The notes under the pieces are model-generated. The model saw only the letters and a list, made by a program, of their open reading frames with translations. It was not told the DNA's origin and ran no database searches. Made by a program: the position numbers and the translations under genes. From an uncultured Schlesneria sp. (GTDB lineage: Bacteria; Planctomycetota; Planctomycetia; Planctomycetales; Planctomycetaceae), in NCBI GenBank assembly GCA_903834925.1, contig CAILLA010000245.1:1-64000 (forward strand): a stretch of 64,000 bases of DNA, given 5' to 3'. This document shows positions 1-64,000 of this stretch, piece after piece. How positions within the stretch are numbered: the stretch's first letter is position 1; each line of letters starts with the position of its first letter.

Positions 1-243
1 CTGAGGGCTGACGAGAATTCGCTCGATTTGCAGTTCGTGAAGTTGATCGAACCATGTTCCGTCAAACTCGAAGACTTCGTACATCCTCTGTGACTGATCA
101 AAGCGTGGATCTGTTGTGCCACCTTCTTCATCAGTCCCAGCGAATCGACTTGGAACGATTAAGACCCAAGTCCTGTCTCCAGCTCGTTCCCATGTTGGCT
201 TTGTCCAACGGAAACCAACCTCCTGCAAATCTGCCTGTGACAT
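1..243 (-). CDS. Hypothetical protein, N-terminal part, cut by left edge
   Basis: Reading the minus strand from the ATG at 243 gives 81 uninterrupted codons that run off the left edge. The start follows an AAGGAGG Shine-Dalgarno sequence at ideal spacing, which makes this a convincing gene although only its first part is present. The peptide begins MSQADLQEVGFRW and is rich in Trp, Phe and acidic residues, with no signal peptide or membrane segment. I do not recognise the family. It is transcribed divergently from the Cys-cluster gene to its right. Confidence 0.7.
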   Translation of the reverse strand, partial: MSQADLQEVGFRWTKPTWERAGDRTWVLIVPSRFAGTDEEGGTTDPRFDQSQRMYEVFEFDGTWFDQLHELQIERILVSPQ

Positions 244-466
244 TCAACGGCCTCCTTGCCAGTCAACACGGGTCCATCCGTGGGTCGGATTATTCATTCC
301 AAGGGGACGTTGGTCAAGCGACTGCCAGGAAGTTATCGTGGATGTTAAGAAACAAAACATGGTTTGGATCACGAATGACCCAGACCAACCTTGTCGTTCT
401 GATTTACCAACATTCCATTTTCACGCACTGAAAAATGAAACGCATGCAGCGATGAGCGGATCTCAA

Positions 467-805
467 ATGAATTCTCTTCCGCTCTTACCTCCAGAAACCT
501 GCGAAGGATGTGGACTCTGTTGTGAAGGAATTGGATCGCCAGTCTTGCTGTATGCTTCGCGTCCGGGATTACCAACGCCACACCCGTTCCGGCCCGCCGA
601 TCTGCCACAGGATTTGATCGACGAAATCGACAATCACTTCGCAGGCTTAACACGCGGCCAGGAATCGCAGGACCGATGCCTGTGGTTTGACCCCGTCGCG
701 CGAGCCTGTCGCCATTACGAGTTTCGACCGCAGATCTGCCAAGACTATGAACTTGGCGGACGAGCATGCCTTCAACGACGACGTGATGAATTGAAGTCGA
801 TGTAA
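467..805 (+). CDS. YkgJ/CxxCxxCC-type zinc- or iron-binding Cys-cluster protein
   Basis: A 112-residue cytoplasmic protein with the Cys pattern of the YkgJ family: CEGCGLCCEG near the N terminus, then single cysteines in DRCLWFD, RACRHYE and PQICQDY. Members of this family coordinate a metal through these cysteines; the exact role is unsettled. The reading frame is open back to 116, but the upstream part does not look like coding sequence. I place the start at 467, after a weak AGCGGA; ATG 452 is an alternative. No operon partner is visible. Confidence 0.7.
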   Translation: MNSLPLLPPETCEGCGLCCEGIGSPVLLYASRPGLPTPHPFRPADLPQDLIDEIDNHFAGLTRGQESQDRCLWFDPVARACRHYEFRPQICQDYELGGRACLQRRRDELKSM

Positions 806-924
806 AAAACGTCAGGTAACGTACTCTTTTTGGTCTCGATCGATTTTATTTAGGAAGTGAAGCAGCGGAGTATCGTACCTCTTGTCCGTCAATGAGATCC
901 TGGTCAAGGCGCGATTCGACGGTG

Positions 925-1368
925 CTATTCATCGACTTTTGGTGGACGACGTCGATCTTTGGTTTCGGTTCGCTCGCGCTTGGCTTCGACTCGTCGTCGC
1001 TTGGACGCACGCGTTGGTTTCACGGCCCGGCGTGGTTTGGGAGCGGTCGCAACCGATTGAAGTAGTGCCTGTAACTTCTCGAGACAGTCAGCGACGTTTT
1101 TTGGCTGGTCTCGAAATCGCTCGCTGCTCAGGACAAGCTCCCCGTCGCCGGTCATCCGCCGCCGATAGGCTGCAACAAACCGGTCTCGCACATCGCCCGG
1201 CAGTGATTCAGACTCGACAAGGCTCCATCGCAGGATCACCTTGGAATTCACTTTGTTGACATTTTGACCGCCAGGCCCTGAACTGCGCGCGGTCGACCAC
1301 GAGAACTCGCGACAAGGGACGCGAATTCGCGGATTAACGCTCAGAATTTCTGATTCGTCGGGAAACAT
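925..1368 (-). CDS. arfB: ArfB/YaeJ-like peptide-chain release factor homologue
   Basis: A 147-residue protein with the release-factor catalytic loop GPGGQNVNKV, whose GGQ glutamine drives peptidyl-tRNA hydrolysis. It lacks the codon-recognition domains of RF1 and RF2. The C terminus is a basic tail rich in Arg and Lys (TRASKRRRVEAKRERTE), as in ArfB (YaeJ), where the tail enters the empty mRNA channel of stalled ribosomes. By family it is a codon-independent ribosome-rescue hydrolase. The frame is open to 1458; ATG 1368 fits the family N terminus best, but no clear ribosome-binding site is seen at either start. Confidence 0.85.
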   Translation of the reverse strand: MFPDESEILSVNPRIRVPCREFSWSTARSSGPGGQNVNKVNSKVILRWSLVESESLPGDVRDRFVAAYRRRMTGDGELVLSSERFRDQPKNVADCLEKLQALLQSVATAPKPRRAVKPTRASKRRRVEAKRERTETKDRRRPPKVDE

Positions 1369-1588
1369 GATGCTGGCATGATAGTTTAATTTCGTTCTCG
1401 TTACCGCGCAGCGGACACGGGAATCGTCTGTAAGGTTCGCGCGGTCACGGAAAATCATGACAATTAAGACGTCATTCGATCCCAGGATTTGGCTACAGCA
1501 AACCGGGAGAGCGAGACTGGTCTGATGAAACGACTTGAAGATGGGGTCGGGCGCGAAGGGCTAATTGGAATCGCAGTCCGCGACAAGG

Positions 1589-1686
1589 GTGCCACGGTGT
1601 TACCGTCTTCGGTAAGGCCGTGCTCTTCGCACGAAGGATCGAATTATGAAGACACGGCCTTGTCGAAGACTCCAAAACCGTGGCAC
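1589..1686. repeat. Repeat family A, copy 1 (double-hairpin palindrome)
   Basis: A 98-bp element bounded by GTGCCAC and GTGGCAC. Inside lie two hairpins joined by a CTCTTCG...GAAGA linker. It is the most diverged of seven copies in the window (others at 8891, 36028, 43975, 57453, 61331 and 61450). It sits between the arfB-like gene and the ExeA-like gene, which are transcribed in the same direction. Confidence 0.75.
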
Positions 1687-1824
1687 CCCAAATAACGACC
1701 GCAATTCCTTCCATATTGCCAAAAACGATTGCCCTAATCCGGTTTGAGCGTTTTATGAGAATAGGGTTCGGCAGGCGCTTCGCCTTCCCGTATACAGACC
1801 TTCGTGGTTCACCACAAACGTTTG

Positions 1825-2652
1825 TCAAGCGGCAACATTCGAACGGGTGATTTCTGAGTGGACGCCTTCGATCTGATCTGCGGATATTCGCTGTAATTGG
1901 TTTGCATAACCAACCAACAAGGCAAAGTCGCAAAGTCGATTGATGCGTCTCGGGATTCCCGAGGATAGCTCATAAACGACGCGTAATGCCGACGGTTCGA
2001 AGATTGGCCTCGTTCGACCAGCTACCTTCAAGCGATGGTCGATGTATTCCGCTGATTCCGATTCGGTGAGCGATTGCAAGAAGCAGTGAAATGCCATCCG
2101 ATCAGCAATTTGAGTCGTGGTTTGCAGAGTACCAATCAGTTCCGGTTGGCCTGCGAGAATCAATGCGAAGTTGGATCGACCCGGTTGTTGAAAGTTCATC
2201 AACTGATGCAGCGTTTGAAAGACTCGACGATCTTCGATCAAGTGTGCATCGTCGATCATAATGACCGGTTCATTCCCGGCGTTCGTCAATTCCCGCAGCC
2301 GAGCTTCGAACGAGCGCAGCAGAACATCGAGTCCCATATTTGCAGAATGGTCATCAGGAAGACTTCCTCCCAATTCATGAGTCAGAAAAGCGACCAGTTC
2401 CTGCGATGAAAGCTGAGGATAAACGAGCTGTAAAACCGGGCGACCGAGTGAAACCTGCTGGCGGACGATCTCCAGGACGTGGGTCTTGCCTGTACCGCTT
2501 GCCCCAACAAGGGCGGCGGCCCCTTTGCCATGCTCGATCAGGTAATTCAGCTTGACGATCGCTTCCTGGTGAAGTCGACCGGAAAAGAATGAGTCAGATC
2601 GACGATCGTGGTCGAACGGCGCTCGCTCCAATTGCCAGTGTCGCTCGTACAT
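1825..2652 (-). CDS. ExeA-family AAA ATPase
   Basis: A 275-residue AAA+ ATPase with Walker A GASGTGKT (residues 50-57), Walker B VIMIDDAH (about 130-137) and a C-terminal helical lid containing GIPRRINRLCD, as in ExeA/GspA and MuB/TniB-type proteins. The opening motif FSGRLHQEA is also typical of ExeA. The family powers assembly or positioning of secretion and pilus machinery. A strong SD (AAGGAGG) precedes the ATG. It lies 33 bp downstream of the single-pass membrane protein at 2686-3159, so the two probably form an operon in which the membrane protein is the ATPase's anchor; that pairing is inference. Confidence 0.85.
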   Translation of the reverse strand: MYERHWQLERAPFDHDRRSDSFFSGRLHQEAIVKLNYLIEHGKGAAALVGASGTGKTHVLEIVRQQVSLGRPVLQLVYPQLSSQELVAFLTHELGGSLPDDHSANMGLDVLLRSFEARLRELTNAGNEPVIMIDDAHLIEDRRVFQTLHQLMNFQQPGRSNFALILAGQPELIGTLQTTTQIADRMAFHCFLQSLTESESAEYIDHRLKVAGRTRPIFEPSALRVVYELSSGIPRRINRLCDFALLVGYANQLQRISADQIEGVHSEITRSNVAA

Positions 2653-2685
2653 TTCGGCCTCCTTGCCGTTTTACTTTTCAATGAT

Positions 2686-3159
2686 TTATCGACGGTTGGT
2701 CGATTCCTTCGGTCCACCTGAGATGCGTCGTGGCGAAACCACGGAATCAGATCGATCAATCTCTTCGATTGTCCCCGTCAGCCAGACCGCCGCAGTATGC
2801 CCCTGGCCGCTTGTCGAAGCATGATCTTTCGTTCGAGTCGTATTCGACCGATCGCTAATGGTTCGAACTGTCACACTCGATCCGGGTTTGGAAGTTTTTG
2901 ACGAATCGAAAGCGGGGGCTGGAAACTCAATGCCATCCAGTTCGGCAATCGAATCCGCTTCGTCATTTTTTGGTCGAGAACCGAAGTAGCTCCACGCACT
3001 CCAACCCGCAAAAAAGATCAAGATGCCTACCATGACATAGGTTATGGGTCGAACGAATTTCATACCCAACGCTTGCACTGACATCCTTGCCTGTTGTCCG
3101 ATCGGTTTCGTTGTTTGACCATTTTGCAGACGAGTTGTTGATTGACCCGCGTCAGTCAT
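2686..3159 (-). CDS. Single-pass membrane protein, ExeA partner
   Basis: A 157-residue protein starting at MTDAGQ after a GAGGA ribosome-binding site. A hydrophobic segment (PITYVMVGILIFFAGW) lies near residue 45, followed by a Ser/Thr-rich extracytoplasmic tail with no recognisable domain. The C-terminal half is low-complexity and polar. It is placed directly upstream of the ExeA-type ATPase on the same strand, an arrangement reminiscent of GspA-GspB pairs. I see no peptidoglycan-binding motif, so the GspB comparison rests only on topology and context. Confidence 0.7.
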   Translation of the reverse strand: MTDAGQSTTRLQNGQTTKPIGQQARMSVQALGMKFVRPITYVMVGILIFFAGWSAWSYFGSRPKNDEADSIAELDGIEFPAPAFDSSKTSKPGSSVTVRTISDRSNTTRTKDHASTSGQGHTAAVWLTGTIEEIDRSDSVVSPRRISGGPKESTNRR

Positions 3160-3341
3160 GGAATCCTCGCTTATGGAAAGGAACAACTGTCTATCACGGC
3201 AAAACTCTGATTGCTGATACAAGCGCAGAATCAAATCCGCTACGGACGAACCACACGTGGATCGCTCATCAATGCTATCGTCAGCTGATGCGAGTGACTT
3301 GAGAGGAGTTTCACCAGAAACCGAATCGTGCCCGGATCGAA

Positions 3342-4457
3342 TTACGTCGACGAAACGAATGTCTGAACGGGATCTTTTTCGTTCTGACTCGCATTGACCA
3401 TCAGGCCCGGAAAATGCTGTTTCAGTTGTTTTGCAAGAGTTTCCATCGAAAATCGCTCGGTAGCATAGTGGCCTGGAAGGATCATTCCGAGACCAAGATC
3501 GCGAGCTTCAAGGCACGCATGAAAACGTGCCTCACCTGTTAGCAATGCCTGACAACCACAGCGATGAGCATCCCTCAGAAATTCAGCAGCCGCTCCGCAC
3601 GCAATCCCAAGCCGATAAATCGTTTGAGAAGGTTCTCCGACAAATTGGACATTCGGCACCCGTAACCGATTAGCAACGACACGATTTAACTCGTCCAATG
3701 AGATTGGTTTGGGAAGGATTCCGTATCGTCCTGCACCGGCAGCATTTGCGACCGCTTTGACGGAAAAAACATCGACTGCAGGCTCTTCATAAGGGTGAGC
3801 CATTCGTAACAGTGCAAGCGCGTGATCCAGACGTTTCGAGGGACAAACGACTTCAACTCGCACTTCTGGCACCTGCTCGAGTTGACCCGATTTGCCGACA
3901 GCAGGATTCGTCGAATCGGACCCGAAAAAGGTTCCCGTGCCGTGAAGATTAAAACTGCAATGTCGATAATTTCCGATCACTCCCGTGCCAGCGTCCCATA
4001 ATGCCTTCCGAACAGCATCCAGATGTGATTCGGGTACGAATGTCACCAGCTTCACCTGATCAGCGACGGCTCGCTGTCGCAATGGCGCAATCTCTTTCAG
4101 TTCAAACAGTTCCGCCAACTGCTGATTAATTCCCGAGGTCGAGTTATCCCAAGCAGTGTGTGGACTATAGACGGCAATTCCATTGCGAAGCAGCGTCAGT
4201 AACATTCGCCCTTCTGGTGTGGCTGCCGTAATTTGTTTGATTGGTTTGAACATGACGGGATGATGTGTCACGACAAGTTCTGCGCCGAAAGCCGCCGCCT
4301 CGGCAGCAACGTCATTTGTCAGGGTCAGACACGTCATCGCTTTTGTCATTTTGGCCGCGTCATCACCAAGCAACAATCCCACATTGTCCCAATCCTCTGC
4401 CAGGTTGAGCGGTGCCAACGCTTTCAAATGCTCGCAAACGTCTCTAACAGTCGTCAT
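3342..4457 (-). CDS. Nif3-like dinuclear metal-centre protein (DUF34)
   Basis: A 371-residue member of the Nif3/DUF34 family. The N-terminal part shows the metal-ligand signature WDNVGLLLG, then LVVTHHPVMFKPI with the paired histidines and the PHTAWDNS motif. The C terminus carries GHYATERF with the remaining His and Glu ligands. The length includes the inserted middle domain found in longer bacterial members (RVEVVCPSKRLDHAL onward). GTP cyclohydrolase-like and metal-insertion roles have been proposed, none firm. The chosen start, MTTVRDV, is preceded by AAAGGA at good spacing; the frame is open to 4544. Confidence 0.9.
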   Translation of the reverse strand: MTTVRDVCEHLKALAPLNLAEDWDNVGLLLGDDAAKMTKAMTCLTLTNDVAAEAAAFGAELVVTHHPVMFKPIKQITAATPEGRMLLTLLRNGIAVYSPHTAWDNSTSGINQQLAELFELKEIAPLRQRAVADQVKLVTFVPESHLDAVRKALWDAGTGVIGNYRHCSFNLHGTGTFFGSDSTNPAVGKSGQLEQVPEVRVEVVCPSKRLDHALALLRMAHPYEEPAVDVFSVKAVANAAGAGRYGILPKPISLDELNRVVANRLRVPNVQFVGEPSQTIYRLGIACGAAAEFLRDAHRCGCQALLTGEARFHACLEARDLGLGMILPGHYATERFSMETLAKQLKQHFPGLMVNASQNEKDPVQTFVSST

Positions 4458-4599
4458 GGAAATCATTCCTTTGGAGGGATAACACGCTGCCAATGAGGCA
4501 GATCGTCGTTTATAATCGGGCAAGTATCGGTGAACTGAAATCACCCGGCTTTGTTGTTTCTTACGGTCGTTAAATCACTTTGCTTTTGGAACATTGGTC

Positions 4600-5814
4600 A
4601 TGTCGAGTTGTGTACTCGCCTACTCAGGCGGTCTGGATACGTCGGTCATCCTCGGTTGGTTACAGGACGAAGGATACGACGTCCACTGTGTCTACGTCGA
4701 CCTCGGACAGCCGGGTGAGGACCGTGAGGCGGTTTTGAAAAAAGCGTTTACTTGCGGAGCCAAGTCAGCTCGAATTGTCGACGCCCAGGAAGAGCTCTGC
4801 CGCGATTTCGCGTTCCCGGTCATGCAATGGCAAGCGAAATACGAAGGAGTTTACCTGCTTGGAACGTCGATCGCCCGTCCATTGATCTCGAAAATCTGCT
4901 TGCAGGTTGCGCGAGAAGTCGGGGCAGACGCGTATGCACACGGCGCGACCGGCAAAGGAAATGACCAGTGTCGATTCCAGCTTGCCGCCGAAGCCTTGGA
5001 GCCTGGCGTCAAAATCATCGCCCCGTGGCGAATCGAAAAGTATCGGGCAAAGTTCCCCGGCCGGACAGAAATGATCGCGTTCTGTCACGAGAAAGGAATC
5101 CCCGTCAAAGCGTCGGTTGCCAAGCCGTACAGCTCGGACGAAAACTGCCTGCATATCAGTTATGAAGCAGGAGTCCTCGAAGACCCTAAAGTCACCGGTG
5201 TCGACGTTCCTGATTATGGAATGACGGTCTCGCCACAGCAGGCACCAGACCAAAGCGAACAGGTCACAATCGGTTTCGAACATGGTGTTCCTGTCACATT
5301 GAACGGCAAGACCGTCAGTCCGCTGACGATGGTCTTGGAGCTGAACAAAATCGGGGGCCGAAACGGGATCGGTCGACTGGACATGATCGAAAACCGGTTC
5401 GTCGGAATGAAAAGCCGCGGTGTTTATGAAGCCCCCGGCATGACACTACTGTACGAGGCTCATCGCTATGTCGAGCAACTGACACTCGATCGCGATCTGC
5501 TGCATCTGCGAGATCGCTTGTCGCCAGAAATTGCCGAGATGGTTTATTACGGCTTCTGGTACACGGCCAAGATGGATGCACTGATGGCCTTCAACAAGCA
5601 GACGCAGGCGGTCGTCACCGGCGAGATCGTATTGCGTTTGTATAAAGGCAATATCACGGTCTGTAGCCGGACCAGCCCCAACAGCCTGTACGACGACAAG
5701 ATCGCCAGCATGGAAGCGGGTGGCTCATACAACCAGACCGACGCCGAAGGATTTTTACGCCTGATGGGACTGCCAGGCCGAGTTCAGGGCCGAGTCAGGC
5801 CGCGAGCGTATTAA
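4600..5814 (+). CDS. argG: Argininosuccinate synthase
   Basis: A 404-residue protein covering the full family length. It has the N-type ATP pyrophosphatase P-loop SGGLDTS (residues 9-15), then GATGKGNDQCRF and the citrulline/aspartate-binding segments such as VKASVAKPYSSDENC. It joins citrulline and aspartate using ATP in arginine biosynthesis. A TTG six bases upstream (4594) is a possible alternative start; ATG 4600 gives the canonical N terminus. It stands alone, divergent from the Nif3-like gene and followed by a terminator-like hairpin at 5874-5906. Confidence 0.97.
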   Translation: MSSCVLAYSGGLDTSVILGWLQDEGYDVHCVYVDLGQPGEDREAVLKKAFTCGAKSARIVDAQEELCRDFAFPVMQWQAKYEGVYLLGTSIARPLISKICLQVAREVGADAYAHGATGKGNDQCRFQLAAEALEPGVKIIAPWRIEKYRAKFPGRTEMIAFCHEKGIPVKASVAKPYSSDENCLHISYEAGVLEDPKVTGVDVPDYGMTVSPQQAPDQSEQVTIGFEHGVPVTLNGKTVSPLTMVLELNKIGGRNGIGRLDMIENRFVGMKSRGVYEAPGMTLLYEAHRYVEQLTLDRDLLHLRDRLSPEIAEMVYYGFWYTAKMDALMAFNKQTQAVVTGEIVLRLYKGNITVCSRTSPNSLYDDKIASMEAGGSYNQTDAEGFLRLMGLPGRVQGRVRPRAY

Positions 5815-5873
5815 ACGCGCAAAGACAGTTTCGGTGCCGTCAGAATTCCATGAAAGCGCCATAACATGAATCG

Positions 5874-5906
5874 ATCCCTCACGATTGTATTTCGATTGTG
5901 AGGGAT
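5874..5906 (+). terminator. Hairpin terminator after argG
   Basis: A 9-bp perfect stem, ATCCCTCAC (5874-5882) with GTGAGGGAT (5898-5906), is followed by the T-rich stretch TGTTTGTCTTTG. It lies 60 bp after the argG stop. The long 15-nt loop makes it a less than ideal intrinsic terminator. Confidence 0.55.
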
Positions 5907-5948
5907 TGTTTGTCTTTGTTGATCACATCCCAGGGAAGGGTTTTCGCT

Positions 5949-6908
5949 ATGCGTTGGGCCTTGATCTCAATCAAACGATTTTTGCCTGCGGGCATTCCAC
6001 TGGTTCTGGTTACGACCTTCGCCATCATTTTCGAATTTCAGAATCACACAAAGATCTCTCCAAAAGAGAATTTCCTGTTGGTCACGGATGATCAATTAGC
6101 GGTCCGGGGCAAGCCATACGTTTCCGGGGATGCGGAACGAAAAAAATTCATTGGTCCAGAATTTTCAATTCCTGTAGCAAAGAAAACCGTTCTGACTCGG
6201 CAAGCTGGCCTGAGTTTTTTCGGCCGAGGTCACAATTGTTCATTCGAAGCCGAATTGCCAGAGTTCCTTATTAATTCACCTTTCTTGAAAAAGCTGAGTC
6301 AACAGCTTTGCGATCACTACAGGCAAAGTGCCATCGACTTTACAAAGGTGGACTGGTCATTGGTTCTCGATGGTTTTCAGGAGCCATCGTTTTCGTTGAG
6401 GAATTGGGAAGGGACGATCACTGTCGACATTGCTTATTTGACGCCAAAAGCAGTTAGTCTGATCGAGTATTATTGGGAATTCACTGGCGGGGCACACGGA
6501 AATGGAGGGGCTTACGGCCAGTGTTTTGTCGACGACCACGGATCAGTTCGCCAATTGAAGCTCGAAGACGTGTTCGATCCGAACAGTGACTGGAAAAAGC
6601 GATTAGTCGAACATTGTGTCAGCGACCTTCGGTGCCAGGAAGCAACATTTGTTACAGACGCGTTGGTACAGAACCCTGAATCAGCAACGACTTCGCCTGA
6701 CAGTTTTTGTGATTTGAAACAATTCTCAACGAGTGATTTGACCTCTTTCACGTTATCACCGGCAGGGCTGAGGTTTTACTTCTCGCCTTATCACGTGGGG
6801 ACTTATGCCGACGGAGGCTTTACCGTTGGAGTCCCCTACTACGTCATTCGCGACTGTATTCCAGATGAAAGTCCGGCCCGATTATTCATGACGCCGAGTT
6901 CGCGTTGA
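5949..6908 (+). CDS. Secreted/membrane-anchored DUF3298 (RsiV-like) protein
   Basis: A 319-residue protein with an N-terminal hydrophobic anchor (LPAGIPLVLVTTFAIIF) and a C-terminal DUF3298 domain. The domain is marked by YYWEFTGGAHGNGG and later by FYFSPYHVGTYADGGF and a tyrosine-rich end. DUF3298 occurs in the anti-sigma factor RsiV, where it binds lysozyme, and in many secreted proteins of unknown role. There is no anti-sigma motif or neighbouring sigma gene here, so a regulatory role is not supported. ATG 5949 is chosen because of the upstream GGGAAGGG. Confidence 0.75.
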   Translation: MRWALISIKRFLPAGIPLVLVTTFAIIFEFQNHTKISPKENFLLVTDDQLAVRGKPYVSGDAERKKFIGPEFSIPVAKKTVLTRQAGLSFFGRGHNCSFEAELPEFLINSPFLKKLSQQLCDHYRQSAIDFTKVDWSLVLDGFQEPSFSLRNWEGTITVDIAYLTPKAVSLIEYYWEFTGGAHGNGGAYGQCFVDDHGSVRQLKLEDVFDPNSDWKKRLVEHCVSDLRCQEATFVTDALVQNPESATTSPDSFCDLKQFSTSDLTSFTLSPAGLRFYFSPYHVGTYADGGFTVGVPYYVIRDCIPDESPARLFMTPSSR

Positions 6909-6928
6909 GGCGCTAAGGAAACCGTCAT

Positions 6929-7555
6929 TCATTTGATGGAATTCAAAAATTCGTCAATTTCCTGATCCGTGAGAAATCCTTCTTCGCCTTGAAGAATCAA
7001 GACTGCGTCATCCAGTTTCCCGCGAAAATGTCCTGTCACCTGTCGGTACTTCGTTGTCGACGCCCGGTCTTCTCCGCGTCCGATTTCAAATTGGGACGGC
7101 ACTTCGCGAATCACCAGCGTGCGGGTTTCATGCTCATTCAGATCAATCTTTTTCAGCTCGGGCGAGATCCGTTCGATGGTGTCTTTCAAATAGGTTTGCT
7201 TTTGTTCGTACGTCATCAGGTTTGTATGCAATTGTTCGATGATCAGAACTCCGCGTCCCTCGCGATGAGCGTACAAAGCGATATCAAATCGCATGAACAT
7301 GTTATCGATCGTAACCCCCGATTTTCCTTCGAAACTCTCTGGTAGTTTCCAATCGGTGATTTTTGACGCAGCCGTTTCAGCACCCTCCCTGGTCGCATCG
7401 ACGTGAGGGAAGAACAGAAACATGGTGAGAACACAGCAACCTGCACACATGAAAAAAACACCGCAGGATGCAATCGCGCCGATCGAAAGCAGACGCAGAA
7501 ATCCTCGACTTCGCGTTGGTGACGGCGTTTCAATCGGTAATTCTAATCGAGGCAT
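6929..7555 (-). CDS. Single-pass membrane protein of unknown function
   Basis: A 208-residue protein starting at MPRLELPIE after AAAGGA. One transmembrane segment (LLSIGAIASCGVFFMCAGCCVLTMFLFF) lies near residues 22-50. A predicted extracytoplasmic domain of about 150 residues follows; it is rich in charged residues and alternating beta-type stretches (RGVLIIEQLH, HETRTLVIREV). I do not recognise a domain. It converges on the DUF3298 gene with a 20-bp gap. Confidence 0.7.
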   Translation of the reverse strand: MPRLELPIETPSPTRSRGFLRLLSIGAIASCGVFFMCAGCCVLTMFLFFPHVDATREGAETAASKITDWKLPESFEGKSGVTIDNMFMRFDIALYAHREGRGVLIIEQLHTNLMTYEQKQTYLKDTIERISPELKKIDLNEHETRTLVIREVPSQFEIGRGEDRASTTKYRQVTGHFRGKLDDAVLILQGEEGFLTDQEIDEFLNSIK

Positions 7556-7714
7556 CGAGTCCTTTCGGGTCACTCGAAGATTCGGCTCGCGCTTTTTTGA
7601 TGTTCCACAAGGTAACAACTCATCGAATCGGATTCACGCGACTACCAGTTGCCACAATGAAAGAATCTGCGCAAGCCGGAAAAGGTTGATCAACGAGTTC
7701 GATGAGCGCTGTCT

Positions 7715-7781
7715 CCGTAGCATGGGCTTCAGCCCGTGCAAGATCAACACGTATTGTCGTTAGAAAGCCAACACTACAAAA
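7715..7781. repeat. Repeat family B, copy 1
   Basis: About 67 bp beginning GTAGCATGGGCTTCAGCCCG and ending GAAAGCCAACACTACAAAAA. The same ends occur at 34402-34466. GGGCT...AGCCC forms the left hairpin. It is intergenic, upstream of the aldo/keto reductase. Confidence 0.7.
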
Positions 7782-7863
7782 ACGTACTCATTTGCAAGCC
7801 AGATGAAAGGCGCTCTAACATGGTGTGCAAAGGCGGCGGCAATTGATTTTTCGGAGCGACTTA

Positions 7864-8832
7864 ATGCAGACCCGGAACCTCGGAAACTCGGACCTGGCGA
7901 TTACACCCATCGGATTCGGTGCGTGGGCGATTGGCGGCGGAGGGTGGGCTTTTGGATGGGGCTCGCAGGACGACGCCGATTCCATTGCTTCCATTCACGA
8001 AGCGCTCGATTGCGGCATCAACTGGATTGACACCGCCGCAGTTTATGGACTCGGTCACTCCGAGGAAGTCGTGGCCAAGGCATTGGCAGACATACCGAGC
8101 GAGCGCCGCCCGTATGTCTTCACCAAATGTGCTCGCGTCTGGGATGAGAATCGGCAAGTCGGCAAATGCCTGAAAGCGGATAGCATCCGTAGGGAATGCG
8201 AAGCCAGCCTGCGTCGCTTGAAGGTCGACGTCATTGACTTGTACCAGGTTCACTGGCCAGAGCCGCCGGAAGACATCGACGAGGGTTGGCAAGCCGTCCA
8301 GAAACTCAAGGAGGAAGGAAAGATCCGCTGGGCCGGCGTGTCGAATTTCAGCGTGGCACAAATGGAGCAAGTGACCTCCTACGGTCCCATCACCTCATTG
8401 CAGCCGCCCTATTCGATCCTGCGTCGTGAGATCGAAGCCGAAACGTTGCCCTACTGCCAGAAGAACAACATCGGTGTGATCGTCTATTCACCCATGCAGT
8501 CGGGGCTCCTCACCGGGGCCTGGACGAAGGAGCGGCACGAGGCTCTTCCCGCCGACGATTGGCGTCGAGAAAAAAATAAGCAATTTCAGGAACCGTTGTT
8601 CTCGCGGAACCTGCGCCTGGTGGAAGTGCTGCGCGGCATCGGTAGTAAGCACGGCAAGTCACCAGGAGAAGTGGCCATTGCCTGGACGTTGCGACAGCCG
8701 TCCGTCACCGCTGCGATCGTGGGAGCCAGAAAACCAGGACAACTCAGCCAATTAATCGGTGCCGCCTCATGGCAGTTGTCTCCCGTAGAAATGAGTGAAA
8801 TCGAGCGATTTCTGGCAGAGAACCCGGGCTGA
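7864..8832 (+). CDS. Aldo/keto reductase
   Basis: A 322-residue (beta/alpha)8 oxidoreductase. The catalytic tetrad is readable: Asp and Tyr in WIDTAAVYGLGHSE, Lys in YVFTKCARV and His in DLYQVHWPEP. The NADPH-binding end has GVIVYSPMQSGLLTG and TAAIVGARKPGQL. It belongs to the general stress/YghZ-like branch that reduces aldehydes and ketones; the substrate is not determinable. ATG 7864 begins at the family-typical MQTRNLG. It stands alone between repeat B1 and a 1.4-kb non-coding stretch. Confidence 0.93.
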   Translation: MQTRNLGNSDLAITPIGFGAWAIGGGGWAFGWGSQDDADSIASIHEALDCGINWIDTAAVYGLGHSEEVVAKALADIPSERRPYVFTKCARVWDENRQVGKCLKADSIRRECEASLRRLKVDVIDLYQVHWPEPPEDIDEGWQAVQKLKEEGKIRWAGVSNFSVAQMEQVTSYGPITSLQPPYSILRREIEAETLPYCQKNNIGVIVYSPMQSGLLTGAWTKERHEALPADDWRREKNKQFQEPLFSRNLRLVEVLRGIGSKHGKSPGEVAIAWTLRQPSVTAAIVGARKPGQLSQLIGAASWQLSPVEMSEIERFLAENPG

Positions 8833-8890
8833 GGAATTGGGCTCCAACAAGAGATACTAGTGCGTCTTCCAGGCTAAAAGTTTGGGTTGT

Positions 8891-8983
8891 GTGCCACTGC
8901 ATCGGAGTCTTCTCCGACACAGTGTCTTCCCTATTTTCGAGGCAATCGAAGAGCACTGGGTGACCGAAGACGGTCATCCAGTG
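8891..8983. repeat. Repeat family A, copy 2 (reverse orientation)
   Basis: GTGCCACTGCATCGGAG...CTCCGACACAGTG forms one hairpin and CACTGGGTGACCG...CGGTCATCCAGTG the other, joined by the usual linker. The last bases differ from the GTGGCAC end of other copies. Confidence 0.75.
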
Positions 8984-9180
8984 AAACCCGAATATTTAGA
9001 TTTGAACAGAAGGTAACGAGGGTAACAAAGAAATTCAGAATGAAGCATTCACCCAGAGCGCGCCGGACAGCTCTGACGGCACCCTGCCTGGATGCGATTT
9101 TCTTCACTTCATTACCTTCGTATCCTGCTGTTCGAAAATCTTCTCTTCCATTCTGTGATAATCCAGTCACCGCGAAATTC

Positions 9181-9590
9181 GGTGTCAAAGTTCGATCAAG
9201 TTCGATCGACTTCGACCATTCCTCGTAATTCATAGGGTTTTCTCGATCGTATTCCCGTTTTTCGGCGTGTTCGAGTTCGACCGAGTTCGACGCAGTTCGA
9301 CCGACTTCGATCGAGTTCGACCGACTTCGACCGACTTCGATCAAGTTCAAATCCCATCATTCCTCTCAGGTGAACCGGGTAGCGTAAGCTCCCGGACTCT
9401 TCGTTCTGATTCATTCTGCAGTAATTCCGGCTTCAACTAGATTTGATTTCAAAGTTCGCATGAGTTCGCGCGACTTCGACCGTTTCCCATAATTCATAGG
9501 CTTTTGGCAACCATTCCCCGTGTTTCCGTCATGAAAAAGTTCACCCGAGTTCGCGCGAGTTCACCTGACTTCGCATGAGTTCGGTTGTGC
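9181..9590. repeat. Degenerate 10-bp tandem repeat array
   Basis: The best block, 9271-9350, is eight consecutive 10-bp units close to GAGTTCGACC / GACTTCGATC. Shorter runs of the same unit lie at about 9188-9220, 9452-9480 and 9540-9590. The runs are separated by a related spacer containing AATTCATAGG (twice), so a larger unit of about 260 bp seems to have been duplicated and then diverged. Open frames across it encode only Arg/Ser/Glu-rich repeats and are not credible genes. Confidence 0.75.
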
Positions 9591-9630
9591 GAGTGGTCTC
9601 CTGACCCTGCACAGTCTGACCGCACCCAAC

Positions 9631-9683
9631 GAACAAAAGCGGGACTGGCTCCGAGCGTCGAGGTGCCCGTCCCGCTTTTGTTC
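9631..9683. terminator. Perfect 15-bp stem hairpin
   Basis: GAACAAAAGCGGGAC (9631-9645) pairs perfectly with GTCCCGCTTTTGTTC (9669-9683). The loop can extend the stem through mismatches. It could act as a terminator in either direction, but no gene ends close by, so its role is open. Confidence 0.55.
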
Positions 9684-9689
9684 CGTCAA

Positions 9690-10207
9690 ACAACGAACCG
9701 CAACGGATCAACCCGCACCGATTAAAGGTTACGGGGGCGATCCGCTATGAATTCATTCCGAATTGTCAAAGATCAATTATCGTCGTCAGGTTTTGATTTC
9801 CCGTGAGTCCTCTCGGATGACTTTCACCTCCCCACAAAATAACGACATAAATTTATAATTTAACTTAAAGGCAGTCAATAGAAAAATAGAGATTTATTCT
9901 CAACGTTTGGAAAGTGCTCCCGGAATTGGTTTTTTTAGTCTAAATGGAGGTAGCGACCATCGAGCAACAGAAGTCGCGGTCTACGACAGGGCCTTCAGCT
10001 AGCAACTGGACCGATCGGATCAAGCCGCTCGTCAATTGCGAGCCAATCGTGCCATCGCAACTCTCCGAAAATGTTCTTTATTCCTCCGAATACATTTTTA
10101 TAGATCACATATGAAATCCTTATTTTCAACAAACCCCACAAAAAAGCCGGCAAAGAGCTGTGTCCCCGGTGTTGCGTTCTTGCGTATTGTGGCTCGTTAA
10201 AAAGATC
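9690..10207. other. Non-coding, partly AT-rich stretch downstream of the restriction locus
   Basis: No credible gene. The segment around 9838-9900 is much more AT-rich than its surroundings (long runs of A, T and TTTA), as is 10080-10140. The composition change coincides with the 3' end of the restriction-modification locus and may mark the edge of a transferred island. Confidence 0.5.
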
Positions 10208-10900
10208 TCACAAATCCATCCCTGCACCGTTGTCTCTGAGCCAGTCTTTTCGGGCCTGGTAGTCTGGCATGACTTTGTCGACCTGATTCCAGAATTTGGG
10301 CGTGTGGTTGCGGTGAATCAGGTGAGTCAGTTCGTGGACGACGATGTAGTCGATGATGGTCAGAGGGGCCATCAGGCATTTCCAATGGAAGTTCAGGTTG
10401 CCGCCGGGTGTGCAGGATGCCCAGCGGTTTTTTAATTCCTGAACTTTGATGGATTTTGGCTGGACGTCCATTTTCGTTTTGAAGTAATCGACTCGGGGTG
10501 GGATTCGGACTAATCCCTTTTCGCGGTAGAAGGCTTTGAAGGCTGCATCTGCGTCTGGGACAGCGCCGTTCGTCGTGCGAAGACAAAAATACCCGTCCTT
10601 CAGCATCAGAGGCTCTGCAAGGTCTGAGACAAGTTTCAGACGATAATTTCGACCAAGGTATAAAAAACCTTCGCCGTTGACGTAGTCTCGTTGGACTCGC
10701 CTGGCGTTCAAGTCCTGCCATTCGGCCAGGTTCTGATAAATCCACTTTCGTTTGGCTTCGAGCAGGTCGTCAATCTGGCGATTGGTCAAATCCTCGGGGA
10801 CCAGGACAGAAACCTTTCCGTCCCGCTCGATGTAAATGCTGGCCGTTTTTCGCCGGTTCCGAACCAACGTGTATTCGATGTCTTTGAATGTTCGGTTCAT
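10208..10900 (-). CDS. YgjP-type (DUF45/M48-like) metallopeptidase of the RM locus
   Basis: A 230-residue protein with the zincin motif HELTH (residues 189-193) in VVHELTHLIHRNHTPKFW. The third ligand region and the family motif NRWASCTPGGNLNFHW are also present, as in YgjP/DUF45 proteins. These are often encoded inside type I restriction operons, although their task there is unclear. Its ATG overlaps the hsdR stop as ATGA (10897-10900), so it is translationally coupled to hsdR and is the last gene of the operon. Confidence 0.9.
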   Translation of the reverse strand: MNRTFKDIEYTLVRNRRKTASIYIERDGKVSVLVPEDLTNRQIDDLLEAKRKWIYQNLAEWQDLNARRVQRDYVNGEGFLYLGRNYRLKLVSDLAEPLMLKDGYFCLRTTNGAVPDADAAFKAFYREKGLVRIPPRVDYFKTKMDVQPKSIKVQELKNRWASCTPGGNLNFHWKCLMAPLTIIDYIVVHELTHLIHRNHTPKFWNQVDKVMPDYQARKDWLRDNGAGMDL

Positions 10901-13900
10901 GACAAGATGTCCTTGTGACGAACCTTTGCCAACGCGGTAATCTCGGTGACGATTTTGTCGCTTTTCTCCACGATGGGGTCGATGTTCGACAACACCATCA
11001 GGTCGGACATCTCACCTTTCAGCTTGCTGACTTCAGGCAGGTTGCTCCAGAAATTGATAATGCCAATCGTCCGCTTCATCTTTTCCAAGATTTTATCAAC
11101 CAACGCCGTTACGGCCGTTTCGTTTTCCTGTGGCACCCCTGTTTTGCCAAACGCAATTTGCCCGATGAGAGCGAAGAACGGGCCTGACCGAGGGTCCTTT
11201 TCGTCTTTTCGGCCCGCTTCTGCTTCAGTCCGAAGCTCGTACAAATGTTTGCAAAGTTCGTCCCAGTTGTCTTTGTACTTTTGAATCAGCAGGTCGAGTT
11301 TTTCGCTGAGTGTCTGATACAAGACGGGGTCTTCATCCAGATGAACTTTGCAATGCTTGCGGATGGCGTGTTCCATCTCGCTGGCTTTGGCTTTTGGCGA
11401 CTTGTTCTTTTCCAGTTCTTGAATGAACGTGGGGGACATCAATTCGACCGGCTTGATTTTCGGGTTAATCCCCAGGCTGATGAGATGTTCGTTGATGAGA
11501 TTCCGAACTTTTTCGCCCGCGTTCGAAATGCTCAATGTGTCGTCTTTGTACCGGTCTTTCACCTTTGCCAGCAGATAGCCGAATCTCTTCGCGGGAATTT
11601 TATAGGGGGTCGCGGCGGTGTTCGGCAGGATGATGTCCAGACTCTGCAGGAATTTCTTCAGGTAGACCTCGAAGTTGGCTCGCTGCTTGAGGTCTTCCAT
11701 TGCCTCGATGGCTTGTTCCAGAATCTCGTAAACGCGTTGCGGGTCGGTGATTGTCGTTTGAACCCACGGCTCGATGTCCGTGACTTTGAGGTCCTGAAAC
11801 AGTTGCAACAAGCGTCTGTAACGGGTCTCAAGCACCGGCAATTCACTGGTGATGCTTTTCAGACTGTCATGGATTTCTTCCTGCTCATCCGATGCGTAAA
11901 TCGAAAGAGCTTCCTGCAGGTGCCCCGTCAGGCCGACATAATCGACGATGTAGCCACGGTGTTTCCCTTTGGCGACGCGGTTCACTCGTGCAATCGTTTG
12001 CAGAAGGTTATGAGCCTTTACAATCTTGTCGACGTACATGACTTGTTCGATGGGAGCGTCAAACCCCGTGAGGAGCATGTCACAGACAACCAGAAACGCC
12101 ACACCTGTGTTGACCATCTCGGGGTCGTCGTAATTAAACTTCTTTTTGAAATTGTCGACTGCATTGATTGCCTGGCCTTCCTTGCGAGCCTTGGTAATCA
12201 CCGCTCGCTCGTTCGTTCCTTCGGACGACACCACAACGGCTGTTTTCAGAAACGCCAACTTCTTACACAGGACCTCGTCTCGGTAATTGGCATGAACCTC
12301 TTCGGGGACTCCGTTCGATTCGTCGTTCCAGACCGGTTTAGACTGTTCTGCCGTTAATCGTTCCTGAATCGCGTTATCGAGGAATTTCTTGTAATTCACG
12401 GCCGCCATTTTAGTGCTGCAGACGACCTGAGCTTTAAAACCGTTGGGCAGGATTTGTTCAACATAATGTTCGACGATGTCGTAAGCGATGGCTTTGATTC
12501 GCTCATCGGCTTCCATGAGGTCACCGGTGGTTCCCCATTTCTCTTTGAGGGCCGCGACTTCGCTGTCGGACAATTCTCGTACCAAATCATCGAACAGGCG
12601 ATTGTCCTTCGTGGCTTTGTCTTTGACGAACTGGACGTTGACCTCTTTCTTCATTTGCGATTCGACGTGTTTTTGTGCCAGTTCATCGATTTTGTCGTCG
12701 AACTTTGATTTTTCATTGATGGCCGTGTCGGCGGTTTTTCCCTCGTAAAGAATCTGAACGGTCGCCCCGTCATCCACCGCATCTTGAAGTTTGTATTTGT
12801 CGATGTATTCGCCGAATCGCTTCCAGGTCCGGTGGGAAACAATTTTCTTGTCCTTGATTTCCATCAACGGCGTGCCGGTGAATGCGAGTCGAGTTGCACC
12901 GGGAAACGCCGCGAACAAGTTGTCGCCAAAGTCGCCGGATTGAGTTCGATGGGCCTCGTCAATCATCAGCAGGACACGTTCCGACGTGTTGACAACCCCC
13001 AGCGGTGCGTATGCCGGCAAATCGCCGAGAACGTCTTCCAGGTAGTCGGGCAGGTTGCGATGAGGGTTCTCCTGAAACTTGTGAATCATCACCATGTTCA
13101 GATTGGACGTCGTTCCCTTGAGCTTCGTTTTCAAGTCTGCAGAACTTTCGATGTACGTCACTTTTTCACCGGTCAGTTCCGCCGTCTCACCGAGTTGCAC
13201 TTCCAAGTCGGTTCGGTCGTTGACCAGGCAAATCTTGTAATCTTTCAAATCGTCGCAAATTCGGATTTTGCGAATCAGGAAAACCATGGTCAGCGATTTG
13301 CCTGAACCCTGCGTGTGCCAGATGACGCCCGAACGTTCTTCAGGAGTCGTTCCTGTTCGCAGTCGGTCGATGATTTTGCAAAGTGCCCGATACTGCTGAT
13401 ATCGGGCCATGATTTTGGCTCGAACTTTTCCGACATCCATGAAAACCGTACAAGTCCGAACGAGGTCCAGCAGTGTCTCAGGTGGCAGCATCCCCTGGAT
13501 GAGTCTCTCCTGCTCACGGACGTGTCCAAGAGGCGGAGTGAATGTGCGATATTTTTCGGGATGAATATCCTTCCAGCGAAAAAAATATTCTTCCTCGGTG
13601 GCCGAAATCGTGCCGTACTGAGCCTGGTCACCACACGTGCGAATCAGCAGCTGATTGGTAAAGAAAAGTTTCGGTTCGCCCTCGCGAAGTCCGGCTTTCT
13701 TCGTTTCTTCCCGCTGGTTGCTGTATCTCATCAACTGCTGGAATGCCTCGAACATCGGATTGGCCGTGTTGTCGCTGCCGTCTTTACATTCGATGACGAC
13801 AAGCGGCAATCCGTTAACAAACAAAACAATATCGGGCGTGATGAAGTCTTTGGTCGTACCCGGCGTGTCGATGCGGAACTGGTTGATGGCAAGAAAGTGG

Positions 13901-14280
13901 TTTCGCTCTGGATGTTCGAAGTCAATCAGTTTGACGTTGGGAAATTCTTCGCCGGTGATTTCATTGACGTCGACCTGAGACCGAAATAACAACTTCAGAA
14001 CAAGCTCGTTCGATTCGAGGGTGCCCGTCGATGGTGGATTCAGCAACGCGTCGCGCAGGTCGTCAATTTGTTTGTTGGTCAACCAAGGTTTGTCATCATC
14101 GGTGCGATTGATGTCATTCAGACTTTGCCGAAAGACGCCATCAAGAATGAGTTCGCGGAAGTTGGTACGAAAACTCTTCGACGGGTCGGTGGGAATCCCC
14201 ATTCCGTGGTCGACCACGTCCCAACCGAGGTTGGCGAGTTGATTCAGAAATGGCTGTTCGACGAAGGCGTATTCGGACAT
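10897..14280 (-). CDS. hsdR: Type I restriction enzyme, R subunit
   Basis: A 1127-residue HsdR. The nuclease domain shows the PD-(D/E)xK core PDIVLFVNG...VVIECKDG (about residues 149-169). The SF2 translocase follows with Walker A TQGSGKS (about 324-329) and DEAH box in LLMIDEAHRTQ; later helicase motifs include MLLTGFDAP and QTIARVNR. The C terminus holds the long helical region that contacts the methylase. It cuts and translocates unmodified DNA with HsdM and HsdS. It is separated from hsdS by over 1 kb of repeats, so it may no longer share the hsdMS transcript. The frame is intact. Confidence 0.96.
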   Translation of the reverse strand: MSEYAFVEQPFLNQLANLGWDVVDHGMGIPTDPSKSFRTNFRELILDGVFRQSLNDINRTDDDKPWLTNKQIDDLRDALLNPPSTGTLESNELVLKLLFRSQVDVNEITGEEFPNVKLIDFEHPERNHFLAINQFRIDTPGTTKDFITPDIVLFVNGLPLVVIECKDGSDNTANPMFEAFQQLMRYSNQREETKKAGLREGEPKLFFTNQLLIRTCGDQAQYGTISATEEEYFFRWKDIHPEKYRTFTPPLGHVREQERLIQGMLPPETLLDLVRTCTVFMDVGKVRAKIMARYQQYRALCKIIDRLRTGTTPEERSGVIWHTQGSGKSLTMVFLIRKIRICDDLKDYKICLVNDRTDLEVQLGETAELTGEKVTYIESSADLKTKLKGTTSNLNMVMIHKFQENPHRNLPDYLEDVLGDLPAYAPLGVVNTSERVLLMIDEAHRTQSGDFGDNLFAAFPGATRLAFTGTPLMEIKDKKIVSHRTWKRFGEYIDKYKLQDAVDDGATVQILYEGKTADTAINEKSKFDDKIDELAQKHVESQMKKEVNVQFVKDKATKDNRLFDDLVRELSDSEVAALKEKWGTTGDLMEADERIKAIAYDIVEHYVEQILPNGFKAQVVCSTKMAAVNYKKFLDNAIQERLTAEQSKPVWNDESNGVPEEVHANYRDEVLCKKLAFLKTAVVVSSEGTNERAVITKARKEGQAINAVDNFKKKFNYDDPEMVNTGVAFLVVCDMLLTGFDAPIEQVMYVDKIVKAHNLLQTIARVNRVAKGKHRGYIVDYVGLTGHLQEALSIYASDEQEEIHDSLKSITSELPVLETRYRRLLQLFQDLKVTDIEPWVQTTITDPQRVYEILEQAIEAMEDLKQRANFEVYLKKFLQSLDIILPNTAATPYKIPAKRFGYLLAKVKDRYKDDTLSISNAGEKVRNLINEHLISLGINPKIKPVELMSPTFIQELEKNKSPKAKASEMEHAIRKHCKVHLDEDPVLYQTLSEKLDLLIQKYKDNWDELCKHLYELRTEAEAGRKDEKDPRSGPFFALIGQIAFGKTGVPQENETAVTALVDKILEKMKRTIGIINFWSNLPEVSKLKGEMSDLMVLSNIDPIVEKSDKIVTEITALAKVRHKDILS

Positions 14281-14521
14281 TCTTGGCTTTCCGTTGTCTC
14301 AACACCTTCCGAAATTTCGGCATTTCTCAGAACTTTAGACAATCGCAAAGTTTTGCACCACAGGTGCTTGCGTCTTTTGCGATGTTTCCAGCTTACTAAA
14401 GTCTTACTAATTTTTTTCTTCCATTCGCGTTTTAGTCAATCTCCGACCGTGAATTGTCTCAGAAAATCCGTTGATTGTCGTCGGCCGACGGGTTCGTGTT
14501 TCTTTGAGGGTCATATTTCGT

Positions 14522-14911
14522 TTCAAAGTTGCAAAGTTTTTGAGGTATCAATCAATCTTTGACGTTGTTGCAATCTTCAGCCTGAAGGGCTGACGGATAC
14601 CAGCCCGGGGCAAGCTCGTCCTCGAGCGCCACCCCGGGTGAAAATACGAAAAAAATGTGGCTTGCCCTGTAAGGGCAACGGAGATCAACCCTCTCAATAA
14701 ATCAATACGGGAACCGTCTCGTTGATAGCCTGGGGGCCGACAATCTCGTTTCTCCCGATGTCGGATCATCTTCGATAAATCGCGTTTCTTTGAGTCCGTT
14801 GCCCTTGCAGGGCAATTCATTTTTGCTCCAACCAGACCCAGGGCGGCGCTCGAGGACGAGCTTGCCCTGGGCTGGTATCCTCTGCCCCCTCGGGGCAAAT
14901 ACCGACATCAC
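14522..14911. repeat. Repeat family E, copy 1 (~390-bp inverted-repeat element)
   Basis: A direct repeat of 14968-15356 (offset 446 bp), highly similar across its length. Each copy is itself a large imperfect palindrome. The left half reads GGATACCAGCCCGGGGCAAG, then GCTCGTCCTCGAGCGCC and TGCCCTGTAAGGGCAACGGA; the right half carries the complements of the same words in reverse order. No open frame is credible. This looks like a non-autonomous palindromic element. Confidence 0.8.
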
Positions 14912-14967
14912 GGCGTCACATTTAACATCAATGTTTGGTTCGCGACTTTTCCGAGAGCGTAAACGAC

Positions 14968-15356
14968 GACAAAGTCGCAAAATTCGCGAGGTATCAATCG
15001 TTCGTTGACGTTGTCGGAATTTTCAGCCCGAAGGGCTGACGGATACCAGCCCGGGGCAAGCTCGTCTTCGAGCGCCGCCCCGGGTGAAAGAACGAAAAAA
15101 ACGTGGCTTGCCCTGTAAGGGCAACGGAGATCAACGTTGTTAATAAATCAATACGGGAACCGTCTCGTTAATAGCCCGGCGCCGACAATCTCGTTTCTCC
15201 CGATGTCGGATCATCTTCGATAAATCGCGTTTCTTTGAGTCCGTTGCCCTTACAGGGCAATTCATTTTTACTCCAACCACACCCAGGGCGGCGCTCGAGG
15301 ACGAGCTTGCCCTGGGCTGGTATCCGCTGCCCCCTCGGGGCAAATACCGACATCAC
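14968..15356. repeat. Repeat family E, copy 2, abutting the truncated GIY-YIG gene
   Basis: Second copy of the ~390-bp palindromic element, separated from copy 1 by about 55 bp. Its right end (CAAATACCGACATCAC) coincides with the point where the GIY-YIG reading frame stops, so the element supplies the stop codon of that gene. Confidence 0.8.
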
Positions 15357-15499
15357 ATGGTCACGTCTTTGAAGTTCGTCCGATTGAAGACCACGCCGAC
15401 GCCTGGCCAATTGGACTTCTCGACGATGCGAAGTCCATCTGGGTCGCCTGTCGGGACAAACACGCGAATGAAGAACGGACGCTGTTGAAAGTCAGCCAT
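15353..15499 (-). pseudogene. GIY-YIG nuclease family protein, N-terminal remnant (48 codons)
   Basis: The ATG at 15499 overlaps the hsdS stop by 8 bp, the coupling expected for a next gene in the operon. The 48 codons read [19 protein letters not shown], then [12 protein letters not shown]. This is the start of the GIY-YIG-family proteins commonly found beside hsdS, which normally exceed 200 residues. The frame stops exactly where the family-E repeat begins, and I find no continuation on the other side. I infer truncation by the repeat element or by an associated deletion. The catalytic GIY-YIG core is missing. Confidence 0.75.
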
Positions 15500-16838
15500 G
15501 GGCTGCCGCCTCCTTGGATTCTTCCACCTTCACACGGACTCTGCCCGTGAGCAGATCGTGCATAAGACCTGACTTGGTACGATTCAATTTTTTTAGGCAT
15601 TCAAGTTCTGACGATATTGTTCCATTCAATGAGTCAAGCCGGGTGGAAAGTCGATTCTGTTCGTCGCTTGGCGGGACGGATATCCACGGTTCCAAAATCT
15701 CGGTTTGCGATAGATGGGGAATATCCATCCCCTTTTGCTGGCGTGCCAAATCGGTGTGATATCGCTCGTAGTCCAAAAAGCATCGCAAGAACGCTGACTC
15801 ACAATGTAAAGGTAAAAATCGTCCAACCCGCTGTACAAGCAAAACCGGGCAGTCTTCTTCTCTCAATTGCGTAATTTTTACGCCAGTCTTTGTAAACGTG
15901 CGGTCCATTCCTATTACGACGTCGCCTTCCCTCAAAGCATATTCACGAAACTGCCAAGCCATTTCCGAAGGAAGAAACTTAGTATCTGACCAATCCGGGG
16001 TCCCTTGTCCAACGTTCTCGCCGCGCAGTAGTCGCATCGTACCTTGGTCGAGAAACCACGAACTCTTAAAGGCGAATCCAACCTGAAGTTGGACGACCTC
16101 GCTGAGCCTACGACATCCCCAATCTTTCGGAATCCAGCCCAATTCGGATTGTTTGTAGAGTTCGGGGGCTTCGGATTGCGGCGGACGGAGTTTGCCATGA
16201 GCGTCCACGCCACGGGTGAAGAGGTCGTGCATCATTCCTTGCTTGACCGCCTGATATTTGGCAATCAGGCTCTCTGTCTTCTCGATGAGATTGTCAAGCG
16301 TCGTCAGAATCCGGGCGATTTTCCGTTGCTCGGAAAGCGGCGGGGACCCAATCTTGAATTCTCTAATATCGCCATTGCTAATGTGCGGAATACCCGAATG
16401 CGTCTTGACCACTTCAACATAAGCAAGCCAAAACTCACTGGCAATCCAATAATAAAGATACCGGGCATCAAGTGATTCGTCGGGTCGGAGGCGAGCCACA
16501 CGCTGAACGAGCAGCGCCGGAATGTCATTCGATGTGACAATCGCATAATTTCTGCCGACCAGCGAGCCGTCCATTCCGATGATGACATCATTCACATGAA
16601 GGAGGTACTTCTCGATGTCAGGGCTTACCTTAGGCCAATATTTCGTAATTTCTGGATACCAACGAAAGTGCCCTTTTGTAATATTGATTCCACGAGCAAG
16701 TCGAATGCCGCTAGGGTCATCATCAAACCGAGTGCTGTCGAAGGCTGGCCCGGTTGTCATATCGATTCGAGGGCCAATTTCCTGATAGACCCAATCGTTG
16801 GGGAACGTTCGGACTGATGTTGGCGTTTGTTCACTCAT
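15492..16838 (-). CDS. hsdS: Type I restriction enzyme, specificity subunit
   Basis: A 448-residue HsdS with two target-recognition domains in tandem. Each begins near P-x-D-W ([22 protein letters not shown]) and ends in the conserved ISxxxxPPLSEQxxIA-type motif ([29 protein letters not shown]), followed by a helical spacer ([32 protein letters not shown]). The two halves recognise the two parts of a bipartite target. The gene starts inside the hsdM stop region (8-bp overlap) and is translationally coupled to it. Both TRDs look intact. Confidence 0.95.
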
Positions 16839-19464
16839 ATCCCAACTCCTTCAAGAAGACATTGAGTTGGGCAGCTTCGCGGTCTCGCTCCGCCAGAATC
16901 TGTTTCGTCGTGACCGCGTACTTTTGCCAAAGGTTTTCAACGTTCGCGATGAAGGCACGTTGATACTGGCGAAGATAGCCGTCAAATTGCTCCGTCAACA
17001 TTCGTTGAAATCGTTCCAGAATCAGAACCTTGGCGTCGTCCTCGCTGATTTTACCGCGAGCGGCGGCAACCAGTTCGTCCTTCTGTTTTTCCGTTTCCCG
17101 GATGTTGGCTTTGAGTTTTTTCAGCTCGGCATCAAGGGTTGAATGACGTTCCAATTGCTGGTCAATGGCTTGGATTCGTTCCCATTTGGCGAGTCCTTCC
17201 GCTTCGTCGTCAGCGGCCTCTGCTGCGGTTTCACCGTCGTCTGTAAACAGCCCTTTGCTAGAATTCTTCCGCCGCTCTTTCATTTGCTTCCGGGCTTCCT
17301 TCACCTCACCGGCCAAAAGCTTCTTCTCGTCCCTCAGGGCTTTGACCAATGCCTTCGGCAAGACTCCGTTTTCGGTATCGACGTTCTCAAGATCGGCTTC
17401 GTCGTCGTCGGTTTCATTCGCGGCTGCAAACAAACCTTCGAGTTCGGCGATTCGGGTTTGGTCCTTCTCAATCTGTGCCAACACTTCAGGAAACTGTGAT
17501 TGCAGGATTTGTTCTTCAGGGATGAGTTCCGCTCCCCATCCACTTGCGGCGACGGACTTCAAATCGCTTTCCAGACTTTGGATGAAACTGGCCACCGCGC
17601 CCCGAACCTGATGAGTCGTCAGCAGTCCTTGCGGTGTAAGTGTCTTCGCCAGACTGTCGATGCAGTGACGACGAAGTTCGAAGACATTTTGAGTTTCCGG
17701 CAATCGTTCAATCTCGGCGAGGTTTTTCTTCCACCAGTTTGCAATTGCTTTGTGGAATGCCACATGCTTGGCTTGCAGGCCAGGGGACGATTCAATCACC
17801 GATTTGATGCCGTCTTTCGTTTTGATTGTGGGCGAAAAATCGTTGTACGCGCTGTTCCGGTCCCGAAAAAGCAAGTCTGTCACGCCGTCGTAATTGGCAA
17901 AGTAATCCGCCAGCAGGTTGATTTCTGCAACAGGGATGCCACCGTGCAAATGAGCTCGTACATTCTGCGGTTCGGGTGGCGGGCTGTTATCGACGTACCG
18001 ACGAATGTTGAGATTGAACTCTTCCTGCTCAAGTTCCTTCAACGTCACCAGATGAGAATATTTTTCCAGCGACTGATGAGTCCGGTAAACCTGCGAAATC
18101 TTTTCGATGTCCTCGGGCCTCAGGGCATTCTGAGCTTTTCCTTCCTTGTATTCCCGGTCGGCATTGATGAACAGAACCTGATTCCGTTTGCTGGCTCCAT
18201 CTTTGTTGATGACCAGCACGCAGGCCGGGATGCCCGTGCCATAAAACAGATTGCTCGGAAGTCCGATGACCGCTTCGAGAATTCCGTCCTTGATGAATCG
18301 CTGACGACATGCCTTTTCTTCGCCACCACGAAACAGAACTCCATGCGGCATGACAACCGCCATTTTGCCGTCGCTTTTGAGTGATGCCACCATGTGCTGG
18401 ACGAACATCAAGTCGGCCTTTTTGCCAGACTCGGGCATGAAATGCGAAAACCGCTCCTTGAATTTCATTGTCGCCGCAGTGTAGTTCTGCGAGAACGGGG
18501 GATTGGCAATGACCCGGTCAAAACGAGCGACCTCGCCCTCTTTATCCAGATGGAGTGGGTCCTTGAGCGTGTCGCCATGTCCGATGGCCGCACTGCGGAT
18601 TCCGTGCAGCAACATGTTCATCTTGCAGATGGCCCACGTGCCGCCGTTGTTTTCCTGACCGGCCAGTTCGAGGTTGCGCGAGTCACCACCGACTTCCTGA
18701 ACGTACTGCTTCGACTGAATCAGCATTCCGCCCGACCCACACGTCGGGTCATAAATCGACATCCCCTCTTTCGGCTCAATCAATTGCACCAGCAGTCGGA
18801 CCACTTCGGCAGGCGTATAGAACTCGCCCCCTTTCTTGCCTGCGGAATCGGCAAAGTACTTGATGAGGTATTCGTAAGCCGACCCCAGCAGGTCCGGGAA
18901 CTCGAAATCGTCGTTGCTCAACGGGATGTCAGAGAAGTGCTGAATGAATTCTATTAATGTGCTGTCGTCGAGCGTCCGCTGGCCAATCTTGTGATTGAAG
19001 TTGATGCTCTTGAGCACGTCCTGCAAAGTTTCCGGGTTGGCATCTTCAATGGCGTGAAGAGCCTTGTTCAACCCGGAGCCAACCGCGGTTTTCAAATGGG
19101 CGATCCCCTGGTTGCGGCCATGTTCGTCGGTGAAAGCCCATCGAGATTCGTCCGGCACGAAGAAATCGTACTTGTCCCGGTTGGCCAGTTGTTTCTCAAT
19201 CAGAGCCGGCTTCAGACCTTTGGCCTCATATTCAGCCCGCAGTTTTTCTCGGTCCACTTCAAACTGGTCATTCAGGCGTTTCAGGAACAGAATCCCAAAG
19301 ATGTATTCCTTGTACTCCGAGGCATCCATATTCCCGCGCAGGATGTCACACGCCTCAAACAGCTTGCGTTCCAGTCGCGGCAACGTCAGCCGTTCCGCCT
19401 TCTTCCGGGCAACCGCAACGGCCGATGTCGATGCGAGTTTCGTCGTCGTTGCCTCAACCTGCAT
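16831..19464 (-). CDS. hsdM: Type I restriction enzyme, M subunit with long C-terminal extension
   Basis: An 877-residue HsdM starting at MQVEATTT after GGAGA; the frame is open to 19560. The N-terminal helical domain runs to about residue 200. SAM motif I is DPTCGSGGM (about 239-247) and the N6-adenine catalytic motif is NPPF (321-324). Typical HsdM proteins are about 500 residues. Here some 350 extra residues follow, rich in Glu, Lys and Leu ([18 protein letters not shown]) and probably largely coiled coil. Frame and codon use are continuous, so this is an extended variant, not a frameshift product. It is first in the operon with hsdS. Confidence 0.94.
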
Positions 19465-20264
19465 TAACGTCTCCAAAGTTTTTTCATTGTGTCCGAACAA
19501 CCGGCAAAAACCCATTTTGCTGGCGATGCTCGATGAACGTTCCAACGAGCCGAAACGCATACGAACCGGCGATACTGAATTATGAAATCATCTGCGAGTA
19601 GGGAAGACTCTCATTTTGACCGATGGACTGCAAACCAACAGCGAGATTCTCTGACCAGATTGATTGCGAATTGTCTGAAATCGCATTCGATTTTGCCGTA
19701 GACGACGACCATCCCGTGTCACACCTGCAAAAAGCATCTGGTGAAATGGTTTTGCGACCAGGTGATCACGAAACATTTTCATAAGCACATTCCAAACGTT
19801 AAGAAAGCATCCTCCTTTTTCTATGTACTATAGTTAAATACGTTTATATTTTTATGTCGCTTCCTGTCTGATGAGCGGGGGATTCGCGAGGAATCAAATG
19901 AAACGAAAGTCGCCATCATCGCGTTGATGTTGTCGGTCTTATTTGTGTGGGGCTTTGGCCTGCAAAAGCTGTTGTTTGGAACGGGCGGCGCCGAAGCGGC
20001 GAGAAAGTTGTTTTGAGAAAGTGGAAAGTAGACGGATCTGGAAATCGACGGCGTTTCTTGGTCTAGCCTACCTTCAGCTTACTTTCAACTTTCCAGCCGC
20101 TTCGGCTTGCCTGCACTTTGAAGAAGGGGCTCATTCAAAAATCGTTTTTAGCGGGAAGAATGAGTCTTAAGGGCCAGTGAGACTAATGGGTGAGAAGTTC
20201 TGCGGTTAGAAAGATGCTCATTTCTCACACTGCGCACATTGGGGGAAATTCCCTTAAAATCGCC
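19465..20264. other. Non-coding region upstream of hsdM
   Basis: No confident gene. An AT-rich patch at 19810-19860, upstream of hsdM on the minus strand, is the likeliest promoter area, but I cannot name hexamers. On the plus strand, 19870-20014 contains an open stretch ending VAIIALMLSVLFVWGFG...AARKLF with one hydrophobic segment. It lacks a clear start codon and may be a gene remnant. A minus-strand frame at 19588-19788 starts with GTG and resembles nothing I know. Confidence 0.45.
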
Positions 20265-20340
20265 GAAGGTGATCATCGCTCATGAAGGTGTTCATCGTTC
20301 GCGAAGGTGCTCAACGCTGACGAAGGTGCTCAACGGACAC
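20265..20340. repeat. Four tandem 19-bp repeats
   Basis: Four head-to-tail 19-bp units beginning GAAGGTG (20265, 20284, 20303, 20322), consensus GAAGGTGCTCAACGCTNAC. The 19-bp period is not a multiple of three, so they are not coding. There is no spacer, so this is not a CRISPR array. Confidence 0.85.
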
Positions 20341-20439
20341 GCCAAAGCGCAGTGTCCCCAGGGTGCCTCACGCACGATTTTGCTGCGGTCTATTGGATGC
20401 CAAATGGAGAATCTCTATCACGTCGTCTAAAGGAAACCT

Positions 20440-21021
20440 CTACGCAGTAATTCTTCGTGGTCGATGGAACGTTCGCACATCGACCCATTGCATACCGGCC
20501 CGCCGGGCGGCTTCGATCCCCAGGTCTGAATCCTCGTAGACACGGCAGTGGGCTGGCGCCGCGTTAAGACGGCGGGCAGCTTCCAGGAAGACGTCCGGTT
20601 CCGGCTTGTGCCGGGTGGTGTCCTCAGCAGTGACGATCGTATCGAACCAACCCTCCAGGCCGATGTGCGCAACCTGTTTCACGACGATATCGCGGAAGCC
20701 GCCACTGGCCACCGCCATTGGGAATTTCCCTTTATTTTCCCGGACAATCGAGGTAATCGCCTCGATTTCGACCAGCAAATGCATGCTGTCGAGGAACGCT
20801 TTTTCCTTTTCCTGAGTGACGGCGACGACGTCGAGCGACAAATTCACCTCGTCTGCCAGCATTTGGATGATCTTGTCACTGGGGATGCCCCCCAGCGCAT
20901 AGAAACGGTCTTCGGAAAATTCGATCCCAAAGCGACGCATGGTTTGGTTCCATGCGAGGAAATGAAGAGGCATCGAGTCGGTCAGCGTGCCGTCGCAATC
21001 GAAAATCAGGGCTTGAATCAT
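20440..21021 (-). CDS. HAD-superfamily phosphatase, beta-phosphoglucomutase-like
   Basis: A 193-residue HAD subfamily IA hydrolase. Motif I is FDCDGTLTDS (nucleophile Asp8, acid/base Asp10). The cap domain follows, then motif II in MAVASGGFRD, motif III KPEPDVFL with its lysine, and motif IV YEDSDLGIEAA. The match to GS-type phosphatases of the beta-phosphoglucomutase/YqaB group suggests a sugar-phosphate substrate. ATG 21021 gives the canonical N terminus; an upstream in-frame TTG at 21060 would add 13 residues. Confidence 0.92.
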   Translation of the reverse strand: MIQALIFDCDGTLTDSMPLHFLAWNQTMRRFGIEFSEDRFYALGGIPSDKIIQMLADEVNLSLDVVAVTQEKEKAFLDSMHLLVEIEAITSIVRENKGKFPMAVASGGFRDIVVKQVAHIGLEGWFDTIVTAEDTTRHKPEPDVFLEAARRLNAAPAHCRVYEDSDLGIEAARRAGMQWVDVRTFHRPRRITA

Positions 21022-21242
21022 CGGGCGAACCAAGGGGTCGGGCGTGGTAAACGTCGGCAAGCCGCGACGATGCAGCGCGCCAAGAAGTCATCGATCTGAT
21101 GATCTTCGATATTGAATTCCGGAAATAGAGTAAATGTTCCAACAACCGGCGAACAATCACAAAAAAACAACACTCAGGATCGTTTCTCGAGAAGGAAAAG
21201 AGATTGATGTCTCCTTAGTTTTCCCCGGTTGATTCGGCCGGT

Positions 21243-21965
21243 TCAACGTTTGTACCTCATTTCCTCGTGTCGAGGGAAGTTTTCGACATCTCGCAGTTTC
21301 GTCCCGAGGTTGCGACGGCCTTTATGGAACTCGTCGTGACAGTCACGTACGGTGTGGCAGTCACGAATCCAACTACCAATCAAAGACCGCCGGGCGACCG
21401 AGACGGCGTCCTCAATCGGATCTCCCAAACCTTCCTCGTCCCCGACCATCAGCGAATCAGAACCGCCGTCTACCAAGACGATGGCATCGACGGAATGTGC
21501 GTCAATGAATTGTCGGTACAGCCGTGTCAGGGAGGGAACGGTAAACGCGCGGGCATAGTATGCATAGACTGAATGAGGCGCAAGATCGGGGTAGGCCGCA
21601 TCCAGATAAGAGCAGATGTGGACTTCTGGTCCATAGTCGGAGGCAGCCAGATTGTCAGCGGTAACACGCACGGCGATCGCTTCGTCCTCAGCAAAAACCG
21701 GGACGGCCCCCGAAATCTCCATTGGGTCCCCGAAGGAGTAGCTGCCAATGACAACAGTCTTGCCAAGCCGGCGGAGTTCCGGATAAAGGGTCAGGCTGTG
21801 AACAAAGTCGAATCCACCACCGCAGCCACAGAGCAAGACCGTGCGGATGCTGGGATCAGCCAGCTGGGCGACGAACGTCGGCAGGAGATGCGAAGTGGCA
21901 CCGGAGCCGATCGCGACTGAGCCGGTCTCCCGGCTGTGATTCTGAGACCCATCCGACATTGACAT
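21243..21965 (-). CDS. DUF1152 protein, apparently short at the C terminus
   Basis: A protein of about 240 residues with DUF1152 signatures: LLCGCGGGFDFVHS near the N terminus, GSYSFGD and the conserved VLVDGGSDSLMVGDEEG. Family members are usually around 300 residues. After DPIEDAVSVA, where the family continues with a second conserved half, this protein runs on for about 55 residues rich in His and Arg that I cannot match (CHTVRDCHDEFHKGRRNL). It may be truncated and fused to unrelated sequence. The start is uncertain between ATG 21965 and 21959, and the function of the family is unknown. Confidence 0.65.
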   Translation of the reverse strand: MSMSDGSQNHSRETGSVAIGSGATSHLLPTFVAQLADPSIRTVLLCGCGGGFDFVHSLTLYPELRRLGKTVVIGSYSFGDPMEISGAVPVFAEDEAIAVRVTADNLAASDYGPEVHICSYLDAAYPDLAPHSVYAYYARAFTVPSLTRLYRQFIDAHSVDAIVLVDGGSDSLMVGDEEGLGDPIEDAVSVARRSLIGSWIRDCHTVRDCHDEFHKGRRNLGTKLRDVENFPRHEEMRYKR

Positions 21966-22095
21966 CACTGCGATCCCTCTTGAAGCGGCGATACCGGAGT
22001 TCGTCTTGCAGGACGATAAAGGCCTGAAAGAGGCCCGTCAACAATCGAAGTTTCTCGGCACCGCTTGTTTGAATCCTTGGCGGCTGACCGGGCAT
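21856..22095 (-). CDS. Small frame coupled to exbD (uncertain)
   Basis: The ATG at 22095 overlaps the exbD stop as TAATG, a common coupling arrangement. The frame runs 79 codons (MPGQPPRIQTSGAEKL...) but overlaps the DUF1152 N terminus by about 110 bp in another frame. The first 45 codons look more like protein than the rest. It is either a small third gene or chance; I lean only slightly towards a gene. Confidence 0.3.
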   Translation of the reverse strand: MPGQPPRIQTSGAEKLRLLTGLFQAFIVLQDELRYRRFKRDRSDVNVGWVSESQPGDRLSRDRLRCHFASPADVRRPAG

Positions 22096-22562
22096 TATTG
22101 GTTCACTGGGGCTGTCGTTTTCGACTTTGAAACGGCGAAATTCACTGAACGGAATTTTGCGGCTCGGCAGGAATCGTAGACGTGGATGACGTCGCCGAGC
22201 GGGACTTCGCCTGCGATTTCCAGAATCACTGGGATTTCCGTTGATGCCTCTGACAGAATTCGCAGAGTCCCGTCGAGATCGCCGAGGTCGCGAAATTCGC
22301 GGCCTTCCAGAAAGGCAATCGTCGAGTCGTCCTCGCGTTTCAATCGAATCCAGACTTCGCCAAGTGGCTTTTCGATCTCGAGTGCTTCGGCGGCGCCGAT
22401 CGCTCCGGCCCGAAAGTCGGTCGGCAGTAATAACTCTTTCATGTGACCGGTCGAAGCACAGATGAAAAAGATCAACAGTTGAAATACGACGTCGATCAAC
22501 GGAGTCATCGCCGTCTGCATATCCACTTGGGAAGAACGCTGTCGTGACGTTGGAATGCGCAT
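22095..22562 (-). CDS. ExbD/TolR biopolymer transport protein, orphan
   Basis: A 155-residue ExbD-family protein. The single transmembrane helix carries the proton-path aspartate in MTPLIDVVFQLLIFFI, preceded by a short cytoplasmic tail. A periplasmic domain ends in the peptidoglycan/TonB-interacting fold (PLGDVIHVYDSCRAAKFRSVNF). ExbD works with ExbB to energise TonB-like transport or gliding. No exbB lies next to it, which is unusual. No ribosome-binding site is obvious upstream of the ATG. Confidence 0.9.
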   Translation of the reverse strand: MRIPTSRQRSSQVDMQTAMTPLIDVVFQLLIFFICASTGHMKELLLPTDFRAGAIGAAEALEIEKPLGEVWIRLKREDDSTIAFLEGREFRDLGDLDGTLRILSEASTEIPVILEIAGEVPLGDVIHVYDSCRAAKFRSVNFAVSKSKTTAPVNQ

Positions 22563-22779
22563 GATCGTGACTTAATGAATTCGCCTGGGTCGTCGCCAGA
22601 GGTTAGCGGAACGACCAGGTGGATGGAACAAGTGTCGTCAAATCTGTTAGACGTTCGCGAGAGCAGCGGAGCAGCGGAACAATCAACAATATTTGACGCG
22701 ACAACGCTTCAGCTGTTCGTCATAATGTCGTGACCTCTCATATGAGGCTGGTTTTCTGTGCCGAATCGAGGAACGTTTC

Positions 22780-23247
22780 ATGAGTCGCCTTCAATCTCAA
22801 TCGATCGTAGTGGCAGGTTTGTTCATTACCCTTTTGACTGCCGCTGCTGCGCCGACAAATAACGTCACGGCAACGTACACGGCGAGTACAAACACCCTGA
22901 ATATCGTGGGGGATGCTGCAAACAACACGCTGACGATTACGTCACAAAACGGAGTGGTCACGTTGATTGGCTCAAACGGAACCAAGATCAATGGCCTTGC
23001 CTCATGGTCATTCAATCGCAACGGGTTTATCAATTTGACAGGCAACCTTGGTGACGGGAATGACTCTCTCGCGTTCTCAAACACTTCTGCGAACATTCCC
23101 ATGCTTCAATTGGGGGCTGGAAACGATACATTCACCATGACGAATTCCAAAATTGCGATCATCACGCTTGACGGTGGTACCGGAACGGACACGTTCGTGA
23201 CCAAAGGTAGTGCGATGAGTATCCAGAATTTGTTGTCGTTTCCATAA
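22780..23247 (+). CDS. Small secreted RTX-like repeat protein
   Basis: A 155-residue protein with a signal peptide (VVAGLFITLLTAAAAPT) and a beta-rich mature part. Degenerate calcium-binding nonapeptides GDGNDSLAF, GAGNDTFTM and GGTGTDTFV occur at about 20-residue spacing, as in RTX/hemolysin-type parallel beta-rolls. Ser, Thr and Asn dominate, typical of secreted planctomycete proteins. A GAGGAAC ribosome-binding site precedes the ATG. Role unknown; probably a surface or matrix protein. Confidence 0.75.
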   Translation: MSRLQSQSIVVAGLFITLLTAAAAPTNNVTATYTASTNTLNIVGDAANNTLTITSQNGVVTLIGSNGTKINGLASWSFNRNGFINLTGNLGDGNDSLAFSNTSANIPMLQLGAGNDTFTMTNSKIAIITLDGGTGTDTFVTKGSAMSIQNLLSFP

Positions 23248-23389
23248 TGCTCGACGAAGGCTTGTCTCAGCAGCTGGGAGCCTCCGCTACGGATCCAGAC
23301 GTTGTTGGCGTTTCCATCATGTACGACGAACAGTCGACTGAAATGGTCGGATTGGTTTCTCTGCTTCACGGTCAACAACGGACATCGTC

Positions 23390-25162
23390 GTGCTCGAACT
23401 TGTCGCTCAAGGATTGGAATCGGCCCAACGATGGCGAAAGCCGTTGGAACCGGGTACGCGATATCTGATCGGTCGAGACCCGCTGTCGGCTTTGAGTATC
23501 CCCTGGGATACTCAAATCTCGCGTCGACATGTTCAGGTCGATGTTCATCAGGATCACGTTCAGCTCTCACGAGACGAATCGGCTCGAAATCCGCTTTTTT
23601 TTGCGGGGGAGACGGTCGGAACTTGTCGAGTCGAAGTTGGACAGCATTTCGTCATTGGTTCGACGACGTTTCACGTCACACAACCGGAAACGGAAGTCGG
23701 AAGTGTTGCGCCTCCCTTTGAAGAAGTTGCGTTTAAGCCGGCTGAACTGAGAAAAATCCGTTATCAAGACCCGGAAAATCGAATTGAAGTGCTGACGCAC
23801 TTGCCCGAGGTCATCTCAGGTGCTCGCGACGATAACGAACTCTTTTCTCGACTGGCGAACCTGCTGCTCAAAGGAGTGGTTCATGCCGAGGCGGTGGCGA
23901 TTGTGACGACATCGGGAACGGAGGAAGTGCAGATGTTGCACTGGGATCGTCGCCATGAAACGGCGGGTCCGTTCCGTCCAAGTCGCCGCCTCGTCACGGA
24001 AGCACTCGAACGTCGCCAATCCAGTGTCTTGCACATCTGGGAAAAGGACGCTCCCCAGCCTCACGATAAAACCCTGATGCAAGAGTTTGACTGGGCTTAT
24101 TGTACACCTGTCCCAGGCCTTTCGATGGAAACTGCTGGACTGTATGTCGCCGGTCGCATGGGAAAAACATTTATTCCCGGAACGACACTTTCTGACGCTC
24201 TTCAGCTTGAGGCGGACGTGAAGTTCACTGAACTCGTCGCTGAGATCATCAGTTCGGTTGTTCGGGCGAAGCGATTGGAACGACAGAAGGCCGGGTTACG
24301 TCAGTTCTTTGCCCCGCCAATTCTGGCGGCGCTCGGTGTCGAACTTGATACGACGTTGCTCGAACCGAGTGAATGTGACGTGACGGTCATGTTCTGCGAC
24401 CTGCGTGGATTCAGCCAGCGACTGGAAAACGAGGCGGGCGACCTGATTGGATTGCTTGAGCGAGTCAGTCGAGCATTGGGAGTGATGACGCACCACATCC
24501 TTGAGAACGGTGGAGTGACAGGCGATTTTCAGGGGGACGCAACACTCGGATTCTGGGGCTGGCCGTTTCCGTCGCCTGATGCCGCCGTCAATGCCTGTCG
24601 TGCCGCGCTGGGGATTCGCGCCGCCTTTGCCAAGGCGGCCGCGACAAAGAATCATCCGCTGGCCGATTTCGAAATGGGGATTGGAATCGCGCACGGACGT
24701 GCGGTGGCAGGGAAAATCGGAACGGCGGAACAAGTTAAAGTCACCGTGTTCGGACCCGTCGTGAACCTGGCCAGCCGCCTGGAATCGATGACGAAACAAT
24801 TACGAGTTCCAATTCTGCTGGACGAAACAACCTCGAACATTGTTCGACCTCGGTTGAATCCCAGCGAAGGTCGGATCCGTCGGTTGGCCCTGGTACTGCC
24901 CTATGGAATGGAAACGCCGGTGACTGTCAGCGAATTGCTGCCTCCCGTTAGCGACTTGCCGGAATTGACCGATGCACATATTCAAAGCTACGAATCGGGA
25001 GTGCAATGTTTCATCTCGGGCCAATGGGACGAAGCCTACAGGCACTTGCATTCCATGCCTCCCAGTGACCGTGCGCAGGATTTTCTGATGCAGCAGATCG
25101 TCCTGAATAACCGAACAGCCCCACGCACCTGGGACGGGATCGTGCGCCTGCCAAATAAGTGA
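23390..25162 (+). CDS. FHA / GAF-like / class III nucleotide cyclase protein
   Basis: A 590-residue signalling protein starting at GTG. An N-terminal FHA domain (YLIGRDPLSALSIPWD...ISRRHVQV, residues 1-100) binds phosphothreonine. A middle GAF-like region spans about 130-290. The class III cyclase domain starts at VTVMFCDLRGFSQRLE, with metal ligands Asp337 and Asp383 in GDFQGDATLGFW, and includes FGPVVNLASRLE. In canonical adenylate cyclases the equivalents read KFIGDA and IGDTVNLAARLE; here the base-contacting Lys and Asp are replaced by Asp and Pro, so the substrate is uncertain. The likely input is kinase signalling through FHA. Confidence 0.88.
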   Translation: MLELVAQGLESAQRWRKPLEPGTRYLIGRDPLSALSIPWDTQISRRHVQVDVHQDHVQLSRDESARNPLFFAGETVGTCRVEVGQHFVIGSTTFHVTQPETEVGSVAPPFEEVAFKPAELRKIRYQDPENRIEVLTHLPEVISGARDDNELFSRLANLLLKGVVHAEAVAIVTTSGTEEVQMLHWDRRHETAGPFRPSRRLVTEALERRQSSVLHIWEKDAPQPHDKTLMQEFDWAYCTPVPGLSMETAGLYVAGRMGKTFIPGTTLSDALQLEADVKFTELVAEIISSVVRAKRLERQKAGLRQFFAPPILAALGVELDTTLLEPSECDVTVMFCDLRGFSQRLENEAGDLIGLLERVSRALGVMTHHILENGGVTGDFQGDATLGFWGWPFPSPDAAVNACRAALGIRAAFAKAAATKNHPLADFEMGIGIAHGRAVAGKIGTAEQVKVTVFGPVVNLASRLESMTKQLRVPILLDETTSNIVRPRLNPSEGRIRRLALVLPYGMETPVTVSELLPPVSDLPELTDAHIQSYESGVQCFISGQWDEAYRHLHSMPPSDRAQDFLMQQIVLNNRTAPRTWDGIVRLPNK

Positions 25163-25463
25163 CCGCTCATGGGTTGGAAGATGGGATCGCTCTACACATT
25201 GACCGCAGTCCACGGTTGGCTAGGATATTGACGCTGTCCTGTGGGTCGCACAAGACTCGTTTGGCCTTCCTTTACGGGATGAGCTGAACACTGCGGGGAT
25301 ACCCCGCGGTCGCCATGTTGTTCCTCACTCGAGCTGTGAAGAGTCGGCTACGGTTAGTCCATAACCGTAGCGACTCTTCGCCACGGGATCGGTTGTGCGG
25401 CCCGCAGGTCAGTGTTTTTTATCTCGATGGGTTGGTTCGATCGGTTGCCAGGAAAGTTGTTAC
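25163..25463 (+). ncRNA. Structured leader of the retron-type RT, candidate msr-msd
   Basis: The 300 bp between the cyclase gene and the RT contains several hairpins. The longest pairs GAAGAGTCGGCTACGGTTA (25338-25356) with TAACCGTAGCGACTCTTC (25362-25379), an 18-bp stem with one bulged G and a 5-nt loop. A compact GCGGGG-ATA-CCCCGC hairpin lies at 25293-25307. Retron ncRNAs lie directly upstream of their RT and contain a long msd hairpin. I could not identify the a1/a2 end repeats or the branching guanosine with confidence, so the exact ncRNA limits are unknown. Confidence 0.4.
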
Positions 25464-26900
25464 ATGGGTTTTTTCAGTTGGTTGATGCAACAGTTCGGAT
25501 GGCGACCGGCCGTTCGTACTGCACCGCCAAAAAATCCTGATAACGCTGGCGGAAATAATACAGGCAAAGATCCCTCGCTTGCGCGTGGGGCGAACGTATC
25601 GCCGGACACTGAAAACACTCGCTCGATTGATTCACCTCTTGTCTCAAGGCCATCGTCCGAGAAAAGTCGTCTAACGCCACTGGAAAAGTCCGATCCTTTA
25701 CCAAATCATCGCCGGCGGGAATCTGGGAGAATTCGGCTTGTTCCGAATCGACGCACAAAGAAAAGGGGGTCTCGTCCTCGATCGAAGCCATTTGTCGAGA
25801 CAAAGGGATCTGCACCTTATCGATATGCTCGGTATGGTTCGCAGACCGGTCATTATCTTGATCTCAGCCGTGATGGGGATGTCGCCCGGCTTCAACGTTT
25901 TAACCTGCCGGTTTTTCATACTCCCGAGGAACTTGCCAATTGGATTGGGCTTCCGTTGAACCGGTTAGCCTGGCTTGTTCATCGGTTTTCAGGAGGTCGT
26001 CCCGAATCCGAATCGGCGGCACATTACCATTTTCGTTGGGTGAAGAAGCGACTTGGAGGGAGCCGATTAATCGAATCTCCAAAAACGGTTCTTAAGACCG
26101 TGCAATCCAAAATTCTCCGCGAACTTCTCGACAACGTACACGTTCACGGGACTTCTCACGGTTTTGTCAGAGGACGGTCCATTCTTACGAACGCACGCCC
26201 GCATGTCGGTCAGGCAATTCTCTTGAAATTTGACCTGGCAAATTTCTATACGACGGTCAGCTTCGCCCGTGTTGTGGCGATTTTCAGAAGCCTGGGGTAT
26301 TCCCGCGAAGTCGCGATCTGGCTCGGTTTGCTCACCACATCAGCATTACCCGGCAACCTGCGTTTTCAAGGCGAGGGGCCGTACGCGATTGTCCCTTACC
26401 TTCGCAGACATTTGCCACAGGGTGCTCCAACTTCGCCCGCATTGGCGAATCTTTCCGCGTTTGGAATGGATATTCGCCTATCCGGTTTGGCTAAATCATT
26501 CGAAGCAAATTACACACGGTATGCCGACGACCTGACGATCTCAGGCCCATCCGACATGCACTACGCCTTGGCGACGATCATTCCTCTCGTTCAACAAATC
26601 GTTCGGCAGGAACGATTCAGTTTGAACAACGGGAAACGCCGAGTTCTTCGAGCTCACCAACGAATGAACGTGACGGGAGTCGTGGTGAATGAACGACCCA
26701 ACGTCGTGCGGGCAGACTTCGACAAGCTTAAGGCGATCCTGACAAACTGCCAGAGGCACGGACCCTCAACACAAAACCGCAATCAGGTCGACGACTTCTA
26801 TCATCACCTGCAAGGCCGCATCGCGCATGTTTCGATGCTCAATCCAGAGCGTGGCCGGAAGCTGAGCGAGTTGTTTCAAGCGATCGACTGGACGAAGTAA
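25464..26900 (+). CDS. Retron-type reverse transcriptase with long basic N-terminal extension
   Basis: A 478-residue reverse transcriptase. RT motifs in order: HGFVRGRSI, LKFDLANFYTTV, LPQGAPTSP (from residue 317), YADD (353-356). It carries both retron hallmarks: NAxxH as NARPH (243-247, region X) and VTG (403-405, region Y). About 150 residues precede the RT core; they are disordered, Ser/Arg/Lys-rich, and start MGFFSWLMQQFGWRP. AGGAAAG precedes ATG 25464. Retrons make msDNA and often serve in phage defence with an effector. No dedicated effector gene is adjacent: an FHA-cyclase lies upstream and a DUF1501 gene downstream on the other strand. Confidence 0.88.
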   Translation: MGFFSWLMQQFGWRPAVRTAPPKNPDNAGGNNTGKDPSLARGANVSPDTENTRSIDSPLVSRPSSEKSRLTPLEKSDPLPNHRRRESGRIRLVPNRRTKKRGSRPRSKPFVETKGSAPYRYARYGSQTGHYLDLSRDGDVARLQRFNLPVFHTPEELANWIGLPLNRLAWLVHRFSGGRPESESAAHYHFRWVKKRLGGSRLIESPKTVLKTVQSKILRELLDNVHVHGTSHGFVRGRSILTNARPHVGQAILLKFDLANFYTTVSFARVVAIFRSLGYSREVAIWLGLLTTSALPGNLRFQGEGPYAIVPYLRRHLPQGAPTSPALANLSAFGMDIRLSGLAKSFEANYTRYADDLTISGPSDMHYALATIIPLVQQIVRQERFSLNNGKRRVLRAHQRMNVTGVVVNERPNVVRADFDKLKAILTNCQRHGPSTQNRNQVDDFYHHLQGRIAHVSMLNPERGRKLSELFQAIDWTK

Positions 26901-26967
26901 CCCCAGCGATTCCTGGCGTGGGCATCGCCCTCCCATTCTATTGCGATGGATGTGATCGCAATCGAAT

Positions 26968-28431
26968 CTAACTCAATATGTCTTGAAGAATCTCACCATG
27001 AACGTTGGTAAGCCTTCGTTCGATCCCGTTGTGATAATATTTCAATCGCGTGTGGTCGATCCCCAGCAATCCCAGCACCGTTGCATGAAAGTCGGGCCAC
27101 GTCACTTGTCGATCAACCGATTTCCAGCCGATATCGTCGGTCGCACCGTAACTCATTCCGTGCTTCAGCCCGCCACCGGCCATCCAGACGCTGAACCCAT
27201 ACATGTTATGGTCGCGACCTCCGCCAAGGACGTTGGCTTCGGACTGAGCAAATGGGGTTCGACCAAATTCCGTGGTGAATAACACAAGCGTGTCGTCAAG
27301 CATCCCTCGCTGTCGCAAGTCGCGCAGCAGTGCGGCAACGGGCTGGTCAACTCGCAATGCTTCCTGGGCGTGGTTTTCTTTCATGTTTTCATGACCGTCC
27401 CAGTTGATTCGCGGTGAGCCGAATGAGCCACCCGCAAACAGCTGGACGAAGCGGACGCCCTGTTCCAGCAATCGTCTTGCGAGCAGGCAACTACGACCGA
27501 ACTCGGCTGTTTCCGCGCGATCAAGGCCATAATCCGACTGAGTCGCAGCGGTTTCGCCGGTCAGGTCGGTGACGCGTGGAACCGAGAGCTGCATCTTCGC
27601 GGCAAGTTCATAACTGTTCATCCTCGCGATCAGATCACTTTCCGGTCGCGTTTCCTGATGATGCCGATTCAGGGCCGCGATGAATTCGCGCGTGTCTGCT
27701 TCGCTGTCAGGACTTCCAAACGACGTTTGACCAGCCGGGACATCGGCAGATCGAGCGGGAAACAGATCGTCAATTGGCTGGCCTTTGGTCCTGAACGCAA
27801 CACCCTGATACCGAGCAGGAAGAAATCCGTTCGACCAGTTGATCGTCCCCCCGGCTGGAAACCCTCGTGGATCAGGAAGGACAACATAAGCAGGAAGGTC
27901 ATCGGTTTCACAACCCAGTCCGTAGGACATCCACGAACCGAGTACGGGGAAACCATTCAGACGAAATCCCGTGTTGGCCTGAAACGTCGCAGGTGTATGG
28001 TTGGCCGAGTCAGCCACCATTGATCGGATCACGGTCAATTCATCGGCCACGCTGCCGAGATGTGGAAATAAGTCCGAAATCCACAGGCCACTTTCGCCAT
28101 GCTGACGAAATTCCCAATCGTTCTTTCGGAGCAGTCCGATCTTCCCGAAAAAGGTCTCCGGCTTTTCTGACCCGGGAAGCGATTGACCGTGGTATTTCTC
28201 GAGCAGCGGTTTGTAGTCGAACGAATCGAGATGACTTAATCCGCCGCACATGTAGAGATGGATCACTCGCTTGCATCGTACTGGAAGATGCGGAGGCGGA
28301 TCGGCTGCTTCGCTGGGTACGGTGGCCGCTCGCAAACCATCGTGACGCGATAACAGATGCCAGACGGCGGTCGCCGTCAGCCCATGAGTCGACCACGAAA
28401 GAAAGTCTCGTCTTTCGATTGGTGTTAACAT
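26968..28431 (-). CDS. DUF1501 protein, Tat-type signal
   Basis: A 487-residue DUF1501 protein, a sulfatase/alkaline-phosphatase-fold family expanded in Planctomycetes. The N terminus starts MLTPIERRDFLSWSTHG, a twin-arginine signal. Family motifs include MCGGLSHLDSFDYKP, then GFPVLGSWMSYGLG, WDGHENMKENH and FTTEFGRTPF, which hold the likely metal ligands. AAGGAA precedes ATG 28431. Such genes usually sit beside a DUF1549/DUF1553 cytochrome gene; none is present here. The substrate is unknown, with a role in exported polymer or organic-matter processing suspected. Confidence 0.92.
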   Translation of the reverse strand: MLTPIERRDFLSWSTHGLTATAVWHLLSRHDGLRAATVPSEAADPPPHLPVRCKRVIHLYMCGGLSHLDSFDYKPLLEKYHGQSLPGSEKPETFFGKIGLLRKNDWEFRQHGESGLWISDLFPHLGSVADELTVIRSMVADSANHTPATFQANTGFRLNGFPVLGSWMSYGLGCETDDLPAYVVLPDPRGFPAGGTINWSNGFLPARYQGVAFRTKGQPIDDLFPARSADVPAGQTSFGSPDSEADTREFIAALNRHHQETRPESDLIARMNSYELAAKMQLSVPRVTDLTGETAATQSDYGLDRAETAEFGRSCLLARRLLEQGVRFVQLFAGGSFGSPRINWDGHENMKENHAQEALRVDQPVAALLRDLRQRGMLDDTLVLFTTEFGRTPFAQSEANVLGGGRDHNMYGFSVWMAGGGLKHGMSYGATDDIGWKSVDRQVTWPDFHATVLGLLGIDHTRLKYYHNGIERRLTNVHGEILQDILS

Positions 28432-28530
28432 CTTGAATGTTCCTTTCGTTGCCACGTCACCACGGGTCCAGGGCATTTTAACGTCAGCCCTTCGTTTCCA
28501 TCAGGATACACCCGAATTGGCGACTTCAAA

Positions 28531-30069
28531 TCACTTGGGGTTGGAAACGGCAGTCACTTTGGGATCGGCGTCGCTACCTTCTTGTTCCAGTCGAACAACC
28601 AGGCGCGAGGTTCCCGCCGGCCCGTAACACCAAACTTCGGTAATTCCTCGGGACGTAATCGCTCGGGAAAGCGAACTGGGTTGTCCTAAAAGTTTTCGCA
28701 AGTCGGTCGCCGTCATATTGGCACTGATTCCCGAAGGTGATTCGACCATTGATGCCGGAATATCAGGTTTGGCCGGGTCTGCTTTGAGCCACCGACTGTT
28801 TCTCCACTGATAACCGAGTGACGCCAGTTTCGACTTCACTTCGTCATCGGTCGGATCGATTCTGTGAGCGTCGGTCAGGTATTCCACGGCGACAGGTTCG
28901 TTGTTGAGTAGCGTCAGGAATTCGTCGGCTAATTGCTTTAGCCCAATAACCCCATCCCCTTTAAGTCGCAACTCGTGGGATTTGACCCATTGAGTCAAAG
29001 CCTGTTTTGCCTCGACCGGTTGTTCTCGCTCGCGAAAGATCGCCGCCAGGTTTTCCGCCTCTGACCGAGTCGCAGTCGCCACATTGGCCAGACGATACGT
29101 AAGCCGCAACTTCCGTTGGCTTTCGGCCAACGCCGCTTCCTCGGGAATCAATTGATCAATCTTTTCGGCGATCGAATCACCGTCACGGCCATCGGAGGAT
29201 GCTCCGTGTAGCAATTGCTTGCGGATCACCGCGACGAAAAACAGGCGGTGTAGCTGCGTTCGCAATTCATCGTTGGCTTTGCGATACGTCGCGACCGGAT
29301 CTTGATTATATGTTTCTTTCAAATCCCGTGGAATCTTGAGAAATACTTCCTGGGTCCCGTCCAGTTGATCCTTCAGTCCGTCAGCAAATTTCTGCCATGC
29401 CGCCGGATCAGGTGGCTCAACCTTTTGCAAAGTCTGCCATTGAACGCGAAGCCCTTCGTGGACGAGTTCCATCTTCCGTCGAGCCGGCAATTTCCATTCT
29501 TCAATTTTCTTCGCCAGCAAAAACCGGCCTTCTGCGTCTGTTGGCTTGAGCGATTCATACTGGACTTCCACTGCTCGCGAGTATGCCTCATTCGCTTTCT
29601 TCTTCAAATCGGCATCATCGTAAAACTGGCTGATGCGACTGACCCAGTCACCCAGTTCCGTCCATTCTTCTGCTGAGGCTCGCTTGAGCTTCAGTGCGCG
29701 CGATTCAAACTGCTCGGAATAACCCGGTACGACCTTCAAGTCGTCGACCGCGAATTCGAGCTTTGATCCGTCTCGTTTAAATCGACCCGTCAGTTCGACC
29801 GTATTTTTCGCCGCGACTGATCGCAGTTTGGAATTATCGATGGTGAACTTGGCTTCACAGCGCAAGAGTCGAAGTTGACCGCCGCCGAAACTGCCGATTC
29901 GACCTTCAACCCGAATCGGAATCGGCGACTCGACAAACTTGTCCCACGGCTTGTTTCCATTGAGCTTTTGGACCGACCAGACGTTTTCCGCCGCGAAACT
30001 GGCCTGCCCGACAAACATCGCAAAAATGAGTGCCAGAGCAGGGGCGACTTTGGATCGTTTAGAGAACAT
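28531..30069 (-). CDS. Large secreted protein of unknown function
   Basis: A 512-residue protein with a signal peptide (APALALIFAMFVGQASFAAE) and no membrane helices after it. Residues 140-400 are mostly alpha-helical and repeat-like (EEWTELGDWVSR, RFLLAKKIEEWKL), resembling TPR-type scaffolds. The C-terminal 70 residues form a small domain (MTATDLRKLLGQPSSLSRAI...VWCYGPAGTSRLVVRL) resembling SmpA/BamE-like outer-membrane modules; that similarity is my inference. The start ATG overlaps the hpt stop by one base (TGATG), so it is co-translated with hpt. Confidence 0.7.
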   Translation of the reverse strand: MFSKRSKVAPALALIFAMFVGQASFAAENVWSVQKLNGNKPWDKFVESPIPIRVEGRIGSFGGGQLRLLRCEAKFTIDNSKLRSVAAKNTVELTGRFKRDGSKLEFAVDDLKVVPGYSEQFESRALKLKRASAEEWTELGDWVSRISQFYDDADLKKKANEAYSRAVEVQYESLKPTDAEGRFLLAKKIEEWKLPARRKMELVHEGLRVQWQTLQKVEPPDPAAWQKFADGLKDQLDGTQEVFLKIPRDLKETYNQDPVATYRKANDELRTQLHRLFFVAVIRKQLLHGASSDGRDGDSIAEKIDQLIPEEAALAESQRKLRLTYRLANVATATRSEAENLAAIFREREQPVEAKQALTQWVKSHELRLKGDGVIGLKQLADEFLTLLNNEPVAVEYLTDAHRIDPTDDEVKSKLASLGYQWRNSRWLKADPAKPDIPASMVESPSGISANMTATDLRKLLGQPSSLSRAITSRGITEVWCYGPAGTSRLVVRLEQEGSDADPKVTAVSNPK

Positions 30070-30626
30070 CAAAGGTCTCCCTTTTCCGTTTGATTCTCGT
30101 CGGACGAACCGAGATCGGATGGTTGTAACACGGCGATCCTGGGTAAATGACGATAGTCATCGTTATAGTCAAGGCCATAGCCGACGACGAAGACATCGGG
30201 AATTTGAAATCCGTGATAGTCGGGTGTGATCTCCACTTCGCAACGCCCCTGTTTCCACAATAAAACAGCCGTTCGTACACTGGCCGGCTGGTGTTGCTTG
30301 ACGACTTCCATCAGTTTGACCATTGTACGACCGGTATCGAAGATGTCATCCACCAGTAGCACGTCTCGGCCCGTAATCATCGGCATCAGTTCTGTACTGA
30401 CCGTCAACTGGCCGGCCACCGTCGATTCTCCTCGGTAACTGGACGCCCGAATAAACCCAATCTGGTGCGGGATATCAATTGCGCGGATCAGATCAGCAAC
30501 CAGGACCACGCTTCCGTTCAAAACGCCGAGTACTGTCAACAGTCGACCTCGATAGGTTTCGGTGCAAACCCGCCCCAGTTCGGCAACTCGTTCGGCGATT
30601 TCGGTCTCTGAAAGAAGTGTGTACAT
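30069..30626 (-). CDS. hpt: Hypoxanthine phosphoribosyltransferase
   Basis: A 185-residue purine-salvage PRTase. The PRPP loop is DVLLVDDIFDTGRT, with two acidic residues before DTGRT. The flexible loop contains SSYRGES, and the C-terminal DVFVVGYGLDYNDDYRHLP is the hypoxanthine/guanine-binding end specific to Hpt. It converts hypoxanthine or guanine plus PRPP to IMP or GMP. The frame continues upstream to 30944, but the family N terminus is MYTLLSE at 30626. It is the first gene of a two-gene unit with the secreted protein downstream. Confidence 0.95.
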   Translation of the reverse strand: MYTLLSETEIAERVAELGRVCTETYRGRLLTVLGVLNGSVVLVADLIRAIDIPHQIGFIRASSYRGESTVAGQLTVSTELMPMITGRDVLLVDDIFDTGRTMVKLMEVVKQHQPASVRTAVLLWKQGRCEVEITPDYHGFQIPDVFVVGYGLDYNDDYRHLPRIAVLQPSDLGSSDENQTEKGDL

Positions 30627-30765
30627 CCGAGTTTGCAGGTTCTGAATAAGGGGGATGACTGAACAGCGAGCCTTAAACCCGCTATTCTGATTGGTTCCAG
30701 GAAACGATTTTCCAACCCGATTGTGGAGATCGTCAGCAGTTGTCGCAAGATCATGGAAGAAGTTC

Positions 30766-31482
30766 ATGAGTTGGTCGAAGATCGAAATCGCAGGGAAGCC
30801 AGCAGATGTTTTCATTCCCCCGTCGGAAACCGTACCGGGTGGAGTCGTTTTATTCTTACATGGATACGACGGAATCACTCTTGTCGAAAACGAAGCTTTT
30901 ACGCAAGAACTCGTAAAAAAGAACCTTGTCGGCCTCTGTCCCATCGGACCCCACTGCTGGTGGACGGACGCCGTTTACGAACCGTTTGACAAGCAACTTA
31001 GCCCCATCGATTTTCTCGCCCAACATCTGCCATCGTTCTGCCAGCAACAATGGCAAATCGAATCACCCGGGATTGCTGTTTGCGGATTCGAGATGGGAGG
31101 GCAGGGGGCTCTTCAACTGGCATATCGCCACGCCAGAAAATTTCCGACGGTCGTGGCGATTTCACCGAAAGTCGATTTCGACACCTGGTGGGGCCACGGC
31201 ACAACACTCGACACAATTTTTCCCGACCGCGAAGCAGCGCGGCAGCGGACTGCAACCTTGCACCTGCACCCATTGAATTACCCTAAGAATCAGTTACTGC
31301 TGTGCGATCCTGCCGACCCCTATTGTTTTGACGGAGTCTTAACGCTCGCCAGCAAATTGTCATCAACCGGCATCACCTTCGAAGAAGATTTTCAAACCAC
31401 ACACGGCGGCTATGGCTGGAACTACGCCAACGCGATGGCCCCACGAGCCATCAGCTTTATCGCCAGCAAACTGACGGAATGA
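30766..31482 (+). CDS. Esterase-D-like alpha/beta hydrolase-fold protein lacking the nucleophile Ser
   Basis: A 238-residue alpha/beta-hydrolase-fold protein resembling S-formylglutathione hydrolase/esterase D. The oxyanion strand is VVLFLHGYDG; the nucleophile elbow region is CGFEMGGQGAL, where esterases read GHSMGGHGAL. The Ser is Glu109 here. The late acid (DPADPYCFDG) and histidine (FQTTHGGYGWNY) regions remain. It is either catalytically dead for ester hydrolysis or uses another chemistry. It starts at MSWSKIE after GAAGAAG and is divergent from hpt. Confidence 0.75.
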   Translation: MSWSKIEIAGKPADVFIPPSETVPGGVVLFLHGYDGITLVENEAFTQELVKKNLVGLCPIGPHCWWTDAVYEPFDKQLSPIDFLAQHLPSFCQQQWQIESPGIAVCGFEMGGQGALQLAYRHARKFPTVVAISPKVDFDTWWGHGTTLDTIFPDREAARQRTATLHLHPLNYPKNQLLLCDPADPYCFDGVLTLASKLSSTGITFEEDFQTTHGGYGWNYANAMAPRAISFIASKLTE

Positions 31483-31628
31483 ATTTCATTATCAACGTCC
31501 GTCTCGGTAAGATGCACGACCTTTTTGGCTCGCGTCAATCAATGTTGATCATGCCGAGATTCCATCGAAGCTCGACGCGAGGATCATTGTACAGATCATT
31601 GATGAACTTCTTCAGGAACAGGAAACCG

Positions 31629-32423
31629 ATGAAAAAATCCGATTGGCTGATGAGTTTTGTAGTCACTGCGTTCGTTTCAGGAATGGGTTGTCCCGTGAGT
31701 GCTGATGAATACCTGAACGGGATCGAATGGAAAGAGCCACCGATTGTCACGCCTGCCGAGAACAACGGCGCACCGTCCGACGCTGTCGTCCTGTTTGACG
31801 GCAAAGATTTTTCGGCCTGGCAGGGAGCCGACAAATGGAAAATCGAAAATGGAACAATGATCGCAGGTAAAGGAGATATTCGAACCAAGGAATCGTTCGG
31901 AGATTGTCAACTTCATATCGAATGGTCGGCACCGACACCCGCCACTGGTAGCGGTCAGGGACGTGGAAACAGCGGCATTTTTTTCATGGATAACTACGAA
32001 CTGCAAGTGCTGGATTCGTTCGACAACAAGACCTATTTCGACGGTCAGGCCGGAGCCATCTACAAACAAACCCCACCTCAGGTGAACGCAACGCGAGCAC
32101 CCGGTACCTGGAACATCTATGACGTGATCTGGACGTCTCCCCGTTTTAACGACGATGGATCGTTAAAATCGCCAGCTTATATTACGGCCTTACATAACGG
32201 AATTCTGATCCTGAACCATTTCGAGCTGAAAGGCGATAACCCTTTTCACCGTCCGCCGCAGTATAAAAAGCACGCCGACAAATTGCCGATTCGCCTGCAA
32301 GACCACGGCAATCCGATGCGGTTCCGCAACATCTGGATTCGCGAACCCAAACCGGCAATCGGTCAACAAGTGAAAAAGCCGTTCCTTCGCGACGATAAAG
32401 GTAACGAGAAGCCGATCCAATAA
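31629..32423 (+). CDS. Secreted DUF1080 (3-keto-disaccharide hydrolase-like) protein
   Basis: A 264-residue protein with a signal peptide (WLMSFVVTAFVSGMGCPVSA) and one DUF1080 domain, a concanavalin-like fold expanded in Planctomycetes. Typical pieces are VVLFDGKDFSAWQG, DCQLHIEWSAP, GNSGIFFMDNYELQVLDSF and MRFRNIWIRE. Characterised relatives act on 3-keto-glycosides; others are carbohydrate-binding modules. It starts at ATG 31629 after AGGAAACCG. Its exported location fits polysaccharide degradation. It overlaps nothing and converges on the carboxymuconolactone decarboxylase-like gene. Confidence 0.9.
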   Translation: MKKSDWLMSFVVTAFVSGMGCPVSADEYLNGIEWKEPPIVTPAENNGAPSDAVVLFDGKDFSAWQGADKWKIENGTMIAGKGDIRTKESFGDCQLHIEWSAPTPATGSGQGRGNSGIFFMDNYELQVLDSFDNKTYFDGQAGAIYKQTPPQVNATRAPGTWNIYDVIWTSPRFNDDGSLKSPAYITALHNGILILNHFELKGDNPFHRPPQYKKHADKLPIRLQDHGNPMRFRNIWIREPKPAIGQQVKKPFLRDDKGNEKPIQ

Positions 32424-32443
32424 ATTACACCTGACTCGACGGA

Positions 32444-32842
32444 TCAGACTGGCCGTTGGAATTTCTCGTCCACGGGGACCTGATATCCGTTGGCCAGTCG
32501 ATTTGTCATGTTGGCCGCACCAACGATGCTCATTAACTCACCGAACATCGTGTCGGTCATACCTTTCTTGACAGCCGCCGCGCTGTGAGACGCAATGCAG
32601 TAATTGCAGCCGTTGGTTGCACTGACCGCGATGTAGATCAGCTCGCGCACAAGCGGGTCTAGTTCACCCGGCCCACCCATCACCTCTTTCAACATGGCCC
32701 AGGTCCGATGAAGAGTTGGCGGGTGGTTGGCGATCGCCTTCCAGAAATTGTTGATCTCATCCGTTTGACGAGTCGTCCGGATATCGTCATAGACCTCGCG
32801 AACCAGGCCGGTGCTTTGTTCATATTCAATCAGTGATGTCAC
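32444..32842 (-). CDS. Carboxymuconolactone decarboxylase / AhpD-like protein
   Basis: A 132-residue all-helical protein with the CxxC...H signature NGCNYCIASHSAAAVKKG, as in AhpD and the peroxidase-related CMD family. The two cysteines and the histidine support a thiol peroxidase or disulfide relay role. GTG start after AAAAGGAAT. It faces the secreted PHP protein divergently across a 250-bp gap. The physiological substrate is unknown. Confidence 0.88.
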   Translation of the reverse strand: MTSLIEYEQSTGLVREVYDDIRTTRQTDEINNFWKAIANHPPTLHRTWAMLKEVMGGPGELDPLVRELIYIAVSATNGCNYCIASHSAAAVKKGMTDTMFGELMSIVGAANMTNRLANGYQVPVDEKFQRPV

Positions 32843-33091
32843 GCGAAGATTCCTTTTCTGAAATCAGGATGTTGTTCAATCAAGAACCATTCCGAAAACA
32901 AGCAAAAACAAAAAGTTAGAGCGTGGAAGTATTCGAACAGGCTAGAACTATTGGCGAAATATGCCAGAATAGAAACGACCTTCCTATTCATCAAACACTT
33001 CGCACCGAATCCATGTTTGACCTCATGGCTTGGCCATTGTCATTTTGAATTTTAATGCTAGCCCGTTCAGATCAAACTTGAAGGAACGTCA

Positions 33092-34405
33092 ATGTTTGTT
33101 CGACTTCGACCGTTTGGATTGGGGCTGCTGGTTGTCATCGTGATTTCGATGGCGGTCGGCCTGTCGCGACCGGTTTCTTCCGGAAATGCCGTCGCTGGCA
33201 GCTTGCGGGAAGCAGGCCCCCTGAAATGGTATCGCGGTAATCTGCATACACATTCCCATTGGAGCGATGGTGACGACTACCTGGAAATGATTGCCGTCTG
33301 GTATCGCGATAAAGGCTATGACTTTCTTGTCTTCACCGACCACAACACCATCGCGGACAAAGTCCGCTGGGTGGATATCAAGCACACGAAAGGTGGGGAA
33401 GCGGCTTTTGAAAAACTCAAAGCCAAATTTCCAGAAGACTGGGTTGAAGAACGAACCAAAGACGATAAGCACGAGATTCGTCTCAAGCGATTTGACGAAG
33501 TCTTCGCGAAACTGAATGAAAAAGACAAGTTTCTGCTGATCCAGGGGGAAGAAATCAGCGATTCGTTCAACAGCCGGCCAATTCACTTAAACGCTTCCAA
33601 TGTCGTCAGGACGATTCCGCCTCATGGTGGAAATAGCGTCACAGAGGTAATTCAAAACGACGTGAACGCGCTCCATGCCCAGCGTGAACGGACTCGTCGA
33701 CCGATGATGATTCACCTCAATCATCCGAATTTCGTCTGGGGAATCACGGCGGAAGATCTGGCACCGATTCGGGGTGAGAATTTCTTTGAGGTTTATAACG
33801 GTCACCCCAGTGTCCACAATCAAGGTGACGAGATTCATGCCTCAACAGAACGGATCTGGGACATTATCAATACCAAACGACTGACGGAACTCAGTCTGCC
33901 GCTGCTCTATGGCCTGGCAACCGACGACGGTCATTCGTATCACAATATTCCGTCTCGCGCGAGCGAGCCTGGACGCGGCTGGGTGATGGTCCTTTCGGAA
34001 AAACTCGATCCCAGCGAGTTAATCCATGCGATGGAAGCAGGCCGTTTTTATGCGTCGTCGGGAGTCACACTCGAAGATGTGAGCATGACGGGGAAAAGCC
34101 TCAATGTCTCCGTCCGCCCCGATCCTGATGCAACGTACACGATCGAATTTATTGGAACCCGAAAGGGATTTGACCCCAGCAGTCAGCCGGTTGTCGATAA
34201 GGCCGGCAAGCCTCTACCCGTCACCCGAAGATACTCGCAAGACATCGGAAAAGTTTTGAAAACCGTGACGGGAACATCGGCGTCATACGCTTTTTCGGGA
34301 GACGAGTTGTATGTTCGGGCGAGGATTACCTCATCGCAACCACATCCAAACCCGTCGGAAGTCGGTGATCCACAACGAGCCTGGACGCAACCGGTAACTC
34401 CGTAG
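33092..34405 (+). CDS. Secreted PHP-domain metallo-phosphoesterase-like protein
   Basis: A 437-residue protein with an N-terminal signal segment (GLGLLVVIVISMAVGLS) and a PHP domain: RGNLHTHSHWSDGDD (metal ligands HxH), DFLVFTDHNTIA and further His/Asp ligands in MIHLNHPNFVWG and LATDDGHSYHN. The C terminus is a beta-rich domain. PHP enzymes hydrolyse phosphoesters with up to three metals; this exported version is common in Planctomycetes and of unknown substrate. AAGGAAC lies six bases before the ATG. Confidence 0.88.
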   Translation: MFVRLRPFGLGLLVVIVISMAVGLSRPVSSGNAVAGSLREAGPLKWYRGNLHTHSHWSDGDDYLEMIAVWYRDKGYDFLVFTDHNTIADKVRWVDIKHTKGGEAAFEKLKAKFPEDWVEERTKDDKHEIRLKRFDEVFAKLNEKDKFLLIQGEEISDSFNSRPIHLNASNVVRTIPPHGGNSVTEVIQNDVNALHAQRERTRRPMMIHLNHPNFVWGITAEDLAPIRGENFFEVYNGHPSVHNQGDEIHASTERIWDIINTKRLTELSLPLLYGLATDDGHSYHNIPSRASEPGRGWVMVLSEKLDPSELIHAMEAGRFYASSGVTLEDVSMTGKSLNVSVRPDPDATYTIEFIGTRKGFDPSSQPVVDKAGKPLPVTRRYSQDIGKVLKTVTGTSASYAFSGDELYVRARITSSQPHPNPSEVGDPQRAWTQPVTP

Positions 34406-34466
34406 CATGGGCTTCAGCCCGTGCGCCATCACATTTTTTGCGGGCGAAAGCCCACACTACAAAAAC
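34402..34466. repeat. Repeat family B, copy 2
   Basis: GTAGCATGGGCTTCAGCCCG...GCGGGCGAAAGCCCACACTAC, a 65-bp imperfect palindrome. It matches copy 1 (7715-7781) at both ends and differs in the middle. It lies between two convergent genes and may double as a bidirectional terminator. Confidence 0.7.
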
Positions 34467-34471
34467 CGGGC

Positions 34472-35833
34472 CTACCATTTCGTGGCAGCGGCACGTTCGA
34501 GTGTGAAGACTGCCGTTCCATTGCGGAACAGAGTGACAGTTCCGGTTGATTGACTGACAGTAATCGCCATGGCCAACGTATGTGCCGAAATCGCAGCGGC
34601 TGTTTGATGTCGGGCACCGAGTCCGTGTGGTAGGCCGGGCGGTGACGACTTGGGCATTAAGTATGTCCCTGCACTGAGAACTGTGCCGTCGCCCTGAATG
34701 ATGAACGCCCCGTCGATCAGGGCGTATTCTTTCATCGTCTCACTTAAGCTGGGGTCGAGGACATTGCGAAGTTGTTTCGAATATCCATGGAACGGGTTCA
34801 AAACAAGTTGTTGAGCGTTTCGCAGTACATTGCGAGCGTCACCGACAACGAACATGGCACCTACCGGATGTGCTTCACGACCTTCAGCAGCGATTTCGAC
34901 TGCCAGTGAAAGGACCCTGAGCATCACCGCAGGTCGAACGATATCGACGCCACGTCGGTTCTTCTCGGACAACATGGCTCGAAAGTGTGCTTCGGGTTTT
35001 GTGACGGTGATACTGTCGAGCCGTCGTCCATCAGGGCCGGTGACGCAAATCACACTGGTTTTCTCGTGCAGCAGGTTTTGTGAGGACGCGAGAAGCTGAC
35101 CGAGATTCGCTCGATCCATTCGGGAAAGCGATGCGTGAAGGCCTTCAAACACGTGGGTATCTTCACGGTCGATATGAAAGTCTTCACTGTGCTCAGTCGT
35201 GACGATTAACAGACGACCTTTCCACTGAGACAGTGAATCCCACGGTACACTTTCCAGGCGGTCGATCGCGATCAGCAATGCCTGTGAACCAAGCGATTCC
35301 ACTAACTGCATCGCCTGCTTGACAATGACTTGGGTTAAACGGGGAATTCCCGGAAGGCGCACGGGCCTTTGATCCGGCTGAATTCCCGCTTTCGCCAGTA
35401 ATAACGTATCGATCGTCTTCGTATCTTTTGCATCGATCAGTTGTTGTCGGAACTCGGGCAGTTTCAATAATTCCGCGAGTCCCGCAAGAACTTCAACGTG
35501 AGTTTGCTGCAGTTTCCGCCCGATAACCAGTAGCACGACAAGCTTGACGCTTTGACCGCTAGGGACGCCATAATCAATTCCTGATCGGCTTCGCCCCAAC
35601 GCGACGCGAAAATCGCCATCCCAGTCGACGAAGGCGTGGGGAAGAGCAAAATCGCTGGAAACAAGGGTCTGGGCCGCCGCTTCGCGTTCTTCGATGGCTT
35701 GAAGAACGGTATCGGGAGCGATCCCTTCGTCTTCCCAGTTCGCGGCTTGAACCAGCGCTCGAATGGCGGCAGGTCGCTGCTTGACCGTCAGCTCCACAAT
35801 CCGAATCGCACTGACCAAATCGCCAAAATCCAA
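34472..35833 (-). CDS. PTS EIIA-like / DisA_N diadenylate cyclase fusion
   Basis: A 453-residue fusion. The N terminus is a PTS EIIA type-2 (nitrogen-PTS-like) domain with phospho-acceptor context DFALPHAFVDW (His66) and GVPSGQSVKLVVLLV. The C terminus is a diadenylate cyclase domain with DGA (374-376 in ALIDGAFIIQGDG) and GARHQTA (His409), the two catalytic signatures for joining two ATP into c-di-AMP. No transmembrane segment is seen, unlike CdaA. The start is a TTG with GGAG upstream. The fusion suggests that PTS phosphorylation or a bound PTS protein tunes c-di-AMP synthesis; that is inference. Confidence 0.88.
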   Translation of the reverse strand: MDFGDLVSAIRIVELTVKQRPAAIRALVQAANWEDEGIAPDTVLQAIEEREAAAQTLVSSDFALPHAFVDWDGDFRVALGRSRSGIDYGVPSGQSVKLVVLLVIGRKLQQTHVEVLAGLAELLKLPEFRQQLIDAKDTKTIDTLLLAKAGIQPDQRPVRLPGIPRLTQVIVKQAMQLVESLGSQALLIAIDRLESVPWDSLSQWKGRLLIVTTEHSEDFHIDREDTHVFEGLHASLSRMDRANLGQLLASSQNLLHEKTSVICVTGPDGRRLDSITVTKPEAHFRAMLSEKNRRGVDIVRPAVMLRVLSLAVEIAAEGREAHPVGAMFVVGDARNVLRNAQQLVLNPFHGYSKQLRNVLDPSLSETMKEYALIDGAFIIQGDGTVLSAGTYLMPKSSPPGLPHGLGARHQTAAAISAHTLAMAITVSQSTGTVTLFRNGTAVFTLERAAATKW

Positions 35834-36027
35834 TGTTCCATCTCCGCTCGGTCGTCACACAAGATCTGCCAACTGAACCCGGCAACGGACTTATAGTTCA
35901 AGCGACTAAAGCGTGGCAACCGCGCTATTCAGGATATTGCGAAAGAATCCACCCTTGTGGGCGCGTTTCTTCGGCGAAGAATTTTCTGTAATGTAAACGA
36001 CTACTTTGTCAAATTCCTGAATGACCG

Positions 36028-36120
36028 TGCCACTGCTTGACCGTCCTCGGTCAAGCAGTGCTCTTCGACTGACAGAATTAGAAGACACTGCTTCTCCGAT
36101 GACTCCTAAGCAGTGACACA
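36028..36120. repeat. Repeat family A, copy 3
   Basis: Full-length 93-bp copy from GTGCCAC to GTGACAC. Hairpin one is CACTGCTTGACCG...CGGTCAAGCAGTG; hairpin two is CACTGCTTCTCCG...GCAGTG. It lies in the divergent space between the diadenylate cyclase and the amidohydrolase, about 80 bp upstream of the latter. Confidence 0.85.
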
Positions 36121-36201
36121 GAATCCAGATTTCGAAAATTGACAAAGATCGACGTTGTTTCAATTCGCCGTAGAATCAATAGCAGCCGGGGGATAGACAT
36201 C

Positions 36202-37470
36202 ATGAAGACAGCCACAGGATGTACGGTGATCTCGAATGGAACGGTTATTGTTGGAACAGGAATCGGACCGATTCCCGACGCGACCGTGATTGTGCGAGAC
36301 GGACGTATCGAATATGTCGGCTCGACGAAAGAGGCTCCCCTTGTTGAGCGCTCCGCCTCGGTCATTGATGCTCGCGGTGGGACGATCATGCCGGGCTTGA
36401 TCGAAGCTCATTTCCATCCGACCTACTTCAATATCGAAGCCCTGGAAGATCTCGATATCAAGTACCCGGTCGAATACGTCACGATCCTGGCGACATGCAA
36501 CGCGAAACTGGCGCTGGAATGCGGCTATACGTCAGCGCGAAGCGGCGGCAGTCTGTTTAATGTCGATGTCTGGCTAAAGAAAGCTCTGGAAGGTGATTTG
36601 ATTCCAGGACCACGTATGGCGACGAGCGGTCGTGAAATTTGCAGCGTTGGCGGACTGATGGACTGGAATCCCGATTTCCGCAAGATCGGTATGGAAGGTC
36701 TGGTCCTGCTTGTGAACGGCCAGGACGAAGCTCGAGCCGCCGTTCGCAAACTGGTCAAGGACGGCGTCGAATGGGTGAAGACCTATCCGACAGGCGATGC
36801 CGCATCACCAGACCTGAATGACCATCACACCTTGTGCATGACATTTGATGAAATGCATGCCGTTGTCGCAACGGCCCATAATCACGGATTGAAAGTGACA
36901 GGACATTGCCGGGCAACCGAAGGGATCAAAAACGCGTTGCGAGCGGGTTATGATACGATCGAACATGGAACGTTTGTTGACGATGAAGCACTGGAAATGA
37001 TTTTAAAGCGGAATACTCCGGTGATTCCCGCGCTTTACTTCGAGTTGGCCAGCATCGAAAAAGGCCCGGAATTCGGGCTGTCGCAACGGGTCATTGACGG
37101 ACATAAAGAAACTCTCGATGGCGGTGCGGAAAGTGCTCGTCGAATCCTGAAAGCTGGCGGTCGATTGGGTATGGGGGGCGATTACGGATTCGGCTGGAAC
37201 CCGCATGGTCACTATGCCCGCGAGCTTTCGTTCTTCGTCAATTACGTCGGATTTACCCCGTTGGAAACGCTGACTTGCGCAACGAAAACTGGTGCCGAGA
37301 TTCTGGGTCGGGAGCACGAATTGGGAACTCTCGAAACGGGCAAGCTGGCCGATGTTCTGGTTGTCGAAGGAGATGTCCTGGCCGACATTTCCATTCTGGA
37401 AAACCGAGAACGGTTCATTGCGGTCATGCAAGGGGGTATCGTCAAGGCGGGTCAACTGGTCACACGGTGA
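36202..37470 (+). CDS. Amidohydrolase-family protein
   Basis: A 422-residue metal-dependent hydrolase. Metal ligands are visible in order: HxH in GLIEAHFHPTYF, a lysine candidate in WVKTYPTGDAA, His in TGHCRA and IEHGTFVDD, and Asp in GMGGDYGFGWN. The N- and C-terminal beta-sandwich ends (VSDxxI-like start, LADVLVVEGDVLADI) match imidazolonepropionase/prolidase-like amidohydrolases. The substrate is unclear. Start ATG 36202 follows GGGGGATAG. Confidence 0.9.
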   Translation: MKTATGCTVISNGTVIVGTGIGPIPDATVIVRDGRIEYVGSTKEAPLVERSASVIDARGGTIMPGLIEAHFHPTYFNIEALEDLDIKYPVEYVTILATCNAKLALECGYTSARSGGSLFNVDVWLKKALEGDLIPGPRMATSGREICSVGGLMDWNPDFRKIGMEGLVLLVNGQDEARAAVRKLVKDGVEWVKTYPTGDAASPDLNDHHTLCMTFDEMHAVVATAHNHGLKVTGHCRATEGIKNALRAGYDTIEHGTFVDDEALEMILKRNTPVIPALYFELASIEKGPEFGLSQRVIDGHKETLDGGAESARRILKAGGRLGMGGDYGFGWNPHGHYARELSFFVNYVGFTPLETLTCATKTGAEILGREHELGTLETGKLADVLVVEGDVLADISILENRERFIAVMQGGIVKAGQLVTR

Positions 37471-37636
37471 CCCCTGATGCTGCTGTGGTTTACTATCAAC
37501 GCGATCGCTGAAAGACGCTTTCGAACCCTCTTGCGGAAGCCTAAATTGAATATGCCATATTTGAAGTTAAACCGCTGGTGACAAAAGCCCTCGCGAAAAA
37601 TTTTCCGATCCGGTGCCGAGCTTTCGGTTTTTTTCG

Positions 37637-37674
37637 TTGACATACATAGAAGTTCAATGCATAATGCTTCTATG
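37637..37674 (+). promoter_or_regulatory. Promoter and palindromic operator of the PadR gene
   Basis: TTGACA (37637-37642), a 17-bp spacer and CATAAT (37660-37665) form a near-consensus sigma-70 promoter. A perfect inverted repeat, CATAGAAG (37645-37652) and CTTCTATG (37667-37674) with a 14-bp centre, covers the spacer, the -10 box and the start codon at 37672. This is the expected position for an autorepressing PadR operator, and the mRNA would be leaderless or nearly so. Confidence 0.65.
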
Positions 37675-38043
37675 GAACTTACCAAAGAGCTGATGGGAGC
37701 GTCAGTCGCTCCGCTGATTCTCGCGATCCTGAAGGATGGCGAGAGTTACGGCTATGCGTTGATCCAACGAGTTCGAGCGTTATCAAGCGGCGAAATCGAG
37801 TGGACTGACGGAATGCTCTACCCCGTGCTTCACCGATTGGAAGAACAACAGTTGATTGAGTCTTACTGGAAGACGGCAGAGAACGGCCGGAAAAGAAAGT
37901 ACTACTTGATGAAAGACTCTGGCCACAAGGCGCTTGCGATCCAGCGAGAACAGTGGCGTCTCGTGAGCCAGACATTAGACCAGCTTTGGGGGGATGTGAC
38001 ATGTTCGACTTTGACCAAGAGATGCGTCGATGGCGTCGCGTGA
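37672..38043 (+). CDS. PadR-family transcriptional regulator
   Basis: A 123-residue PadR regulator. The winged helix shows LAILKDGESYGYALIQRV, WTDGMLYPVLHRLEEQQLIESYW and the wing RKRKYYLMKDSGHKAL, followed by a short C-terminal dimerisation helix. It is expected to repress its own operon through the palindrome overlapping its promoter. The 3' end overlaps the next gene by 43 bp, the usual arrangement of PadR with a membrane partner carrying a HAAS-like N terminus. An upstream ATG (37657) lies inside the -10 box and is unlikely. Confidence 0.92.
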   Translation: MELTKELMGASVAPLILAILKDGESYGYALIQRVRALSSGEIEWTDGMLYPVLHRLEEQQLIESYWKTAENGRKRKYYLMKDSGHKALAIQREQWRLVSQTLDQLWGDVTCSTLTKRCVDGVA

Positions 38044-38855
38044 TTTCGAAACGCCTTCCATTACATCGTGATGCAGTCGCCGAGTTGGAAGAACATCTCA
38101 GAGATGCCGTACAACGTCACGTTGAGAATGGTTTGCCGCAGGACGTTGCGTGGACAAAAGCCATGGACGAGTTAGGAAGCCCTGATTCAATCATGGTCGA
38201 ATTCAATAAACTGCCAAGGTACGCTGTTTACCGATGGTGGCCAGCAAGAATTGTAATGGGGACGTATTTCATCGTCGCCCTGCTACTGTCATCGTTAATC
38301 ATCGCCCGGATACTGGAGGGGAAAGTGGAAACGCTACTGGCGCTTCACGTCATGTCGACCACCCTCGGATACACAGCAGTCTTTGCAATCAGTGCGATTG
38401 CCGCATGGTCGGTCATCTCACGCGCCTTCCGGGGATGGACAGACGCCGAGACGGAAGTATTTAGCAGGACAACGCGGTGCGTTTCCATGACAGCCCTGAT
38501 CCTAACCCTACTTGGTGTGGTATCGGGTGGATGCTGGGTTTACCGCCAAACTGCCCAATACTGGTCGTGGAACTTGAAAGAAATCGGCGGCGTGACACTG
38601 GTCGCATGGAACGCACTCGTGTTGGTGTTGCTCAATCGAAGAAACAACGAGCGAATCGGAATGGTGCTTGGACTGATGGGAGCGGTTTTGGTCACGCTTT
38701 GCTGGTTCGGACCGATATTTTTGTCAAGTGAAACGTTTCACAATCACAGCGGTCGCTCCATGCCGATTCGAGTGGCGCTCATCGAGGTCGCATCACTGTT
38801 CACACTTTTATGTCTTGTCTACCTTCCGGCAGGACGTGTGCGGCACCGGAATTGA
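38001..38855 (+). CDS. PadR-coupled membrane protein, HAAS-like N terminus with CcsA-like helices
   Basis: A 284-residue protein. The N-terminal 70 residues are soluble and helical (AVAELEEHLRDAV, AWTKAMDELGSPDSI), resembling the HAAS/permease-prefix domain that interacts with PadR regulators. Seven or so hydrophobic segments follow. The pair LHVMSTTLGYTAVFAIS and YWSWNLKEIGGVTLVAWNALVL resembles the HxxxxxxGY and WxWDxKE segments of CcsA/CcmC cytochrome c assembly proteins, though the haem-binding tryptophan motif is incomplete. Translation starts inside padR (43-bp overlap). Confidence 0.75.
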   Translation: MFDFDQEMRRWRRVISKRLPLHRDAVAELEEHLRDAVQRHVENGLPQDVAWTKAMDELGSPDSIMVEFNKLPRYAVYRWWPARIVMGTYFIVALLLSSLIIARILEGKVETLLALHVMSTTLGYTAVFAISAIAAWSVISRAFRGWTDAETEVFSRTTRCVSMTALILTLLGVVSGGCWVYRQTAQYWSWNLKEIGGVTLVAWNALVLVLLNRRNNERIGMVLGLMGAVLVTLCWFGPIFLSSETFHNHSGRSMPIRVALIEVASLFTLLCLVYLPAGRVRHRN

Positions 38856-39110
38856 TCAGGCAGAAGCCAGCCAGCCAAGCATGACGGCACCTCAATAAAC
38901 TGCAAAACGACTCCTCACCAAAGTAGGTCGCAACTTTTTGGACGAAGCCGCCCAAACGACGAAGAACGACCTGCCACTGGTGCTTTCCGTCAGACATTTC
39001 GCTATAATTGGATTTAACTGCCGAAATCGTCCCGCCTGGTTGCCCACCCGACTCGATCGTTGATTCGGTCGTGTTTTGCCTGCTTCCTGCCTTTAAGACA
39101 GAGTATCGCC

Positions 39111-40190
39111 GTGTCCAAGCTCAACACATTTACTCCGTTAGGTGTCGTGTCTACTGGTTGGCTGCTCACCTTTTTGGTGACGATGTGCGGTTGCGACAAA
39201 GTCGAAAAAATTACGACTTACCCTGTCGTTAAGCACGATTCACTCCAAAGTGCCGAACATCTTGCCAACAACGAACGGATGCATCCCAAGCCCGAACGTA
39301 TGATCGGCCTGGTCGTACCGAGAGAGACCACATTGTGGTTCTTTAAACTGCAGGGAAACGTCGAAGCAGTGACAGCTCGTGAAAACGACGTGCGAGACTT
39401 CTTGAAGTCTCTGCAATTTCCTTCAAATGATCGTGTGGAATGGACGCTGCCTGCGGGATGGAAGCAATTGGAAGCAAGCGAAATGCGTTATGCGACGCTG
39501 GTTTTGGATGGTGAACCACCGCTGGAAATTTCTGTCACAAAGTTCCCTGGCCGTGATGATTTACCACAAGCCGAGCAGGTTGTGATGAACATCAATCGGT
39601 GGCGCGGTCAATTGTCGTTACCACCGATTCGGGATGAGGACCTTACGGATCAATCCGAGCAAATCCCCATCGCTGGCAGTACAGGCTATTGGACGAGTCT
39701 GGTCGGACGCCCACGTCCAAAACCCACCTCGATGAAGCCGCCGGAACGAAAAGCAACTCCCTCAACGGAAACGAAGCCCGAGCAATCCGCTGACAAATCC
39801 ACTGTTCCTTACAACAAACCTGAAGGATGGACCGACGGGCCATCTGCAAAATTTGCGGCGGTTTCACTGCAGGTATTGGACGGCGACTTGAAAGCCGCGA
39901 TCACAGTGACTTCGGCCGGTGGAAGCCCGCTTCTGAATGTGAACCGCTGGCGCGGACAAATCGGGCTAGGTCCACTGACGGATGAACAACTGGCTGCGAC
40001 CGCCAAAAAGGTTGAAGTTGGTCAAACGGCGGGCGATTTATACGAGATGTCCGAAGAGGGACGTTCGATCTACGGAGTGATCGTCCAAAATCAAGGTCAA
40101 ATGTGGTTTGCAAAGATGGCCGGCGATACTCCTTTAGTCGAACGAGAACGCGAGCGATTCATCGAATTTCTCAAGTCACTGCATTTGTAA
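39111..40190 (+). CDS. Putative lipoprotein with duplicated domain
   Basis: A 359-residue protein starting at GTG 39111, with a hydrophobic leader ending LVTMCGCDKV, a plausible lipobox with Cys at the cleavage site. Two related halves follow: each holds a beta-rich segment ending in NINRWRGQLSLPPIRDEDL or NVNRWRGQIGLGPLTDEQL, and each is followed by a domain that includes WFxK (LWFFKLQGN, MWFAKMAGD) and FLKSLxF/L. A Pro/Lys-rich linker joins them. Unknown function. It lies 94 bp before ResB-CcsA on the same strand, so the two may be co-transcribed. Confidence 0.75.
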   Translation: MSKLNTFTPLGVVSTGWLLTFLVTMCGCDKVEKITTYPVVKHDSLQSAEHLANNERMHPKPERMIGLVVPRETTLWFFKLQGNVEAVTARENDVRDFLKSLQFPSNDRVEWTLPAGWKQLEASEMRYATLVLDGEPPLEISVTKFPGRDDLPQAEQVVMNINRWRGQLSLPPIRDEDLTDQSEQIPIAGSTGYWTSLVGRPRPKPTSMKPPERKATPSTETKPEQSADKSTVPYNKPEGWTDGPSAKFAAVSLQVLDGDLKAAITVTSAGGSPLLNVNRWRGQIGLGPLTDEQLAATAKKVEVGQTAGDLYEMSEEGRSIYGVIVQNQGQMWFAKMAGDTPLVERERERFIEFLKSLHL

Positions 40191-40283
40191 AATTGCGATG
40201 TACCGACTAGGTCTTTCCCCGGTGAAGCCAAAACCGGGGAACATAAGAATCCCAATCAACCCCAATCGATGGTGAGGTGTTTG

Positions 40284-43200
40284 ATGGCAACAGGCGTAAT
40301 GACTTCCGGTAGTTTGCCCAATCGTGAATCTTCGGAAAATGCGCTGTGGACGGGCATTAAACGGGTCCTTGAACCAGCCGCTTCGCTGAAACTGACAGTC
40401 GTCTTGTTTGCCCTGTCGATCTTTCTGATCCTTGCCGGGACGTTTGCTCAAGTCGATAAAGACATCTGGGAAGTGATTGGTCTTTACTTCCGCTGCTGGT
40501 TTGCGTGGGTACCGTTCCAGGTCTTCTTTCCGGCATCATTCTTTCCAGACAAGCCGCTGACAGTACCGGGAGGTATCTATTTTCCGGGCGGAAAACTGCT
40601 TGGATTATTGCTGGCTATCAATCTGTTATCCGCGCATCTGATCCGGTTCAAAGCGGTGGCGTCCGGTTCGCGGCTGTTTGGTGGATTCGTCAGTATCGCG
40701 CTGGGCTGCGTAATGACCTGGGCGATTATCGCAGCAGGCGGGAACTCAAAGGGGATCATGGCTGAACCATTGATTCCTTATAGTACTCAATGGATCGGAT
40801 ATCAGGGACAGTTGGGATTGGCCGCTCTCGCTGCCGCGTTTGGTTTCGTCGTGCTCTGTCAGCAACCACTGTCGAAATCCGGTGACAAATGGGTCCGGCA
40901 ACTCTTCTTGCGTGGCCTGCTGGCGGCAACAGCATTGGGTCTGGCATCGCTTTTAGCCTGGATTGTCGTACGTGGCCAGGCAGGACGACCGAGCGATGCA
41001 TCGCTTCGAATTCTGTGGCAGTTGACTCAAGGGGCGGCCACTTCGATCGCCCTGCTCGGTGGTTGCTGGGCTGTCTTCGGCAAACGAGCCGGGATTGTTC
41101 TGCTGCACGGGGGAATTGGCCTGATGATGTTCTACGAACTGCATGTCGCGCTGACCGCCGTTGAGACTCAGATGAATTTCGTCGAAGGCGAACGGACGAA
41201 TTTCGTGCAGGATATTCGCACAATCGAACTCGCGTTGATTGATCTGACCGATTCGAAGGAAGACCGCGTGGTCGCGATTCCCAAATCGATTTTGTTGAGC
41301 GGTAAACCGATCGATCATCCAGACCTGCCGTTCAAAATCACGGTTTCTGGCTACCTGAAAAACGCCGTTGTACGTGCGGCATCGTCAAAAGACAAAAATC
41401 CAGCGACGACAGGTAACGGCCTTTCGTGGATGGCGGATGAAAAGCAACCCGGTGCGGGTACCGACAATGACAGCCGCGTCGACCAGCCTGCCGCTTATGT
41501 CACACTGGAATCCAAGTCCGATGGAAAGCCGATCGGAACGTATCTGGTCAGTTGGATGCTCGCGATGAGTGACGAACTCGACACGATTTCGTATGAAGGC
41601 AAGTCCTATCAAATCGCTCTCCGGCCGAAACGATATTACAAGCCTTATGTTTTCGAATTGATCGACGTCAAGAAAGAAGATTATCTCGGAACCAGCACGC
41701 CAAGGAATTACGCATCGAAAGTCCATATTCGCGATACGACTCGAAACGTCGACGAAGACAAAACGATCTGGATGAATAACCCGCTACGTTTCGCTGATGA
41801 AACCTTTTATCAAAGCGGTTATTTCCTCGACCAGCGGACCGGCACTGAGCACGCGACGCTATCCGTGGTCGCCAATTCAGGCTGGATGATGCCTTATGTC
41901 GGGTGCATGCTTGTCGGGATCGGAATGTTGGTTCATTTCTTAACCATACTCGTGCAATTCCTGACGAAAGGCGACGTCCCCAATATTTCGACCGAAGAAG
42001 CCGAGCGGGCTAAAAAGCTGGCGGCAAAGTTGGGTATCAACCCGAAAAAATCTGTAGAGCCAGTTTTGGAACTGTCGCCGAATCAAAACTCATCCGCATG
42101 GGCGTCGGCTGCTTTTGCGTTTGTGATTGCCGGTTGTGCTGCTGCCTACATCGCCAGTATTGCCATGCCGCCAAAGCTAAAAACCTTGACGATGGACCTC
42201 TATCGATTTGGTCAGATTCCTGTTGTTTCGGAAGGCCGGACAAAACCGATTGATACCGCTGCAACCGCCGCCTTGTTGACGATTTCAGGACGAACTCAAA
42301 TCACAGTTGGTGACGAAGGTTCAAAACGGAAGATCTCGGCGGTTCAATGGCTGCTGGAAGTCATCGCCGAAACCAAAGTCTCGGAAGAACGAGAAATTTT
42401 CCGAGTCGAAAATCTCGAATTGCAGGAAACAATCGGCGTCAAAAAGCGTGAGGGAATGCGGTATTCGAGAGCCGAAATACGTGCTCATCAGGAGGAATTT
42501 GAAAAGCAGGTCAAGCTCGCACGAACGCAAGCCAGGGAGGACCGGAGGCAACTGAGTGTTTACCAGAAAAAAGTGCTGGAACTGAGTGACAAACTTGCGA
42601 CCTTCGATAACCTGGCCTTCGCCTTCGGTCTGCAACATCGAATCCGCGGCGAGTCCCAGCAAGAAGTTTTGCGTTCGTTCCAGATGGTCAGCGAGTTTGC
42701 GGAAGTCCTGGAGGACCAGGGACAACCAGTCTTCGCCGTCTGGCCGAACGATGTTGAAGAGAAATGGCACATCCTTTCGCGGGCCTGGTTAATCGACCTG
42801 CCGAATCGCATGCGAAAGAATGGTCAGGAAAGCCAGACGGTGGCGACTTGGGAGAAACTGCTACAGTCGTTTTCTGATGATAAGCCAGCAGAATTTAATC
42901 AGGCCGTTGATGGCCTGCTAAAACAGGTCAACGATCAGCACCCGAAAGACGTTAAACCTTCGGTGATTCGTCTGGAATCGTACTTCAACTTCGTCCGACC
43001 GTTCACTCACGCTGGCGTGTTGTATCTGTTTGCATTCATTCTCGGTGCCTGTGGCTGGCTGGTCTGGCCACGCGGATTTAACCGAGCGGCGTTCTACCTG
43101 CTACTCGTCACACTCGTATTACACTCGGCAGCGCTGTTGGCCCGACTGATCATTTCGGGGCGGCCGCCTGTCACCAGCTTGTATTCGTCCGCAGTCTTTA

Positions 43201-43922
43201 TCGGCTGGGGTTGTGTCTTGTTTGGACTGATGTTCGAAGTGATCTACCGGATCGGGATCGGCAATATCGTCGCTGCCGTTGCAGGCTATGCGACATTGCA
43301 AATTGCTGATGGTCTGGCCAATGACGGCGATACGTTTACGGTTCTTCAAGCCGTTCTTGACACGCAATTCTGGCTGGCCACACACGTGACGTGTATTACA
43401 CTGGGATACGCCACAACGTACCTCGCAGGGTTATTCGGAGTTGCGTACATCATCCGTGGCGTTTGTACCCCGTCCTTGTCCGCCAGCGACGGACGCGACA
43501 TTTACCGGATGATCTATGGGACGCTTTGTTTCTCGATCTTCTTCAGTTTTGTCGGAACGGTCCTGGGCGGACTTTGGGCTGACGATTCCTGGGGTCGATT
43601 CTGGGGCTGGGATCCGAAAGAGAATGCCGCACTGATCATCGTGCTCTGGAACGCACTCGCGCTTCACGCCCGCTGGGGTGGGCTGGTCAAGGAACGAGGA
43701 CTCGCCGTATTGGCAGTCGGCGGGAATATCTTCGTCAGCTGGTCATGGTGGGGCGTCAATGCCTTAGGAGCTGGGTTACACTCGTACGGTTTCAAGCAGG
43801 GAACACTTCGAAATCTCGGACTGTTTATCCTTGTGAACCTGGTGATTATCGGAATCGGACTGCTACCGAAGAGCATGTGGTGGAGTCTGCGAAAGCAAGA
43901 ACAGACAGCGGCGAATTCGTAG
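40284..43922 (+). CDS. Fused ResB-CcsA cytochrome c assembly protein
   Basis: A 1212-residue membrane protein. The N-terminal third is ResB (Ccs1): SLKLTVVLFALSIFLILAG, then a large periplasmic domain with NPLRFADETFYQSGYF. After a middle insert rich in Glu and Lys comes CcsA, with six or more helices and the haem-handling WGWDPKENAAL, plus periplasmic His residues in THVTCITLGYA and WWGVNALGAGLHSYGF. It exports and ligates haem to apocytochrome c in system II. The fusion and the long soluble middle segment are seen in Planctomycetes and Bacteroidetes. GAGG precedes ATG 40284. Confidence 0.94.
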   Translation: MATGVMTSGSLPNRESSENALWTGIKRVLEPAASLKLTVVLFALSIFLILAGTFAQVDKDIWEVIGLYFRCWFAWVPFQVFFPASFFPDKPLTVPGGIYFPGGKLLGLLLAINLLSAHLIRFKAVASGSRLFGGFVSIALGCVMTWAIIAAGGNSKGIMAEPLIPYSTQWIGYQGQLGLAALAAAFGFVVLCQQPLSKSGDKWVRQLFLRGLLAATALGLASLLAWIVVRGQAGRPSDASLRILWQLTQGAATSIALLGGCWAVFGKRAGIVLLHGGIGLMMFYELHVALTAVETQMNFVEGERTNFVQDIRTIELALIDLTDSKEDRVVAIPKSILLSGKPIDHPDLPFKITVSGYLKNAVVRAASSKDKNPATTGNGLSWMADEKQPGAGTDNDSRVDQPAAYVTLESKSDGKPIGTYLVSWMLAMSDELDTISYEGKSYQIALRPKRYYKPYVFELIDVKKEDYLGTSTPRNYASKVHIRDTTRNVDEDKTIWMNNPLRFADETFYQSGYFLDQRTGTEHATLSVVANSGWMMPYVGCMLVGIGMLVHFLTILVQFLTKGDVPNISTEEAERAKKLAAKLGINPKKSVEPVLELSPNQNSSAWASAAFAFVIAGCAAAYIASIAMPPKLKTLTMDLYRFGQIPVVSEGRTKPIDTAATAALLTISGRTQITVGDEGSKRKISAVQWLLEVIAETKVSEEREIFRVENLELQETIGVKKREGMRYSRAEIRAHQEEFEKQVKLARTQAREDRRQLSVYQKKVLELSDKLATFDNLAFAFGLQHRIRGESQQEVLRSFQMVSEFAEVLEDQGQPVFAVWPNDVEEKWHILSRAWLIDLPNRMRKNGQESQTVATWEKLLQSFSDDKPAEFNQAVDGLLKQVNDQHPKDVKPSVIRLESYFNFVRPFTHAGVLYLFAFILGACGWLVWPRGFNRAAFYLLLVTLVLHSAALLARLIISGRPPVTSLYSSAVFIGWGCVLFGLMFEVIYRIGIGNIVAAVAGYATLQIADGLANDGDTFTVLQAVLDTQFWLATHVTCITLGYATTYLAGLFGVAYIIRGVCTPSLSASDGRDIYRMIYGTLCFSIFFSFVGTVLGGLWADDSWGRFWGWDPKENAALIIVLWNALALHARWGGLVKERGLAVLAVGGNIFVSWSWWGVNALGAGLHSYGFKQGTLRNLGLFILVNLVIIGIGLLPKSMWWSLRKQEQTAANS

Positions 43923-43974
43923 CGGCGGCATCTTGTAGACGGCCGGGGAAAACAACGAAGTCTAGTGAAGTCTT

Positions 43975-44016
43975 GTGCCACTGCTTGACCGTACCCGGTC
44001 AAGCAGTGCTCTTCGA
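43975..44016. repeat. Repeat family A, copy 4 (half copy)
   Basis: Only the first hairpin, GTGCCACTGCTTGACCG...CGGTCAAGCAGTG plus CTCTTCGA, is present; the second hairpin is missing. It is preceded by CGAAGTCT..TGTGCC, as in copy 5 at 57453. Confidence 0.8.
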
Positions 44017-44034
44017 TTGTGGGTTTACCAAGAG

Positions 44035-44139
44035 GGGGTCGGGTGTTCAAATTTCAAAATTTCAAAATTGGCCGATCACGTCCTTGTATCAATAAATAAC
44101 GCTTGGTCGGCCAATTTTGAAATTTGAACGCCCGACCCC
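44035..44139. terminator. Long inverted repeat between convergent genes
   Basis: A left arm (44035-44075, GGGGTCGGGTGTTCAAATTT...) and a right arm (44107-44139, ...GAACGCCCGACCCC) pair over about 33 bp; the left arm carries an extra TTTCAAAAT unit. It sits between the convergent ResB-CcsA and FtsQ-like genes and could terminate both. The length and symmetry also fit a small palindromic mobile element. Confidence 0.6.
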
Positions 44140-44150
44140 AGAGCGACACG

Positions 44151-45170
44151 CTACCGTTTTTTCTCCGGCTGTATCGCTTTCGCTTCACGAAGTTTCACAC
44201 TCGCCGCGTCGACACCTTTCTTGCCATCCGGTCGCTGTGATTTCGAAGGCTTTGTTTGTGCCTGAGGGGTGACCAGTGGGCGGCGAGTGATTTCCTGCCA
44301 GTGCCGAATATCGATCTCATACGGTCCGTGTGGCTGATGGTAATCTCCGTAGTCAGCGAGGTATTTTTCGAGGCGGCGAATTTTCTGTGTTGGCTCAAGT
44401 TCACCGGGATGATCGCTCCCTGGTGCTCGACCCCAGACAATTCGCGATCCGCCGATTCCGGTTAACTCAAGCGGGATATCCGTCGGGTCGGTGGAGGGTT
44501 CGGCGAGCTGCGGCACAATGATCGCTTCAAGTTTCAAAAGCTTCCACTTCTCACCCAGTAAATTCGCCAGACGCGCCGCAGCCAGGATGTTTGGTTCATT
44601 CCAAACCGTTCCCGGACGGACTTTGGGTTTCGTACCGGTGTACTGAATTACCGGGAAACGATTGGTATCGCTCGCGGAGAAATCGGCCGTTGGCAATAAC
44701 ACCCCGTGAATATCAACAGGAATCCGCCCTCCTTGAACCTGAGCCATCAGGACCGGCTGACGATATTCGAGCTCAACCGTGACGGCGGCAGGAAACGATT
44801 TTTGGACTCGAACGACCTTTGCAACCCAGGCATGGCGGCGAAATGCCGCGGCGATATCCGATGTCAGACTTTCGCTAAGCAGTGAGACCTTAGACGGAAC
44901 ACCGGACAGTTCCGCGACTTGTTCAACCAGGTTCTCGGGTACGGGGTGTTTTGGCAGTGGGCTGATTTGAATTTGCGAAAATGAAATCTGGTATTCGGGA
45001 CGTCCGTCAAGCGATGGAAGTTTCTGGGCTGCATAGGGCCAAAGCGCGCAGACCCCGGCAACCAACGACGCGCGAAATAACATCGCTGGTTGAAAGAACC
45101 ACTGGATAAGCGACGAAATGGCCGAAGTTTGCCTGGGCGCTTCAACGACTGTTTTACCAGTACGAGCCAT
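44151..45170 (-). CDS. FtsQ/POTRA-like membrane protein
   Basis: A 339-residue protein with one N-terminal transmembrane segment (AMLFRASLVAGVCALWPYAA) and a POTRA-like periplasmic domain (DIAAAFRRHAWVAKVVRVQKSFPAAVTVELEYRQPVLMAQV in parts), the arrangement of FtsQ/DivIB. A conserved-looking GDYHQPHGPYEIDIR follows, then a Lys/Gln-rich C-terminal tail. Planctomycetes lack FtsZ yet often keep fragments of the division machinery, so a cell-envelope role is plausible but unproven. No ribosome-binding site is obvious. Confidence 0.55.
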   Translation of the reverse strand: MARTGKTVVEAPRQTSAISSLIQWFFQPAMLFRASLVAGVCALWPYAAQKLPSLDGRPEYQISFSQIQISPLPKHPVPENLVEQVAELSGVPSKVSLLSESLTSDIAAAFRRHAWVAKVVRVQKSFPAAVTVELEYRQPVLMAQVQGGRIPVDIHGVLLPTADFSASDTNRFPVIQYTGTKPKVRPGTVWNEPNILAAARLANLLGEKWKLLKLEAIIVPQLAEPSTDPTDIPLELTGIGGSRIVWGRAPGSDHPGELEPTQKIRRLEKYLADYGDYHQPHGPYEIDIRHWQEITRRPLVTPQAQTKPSKSQRPDGKKGVDAASVKLREAKAIQPEKKR

Positions 45171-45481
45171 ACGATTACTGCAATCCGAACAATTTGACTT
45201 GAGGTCGTTCGAACAATTCGAACAAATCCCCTTCTAAGGAACGTGACGATATCAGTGTTGCCAATGTCCCTTGGGTTCAAGGAGCGAGAGCTCCTGACGA
45301 ACCGCCTATTGCGACCTATCACCAACATCGGCTCAACGAGGACCGGCAAATGATGCCGATCTGATGGAAATCGCGGAAAAAGATAGCTCAATTCCGGTTT
45401 GTATGGCACAATAGAGTGAATCGGTTCAGTTTCCCACGCAATCTCGAGTGGGATCGTCCAGTACGGAGTAGAGGTGCTGTC

Positions 45482-46282
45482 ATGTTGCGAATCTGTTTGG
45501 CATCAATTCTGATTTTTCTGACGGCGAGTTTTTCGATTGCTAAGGAAGAAATTCCGCCAAACATCGTCGGTGGCAAACCGGTTGAAGCGAACGCGAAACT
45601 TAAAGTTGGTACCAAACTTGTTGGATTTGACGAAAAGAGCAAGGCGTATCTCGTTGAAGTAATCGACCTCAAGAGAAACAATCAAATTCGGATTCATTGG
45701 ATCGGATTTGATAAGAGCGAAGACTGCGATGTCGCCCCGAATGAGCTTTACTACGTTGGCGACTCGACACAAACCAGGAAAAAGGGGACATCGCCTCTTC
45801 CGAAAGAGTATCAAGTTTACGACAAGAACGGCGATGGGCAGATCGGTCTTTACGAATGGGAACGCGCCAAATACGCGGAATTTAAACGCCTTGATAAAAA
45901 CCATGACGGATTTTTGACACCGCAGGAATTGGCGGTCAAAGTCACCCCAGCCGTCGTGGCAGTCGCCTCAACGGATTCGAAAGAGACCACAGAAGCGACA
46001 CCAAATCCAGGCAACCTTGAAGCCTATAACGGCATGATTGGCCAAACGGCGACGTTTGCCGTGATCGGTAAGGTGGAAGGACAAGTGATCGGTACCGGCA
46101 CTTACACGACCAGCAGTGATCTTGCCGCTGCGGCGGTTCACGCGGGCCTCGTCAAAGCCGGCGAGATGGTGACAGTCACTGCCACATTTGTCGAATCACC
46201 CAAGAGTTTCAAAGGCTCGGCGGCAAATGGTGTGACCAGCATCGACGGCCCTGAGTTTACAGCTGCCTTTACGCTGAAATAA
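45482..46282 (+). CDS. Secreted EF-hand and LCCL-domain protein
   Basis: A 266-residue protein with a signal peptide (LASILIFLTASFSIA). Two EF-hand loops are visible: DKNGDGQIGLYEWE and DKNHDGFLTPQE, both with the D-x-[DN]-x-DG calcium pattern. The C terminus resembles an LCCL domain (GTGTYTTSSDLAAAAVHAGLV, then VTVTATF), a secreted module in planctomycete and eukaryotic proteins. GAGG precedes ATG 45482. Role unknown; calcium-dependent extracellular binding is likely. It is followed immediately by the convergent dnaE stop, one base away. Confidence 0.82.
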   Translation: MLRICLASILIFLTASFSIAKEEIPPNIVGGKPVEANAKLKVGTKLVGFDEKSKAYLVEVIDLKRNNQIRIHWIGFDKSEDCDVAPNELYYVGDSTQTRKKGTSPLPKEYQVYDKNGDGQIGLYEWERAKYAEFKRLDKNHDGFLTPQELAVKVTPAVVAVASTDSKETTEATPNPGNLEAYNGMIGQTATFAVIGKVEGQVIGTGTYTTSSDLAAAAVHAGLVKAGEMVTVTATFVESPKSFKGSAANGVTSIDGPEFTAAFTLK

Positions 46283-46283
46283 G

Positions 46284-49200
46284 CTATCTTCCAATGCTTT
46301 GGCCGTTCGAACCTTTCTTCTTCAGATCGGCCACGAACTTCACATTTTCTTCTCCGATGGTTTCCGTCAATTCGCGTCGCAGCTCGCGATTAACGCTGAT
46401 TTTTTGTTCCAAGGGCTTAAGGCTGATATACCGCTTGCGAATATCCCCTTCGCCAACCGAGTCAACAACAAGAATCACCTCGGCTTTGCCTGGCGTCTTT
46501 TGAATGATATCGCGAATCCGCTCGATCGCGTTGATATCGTGTAATCCCTTTTGGAATTTGATCAGCACCTGCTTGGTGAACTCTTTCTCAACTTCTTCCA
46601 GCGTCCAAATGGCATCGACAATCACGTTTGGCTCGCGGCTGCGCTTGTCGACTTTGCCTCGAACGAAACGGATCTGTTCTGTTTCGACCTTTTCGCCAAG
46701 TCGAGCAAACTCCTCGGGCCACATGATGCAGCGAACGACCCCCGTCGGATCTTCAAAATCAAAGTTCACATACTTCTGATGCCCGTTTCGACTCGGCTTC
46801 TTCGTCTGAGCTTTCTTGATGGCCGAGACCATTCCACCAAGGACGACTTCTTCGTTCTCACCCGCTTCGGCAAGTTGCTTTGCTTCGTGCGTCGAGAATT
46901 GCTTGATGACCGATGACATTTCCGCCAAAGGATGCGAGGTCAGAAAGAAGCCCAAGGCCTCTTTCTCAAAGGCCAGCATTTCCCGTTTTGACCATTCGGG
47001 AATTTCCGGCAACGTCGACGGCCCCGCTTTTCCGACGACAACTTCGTCATCATCACCACCGAACAGATTTTTCTGACCCCGCTGCTTGTCCCGTTGAATC
47101 GAAGCAGCCCCCTGGACCGCTCGTTCGATAACCGCAAATTGCTGGGCACGACGCCCGCCTAAGCAATCGCAAGCTCCTGCTTTAACCAGTAGTTCGAGCA
47201 CACCTTTGGTCACATTCTTTGGATCGCATCGTTCGGCGATCGAAAAAATGTCTTTGAACGGACCACCCTTATTTCGCTCCGCCACAATCGCAGTAATCGC
47301 CGCCTCACCGACACCTTTGATCGCACCCAGACCAAAGGTCAGTTGATCGCCAAGGACCGAGAATTCCACATCTCCCACATTGATATCGGGAGGCAGAATA
47401 TTGATTCCCATGCGACGGCAATCGTCAACATGTTCGATCAGCTTGTCGGTCTCACCGAGTTCGCATGACAGCAATGCCGCCATGAATTCCGGGGGATAAT
47501 GAGCCTTCAAATACGCTGTCTGATATGCGACCGCTCCATACGCCGTACTATGACTTTTGTTGAAACCGTACCCGGCAAATTTCTCGATCATTCCGAAAAG
47601 TTCGACCGCTTTGGTTTCGGCAAGATTGTTCTTGCTGGCACCTTCCAGGAATTGCGCTCGGTACTTGGCGATCGTTTCCAGTTTCTTCTTGCTGATCGCC
47701 TTAATGCACTGATACGACTGAGGGAGTTCGATCCCACCCAGGCGATTCAGAATCCGCATGACCTGTTCCTGATAGACCATCACGCCGTAGGTCTCGTCCA
47801 GGATCGCGTCGATAATCGGATGCAGACGGGGCAGGGGCAGCCGCTTGTGTTTGACGTCGACGTACGTCATCACCATCCCCCCTTCCAGAGGGCCTGGCCG
47901 ATAGAGCGCCGAAGTCGCGATAATGTCCGCAAACTTATCCGGCTTCATCTTGGTCAGCAGGTCCCGCATCCCGCCAGACTCGAGCTGGAAGATTCCTTTC
48001 GTCTCGCCCCGCTGAAGCAGTGCAAAGGTCGGCTGATCATCCAGTGGCAGCTTGACCGGATCGATATCCACCCCGCGATGCTTTTTGACGTTTTTGACCG
48101 CCTTGTCGAGGATCGTCAGATTGCGAAGACCCAGAAAGTCCATCTTCAGCAGTCCAGCTTTCTCAACCGTCGGACCTTCCCACTGCGTGATGACGTCGGT
48201 TTTCCCTGTGATCGTTTGCAGCGGGATGTATTGTGAAATCGGACGATCGGAAACCACGACACCTGCCGCATGAGTTCCCGCACTGCGAGCCAATCCTTCA
48301 ATCTGTTTTGCCAGATCCAGCACCTCACGAATTTTCGGATCGCTGTTGTAAAGATCCTGTAGCTCGGAGCTCTCTTTGATCGCCTCATCCAGAGTGATGT
48401 TGAGTGTCTCGGGGACCATCTTGGCGATAACGTCGACGTCTTTTGGCGGGATCGACAACACTCGCGCAACGTCACGAATCGCTGCCTTGGCCTTGAGTGT
48501 TCCAAACGTACCAATCTGTGAAACGTTCGCTGAACCGTATTTCTGCTTCGTATAGTCGATCACCTCCTGACGCCGGTCTCGACAGAAGTCGATATCGATA
48601 TCGGGTGGTTCTGTTCGACTGGGGTCGAGGAATCGTTCGAACAACAAGTCGTACTCAAGCGGACAGACGTGACTGAGCCTCAGCACATAGGCCACGATGG
48701 CACCACACGCTGAACCTCTCGCGCTGCATGGAATACCCTGCTCGACGGCGAAACGCACGAAATCCCAGACGATCAGAAAATAGCTGGCGTAGCCCATCTT
48801 CTCGATGACAGAAAGTTCGAAATCCATTCGCTCGCGATGAGCGGCTGTGATTCCGTCGGCACCGTAACGGAAGATCATCCCTTCATCGCACAATTCACGC
48901 AGATAGTCGATGTCCTTTTTCCCACCGGGAGGCTGAAACACAGGATAATGCCGCGACTTGAGATCCAGTTGAATATCAACTCGATTCGCAATCTCTTGAG
49001 ACCGTCTAACAGCGTCTTCGAAACCAGGAAATGCGTCATACATTTCCGAAGGAGTCCGGACAAACAACTGGTCCGTATCCATCTTCATTCGATTGATGTC
49101 CGACCGCTCAACCTTTGTATTCACGCACAGCAGCACATCATGCATCGCCGCGTCGGACTGATTGAGATAATGCGCATCATTCGTCGCGACCAGCGGCAGT

Positions 49201-49835
49201 CCCATCCGGTTGGCAAGATCGACGGTCATATCCATGCACTGCTTCTGAATATCAAAGCCGGCGTTCTGGATCTCCATATACAGGCGGTCACCGAAAACCT
49301 TCGAGTACCACGCAACAAGTTTTTCAGCCTCTTCGTCGCGACCCCCCAGCAGCAGTTGTGACAGTTCACCGGCAGCACAGCCCGACAGCAGGATCAGCCC
49401 TTCGCTGTGTGCTTCGAGAATTTCCTTGTCGATTCGAGGACGATGATAAAAGCCCTCAAGAAAAGCCGCAGAGGAAAGTTTAACCAGATTCTGAAAACCC
49501 GCTGCGTTCATGGCCAGCAGCGTCAGGTGATAGCACGCCTCTTTGACGCGTGAAGCACCCGATTTATCAAATCGCGAGCCGGGCGCGATGTACGCTTCCA
49601 GGCCCAGGATCGGATTAACGCTCGCGCCACGACACTCGTTGTAGAATTCCAGCGCCCCGTAAAGGTTGCCGTGATCGGTGATCGCAAGGGCATTCATCCC
49701 CGCCCCTTTCACCTTCTTGACCACCTGATCAATCCGGTTCGCTCCATCCAGCAAGCTGTAGTGAGTATGACAGTGCAGATGCGCAAACGGCTGCGCCTGG
49801 TTCACCGAAATGGAATCGATCGGAGCGTCGGACAT
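46284..49835 (-). CDS. dnaE: DNA polymerase III alpha subunit
   Basis: A 1183-residue replicative polymerase of DnaE1 type. The N-terminal PHP domain starts HLHCHTHYSLLDGA; the palm catalytic acids are in PPDIDIDFCRDRR and later FQLESGGMRDLL-type segments. HhH, OB-fold (GGMVSAIKKAQTKK) and C-terminal parts follow. It is the DNA-synthesising subunit of the chromosomal replicase. The frame is open to 49946, but the start MSDAPIDSI at 49835 has AAAGGA upstream and matches the family. It stands alone between the EF-hand gene and the DGR island. Confidence 0.97.
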   Translation of the reverse strand: MSDAPIDSISVNQAQPFAHLHCHTHYSLLDGANRIDQVVKKVKGAGMNALAITDHGNLYGALEFYNECRGASVNPILGLEAYIAPGSRFDKSGASRVKEACYHLTLLAMNAAGFQNLVKLSSAAFLEGFYHRPRIDKEILEAHSEGLILLSGCAAGELSQLLLGGRDEEAEKLVAWYSKVFGDRLYMEIQNAGFDIQKQCMDMTVDLANRMGLPLVATNDAHYLNQSDAAMHDVLLCVNTKVERSDINRMKMDTDQLFVRTPSEMYDAFPGFEDAVRRSQEIANRVDIQLDLKSRHYPVFQPPGGKKDIDYLRELCDEGMIFRYGADGITAAHRERMDFELSVIEKMGYASYFLIVWDFVRFAVEQGIPCSARGSACGAIVAYVLRLSHVCPLEYDLLFERFLDPSRTEPPDIDIDFCRDRRQEVIDYTKQKYGSANVSQIGTFGTLKAKAAIRDVARVLSIPPKDVDVIAKMVPETLNITLDEAIKESSELQDLYNSDPKIREVLDLAKQIEGLARSAGTHAAGVVVSDRPISQYIPLQTITGKTDVITQWEGPTVEKAGLLKMDFLGLRNLTILDKAVKNVKKHRGVDIDPVKLPLDDQPTFALLQRGETKGIFQLESGGMRDLLTKMKPDKFADIIATSALYRPGPLEGGMVMTYVDVKHKRLPLPRLHPIIDAILDETYGVMVYQEQVMRILNRLGGIELPQSYQCIKAISKKKLETIAKYRAQFLEGASKNNLAETKAVELFGMIEKFAGYGFNKSHSTAYGAVAYQTAYLKAHYPPEFMAALLSCELGETDKLIEHVDDCRRMGINILPPDINVGDVEFSVLGDQLTFGLGAIKGVGEAAITAIVAERNKGGPFKDIFSIAERCDPKNVTKGVLELLVKAGACDCLGGRRAQQFAVIERAVQGAASIQRDKQRGQKNLFGGDDDEVVVGKAGPSTLPEIPEWSKREMLAFEKEALGFFLTSHPLAEMSSVIKQFSTHEAKQLAEAGENEEVVLGGMVSAIKKAQTKKPSRNGHQKYVNFDFEDPTGVVRCIMWPEEFARLGEKVETEQIRFVRGKVDKRSREPNVIVDAIWTLEEVEKEFTKQVLIKFQKGLHDINAIERIRDIIQKTPGKAEVILVVDSVGEGDIRKRYISLKPLEQKISVNRELRRELTETIGEENVKFVADLKKKGSNGQSIGR

Positions 49836-50000
49836 ACCCGGAATCCTTTCCGCAAAGCGGTTTTTCAATAGGCAAGATCCACCACACGGCCATTCATCTG
49901 GCTGTACGCGGCAGGGAGAATGATTCGCAAAAAGGAATTGTAACACTCAGGCACGAGGACTCAATCAACAGACGCGAACCCGCATTCACGTTCGGCATCT

Positions 50001-50026
50001 CGTTACCAAGCTCCAGCTTGGTAACG
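50001..50026. repeat. 11-bp perfect hairpin
   Basis: CGTTACCAAGC (50001-50011) pairs with GCTTGGTAACG (50016-50026) around TCCA. It lies upstream of dnaE in an otherwise empty 320-bp stretch, and has no T-run on either side. Confidence 0.6.
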
Positions 50027-50157
50027 CCGGTCTTCGAAGCTCCGTTTCGCGAATCGCCAGTCACCCCGAAATGAAATGAAGCATGTACCGAGCGATTCCC
50101 AGGGACGTTTTCTTCTCCTTCCCAAATCCCGTCAGCTCCGAATTGCAGTTGTCCTGA

Positions 50158-50442
50158 ACCGCTGACAATCGATATTCTGATCGCTATGAACACGTTAGAT
50201 CTGACACCACTGCGAAACTCGCCTCGACTCCCCGAGCACTCGGTGTCCGCGAATACTGGCTGGTGGATACCGACGCGGAAAACATCGAGCAATACCATAT
50301 TGAAAACAACTCATTTCAATTGCTGCTCAAATCAAATTCGGGCGAAATCGCCAGCCGAATCATCAAGGGTTTTCAAATCCCGATCCGGTCAATCTTCGAT
50401 GCGGCTGAGAACCTCACGACGCTGAAACGTCTTCTTGATTGA
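50158..50442 (+). pseudogene. Uma2-family (DUF820) nuclease, C-terminal remnant
   Basis: An open stretch of 94 codons without a usable start reads SDRYEHVRSDTTAKL, then ALGVREYWLVDTDAENIEQY and GFQIPIRSIFDA before a TGA. This is the C-terminal half of Uma2-type PD-(D/E)xK proteins, including the conserved GVREYWLVD. The N-terminal part with the first catalytic residues is gone, and a stop precedes it at 50155. Such truncated Uma2 genes are common debris next to mobile regions. It marks the left border of the DGR island. Confidence 0.7.
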
Positions 50443-50448
50443 CGCATC

Positions 50449-50520
50449 CAACGCAACCCCACTGCCCCCGTGGCAGTGGTTAACGGGCCTTTGCACCAGC
50501 AGGCGTCAACGTTCATTGAT
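50449..50520. repeat. Repeat family C, copy 1 (left bracket of RT gene)
   Basis: A 72-bp sequence identical, base for base, to 51985-52056. It contains the hairpin CCACTGCC-CCCGT-GGCAGTGG followed by TTAACGGGCCTTTGCAC. The 350 bp from here to the RT stop hold no gene; I see only a short CACGAAT-type repeat at about 50565. Confidence 0.9.
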
Positions 50521-50870
50521 AATGCTGAAATACAAATTCAAAACATGAAGAAAAAGAGGTTTGACCACGAATCGCACGAATCTTACGAATAAGAAATGGC
50601 GGCAGGCCCAAGTCATCGAGAATGGGCAGTATCAATGGTAATGCGGTTGACGAACAATCGTTTACGGACCACGGATTCAATCAAATAGAGCGATGAAACC
50701 GACTCAGGCGGCCAATAAATCAACGGCAATCAAATTTGTTCGTATGCCGGTAGGCATGACAGCGATTAGCCGGTGGTTGAGCGTGGCGACACCACCGGAA
50801 TCGGTAGCACCAACAAGTTGAGAATTCCGACGGGATTCCAGATTCTTCCGTCGGAGTGGTGAGACGCGAG

Positions 50871-51965
50871 TCATTCCAATTTGTCTTTTGACGACTCATG
50901 ATGATTTTGTTGGAGTTGAAATTTCGCATCACCGAGAATGTCGGCCCGTAATTTGTCTGTATTCGCGTGCCCGGCATGGCCGATCCAGCTGATGATCCGA
51001 CGGCGGATCGACTGCAGTTCGATTTCGCCCGCAGCATACGAAGCTTGCATTTGACGTAATCGTGCCCGCATCCGAACCAAATTGGACACAGGAAGACGCC
51101 GATATTCAGGAAAAATTCGAAACCCAAGAAATTTTGTTCCTTGTGATGTACGTGAGATCACGCACTTTTTTGTGTGCAGCCGCAGTCGCAGCGATTCCAG
51201 AAACCACCGAGAACGATCCCGAATCAAGTCGAGGCGTTTCGGGTCATCGCCAAAAATTGCAAAATCGTCTACGTAACGAAGATATCCGCGTGCCCCAAGC
51301 TGTTCGGTGACGAAATGATCGAACGGGTTTAGCAGGACATTTGCCAGAAACTGGCTGGTTTGATTCCCAATCGGCAATCCACGTTTCCGTTCGATGGCCG
51401 TAAACAAGTCGTCGCCTGGGAACCAGCCATCGACTGTCTCTTGAGGATTCGAATGATCGATCAATTGATCGATCAGAATCATCACATCGGGATCTTTGAT
51501 TTTCCGCCGGACGGTACGTTTGAGAACGTCGTGGTCAACAGTGGGAAAGAATTTACGCAGATCACACTTCAGCTCGTAACGGGACCGCTTCGCAAAGTAT
51601 TGGAACCGGTTGATTGCGGCATGTGTCCCTTTTCCCTTACGGCATGCGTAACTGTCATGAATAAAGGTCGTTTCAAAAATCGGTTCGAGGATATTGCACA
51701 AGGCGTGATGGACGATCCGGTCGCGAAACGGTGCGGCACTGATCATCCGGCGTTTTGGTTCGAAAATCTCGAACGTCCTGTATGGTCCAGGTCGATAAGT
51801 CCGTGACTCCAGTTCATCCTGAAGTTGAACCAGATTCCGTTCGCGATCAAACAGAAACCGCGCGATATTTGCCGGGTCACGTTTCCCCCGTGACGCATTA
51901 CCCACCGCAACCATCAGGTTGCGAAAGCTCACCAGTTCAGACCACAGATTTCCGTATCGTTTCAT
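50871..51965 (-). CDS. Diversity-generating retroelement reverse transcriptase
   Basis: A 364-residue RT. The usual QGxxxSP of motif 4 is replaced by IGNQTSQ (residues 199-205), the known mark of DGR RTs. The catalytic box is YVDD (231-234) in RYVDDFAIFG. Earlier motifs are RRMISAAPFRDRIVHHAL and CDLRKFFPTVDHDVL. No maturase X, HNH or integrase domain is present, so this is not a group II intron protein. It should copy the TR RNA with errors at adenines and write it into the VR of the kinase-FGE gene. It sits downstream of TR and the Avd-like remnant on the same strand, bracketed by identical repeats. Confidence 0.93.
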   Translation of the reverse strand: MKRYGNLWSELVSFRNLMVAVGNASRGKRDPANIARFLFDRERNLVQLQDELESRTYRPGPYRTFEIFEPKRRMISAAPFRDRIVHHALCNILEPIFETTFIHDSYACRKGKGTHAAINRFQYFAKRSRYELKCDLRKFFPTVDHDVLKRTVRRKIKDPDVMILIDQLIDHSNPQETVDGWFPGDDLFTAIERKRGLPIGNQTSQFLANVLLNPFDHFVTEQLGARGYLRYVDDFAIFGDDPKRLDLIRDRSRWFLESLRLRLHTKKCVISRTSQGTKFLGFRIFPEYRRLPVSNLVRMRARLRQMQASYAAGEIELQSIRRRIISWIGHAGHANTDKLRADILGDAKFQLQQNHHESSKDKLE

Positions 51966-51984
51966 CTGATTCTCGAAAACAATT

Positions 51985-52056
51985 CAACGCAACCCCACTG
52001 CCCCCGTGGCAGTGGTTAACGGGCCTTTGCACCAGCAGGCGTCAACGTTCATTGAT
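51985..52056. repeat. Repeat family C, copy 2 (right bracket of RT gene)
   Basis: Identical over 72 bp to copy 1, in the same orientation, 20 bp upstream of the RT start codon. Similarity continues weakly for about 18 bp more (GAAATNCAAATTC). Confidence 0.9.
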
Positions 52057-52078
52057 CGGCGGAAATGCAAATTCGTAG

Positions 52079-52123
52079 TGCAAAGGCCCGTTAACCACCC
52101 CCACGGGGGGGGTGGGGTTTCGT
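52079..52123. repeat. Repeat family C, copy 3 (inverted)
   Basis: TGCAAAGGCCCGTTAACCACC... ending GGTGGGGTTTCG, the reverse complement of the family core. It faces copy 2 head to head, 22 bp apart, so together they form a larger palindrome between the RT gene and the Avd remnant. Confidence 0.85.
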
Positions 52124-52153
52124 TTTGCGTTTTACGCAGTTTCGTTTTTCGTT

Positions 52154-52360
52154 CTACGCTGTGCGGATCGAGTTGATCCAGAGGCCGAGGTTCTGGCCGA
52201 CTTCGTTGACGAGCCGGCTGGCCGAACCGCAGCTCTCAATGGACAGGCATTTAATGTCTTTCGCCGTCCGAAATTCGAACCGCAGTTGTTCCAGTTCCAG
52301 ATTGCAGCGTTGTAATAGACGACTTTGCACAACCGACGCGGGAGACGAGGTGGACTGCAC
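52154..52360 (-). pseudogene. Avd-like four-helix-bundle protein, C-terminal remnant
   Basis: A 68-codon frame that can start at GTG 52360 and reads LLQRCNLELEQLRFEF, then RTAKDIKCLSIESCGSASRL and VNEVGQNLGLWINSIRTA. This matches the last two helices of the four-helix-bundle (IVP/Avd) accessory proteins of DGRs, which usually exceed 110 residues. The first two helices are absent from all frames up to the TR, and a stop precedes the GTG. Avd binds the RT and TR RNA in characterised DGRs, so its loss could mean an inactive element or use of an Avd encoded elsewhere. The position between TR and RT supports the call. Confidence 0.6.
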
Positions 52361-52404
52361 TCAGGCACGCCCGGACGGTCCTTGAACCGCCCGGTTCTGG
52401 CAAA

Positions 52405-52428
52405 GATCGATCAGCGAACTGATCGATC
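52405..52428. promoter_or_regulatory. 10-bp stem, 4-nt loop hairpin just 3' of the TR
   Basis: On the minus strand GATCGATCAG-TTCG-CTGATCGATC, a perfect 10-bp stem with a tetraloop, begins 12 bases after the TR homology ends. In the Bordetella phage DGR a similar hairpin lies just downstream of the VR and promotes retrohoming; here it is next to the TR. Confidence 0.6.
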
Positions 52429-52440
52429 GGCGGAGTACTC

Positions 52441-52570
52441 ACGCCGCACGACTAACGGGCAATCCGAAAACCAATATTGTTGTTACGGTTGTCAGGAGTG
52501 TTTCTGTTACGATTAGCAGACCGCGCGTTCCTGGCATTGTTGTTCCAGGAGCCACCACGCAGCACACGAT
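52441..52570 (-). repeat. DGR template repeat (TR)
   Basis: Homologous over 130 bp to the VR at 53227-53356. Read in the VR frame it encodes [19 protein letters not shown] and then an Asn-rich stretch to GFRIAR and a stop, dominated by AAC/AAT codons, the classic TR composition that lets adenine mutagenesis reach many amino acids. It has no start codon or ORF of its own. Both ends are near-identical to the VR; differences concentrate in the Asn-rich core. Confidence 0.92.
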
Positions 52571-52715
52571 TCCCTCAATCTCCCAGATCCCCGACGGCAG
52601 GATCTATTAACGTCTTAACACGAACACGATGGAAAAGATACCAACCCAGTCAAATTCGTTTGTCTAAGGAGGGATTTGGAAATCGTCGAGAATTGTACAC
52701 AGGATTGAATGACAC

Positions 52716-53053
52716 GCTTTCCACCTTGGCTCGTCCAGGTGGGAGCAAATTTGGAAACCAGTACCAAGCCCCTTCCCTAACGATTGTGTTCTTGCTTTCC
52801 ACCTTGGCTCGTCCAGGTGGAAGCAAATTTGGAAACCAGTACCAGCCCCTTCCCTGACGATTGTGTTCTTGCTTTCCACCTTGGCTTGCCCAGGTGGGAG
52901 CAAATTGGGAAACCAGTACCAGCCCCTTCCCTAACGATTGTGTTCTTGCTCCCACCTGGGCAAGCCAGTGTGGAAAGCAAGGGAGGGGTTGGGGTGTGCT
53001 GTGTCGTCTGGTTTCCAAATTTGCTCCCACCTGGGCAAGCCAGTGTGGAAAGC
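52716..53053. repeat. 77-bp tandem repeats with inverted end copies
   Basis: Three head-to-tail units of 77-78 bp start at 52716, 52794 and 52871, each beginning GCTTTCCACCTTGGCT and containing CCAGGTGGGAGCAAATT. Two inverted partial units (GCTCCCACCTGGGCAAGCCA) start near 52948 and 53023. The block lies between the stop of the variable protein gene and the TR. Frames running through it repeat the same peptide and are artefacts of the repeat. Confidence 0.85.
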
Positions 53054-53226
53054 TTGTCACCCATCACGCATGCGAATCCCGACTTTTTCCATATGTTCCC
53101 TTTCTCCCGGACACGCGAACCGGAAACATCAAAAAAACAACTCGCGCGCCGGGCTTTCGCCCGTCGATCAATACAGAGAAGAGTAAAGAAGGGTAAAAAA
53201 TGAGTAAAGAAACATACAGAGTCCTC

Positions 53227-53356
53227 ACGCCGCACGACTAACGGGCGACCCGAAAACCATTAACGCGGTAATGGTTGACGGGAGAGTCCCAGTTGCGATT
53301 GGCAGACCTCGCGGTCCAGGCATGGCTGTTCCAGGAGCCACCACGCGCCACACGAT
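53227..53356 (-). repeat. DGR variable repeat (VR)
   Basis: The last 130 bp region of the kinase-FGE gene, including its stop codon at 53238 and 11 bp beyond. Compared with the TR there are 24 differences: 15 at TR positions that are A on the coding strand, replaced by C, G or T, and nine at other bases. The 3' end (stop codon and GTCGTGCGGCGT) is identical, as expected for the initiation-of-mutagenic-homing zone. Confidence 0.9.
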
Positions 53357-56192
53357 ATTCTGATCCTTTTTCGACTATGGGATCCTTAGTGATTCCGCTA
53401 CGACTGGAATACGCTTTTTCGTCGAAGACGTCGTAACACCATTCATAGATGTTGCCGCTCATATCGGACAATCCGAATTTGTTCGGTGAATACGAACCGA
53501 CCTTTGTCGTTCGCCAAAGATACTTCCCCTTCACGCTTGTGCCGTACGGATAATTTCCATCGATGTTTGCATTGTCGCCATTCAACGTTGATCCAAAGAA
53601 GAAGGGGGTGGTTGTTGTGGCACGTGCGGCATATTCACGCTGAGCCTCCGTCGGTAACCGCCAGCCAATGCCACCGAGAATTGTGACTTTGGCCGATTTG
53701 ATTGAATCACCCTCTCGTACGATGTCGGTCATCCGATAGTGAGGAGACACACCGTCCATTTCGCTTGCCTTGATACAGAATTCGACCGCATCAAACCATG
53801 AAATGCTCTCGACCGGAAACTGGCCGGTGTCCAACCCCTTGACCTCGTCTTTGCCGCCCCCCGTTACCGAAAAATAACTGGGATTCGTCCCCATCACCCG
53901 TTGGTATTGTTCCTGCGTAACCGGGCAGATCCCCATCTCAAACTTCGAAATCTGAACAGTGTGCTGCGGACCTTCGTACGACGAACGATTGGTCTCTGAT
54001 GCCGGTGAACCCATGTCGAACAACCCGGCGGGAATTTCGGCGACTATGATTCCCGTCTTGTTGCTAAAGGTCGAAACGGGGTCTGCTTTGAGGAGCTGGA
54101 ATTTTTTCTCCGCGTCGGCTCCCCCGCTTCCCGCCACGGCGATCAATTGTTTGACCTGGTCCCGGGCCGCAGTCAGTTCCCGATTGGCCTGATCCAATTC
54201 TTTGTTCTTCTTCTCAAAGTCTTGAACAGTTTTCGCGTGCGTGATCCGCAATTCGCCGAGCGATTCCGAATCACGCTTCAGCCTGGCGTTCTCGGACGTC
54301 AGGGTCGTCTTCGCCGATTCCAGACCGGCGACTTTTCCTTCCGCCTCTTTTCTTAACTTCTCTTCCTGTGTCAGTTTTGCCGTCGCCTCGATCACTTTCC
54401 TGCCATCTTCGAGGCGTTCCTCCGTCAGCTTCGAAATCTGACCATTCAGCCTGGAGATCTCTGCGATCTTTTCCGTCACCAACTGATTAACGCGTACCAC
54501 GTCCGCTTTGAGTTGTTCTTTCTCACGTTCAACGGCGGCGAGCGTTTCCTGATTCCCCTTCAGGCGTTTTTGACGCTGCGCCTCGGTTTCATTGTTGTTT
54601 TCAGGCTTCAGCCAGTCATTCAACTGGTCAATCCGCTGACCGTACTGCAAGCCGGTTTCCTTCCAGTGTCCTTCATTCAACAATCGTCCCGCACCTTCTT
54701 CCGCCGAACGGACGATCTGTTTGAATCCATCCTTCTGCCGGACCTCGTCATCCACCGATTTGACCAGCCGCTCAAACTCGATCCGCCGTTGTACTGCCGG
54801 GGCTGCCTCGGTATTTGCTCGAGCCAGTGCCGCCAGATCCCCGTGCAGTCCGGCCACGCGTGACTGCAAACCGTCAATCCGCCCACCCTGGACATCCTCG
54901 GCCAATGCCAGAAACTGTTTGACAAGCTGGTCCTTTTGCGCTTGAACTGCGGGCAACGACTGCCAGGGTGATTCATTCAGTACTTTTCGTAACGGGTCAA
55001 GGATCGACTCGGCCCATTCAATATCGTGCGCAGCCGTTATCGCCTTCGCGAACGATTTGATCTTTTCGGTCACGGTGACGTCATTTCCGCTGGCAGCACC
55101 AGCAATCTGGGCGACACCCGGATGTTTCACCATGTTTCCGAGGCCATCGAATTGACGCTGAAGCGACGTGAGTTCCCTGAGGTCACCCAGCCGCCGTTCT
55201 TCGTTCCACTTCCACCAGCCAACAGCACCAAACGATCCCACCAACAGGACCCAGCACATCGTCGTGAGGAGTTGCTTGCGAACTTGCTGGTTCCGATCCC
55301 GATTGACTCGCCATTGACGAATCGCGTCGGCGGCATCACCGGCCCGTTCGTAAACCAGTGGATCTTTATCCTTACGCGAATCCGGGGTTCGACCTGACTT
55401 GATCAGGACATCGCAGACACATGACGGAACGCCCGCCTGCTTGAGGACGTTTCCCCATTCGGAATCGTCCTTCGGTGCATCGCGATCGATCAGGACCAGG
55501 AACGCAATCTGAGCCGCACCGCGCAGATCATGCCAGCGATCTGGTCGTTTTCCCTTGTAGACGACTTCGTCATCACCGTAACCCGGCGTACCACCGCGTA
55601 CACTGACGCCACGAGTTCCATAACCAGGATCAAGCCGACAGGACAAACCGAAATCGACCAGTCGAATCCGATCCTCTTTTTGTACCATCATGTTTTCGGG
55701 CTTGGGATCGCCGTGGATCAGGTTGCAGTCGTGCAATTGCTGGTAGGCTCGAAACAACTTTTCCACCAATTGGATCCGATGATCGAGATCGAGCTTACGT
55801 GGCTCTTTCACATAACTGTGAATTTCGCGTCCGTTGAGGAATTCCATCAAAACGAACGGTTGAATCCCGTCCCGTTTCACATGATTGATGTAGGCGGGGA
55901 CCAGGTCGCGGGGAACGTATTCCGAAGCAAGCACCCGGCATTCGCGGTCAAACGCATGAATGTGATCCTCGTTGGTTGGGTCGAGCATGATTTTGACGAA
56001 CCCGACCGCGTTCGATTCCTGATGCCGCACCTCGAACCCGGCACCGAATCCACCCTTCCCCTTCTGGCCACCATGGATCCGCCAGCCACTCTGTTCAATC
56101 GCGTTGATCGTCGCAGGCCAGATCTGAAAATGATCCGGCTTCAGGCCGATTTGAGCATGCATATTCGGCAAGTCGGAAGAAATGGGAGCCAT
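53238..56192 (-). CDS. DGR variable protein: Ser/Thr kinase / TM / coiled coil / FGE-lectin domain
   Basis: A 984-residue fusion. Kinase domain, residues about 35-290: Gly loop GKGGFGAG, VAIK-type VKIM, catalytic LIHGDPKPENMM (HGD in place of HRD) and DFG in RLVDFGLS. A transmembrane helix (CWVLLVGSFGAVGWW) follows near 315. About 350 residues of coiled coil precede a C-terminal FGE-sulfatase/C-type-lectin domain from about 720: FDMGSPASETNR, CPVTQEQYQRVMG, WRLPTEAQREYAAR, LSDMSGNIYEWCYD and ARGGSWN. The final 38 residues are the VR. The lectin-like outside diversifies ligand binding while the kinase signals inside. GAGGG precedes the ATG. Confidence 0.93.
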   Translation of the reverse strand: MAPISSDLPNMHAQIGLKPDHFQIWPATINAIEQSGWRIHGGQKGKGGFGAGFEVRHQESNAVGFVKIMLDPTNEDHIHAFDRECRVLASEYVPRDLVPAYINHVKRDGIQPFVLMEFLNGREIHSYVKEPRKLDLDHRIQLVEKLFRAYQQLHDCNLIHGDPKPENMMVQKEDRIRLVDFGLSCRLDPGYGTRGVSVRGGTPGYGDDEVVYKGKRPDRWHDLRGAAQIAFLVLIDRDAPKDDSEWGNVLKQAGVPSCVCDVLIKSGRTPDSRKDKDPLVYERAGDAADAIRQWRVNRDRNQQVRKQLLTTMCWVLLVGSFGAVGWWKWNEERRLGDLRELTSLQRQFDGLGNMVKHPGVAQIAGAASGNDVTVTEKIKSFAKAITAAHDIEWAESILDPLRKVLNESPWQSLPAVQAQKDQLVKQFLALAEDVQGGRIDGLQSRVAGLHGDLAALARANTEAAPAVQRRIEFERLVKSVDDEVRQKDGFKQIVRSAEEGAGRLLNEGHWKETGLQYGQRIDQLNDWLKPENNNETEAQRQKRLKGNQETLAAVEREKEQLKADVVRVNQLVTEKIAEISRLNGQISKLTEERLEDGRKVIEATAKLTQEEKLRKEAEGKVAGLESAKTTLTSENARLKRDSESLGELRITHAKTVQDFEKKNKELDQANRELTAARDQVKQLIAVAGSGGADAEKKFQLLKADPVSTFSNKTGIIVAEIPAGLFDMGSPASETNRSSYEGPQHTVQISKFEMGICPVTQEQYQRVMGTNPSYFSVTGGGKDEVKGLDTGQFPVESISWFDAVEFCIKASEMDGVSPHYRMTDIVREGDSIKSAKVTILGGIGWRLPTEAQREYAARATTTTPFFFGSTLNGDNANIDGNYPYGTSVKGKYLWRTTKVGSYSPNKFGLSDMSGNIYEWCYDVFDEKAYSSRSGITKDPIVEKGSEYRVARGGSWNSHAWTARSANRNWDSPVNHYRVNGFRVAR

Positions 56193-56319
56193 CGAAAAAC
56201 CCTCAAATCAGAGGCAATTAAGAAAATAAATGCGAAGAATTGTGAACCACGAAAAACACGAAATACGCGAAACAATTCAGTCAAGGCGAGCCGGGGTGCG
56301 TTAGCCCCCGGACTCTTTT

Positions 56320-56381
56320 TTTCGTGTATTTCGTGTATTTCGTGTATTTCGTGTATTTCGTGTGTTTCGTGTGTTTCGTGG
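56320..56381. repeat. 9-bp TTTCGTGTA microsatellite
   Basis: About seven units of TTTCGTGTA/TTTCGTGTG lie upstream of the kinase-FGE gene. The inverse sequence (CCACGAAAAACACGAAATAC) occurs at 56247-56268, so the region can fold into a long imperfect hairpin around AGCCGGGGTGCGTTAGCCCC (56289-56308). Confidence 0.75.
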
Positions 56382-56465
56382 TAAAAACTCTTTGTCTTCT
56401 TTCCTTAGAATAATTTGTTTTTGCACGAATAACGTTCACCGATACTCACTAATGCTAATTCCTAG

Positions 56466-56510
56466 GGCAAAGGCCCGTTAACCACCCCCGCAGGGGGGCT
56501 GGGGTTTCGT
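56466..56510. repeat. Repeat family C, copy 4 (inverted)
   Basis: GGCAAAGGCCCGTTAACCAC, then CCCCGCAGGGGGGCTGG and GGTTTCGT. It abuts the 3' end of the sigma-factor gene and may serve as its terminator. Confidence 0.8.
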
Positions 56511-56511
56511 T

Positions 56512-57225
56512 TTATTTCTGACGGAGTCGCTTTTTCGCCGCTTCGGCGATTCGATAAAGCTGGTCTTTTTCGAGGTCGAGTTGATCCGCGATTTCGTCGT
56601 AAGTCATGCCGTCGATGTAACGATGTTGCAAAACCAGCGCCATGACTTGTTCGTCAGCGGTCCCTTCCTTCCAACGTTCCAAAGTCGCCAACGCTTGTTC
56701 GAACGAAACATCGTTGTATTTTTCAAAGTGGACTTGTCGCTGGTCGGCAAATGCTGCGATGTCATCGACGGCCTGCGGAAAAAGTTTCTTTCGCCGAATG
56801 TGGTCGAGAACCTGATTGCGCATCACAACCGACGCCCATGAGCGAAGCTGTTTTGCCGTCTTTGCCCGCCAGAACGCGTCGTTGCGTTCGGCAAGAACCT
56901 TGGCAAAGAAGTCGTTCACTACACTGGTATAACGAACACTGACATCCGCTTGCCGATTCGCCAATCCCTTTCCAAATACTTTGATCAAAACTGGTCGTAA
57001 CGCTTCGCGAAAATGTTCGTCAACTAGGGCAATGATCTCGTCTTCCAACTTCTTGATGTTCTGCTTGAGCGAGGCGAAAGTCGCCTGATCTTTTGGTTTC
57101 TCGACCGGCTGCGGGAACTGTTCGAGTTGTTCGGTCAGGCTGGTGTGTTGCTCGAGCAACCGAATCAGCCGCTTTTCGTCGTTAGGCTGATCAGGTTCGG
57201 GCATTAAAAGTTTCGCAGTCGACAT
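56512..57225 (-). CDS. ECF-type sigma factor
   Basis: A 237-residue sigma-70-family protein. Region 2 lies around LRPVLIKVFGKG...SVRYTSVVNDFFAKVL and KQLRSWASVVMRNQVLDHIRRKK, region 4 at MTYDEIADQLDLEKDQLYRIAEAAKKRL, a helix-turn-helix. The N terminus holds about 60 extra residues with coiled-coil character. The layout fits the planctomycete ECF families often encoded next to membrane kinases, as here directly upstream of the kinase-FGE gene. I infer that it is activated by, or drives expression of, that kinase. AAGG precedes the ATG. Confidence 0.87.
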   Translation of the reverse strand: MSTAKLLMPEPDQPNDEKRLIRLLEQHTSLTEQLEQFPQPVEKPKDQATFASLKQNIKKLEDEIIALVDEHFREALRPVLIKVFGKGLANRQADVSVRYTSVVNDFFAKVLAERNDAFWRAKTAKQLRSWASVVMRNQVLDHIRRKKLFPQAVDDIAAFADQRQVHFEKYNDVSFEQALATLERWKEGTADEQVMALVLQHRYIDGMTYDEIADQLDLEKDQLYRIAEAAKKRLRQK

Positions 57226-57251
57226 CAGAATTAACCTTGATATGAATGAGA

Positions 57252-57294
57252 CGAAACCCCACCGCCCCCGTGGCGGTGGTTAACGGGCCTTTGC
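57252..57294. repeat. Repeat family C, copy 5
   Basis: CGAAACCCCACCGCCCCCGT then GGCGGTGGTTAACGGGCC. The stem CCACCGCC/GGCGGTGG differs from copies 1 and 2 (CCACTGCC/GGCAGTGG) by a compensatory base-pair change. Confidence 0.8.
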
Positions 57295-57400
57295 CTTAGC
57301 GGTTGAATCTTATCGGCGAATGACGGTTTGCGGTATTTTTATCTTATCGGTGAATGACAACGATGACTGGTGCAAAGGCCCGTTAACCACCCCCGCAGGG

Positions 57401-57590
57401 CAACGCGGTGAAGAATTTTTCTTCGGGAAATCATGGGTTCGAACGAAGTCTTGTGCCACTGAATGACCGTCTTCGGTCACTCAGTGGCTTTCAATCGCGT
57501 GTTTGCAGATCGAAGACACTGCGTCGGAGAAGACTCCGATGCAGTGGCACCTCACGTCACTACCGTTTTGAAAAACCCTTCACGGCGGTG
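57401..57590. mobile_element. 190-bp MITE-like insertion splitting repeat C copy 6
   Basis: The ends are imperfect 21-bp inverted repeats: CAACGCGGTGAAGAATTTTTC (57401-57421, written here less its last base is the left end) and the complement of GAAAAACCCTTCACGGCGGT plus G (57570-57590), 17 of 21 matching. They are flanked by the 9-bp direct duplication CCCGCAGGG (57392-57400 and 57591-57599). Removing the element and one duplicate restores an intact family-C repeat (57371-57612). It carries family-A copy 5 inside and no gene. Confidence 0.75.
57453..57550. repeat. Repeat family A, copy 5 (inside the MITE)
   Basis: Full-length 98-bp copy from GTGCCACTG to CAGTGGCAC. The stems here are CACTGAATGACCG/CGGTCACTCAGTG and CACTGCGTCGGAG/CTCCGATGCAGTG. 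Confidence 0.85.
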
Positions 57591-57636
57591 CCCGCAGGGG
57601 GGGGTGGGGTTTCGCCTTTTTTGAGGGCGGCGGGTT

Positions 57637-58476
57637 TTATTGAGATGACTTGGCAGGAACCGCATCGTCATGAATCGCTTTCAGTGTTTCCAGTCGGTTC
57701 CAGTGTTTTGTTAGCTGGTTGGTTGGTCGTTCATTCACCGGCGACAATGCACGTCTCGCTTCGTTTTTCGCTTCGAGTTGTTTGACGTCACTCCGAATCT
57801 TGCTCAGTCCCTGGCTGACCGAACTATCGATATCGGGCCGCTTCGAAGCGATGGACGAAACGGTGTCGAGTGTCTTCGATTCCATTTCCGCCTGCTCACG
57901 TCGTTGCTTTAAAACCTCGACTTCCATTTCCGAGCTTTCCAATGCCGTTCGCATGTCGGCCAGGGCTTGAATCCCTTCCCGCTCGCCTCGTTCCAATCGA
58001 GTCAATCCTTCACGTTTGATCTCCAGTTGCCGGGTTTCCCGATCCTGAAGCGTCAGCAGTTCGTCGACTTCGCGTTGAAAATTGGGGAGCGAATAATCGG
58101 TATTGGCAAACTTAACCGATTCCTGTCCCCCTTCGATCGCGGCTTTCAGGATCGGATACGCCTCGGACAATAGACGTTTCCTGAGCGCGACGCTGGTTTC
58201 CAGTTTCGACACATCCGAACGCAGATCGGCAATCTGATTTCGCGACAGGTTGAGTTGCACCTGATGATCGATCAAGTCTCGCCGCTGCTGTTGCAGGTCA
58301 TGATCCAACTTCCGATCAACCACTTCCTTGGGGAGCGATGCAACCAGGCCATCAACCGTCTTGTCTGCCGAAGCGCGGAAATACCCACGCAATTCACCAG
58401 AACCGCGGCCTGCGGCCACAAACAATCCAGCCAATCCCAAACCCGCCAGCAATGTAGCCCACACGAATTTTTTCAT
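57637..58476 (-). CDS. Membrane-anchored coiled-coil protein
   Basis: A 279-residue protein starting at MKKFVWATLLAGLGLAGLFVAAG, an N-terminal hydrophobic anchor or signal. The rest is almost entirely alpha-helical coiled coil (VVDRKLDHDLQQQRRDLIDHQ, then QLEIKREGLTRLERGEREGIQ in pieces), with several heptad runs, reminiscent of PspA/YibP-type coiled-coil envelope proteins, but without their signature motifs. It lies upstream of the sigma factor and the kinase-FGE gene, all on the minus strand, separated by repeat C and the MITE. The coupling to the DGR genes is positional only. Confidence 0.7.
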   Translation of the reverse strand: MKKFVWATLLAGLGLAGLFVAAGRGSGELRGYFRASADKTVDGLVASLPKEVVDRKLDHDLQQQRRDLIDHQVQLNLSRNQIADLRSDVSKLETSVALRKRLLSEAYPILKAAIEGGQESVKFANTDYSLPNFQREVDELLTLQDRETRQLEIKREGLTRLERGEREGIQALADMRTALESSEMEVEVLKQRREQAEMESKTLDTVSSIASKRPDIDSSVSQGLSKIRSDVKQLEAKNEARRALSPVNERPTNQLTKHWNRLETLKAIHDDAVPAKSSQ

Positions 58477-58881
58477 AATGAAAATTCCCAACCGGTAAAC
58501 TCGTTTCACTGCGGCAACACATCGTTGCTGCTGTCCTGCAAACAGAACGAACGAGATTTCCTTTTTTCCGATTGGGTTTTGGAAAAAAATCAAAAACTCT
58601 CGAAGAGGAGGGGCAGGCGTTCATGTAAGTGACTATTCATCAAGTACTTGCGTATTGATTTTGCCACCATCTTAGTTCGGCGCGAGAGGGGTCGCGACGT
58701 TTCGCGCCCACAAGACGCAGTTGTCAAACCTTAGGGTGACAGATGAGTATTTGCGGTACGCGACACCATTGGAACGATCGTCATATTTTCCGCAATCGCA
58801 GCGTCTAACAAAACAGTCGCGGACCGATTCTTCCGCGAAATGAAGTTCGTTTTCAGCTATGAATTTGGCTCACCGAAATGC

Positions 58882-58918
58882 AAAAAGCCTTACCGGCAGT
58901 GTTTGCCAGCAAGGCTTT
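58882..58918 (-). terminator. Intrinsic terminator of tRNA-His
   Basis: On the minus strand AAAGCCTTGCTGGCA pairs with TGCCGGTAAGGCTTT (15 bp, two wobble pairs) around AACAC, followed by a run of five T. It lies directly downstream of the tRNA. Confidence 0.8.
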
Positions 58919-58924
58919 CGGAGG

Positions 58925-58998
58925 GGTGACTAACCGGGCTCGAACCGGCGACATCCAGAACCACAATCTGGCGCTCTACCAACTGAGCTATAGCCACC
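58925..58998 (-). tRNA. tRNA-His (GTG)
   Basis: A full cloverleaf on the minus strand. The acceptor GTGGCTA/TAGTCAC, D arm GCTCAGTTGGTAGAGC, anticodon arm CCAGATTGTGGTTCTGG (anticodon GTG) and T arm GCCGGTTCGAGCCCGG are all present. The extra G at -1, opposite C73, is specific for histidine tRNA. CCA is not encoded. Confidence 0.96.
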
Positions 58999-59178
58999 AT
59001 AAAGTTGCGGACCCAATTGTACAGCCGAGCGTCCGTGATGCAAGCTCGGAAAAATCAGGTCACGGCGAACGAGACACCTATTTTTACCCATGCCTGTCGT
59101 CGCGCATTAAATTCAAGGGGTTTCGTGACAGCAGACGGTGTTTTACCCTCAACGCGAAAGCGACACCCCTATTCTTAA

Positions 59179-59226
59179 CCCATGCCTGACGCGCGTTAAA
59201 ATCCCATGCCTGACGCGCGTTAAAAT
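59179..59226. repeat. 24-bp tandem duplication at the 3' end of the next gene
   Basis: CCCATGCCTGACGCGCGTTA plus AAAT occurs twice (59179 and 59203), with a degenerate third copy near 59090. The second copy overlaps the stop codon of the HExxH-type gene. Confidence 0.8.
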
Positions 59227-60035
59227 TGGAGGGTGGCGTTACGGTAGTCGGGGGAATCGAGCAGTTTCAGGACGTCGCCGAGATATGTGAATTTTGATTC
59301 GTCGAGATTTTCTTTTAGGAAGAGTCGATCGAAAAATCGGGCTCGGTCGTCGAGTTCTTTGGCACCATGTCGGGTGAGATCGTCCAGGCGTTTGTTGTTA
59401 TCGATGACCAATGTTTGAATTGCATGGCTTCGATTGTTGACTTCTTTTGTGATTTCTTCCTGAGCCCACTTTTGATTGACGTCCGTGATGCGATCCGCCT
59501 GACGCTTGATTGTGACAATACTTTTCACAAGTTGAGTTGCCAGCAAAGTCAGGCGAGGATGTGATCCAATCGAGATGTGGTCCAGTTCGTGCCGACCCAA
59601 CTCTGATTCATGCCACGTTGACGCATTCAGACTGTCAGGCAATTTGACTGTGTGTGAAACCAAAGGTTTGATGGTGGTGAATGTCGGGTAGATCGTGACA
59701 TTTACCGTTTTCTCCCGAGTGATTTTCCATTTCATCTGCTGTTCGTATTTATATTCCAGCGTCAGCTCAAAATCTGTCCAGCCTGCGTACTGAGTCGGAC
59801 GCTTTTCAGGGGGGTAAAAGTCGACCTCCAGTCTGCCCGATTTCTCGGCTGAGCGGATCCATGTCAGAACTTTTGAAGGCTCAGTTTCTGAAACCGCTTC
59901 ACCTGCGAGCAGCGTCGGTCCGACCGCAGTCAGCGCGATCATCACGATGGCAAAATCAGGTCGATTTGTTGAAGAAAAGAGAGTTTGCCACCATGCGAAT
60001 GCGCACAAAAACAGCCGGGCGATGATCATTCGCAT
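59220..60035 (-). CDS. Exported protein with HExxH-like motif
   Basis: A 271-residue protein whose N terminus has two hydrophobic stretches (LFLCAFAWW; IVMIALTAVGPTLLAGEA), so a signal peptide is likely. A later start at 59942 would keep only the second. The central sequence ESELGRHELDHISIGSHPRL contains HELDH, the HExxH pattern of zinc peptidases, in a context like DUF922 secreted proteases. The C-terminal half is helical and charged. It neighbours a VWA protein on the same strand with a 160-bp gap. The peptidase call is inference from the motif alone. Confidence 0.6.
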   Translation of the reverse strand: MRMIIARLFLCAFAWWQTLFSSTNRPDFAIVMIALTAVGPTLLAGEAVSETEPSKVLTWIRSAEKSGRLEVDFYPPEKRPTQYAGWTDFELTLEYKYEQQMKWKITREKTVNVTIYPTFTTIKPLVSHTVKLPDSLNASTWHESELGRHELDHISIGSHPRLTLLATQLVKSIVTIKRQADRITDVNQKWAQEEITKEVNNRSHAIQTLVIDNNKRLDDLTRHGAKELDDRARFFDRLFLKENLDESKFTYLGDVLKLLDSPDYRNATLQF

Positions 60036-60195
60036 GCGGTTGAAATCCAGATTGTTGTGGGAAAATTCGAGAGACCTTTAACCCTAACGGCACCTTCGAG
60101 GCGGGTCAATTCGCTTTAGAAAGTTTCGTCAGACTTTCATATGAAATCCGAGGAAACGAATGAGTTGAAATGAAATTCGCTTTTGAATCGGGCAG

Positions 60196-61287
60196 TCATT
60201 TAAATTTGGTGACGTCGTAGTATCGATACGTGCCACCATTCTGACGCGAAAGTTTTCGCAAAAAATTCTTTGTTTCATTTCCTTCTGCGACTTCAGGCCC
60301 GACGCCAAATTCGATGCTGTGAATTCGAGTCTTTTGCCCATTGAGCTTTTTCAACGAATCCAGCTCTGACTCATAGATTGGAGGTTCTTGACCATCGGTT
60401 AGAAAGAAGATGACATCTGGTTTCAGCCACAATGCCATTTCGAGTGCTGGCACATGCTGCGTTCCGGTCCCTGGATGGATACCGGCAATCTTTTGTTTTG
60501 CCAGAGTCTTATGGATCTCTGTGGCGGCATAAAGTTGAGGCTGATTTGAGTCCCTCAGATGCAGCATGACAGGCTTATCGTCGTAGAAGATAATCAGGAA
60601 CTGCTGGTTGCCATCCAGCGCCTGTACGCTTGATACGAGAGAAGCTTTCGCTACTTGCATTGAGTTGTGGCTGATCATGCTGCCTGAGGCATCAATCACA
60701 AACACCACTTTCGATCCCTGGTCCTTTGTCCCCATGAATGCGGTACCAGACGGACCACCCGGGGTCCCCGTTGCCGCCTGCCTTTGTCCACCGCCTGATT
60801 TGACCGGCTGACGGAGGTCCATCACCGTGGTACCGATAGGAAGGTTGACGCCCGGTCCAATTCGGGTTGAGGCATCTTCATGCGGGAGAGATGTTTCGAC
60901 CGGTGGTTGATCGGACGTGGCTCGCGTCGGTACGAATGCATCGTTTGTCGTCGAACCGTCAGCAATGGAACCCGTCGTATCCCCTTCGTTCGGCTCACCA
61001 GGCATCACGGCGTTGGGGTTGTCACCTTTTTCGCTAATAACGATCCCAACTTCACGAGTCGGCTCGGTGGTGAAACCAACCGGACCTGGGTAGCGAATTC
61101 CCAGGTAGACAGAAAACACCAGCAGTAAAACTGCATGTGCCAACAGAGATAAGAAGCTCGACAGGAGAAGAACATGAGGTACCCAGTCGGGTAAACCCCT
61201 TGTTGCCTTGTTGCCGTCGGATGATTGATGTGCCAGGATTTCGCGGCCTGCGGCAACCGATTCTCTGGATGCGTTCGCGGGCTTCAC
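60196..61287 (-). CDS. Membrane-anchored von Willebrand factor A protein
   Basis: A 363-residue protein with GTG start after CAGGAG. One transmembrane helix (LLLSSFLSLLAHAVLLLVFSVYL at about 38-60) precedes a Pro/Gly/Thr-rich linker and a C-terminal VWA domain. The MIDAS is complete: DASGSM in KVVFVIDASGSM, the Thr region HPGTGTQH and the Asp in VIFFLTDGQEP. It binds metal-dependent protein ligands outside the cytoplasm, as in the many planctomycete VWA proteins. It is followed by the HExxH-like gene, possibly its partner. Confidence 0.9.
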   Translation of the reverse strand: MKPANASRESVAAGREILAHQSSDGNKATRGLPDWVPHVLLLSSFLSLLAHAVLLLVFSVYLGIRYPGPVGFTTEPTREVGIVISEKGDNPNAVMPGEPNEGDTTGSIADGSTTNDAFVPTRATSDQPPVETSLPHEDASTRIGPGVNLPIGTTVMDLRQPVKSGGGQRQAATGTPGGPSGTAFMGTKDQGSKVVFVIDASGSMISHNSMQVAKASLVSSVQALDGNQQFLIIFYDDKPVMLHLRDSNQPQLYAATEIHKTLAKQKIAGIHPGTGTQHVPALEMALWLKPDVIFFLTDGQEPPIYESELDSLKKLNGQKTRIHSIEFGVGPEVAEGNETKNFLRKLSRQNGGTYRYYDVTKFK

Positions 61288-61330
61288 AAAGTTTCTCCTG
61301 ACGCGCTTTCAAACTTCTCAATGAGTTTTC

Positions 61331-61422
61331 GTGCCACTGCTTCGGAGCTTTGGAGAAGCAGTGGCTTTTCCTTTTTCCATTCAAAGAGCACTGCTTGACC
61401 GAAGACGGTCAAGCAGTGGCAC
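61331..61422. repeat. Repeat family A, copy 6 (reverse orientation)
   Basis: Full copy GTGCCACTGCTTCGGAG...CAAGCAGTGGCAC. Together with flanking AAACTTC.CAAT it forms one unit of a 120-bp direct tandem duplication with copy 7 (units starting 61311 and 61431). Confidence 0.85.
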
Positions 61423-61449
61423 ATTAATACAAACTTCGCAATCAGTTTG

Positions 61450-61544
61450 GTACGCTACTGTATCAGAGTCTTCGGAGAAGCAGTCTCTTTTCCTTCTGCG
61501 GTTCAAAGAGCACTGCTTGACCGAGGACGGTCAAGCAGTGGCAC
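61450..61544. repeat. Repeat family A, copy 7 (reverse orientation)
   Basis: The second unit of the 120-bp tandem pair. Its left end is degenerate (GGTACGCTACTG for GTGCCACTG); its right hairpin, CACTGCTTGACCG...CGGTCAAGCAGTGGCAC, is intact. Confidence 0.8.
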
Positions 61545-61717
61545 ATTCATTCAGAAGAATGCACAGTACCACCATCCATCGCTCCTAAAATCACTGTAGG
61601 ACGCGGCCGGGGACCCGTCAATTCGGTTTAACTTTCGTCCAACTTGCGCGGCGACATTGGATTGATCGCCGACCGACATACAATCCTTAAATGGAAAATA
61701 TTCATGAAGGATTGAAC

Positions 61718-62662
61718 ATGTCAAAGAGCACTACCGAGATGCCGAATTGGGTGCCGCTGGTCTTGCGCTTGGCCGCGATCTACAACTTACTGTGGGGAAG
61801 CCTCGTCATCCTTTTCCCGAAAACCGCGTTTCAGTGGCTCGGTCTTCAGGAACCAAATTACCCTCCAATCATTCAATGTTTGGGGATGGTCATCGGGGTT
61901 TACGGGATTGGTTATTGGATTGCCGCACGCGATGCCGCAACGCACTGGCCGATCATTCTGGTAGGGTTGTTGGGAAAGTTTCTCGGTCCGATCGGTTTTG
62001 TTTACAGCGCCTGGCGCGGTGAATTCCCTTGGATGATGGGTGCGACCATCCTGACGAATGATCTCGTGTGGTGGATTCCGTTTGCGGCTATTCTCGCCCA
62101 TGCGGCTCGAATTTATGAGACGCATCGAACGACTGCGGAAGGCCTGACGCTGGAACAAGCACTTCGGACTGCAGTGTTGCAAGATAGTTCGAATCTGTTT
62201 GATCTGTCGTTCAAATCTCCATTACTACTTGTTTGCGTACGTCACTTTGGCTGTACATACTGCCGCGAGACACTTTCTGATCTCTCGAAGCAGACTGAAC
62301 AGATTCATCAAGCCGGTCTGACTCCGGTGGTGATTCACATGGGTTCAGCCGAGCAAGCGAACGCAATGATGTTCCGATTTGGATTGCGCGGGGTCGGCCA
62401 GGTGAGTGATCCAGAGCGGCGACTGTTCCGCACCCTTGAACTGCCGTTTGGAACGCTGGGGCAATTGATCGGAATCAAGACCTTCTGGCGGGCACTTGTG
62501 GAAGGTGTTGTCTTCAAATTCGGGTTCGGTTCATTCGTCGGCAATGGACTGCAATTGGCCGGTGCATTCATCTTGAAAAATGGACATGTAGAACGAGCGA
62601 TCCGGCACGAATCTGCGGCTGAACGAACTGACTTTACCGAACTGAGTTGTCCCGTCGTTTGA
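61718..62662 (+). CDS. SelL-related redox protein with N-terminal membrane domain
   Basis: A 314-residue protein. The first 140 residues hold four hydrophobic helices (LRLAAIYNLLWGSLVILFP, MVIGVYGIGYWIAA and others). The C-terminal half is a thioredoxin-fold AhpC/TSA-like domain of SelL type, with VRHFGCTYCRETL as the active site (CTYC; selenocysteine occupies the first position in some relatives). Such proteins act as membrane-linked peroxide or disulfide reductases. AAGGAT precedes ATG 61718. It converges on polX with a 16-bp gap. Confidence 0.87.
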   Translation: MSKSTTEMPNWVPLVLRLAAIYNLLWGSLVILFPKTAFQWLGLQEPNYPPIIQCLGMVIGVYGIGYWIAARDAATHWPIILVGLLGKFLGPIGFVYSAWRGEFPWMMGATILTNDLVWWIPFAAILAHAARIYETHRTTAEGLTLEQALRTAVLQDSSNLFDLSFKSPLLLVCVRHFGCTYCRETLSDLSKQTEQIHQAGLTPVVIHMGSAEQANAMMFRFGLRGVGQVSDPERRLFRTLELPFGTLGQLIGIKTFWRALVEGVVFKFGFGSFVGNGLQLAGAFILKNGHVERAIRHESAAERTDFTELSCPVV

Positions 62663-62678
62663 CGTCGACTCGATCGGG

Positions 62679-64000
62679 TTATTTTTTCCGTAGCAACTCT
62701 TTGAACTTTGCCAACGACCGTGTGTTCGCAACATCGTCCTTGGTCAGCCCTGCCCTTCGCGCCTGGTCGACCCCGTAACGAAGCGAGGTGAATCCGTTCG
62801 TGTTGTGTGAATCGGTGTCGAGAATGATCGGTATCCCGTGTGACTTTGCAGCGGCAGCCTGAATGTCATCCAGATCGAGTCGATAGGGACTGGCGTTGAT
62901 TTCCAGCATGACACCGTAATCGGCCGCCGCTTTAAAGAATGTGGTGAAGTCGATATCCGCAGCAGCACGATTCACGAGCATTCGTCCGGTTGGATGTCCA
63001 ATCGCGTCCACATTCGGATTACGGATGGCATTCAACAACCGTTGCATGATCTGTTCGCGGGGCTGTTTCAATCCATAGTGTAAAACGGCGATAACCCAAT
63101 CGGCCTCGGAAAGTACTTCGTCGTCGAGATCCATGGTTGCATCTTCGAGAATGTCACATTCGATTCCGCACAGGATCTCAATCCCCGAAATCTGTTCGCG
63201 GACTTTGCGGATGTTGGCCCAATGCTCTCGGAGTCGGGTAGCGTCCAGCCCGTTTGCCATGCTGACTCGTTTCGAGTGGTCGGTAATCGCGATGTATTTC
63301 AGTCCGCGAGCCTTGGCTGCTTCGGCCATTTCGAGAATCGTTGCGGCACCGTCCGATGCCGTCGTATGCATGTGCAGATCACCTTGAATGTCGGCAACTT
63401 CGATTAGCTTCGGTAACTTTCCTGCCTCCGCCAGTTCGATCTCACCACGATTTTCACGAAGTTCCGGGGGAATGAACGGAAGCCCGACGGCCGCGTAGAC
63501 ATCTTCTTCCGTCCGCCCAGCGACAAATTCCTCACCACGAAAAACGCCATATTCGTTGACTTTCAGTCCTCGCTCGATGGCTCGTCGTCGAATCACGATG
63601 TTGTGTTCTTTGGAACCAGTGAAGTACTGCATCGCCGCTCCGTACGACTCGGGAGGAACGACTCGTAAATCGAGTTCAATCCCTGAGCGAAGGCGGACTC
63701 GCTGCTTCGTGTCACCTCGAACGAGGACTTTCTCAACAAGCGGATTGGCGGCAAGGCGGTCCATCGCCGCGGCCGAGTTGTCCGATGTCGCCAGGATATC
63801 CAGATCGCCGCACGTTTCTTTGCGTCGGCGACATGAACCGGCAACCGAAACCTGTCCGACCGATGGCAACTGTTTCAAGTCTTCAACGATCGCTTCGGCG
63901 GATTCTGTTGCGACGCTGATCAGAAAACGCGTTCCAGCTTCCAGTGCTTGCGGAATCCCTTCGAGAATCGATTGCTCCGTCTTCTTGCCGAACCCCTTTA
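62679..64000 (-). CDS. polX: PolX-type DNA polymerase/3'-5' exonuclease, C-terminal part, cut by right edge
   Basis: An open frame from the right edge to the stop at 62679 (about 440 codons). The edge reads [15 protein letters not shown], the HhH region; then the X-family palm [18 protein letters not shown] with its metal aspartates. The C-terminal PHP domain has [29 protein letters not shown] and [14 protein letters not shown], with ligands complete for 3'-5' exonuclease activity. The first ~130 residues lie beyond the window. PolX acts in base-excision repair. No frameshift is seen. Confidence 0.95.

What the first reader, a model, noticed from the sequence alone, without database searches (positions are those of the whole stretch)
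50871..56192. A diversity-generating retroelement with a matched TR/VR pair
The 130-bp TR (52441-52570) and VR (53227-53356) share both ends exactly or nearly so and differ at 24 sites; 15 are at coding-strand adenines of the TR (about half of its adenines), nine at the ~99 other bases. The TR reads as an Asn-codon-rich frame ending in the same stop. The RT has the DGR-specific IGxxxSQ motif. All parts lie on one strand within 6 kb.
Basis: partly seen in the sequence, partly recalled or inferred. Interest (0 to 1): 0.92.

Follow-up and report, generated by a model that had tools for sequence, protein, structure and literature searches.

The report
Broken diversity-generating retroelement in a planctomycete
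This is a real gene-diversifying retroelement from a planctomycete bacterium, but half of its helper protein gene and half of its guide RNA appear to be missing, so it is probably a recently silenced copy rather than a working one.

Summary
TR and VR (minus strand) differ at 24 of 130 sites: 15 of 31 TR adenines, 9 of 99 other bases (p=6e-6). The RT groups with DGR RTs (100/100). The target is a kinase-FGE protein.

(1) A second VR in trans (contig C278: 18/31 A, 4/99 non-A). (2) Only the C-terminal half of avd is present. (3) In relatives a strongly covarying RNA follows TR. Here it stops inside a hairpin and runs into avd within about 6 bp. Of the 10 planctomycete loci among 80 fetched relatives, 9 have full avd (the tenth is cut by its contig), 10 have the whole RNA, and in the 8 with a called pair TR lies behind RT. 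(4) The cis VR's 9% non-adenine mismatch compares with a median of 1.1% in 71 relatives' pairs.

Best reading: a DGR by descent, crippled by fusion of its TR-spacer RNA to avd and probably silent, though its RT looks intact and six relatives with no detected avd keep biased pairs. The kind is known; the spacer-RNA model is the useful by-product.

The parts
50871..51965 (-). DGR reverse transcriptase, 364 aa, intact frame
   Evidence: RVT_1 2.7e-24; best PDB sequence match 8ub7, 'Reverse transcriptase' (E 5.4e-55), which I recall as the BPP-1 DGR RT; groups with DGR RTs 100/100; 0 deviations at 39 widely conserved columns, 5 at 105 columns invariant in nine planctomycete relatives
52154..52327 (-). 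C-terminal half of avd (the mechanical ORF starts at 52360; homology begins at about 52327)
   Evidence: NF033474 profile 53-103 of 104, E 3.9e-11, 43.2 bits, below the cut-off of 80; bAvd 53-106 of 107, also below its cut-off; place 52175-52327; aligned with full Avd of L075-L077
52327..52333 (-). junction between spacer RNA and avd
   Evidence: TR-spacer homology to L075/L076 ends at about 52331-52334; avd homology begins at 52327
52333..52402 (-). 5' half of the conserved spacer RNA behind TR (first hairpin, GTGCAGTCCA, TCCCGCGTCG)
   Evidence: model R1, 56.7 bits, E 2.6e-13, well matched only to about model position 73
52405..52428 (-). hairpin GATCGATCAG-TTCG-CTGATCGATC between TR and spacer RNA
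   Evidence: sequence, folded
52433..52570 (-). template repeat (TR) with its end GTGAGTACTC
52700..53060 (.). array with five exact cores of a repeat (60 exact core matches in the genome, 0 in the reversed control)
53150..53163 (-). hairpin CGGGC-GAAA-GCCCG downstream of VR1
   Evidence: 8% of 2000 mononucleotide shuffles also hold such a hairpin
53219..53356 (-). variable repeat VR1 (cis) with end GTGAGGACTC
53238..56192 (-). target gene, 984 aa: protein kinase, middle part with a weak SMC-like match, FGE-sulfatase (C-type-lectin type) domain
   Evidence: Pkinase 2.9e-18, FGE-sulfatase 2.2e-46; SMC 8.6e-5; best PDB match 2y3c, Treponema denticola variable protein 1
56512..57225 (-). ECF-type sigma factor upstream of the target, same neighbour in G009
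   Evidence: TIGR02937 2.3e-13

Best explanation
This is a diversity-generating retroelement by descent. In the ancestor the order was probably target/VR - avd - RT - TR - spacer RNA, and the RT with Avd copied TR with errors at adenines and wrote the copy into the C-type-lectin end of the kinase-FGE target and of a second FGE protein in trans (contig C278). In this lineage TR with the 5' half of its spacer RNA came to lie in front of the C-terminal half of avd. The simplest route is a tandem duplication or permutation of the cassette followed by one deletion from inside a spacer hairpin to about avd codon 52. That removed the N-terminal half of Avd and the 3' half of the spacer RNA, so mutagenic retrohoming has most likely stopped, while the RT gene still looks intact. 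Shown: TR/VR statistics, truncation of avd and spacer, the junction, the contrast with relatives. Inferred: the past mechanism, the loss of activity, the order of events.
For: TR/VR1 15/31 A versus 9/99 non-A; TR/VR2 (C278:17240-17379) 18/31 versus 4/99, p=1.8e-10. RT split from 13 other RTs at 100/100, sisters L075-L077 at 100/99. avd half only, whereas 9 of the 10 planctomycete loci among the 80 relatives have full avd, the tenth (L084) starting inside RT. Spacer RNA whole in all 10, covariation in all three helices; in the window it breaks off in the second of them. TR lies behind RT in the 8 of those 10 with a called pair. Same neighbours in G009. Non-A mismatches of VR1 exceed those of all but 2 of 71 pairs in 62 relatives; the 2 are cross-pairs at a locus with two TRs. 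No Avd over the cut-off elsewhere in a 99.99% complete genome. Passages read: inactivating bRT, Avd or TR in the reconstituted BPP-1 system drops repair to ~1e-9, and the BPP-1 spacer recruits bRT-Avd (PMC12875486).
Against: RT shows no decay. In 25 of 80 relatives TR precedes an avd on the opposite strand and then RT, and in 1 (L123) the window's order occurs on one strand, so order alone is not abnormal. In 11 of 80 relatives my scan found no avd; at least 4 of the 11 lie close to a contig end, but 6 of the 11 (L115, L116, L125, L127, L136, L143) have adenine-biased pairs, so Avd of this type is not universal, or my Avd profile misses distant ones. TR and VR ends and the target hairpin are present. 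Draft assembly of 307 contigs with repeats near by; no reads. No activity data.
Confidence: 0.8

Rival explanations
1. A working DGR: the half Avd and half spacer RNA suffice, or Avd is supplied in trans or not needed, and the TR still rewrites VR1 and VR2.
For: RT intact; TR, VR ends and hairpins behind the VRs present; VR2 has only 4/99 non-A mismatches; 6 relatives without detected avd keep adenine-biased pairs.
Against: Two TR-specific non-A changes (positions 56, 62) are in neither VR, so neither has been rewritten over that stretch since. VR1 carries 7 more of its own. No Avd over the cut-off elsewhere. Avd and template RNA are required in BPP-1 (passages).
Confidence: 0.1
2. Assembly artefact: a chimeric join made the spacer-avd fusion, and the real genome holds an intact cassette.
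For: A repeat array lies about 150-480 bp from TR, another repeat family between half avd and RT, and members of the first family sit near several contig ends; draft of 307 contigs.
Against: The junction (52327-52333) is in neither repeat. A wrong join in the array could not restore avd, since TR lies between array and avd. Outside the window only a 35% RT and no second copy of this TR with spacer or of this avd half was found in the genome.
Confidence: 0.08
3. Not a DGR: two FGE gene ends made alike by gene conversion, beside an unrelated group II-type RT.
For: FGE C-termini are alike in general; an FGE gene on C22 reaches 66% to TR.
Against: RT clade and best PDB match; bias at adenines only in the TR-to-VR direction; match continues past the stop; such pairs beside related RTs.
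Confidence: 0.01

Closest known systems
Bordetella phage BPP-1 DGR (mtd/VR - avd - TR - spacer - brt; annotation)
   Same: RT 37% identical over 93%; TR/VR adenine bias; end with a TR/VR mismatch; hairpin with GAAA loop behind VR; avd homologue
   Different: avd only half; spacer RNA truncated; spacer model R1 does not match BPP-1; the VR hairpin has 5 bp and lies about 55 bases behind VR1, against 7-10 bp and 4-34 bases in phage DGRs (passages of PMC3240598); kinase-FGE target on a chromosome; second VR in trans
Degenerate DGR loci of Thiohalocapsa PB-PSB1 (PMC10907252; passages read)
   Same: Conflict-type targets, several DGR loci per genome, loci with missing parts, MITE-like repeats beside degraded parts, VRs matched by a TR elsewhere
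   Different: Planctomycete; here the loss is a fusion of spacer RNA to avd, and both VRs have non-adenine mismatches to TR
DGRs of Schlesneria-group and other planctomycete MAGs (G009/L076, L075, G014/L079, G010/L081)
   Same: RT 55-66% identical; TR and spacer 5' half 76-77% identical over about 240 bases to L075 and L076; same sigma-target neighbours in G009
   Different: They have full avd, whole spacer RNA and TR behind RT

Membership tests
Diversity-generating retroelement (by descent) | RT of the DGR clade, IGxxxSQ motif | tested here: met
Diversity-generating retroelement (by descent) | TR/VR pair with mismatches at TR adenines | tested here: met
   VR1 p=6e-6, VR2 p=2e-10
Diversity-generating retroelement (by descent) | VR at the C-terminal end of a C-type-lectin-type target | tested here: met
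   FGE-sulfatase 2.2e-46, 2y3c best PDB match by sequence; own fold model too poor to use
Diversity-generating retroelement (by descent) | VR/TR mismatch at the 3' end (IMH/IMH*) | tested here: met
   AGGAC in VR versus AG[T/C]AC in TR here and in G009, G010, G014
Diversity-generating retroelement (by descent) | hairpin behind VR | tested here: inconclusive
   5-bp stem with GAAA loop behind VR1; found by the same rule in 10 of 13 VR flanks looked at, not in L076, L079, L083; 8% of shuffles of the VR1 flank have one
Working Avd-type DGR | complete Avd | tested here: not met
   profile 53-103 of 104 only
Working Avd-type DGR | complete spacer RNA behind TR | tested here: not met
   breaks off in the second modelled helix
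Working Avd-type DGR | VR identical or nearly so to TR outside adenines | tested here: not met
   9/99 in VR1, 4/99 in VR2; median of 71 relatives' pairs 1.1%
Working Avd-type DGR | VR variation within the population | not testable with these tools
   one genome per species; no reads

The most novel reading that the evidence does not exclude
The element still works: a DGR that needs only the C-terminal half of Avd and the 5' half of the spacer RNA, fused head to tail, or whose Avd is pieced together from two loci. The N-terminal 44 codons of another avd lie behind a SIR2-NACHT-FGE target on contig C81.
Probability: 0.05. Interest if true: 0.75.

Novelty: new member of a known kind. Interest (0 to 1): 0.42.

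Why it matters
It shows what can be checked beyond the TR/VR match before a DGR is called active: Avd length, completeness of the spacer RNA, and non-adenine mismatches as a clock of the last rewriting. The spacer-RNA model matched right behind TR in DGRs of several phyla, so it could help to find TRs and to tell whole DGRs from broken ones. The genome also offers a natural case of DGR decay next to a second, apparently whole DGR and three orphan VRs.

Tried and rejected
Considered and rejected: (a) a frame-shifted rather than truncated avd: all three minus-strand frames of 52130-52600 and 52560-53240 were read and show no Avd N-half to my eye, nor did the profile search. (b) A full Avd in trans: four hits in the genome, none over the cut-off: the window's half, the C81 N-half, and two in C44. 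One C44 hit spans the whole profile at 22.6 bits with an in-frame TGA and looks (recalled) like the S23/IVP four-helix family. The same profile also gave weak hits in 6 of 14 control genomes. (c) The C81 and C140 VRs as current substrates of this TR: 12 to 14 non-A mismatches of 78. (d) Rfam: eight matches at E up to 1 in 49900-57500, all below their gathering scores and all miRNA or sRNA models. (e) AlphaFold model of the FGE end: mean pLDDT 54.5, not used, no fold search made. (f) Phage origin: 169 phage records match the RT, all under 60% identity, best of the 15 listed 39%. (g) A shorter RT query against phages added nothing. (h) Paper searches for a described spacer-RNA family or for degenerate DGRs: the listings showed no paper on such an RNA family; only open-licence papers are held. 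Passages of PMC8144416 were seen and not used.
Full report
What is there. The window lies in an unnamed 9.02-Mb genome of 307 contigs, 99.99% complete. The nearest named relatives of its RT are planctomycete MAGs, two of the first five labelled Schlesneria paludicola. All parts lie on the minus strand: target gene 53238-56192 with VR1 at its end, then a repeat array, TR, a piece of spacer RNA, half an avd, and RT 50871-51965.

The pair. Reading the VR as the template gives no bias (3/19 against 21/111). The match goes on 8 bp with one T/G mismatch; the pair AGGAC (VR) versus AG[T/C]AC (TR) recurs in G009, G010 and G014. The target has kinase and FGE-sulfatase domains, and its best solved relative is Treponema denticola variable protein 1, 2y3c. 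The RT is nearest to 8ub7 among solved structures (that this is the BPP-1 DGR RT is recalled). In a tree of 33 RTs, 20 taken as DGR RTs stand apart from 13 others at 100/100, and the window RT joins L075-L077 at 100/99. Of the 20, 17 are relatives' loci, 16 of them with an adenine-biased pair (L110 has none called); the rest are the two RTs of this genome and BPP-1 brt. The 13 others are weak matches that no family scan named; 12 carry a PQG or PEG...SPxL motif where DGR RTs have IGxxxSQ (typical of group II intron RTs, recalled), and the thirteenth is a 125-aa piece. BPP-1 brt and the C229 RT have long branches.

A second target. A search of the genome with TR finds seven places: TR itself, VR1, C278:17240-17379 (84%), weaker ones at C140 and C81, one at the TR of the C229 DGR, and a general FGE match at C22. 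The C278 place is the 3' end of a 526-aa FGE protein and differs from TR at 18/31 adenines and 4/99 other bases (p=1.8e-10). So one TR fits two genes, the second on another contig.

A clock. Of the non-adenine sites, 7 are peculiar to VR1, 2 to VR2 and 2 to TR (positions 56 and 62); at none do all three differ. At 56 and 62 the TRs of L075-L077 have the VR base (alignment), so TR changed there and neither VR was rewritten over that stretch afterwards. VR2 was probably rewritten later than VR1. In 80 relatives a scan found 71 TR/VR pairs in 62 loci; the median non-A mismatch is 1.1%, 28 pairs have none, 65 have at most 2, 5 reach 4/99 and 2 reach 9/99. These 2 are cross-pairs at L128, where another TR fits the same VRs with 17/17 and 20/20 mismatches at adenines. 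The scan demanded a strong adenine bias, so badly decayed pairs could be missed; VR1 passed it.

Half an avd. NCBIfam's Avd model matches only at 53-103 of 104 and Pfam bAvd at 53-106 of 107, both under the curated cut-offs. No N-half was seen in the frames near by. The same-genus genomes G009, G010 and G014 have full Avd over the cut-off; G005's full-length match is under it. TR lies behind RT in the 8 with a called pair, and the spacer RNA lies behind RT in all 10. G009 has the same neighbours: kinase-FGE target, sigma factor and a further gene in the same order. Against the weight of this: 11 of the 80 loci show no avd in my scan; at least 4 of those lie close to a contig end, and 6 have adenine-biased pairs.

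The spacer RNA. Behind TR the relatives share a structured stretch. An alignment of 10 (window left out) gives 26 pairs in three helices, 93.8% of cells paired, 21 pairs changed on both sides, covariation score 0.884 against 0.280 in shuffles and at most 0.221 when partners are slid. I chose the structure by eye from these sequences, which favours it over slid versions. A covariance model searched over 79 sources, the 10 training loci not among them, found 18 loci at E up to 1e-3 besides the window. In 15 of the 18 a TR had been marked (14 by adenine bias, L059 by self-match), and in all 15 the match is on the TR strand behind it: it begins 4-39 bases past the TR end in 14, and in L088 a partial match begins 134 bases on. 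They include Verrucomicrobia, Bacteroidota, Deltaproteobacteria and an Armatimonadetes MAG (titles). A refitted alignment of 27 keeps the covariation (fitted to the model, so leaning to it). BPP-1 is not matched, and a refitted model matched few of the Patescibacteria-type loci at E up to 0.1 (L135, L146, L134). No Rfam family matched the window's copy; the relatives' copies were not run against Rfam. Function is inferred from BPP-1, where the spacer recruits bRT-Avd and primes cDNA (passages of PMC12875486).

The junction. In the window the model fits to about position 73 and then fails: the second helix lacks its 3' arm, GGCCAAA and the last hairpin are gone. TR plus spacer is continuous with L075 and L076 over 238 and 242 aligned bases (77%, 76%) up to about 52333; avd homology begins at 52327. 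So the RNA and the gene are broken at one point, as one deletion would do if TR-spacer stood before an avd. How it came to stand there (tandem duplication, permutation) is inference. TR ahead of avd and RT is not strange in itself: 25 of 80 relatives have it with avd on the other strand, and L123 on one strand.

Is it dead? For: Avd halved, spacer halved, VR1 and VR2 not rewritten since TR last changed. Against: RT intact, 0 of 39 widely conserved columns changed and 5 of 105 columns invariant in nine planctomycete relatives, where those relatives themselves show 1-13; VR ends and a hairpin behind each VR present. I take this as recent loss. Activity itself could not be tested.

Rest of the genome. 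The C229 locus is a second DGR: RT, an ORF with an HRDC-like look (recalled), TR, and two FGE-type targets with 16/17 and 12/16 mismatches at adenines (only the first target was domain-scanned). Three VRs have no TR of their own in the assembly: behind a SIR2-NACHT-FGE and a TIR-NACHT-FGE gene on C81 and behind a 289-aa FGE-like ORF on C140 (by eye). They vary among themselves at 31 of 106 columns, 22 of them at positions of the window TR's 28 adenines (p=1e-10), so a sister TR probably wrote them once and is lost or unassembled. The SIR2-NACHT-FGE one is followed by the first 44 codons of an avd and then by the repeat.

Known or new. Degenerate DGRs with repeat-linked loss of parts and VRs matched in trans are described for Thiohalocapsa (passages of PMC10907252). 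The element is a new member of a known kind. The spacer-RNA family may be undescribed; my searches cover Rfam 15 on the window and open-licence papers only.

Noticed in passing
L075-L082, L084, L086 behind TR (e.g. L075:7263-7410); window 52333-52402: A structured RNA with three covarying helices directly behind TR in DGRs of several phyla; no Rfam match for the window's copy. Ends in a hairpin with GGGCTGGTAG...CGAACGTCCC in many copies.
   Followed up: yes
L017 (C229:5000-14000): Second, apparently whole DGR in the same genome: RT 35% identical, HRDC-like ORF (recalled look), TR and two FGE-type targets, one on each side.
   Followed up: partly
L016 (C81:3444-3605, 4317-4517) and L015 (C140:400-600): Three orphan VRs at the ends of TIR-NACHT-FGE, SIR2-NACHT-FGE and a 289-aa FGE-like ORF; no TR found in the assembly; variable columns coincide with the window TR's adenines.
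   Followed up: yes
L016 about 4117-4245, minus strand: First 44 codons of an avd behind the SIR2-NACHT-FGE VR, followed by the repeat family seen in the window.
   Followed up: partly
window 52700-53060; 60 places in the genome: Repeat TTTCCACNNTGGCTNGNCCAGGTGG, often in arrays at about 77-bp steps, both orientations, also near several contig ends.
   Followed up: partly
window about 50447-50530, 51985-52125, 56470-56510, 57255-57300, 57370-57400: Second palindromic intergenic repeat family, around GTTAACGGGCCTTTGC, seen by eye; copies lie between half avd and RT.
   Followed up: no
L018 (C44:88-719): Duplicated small four-helix-like gene (S23/IVP-like, recalled), one copy with an in-frame TGA; weak hits to the Avd model.
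   Followed up: no
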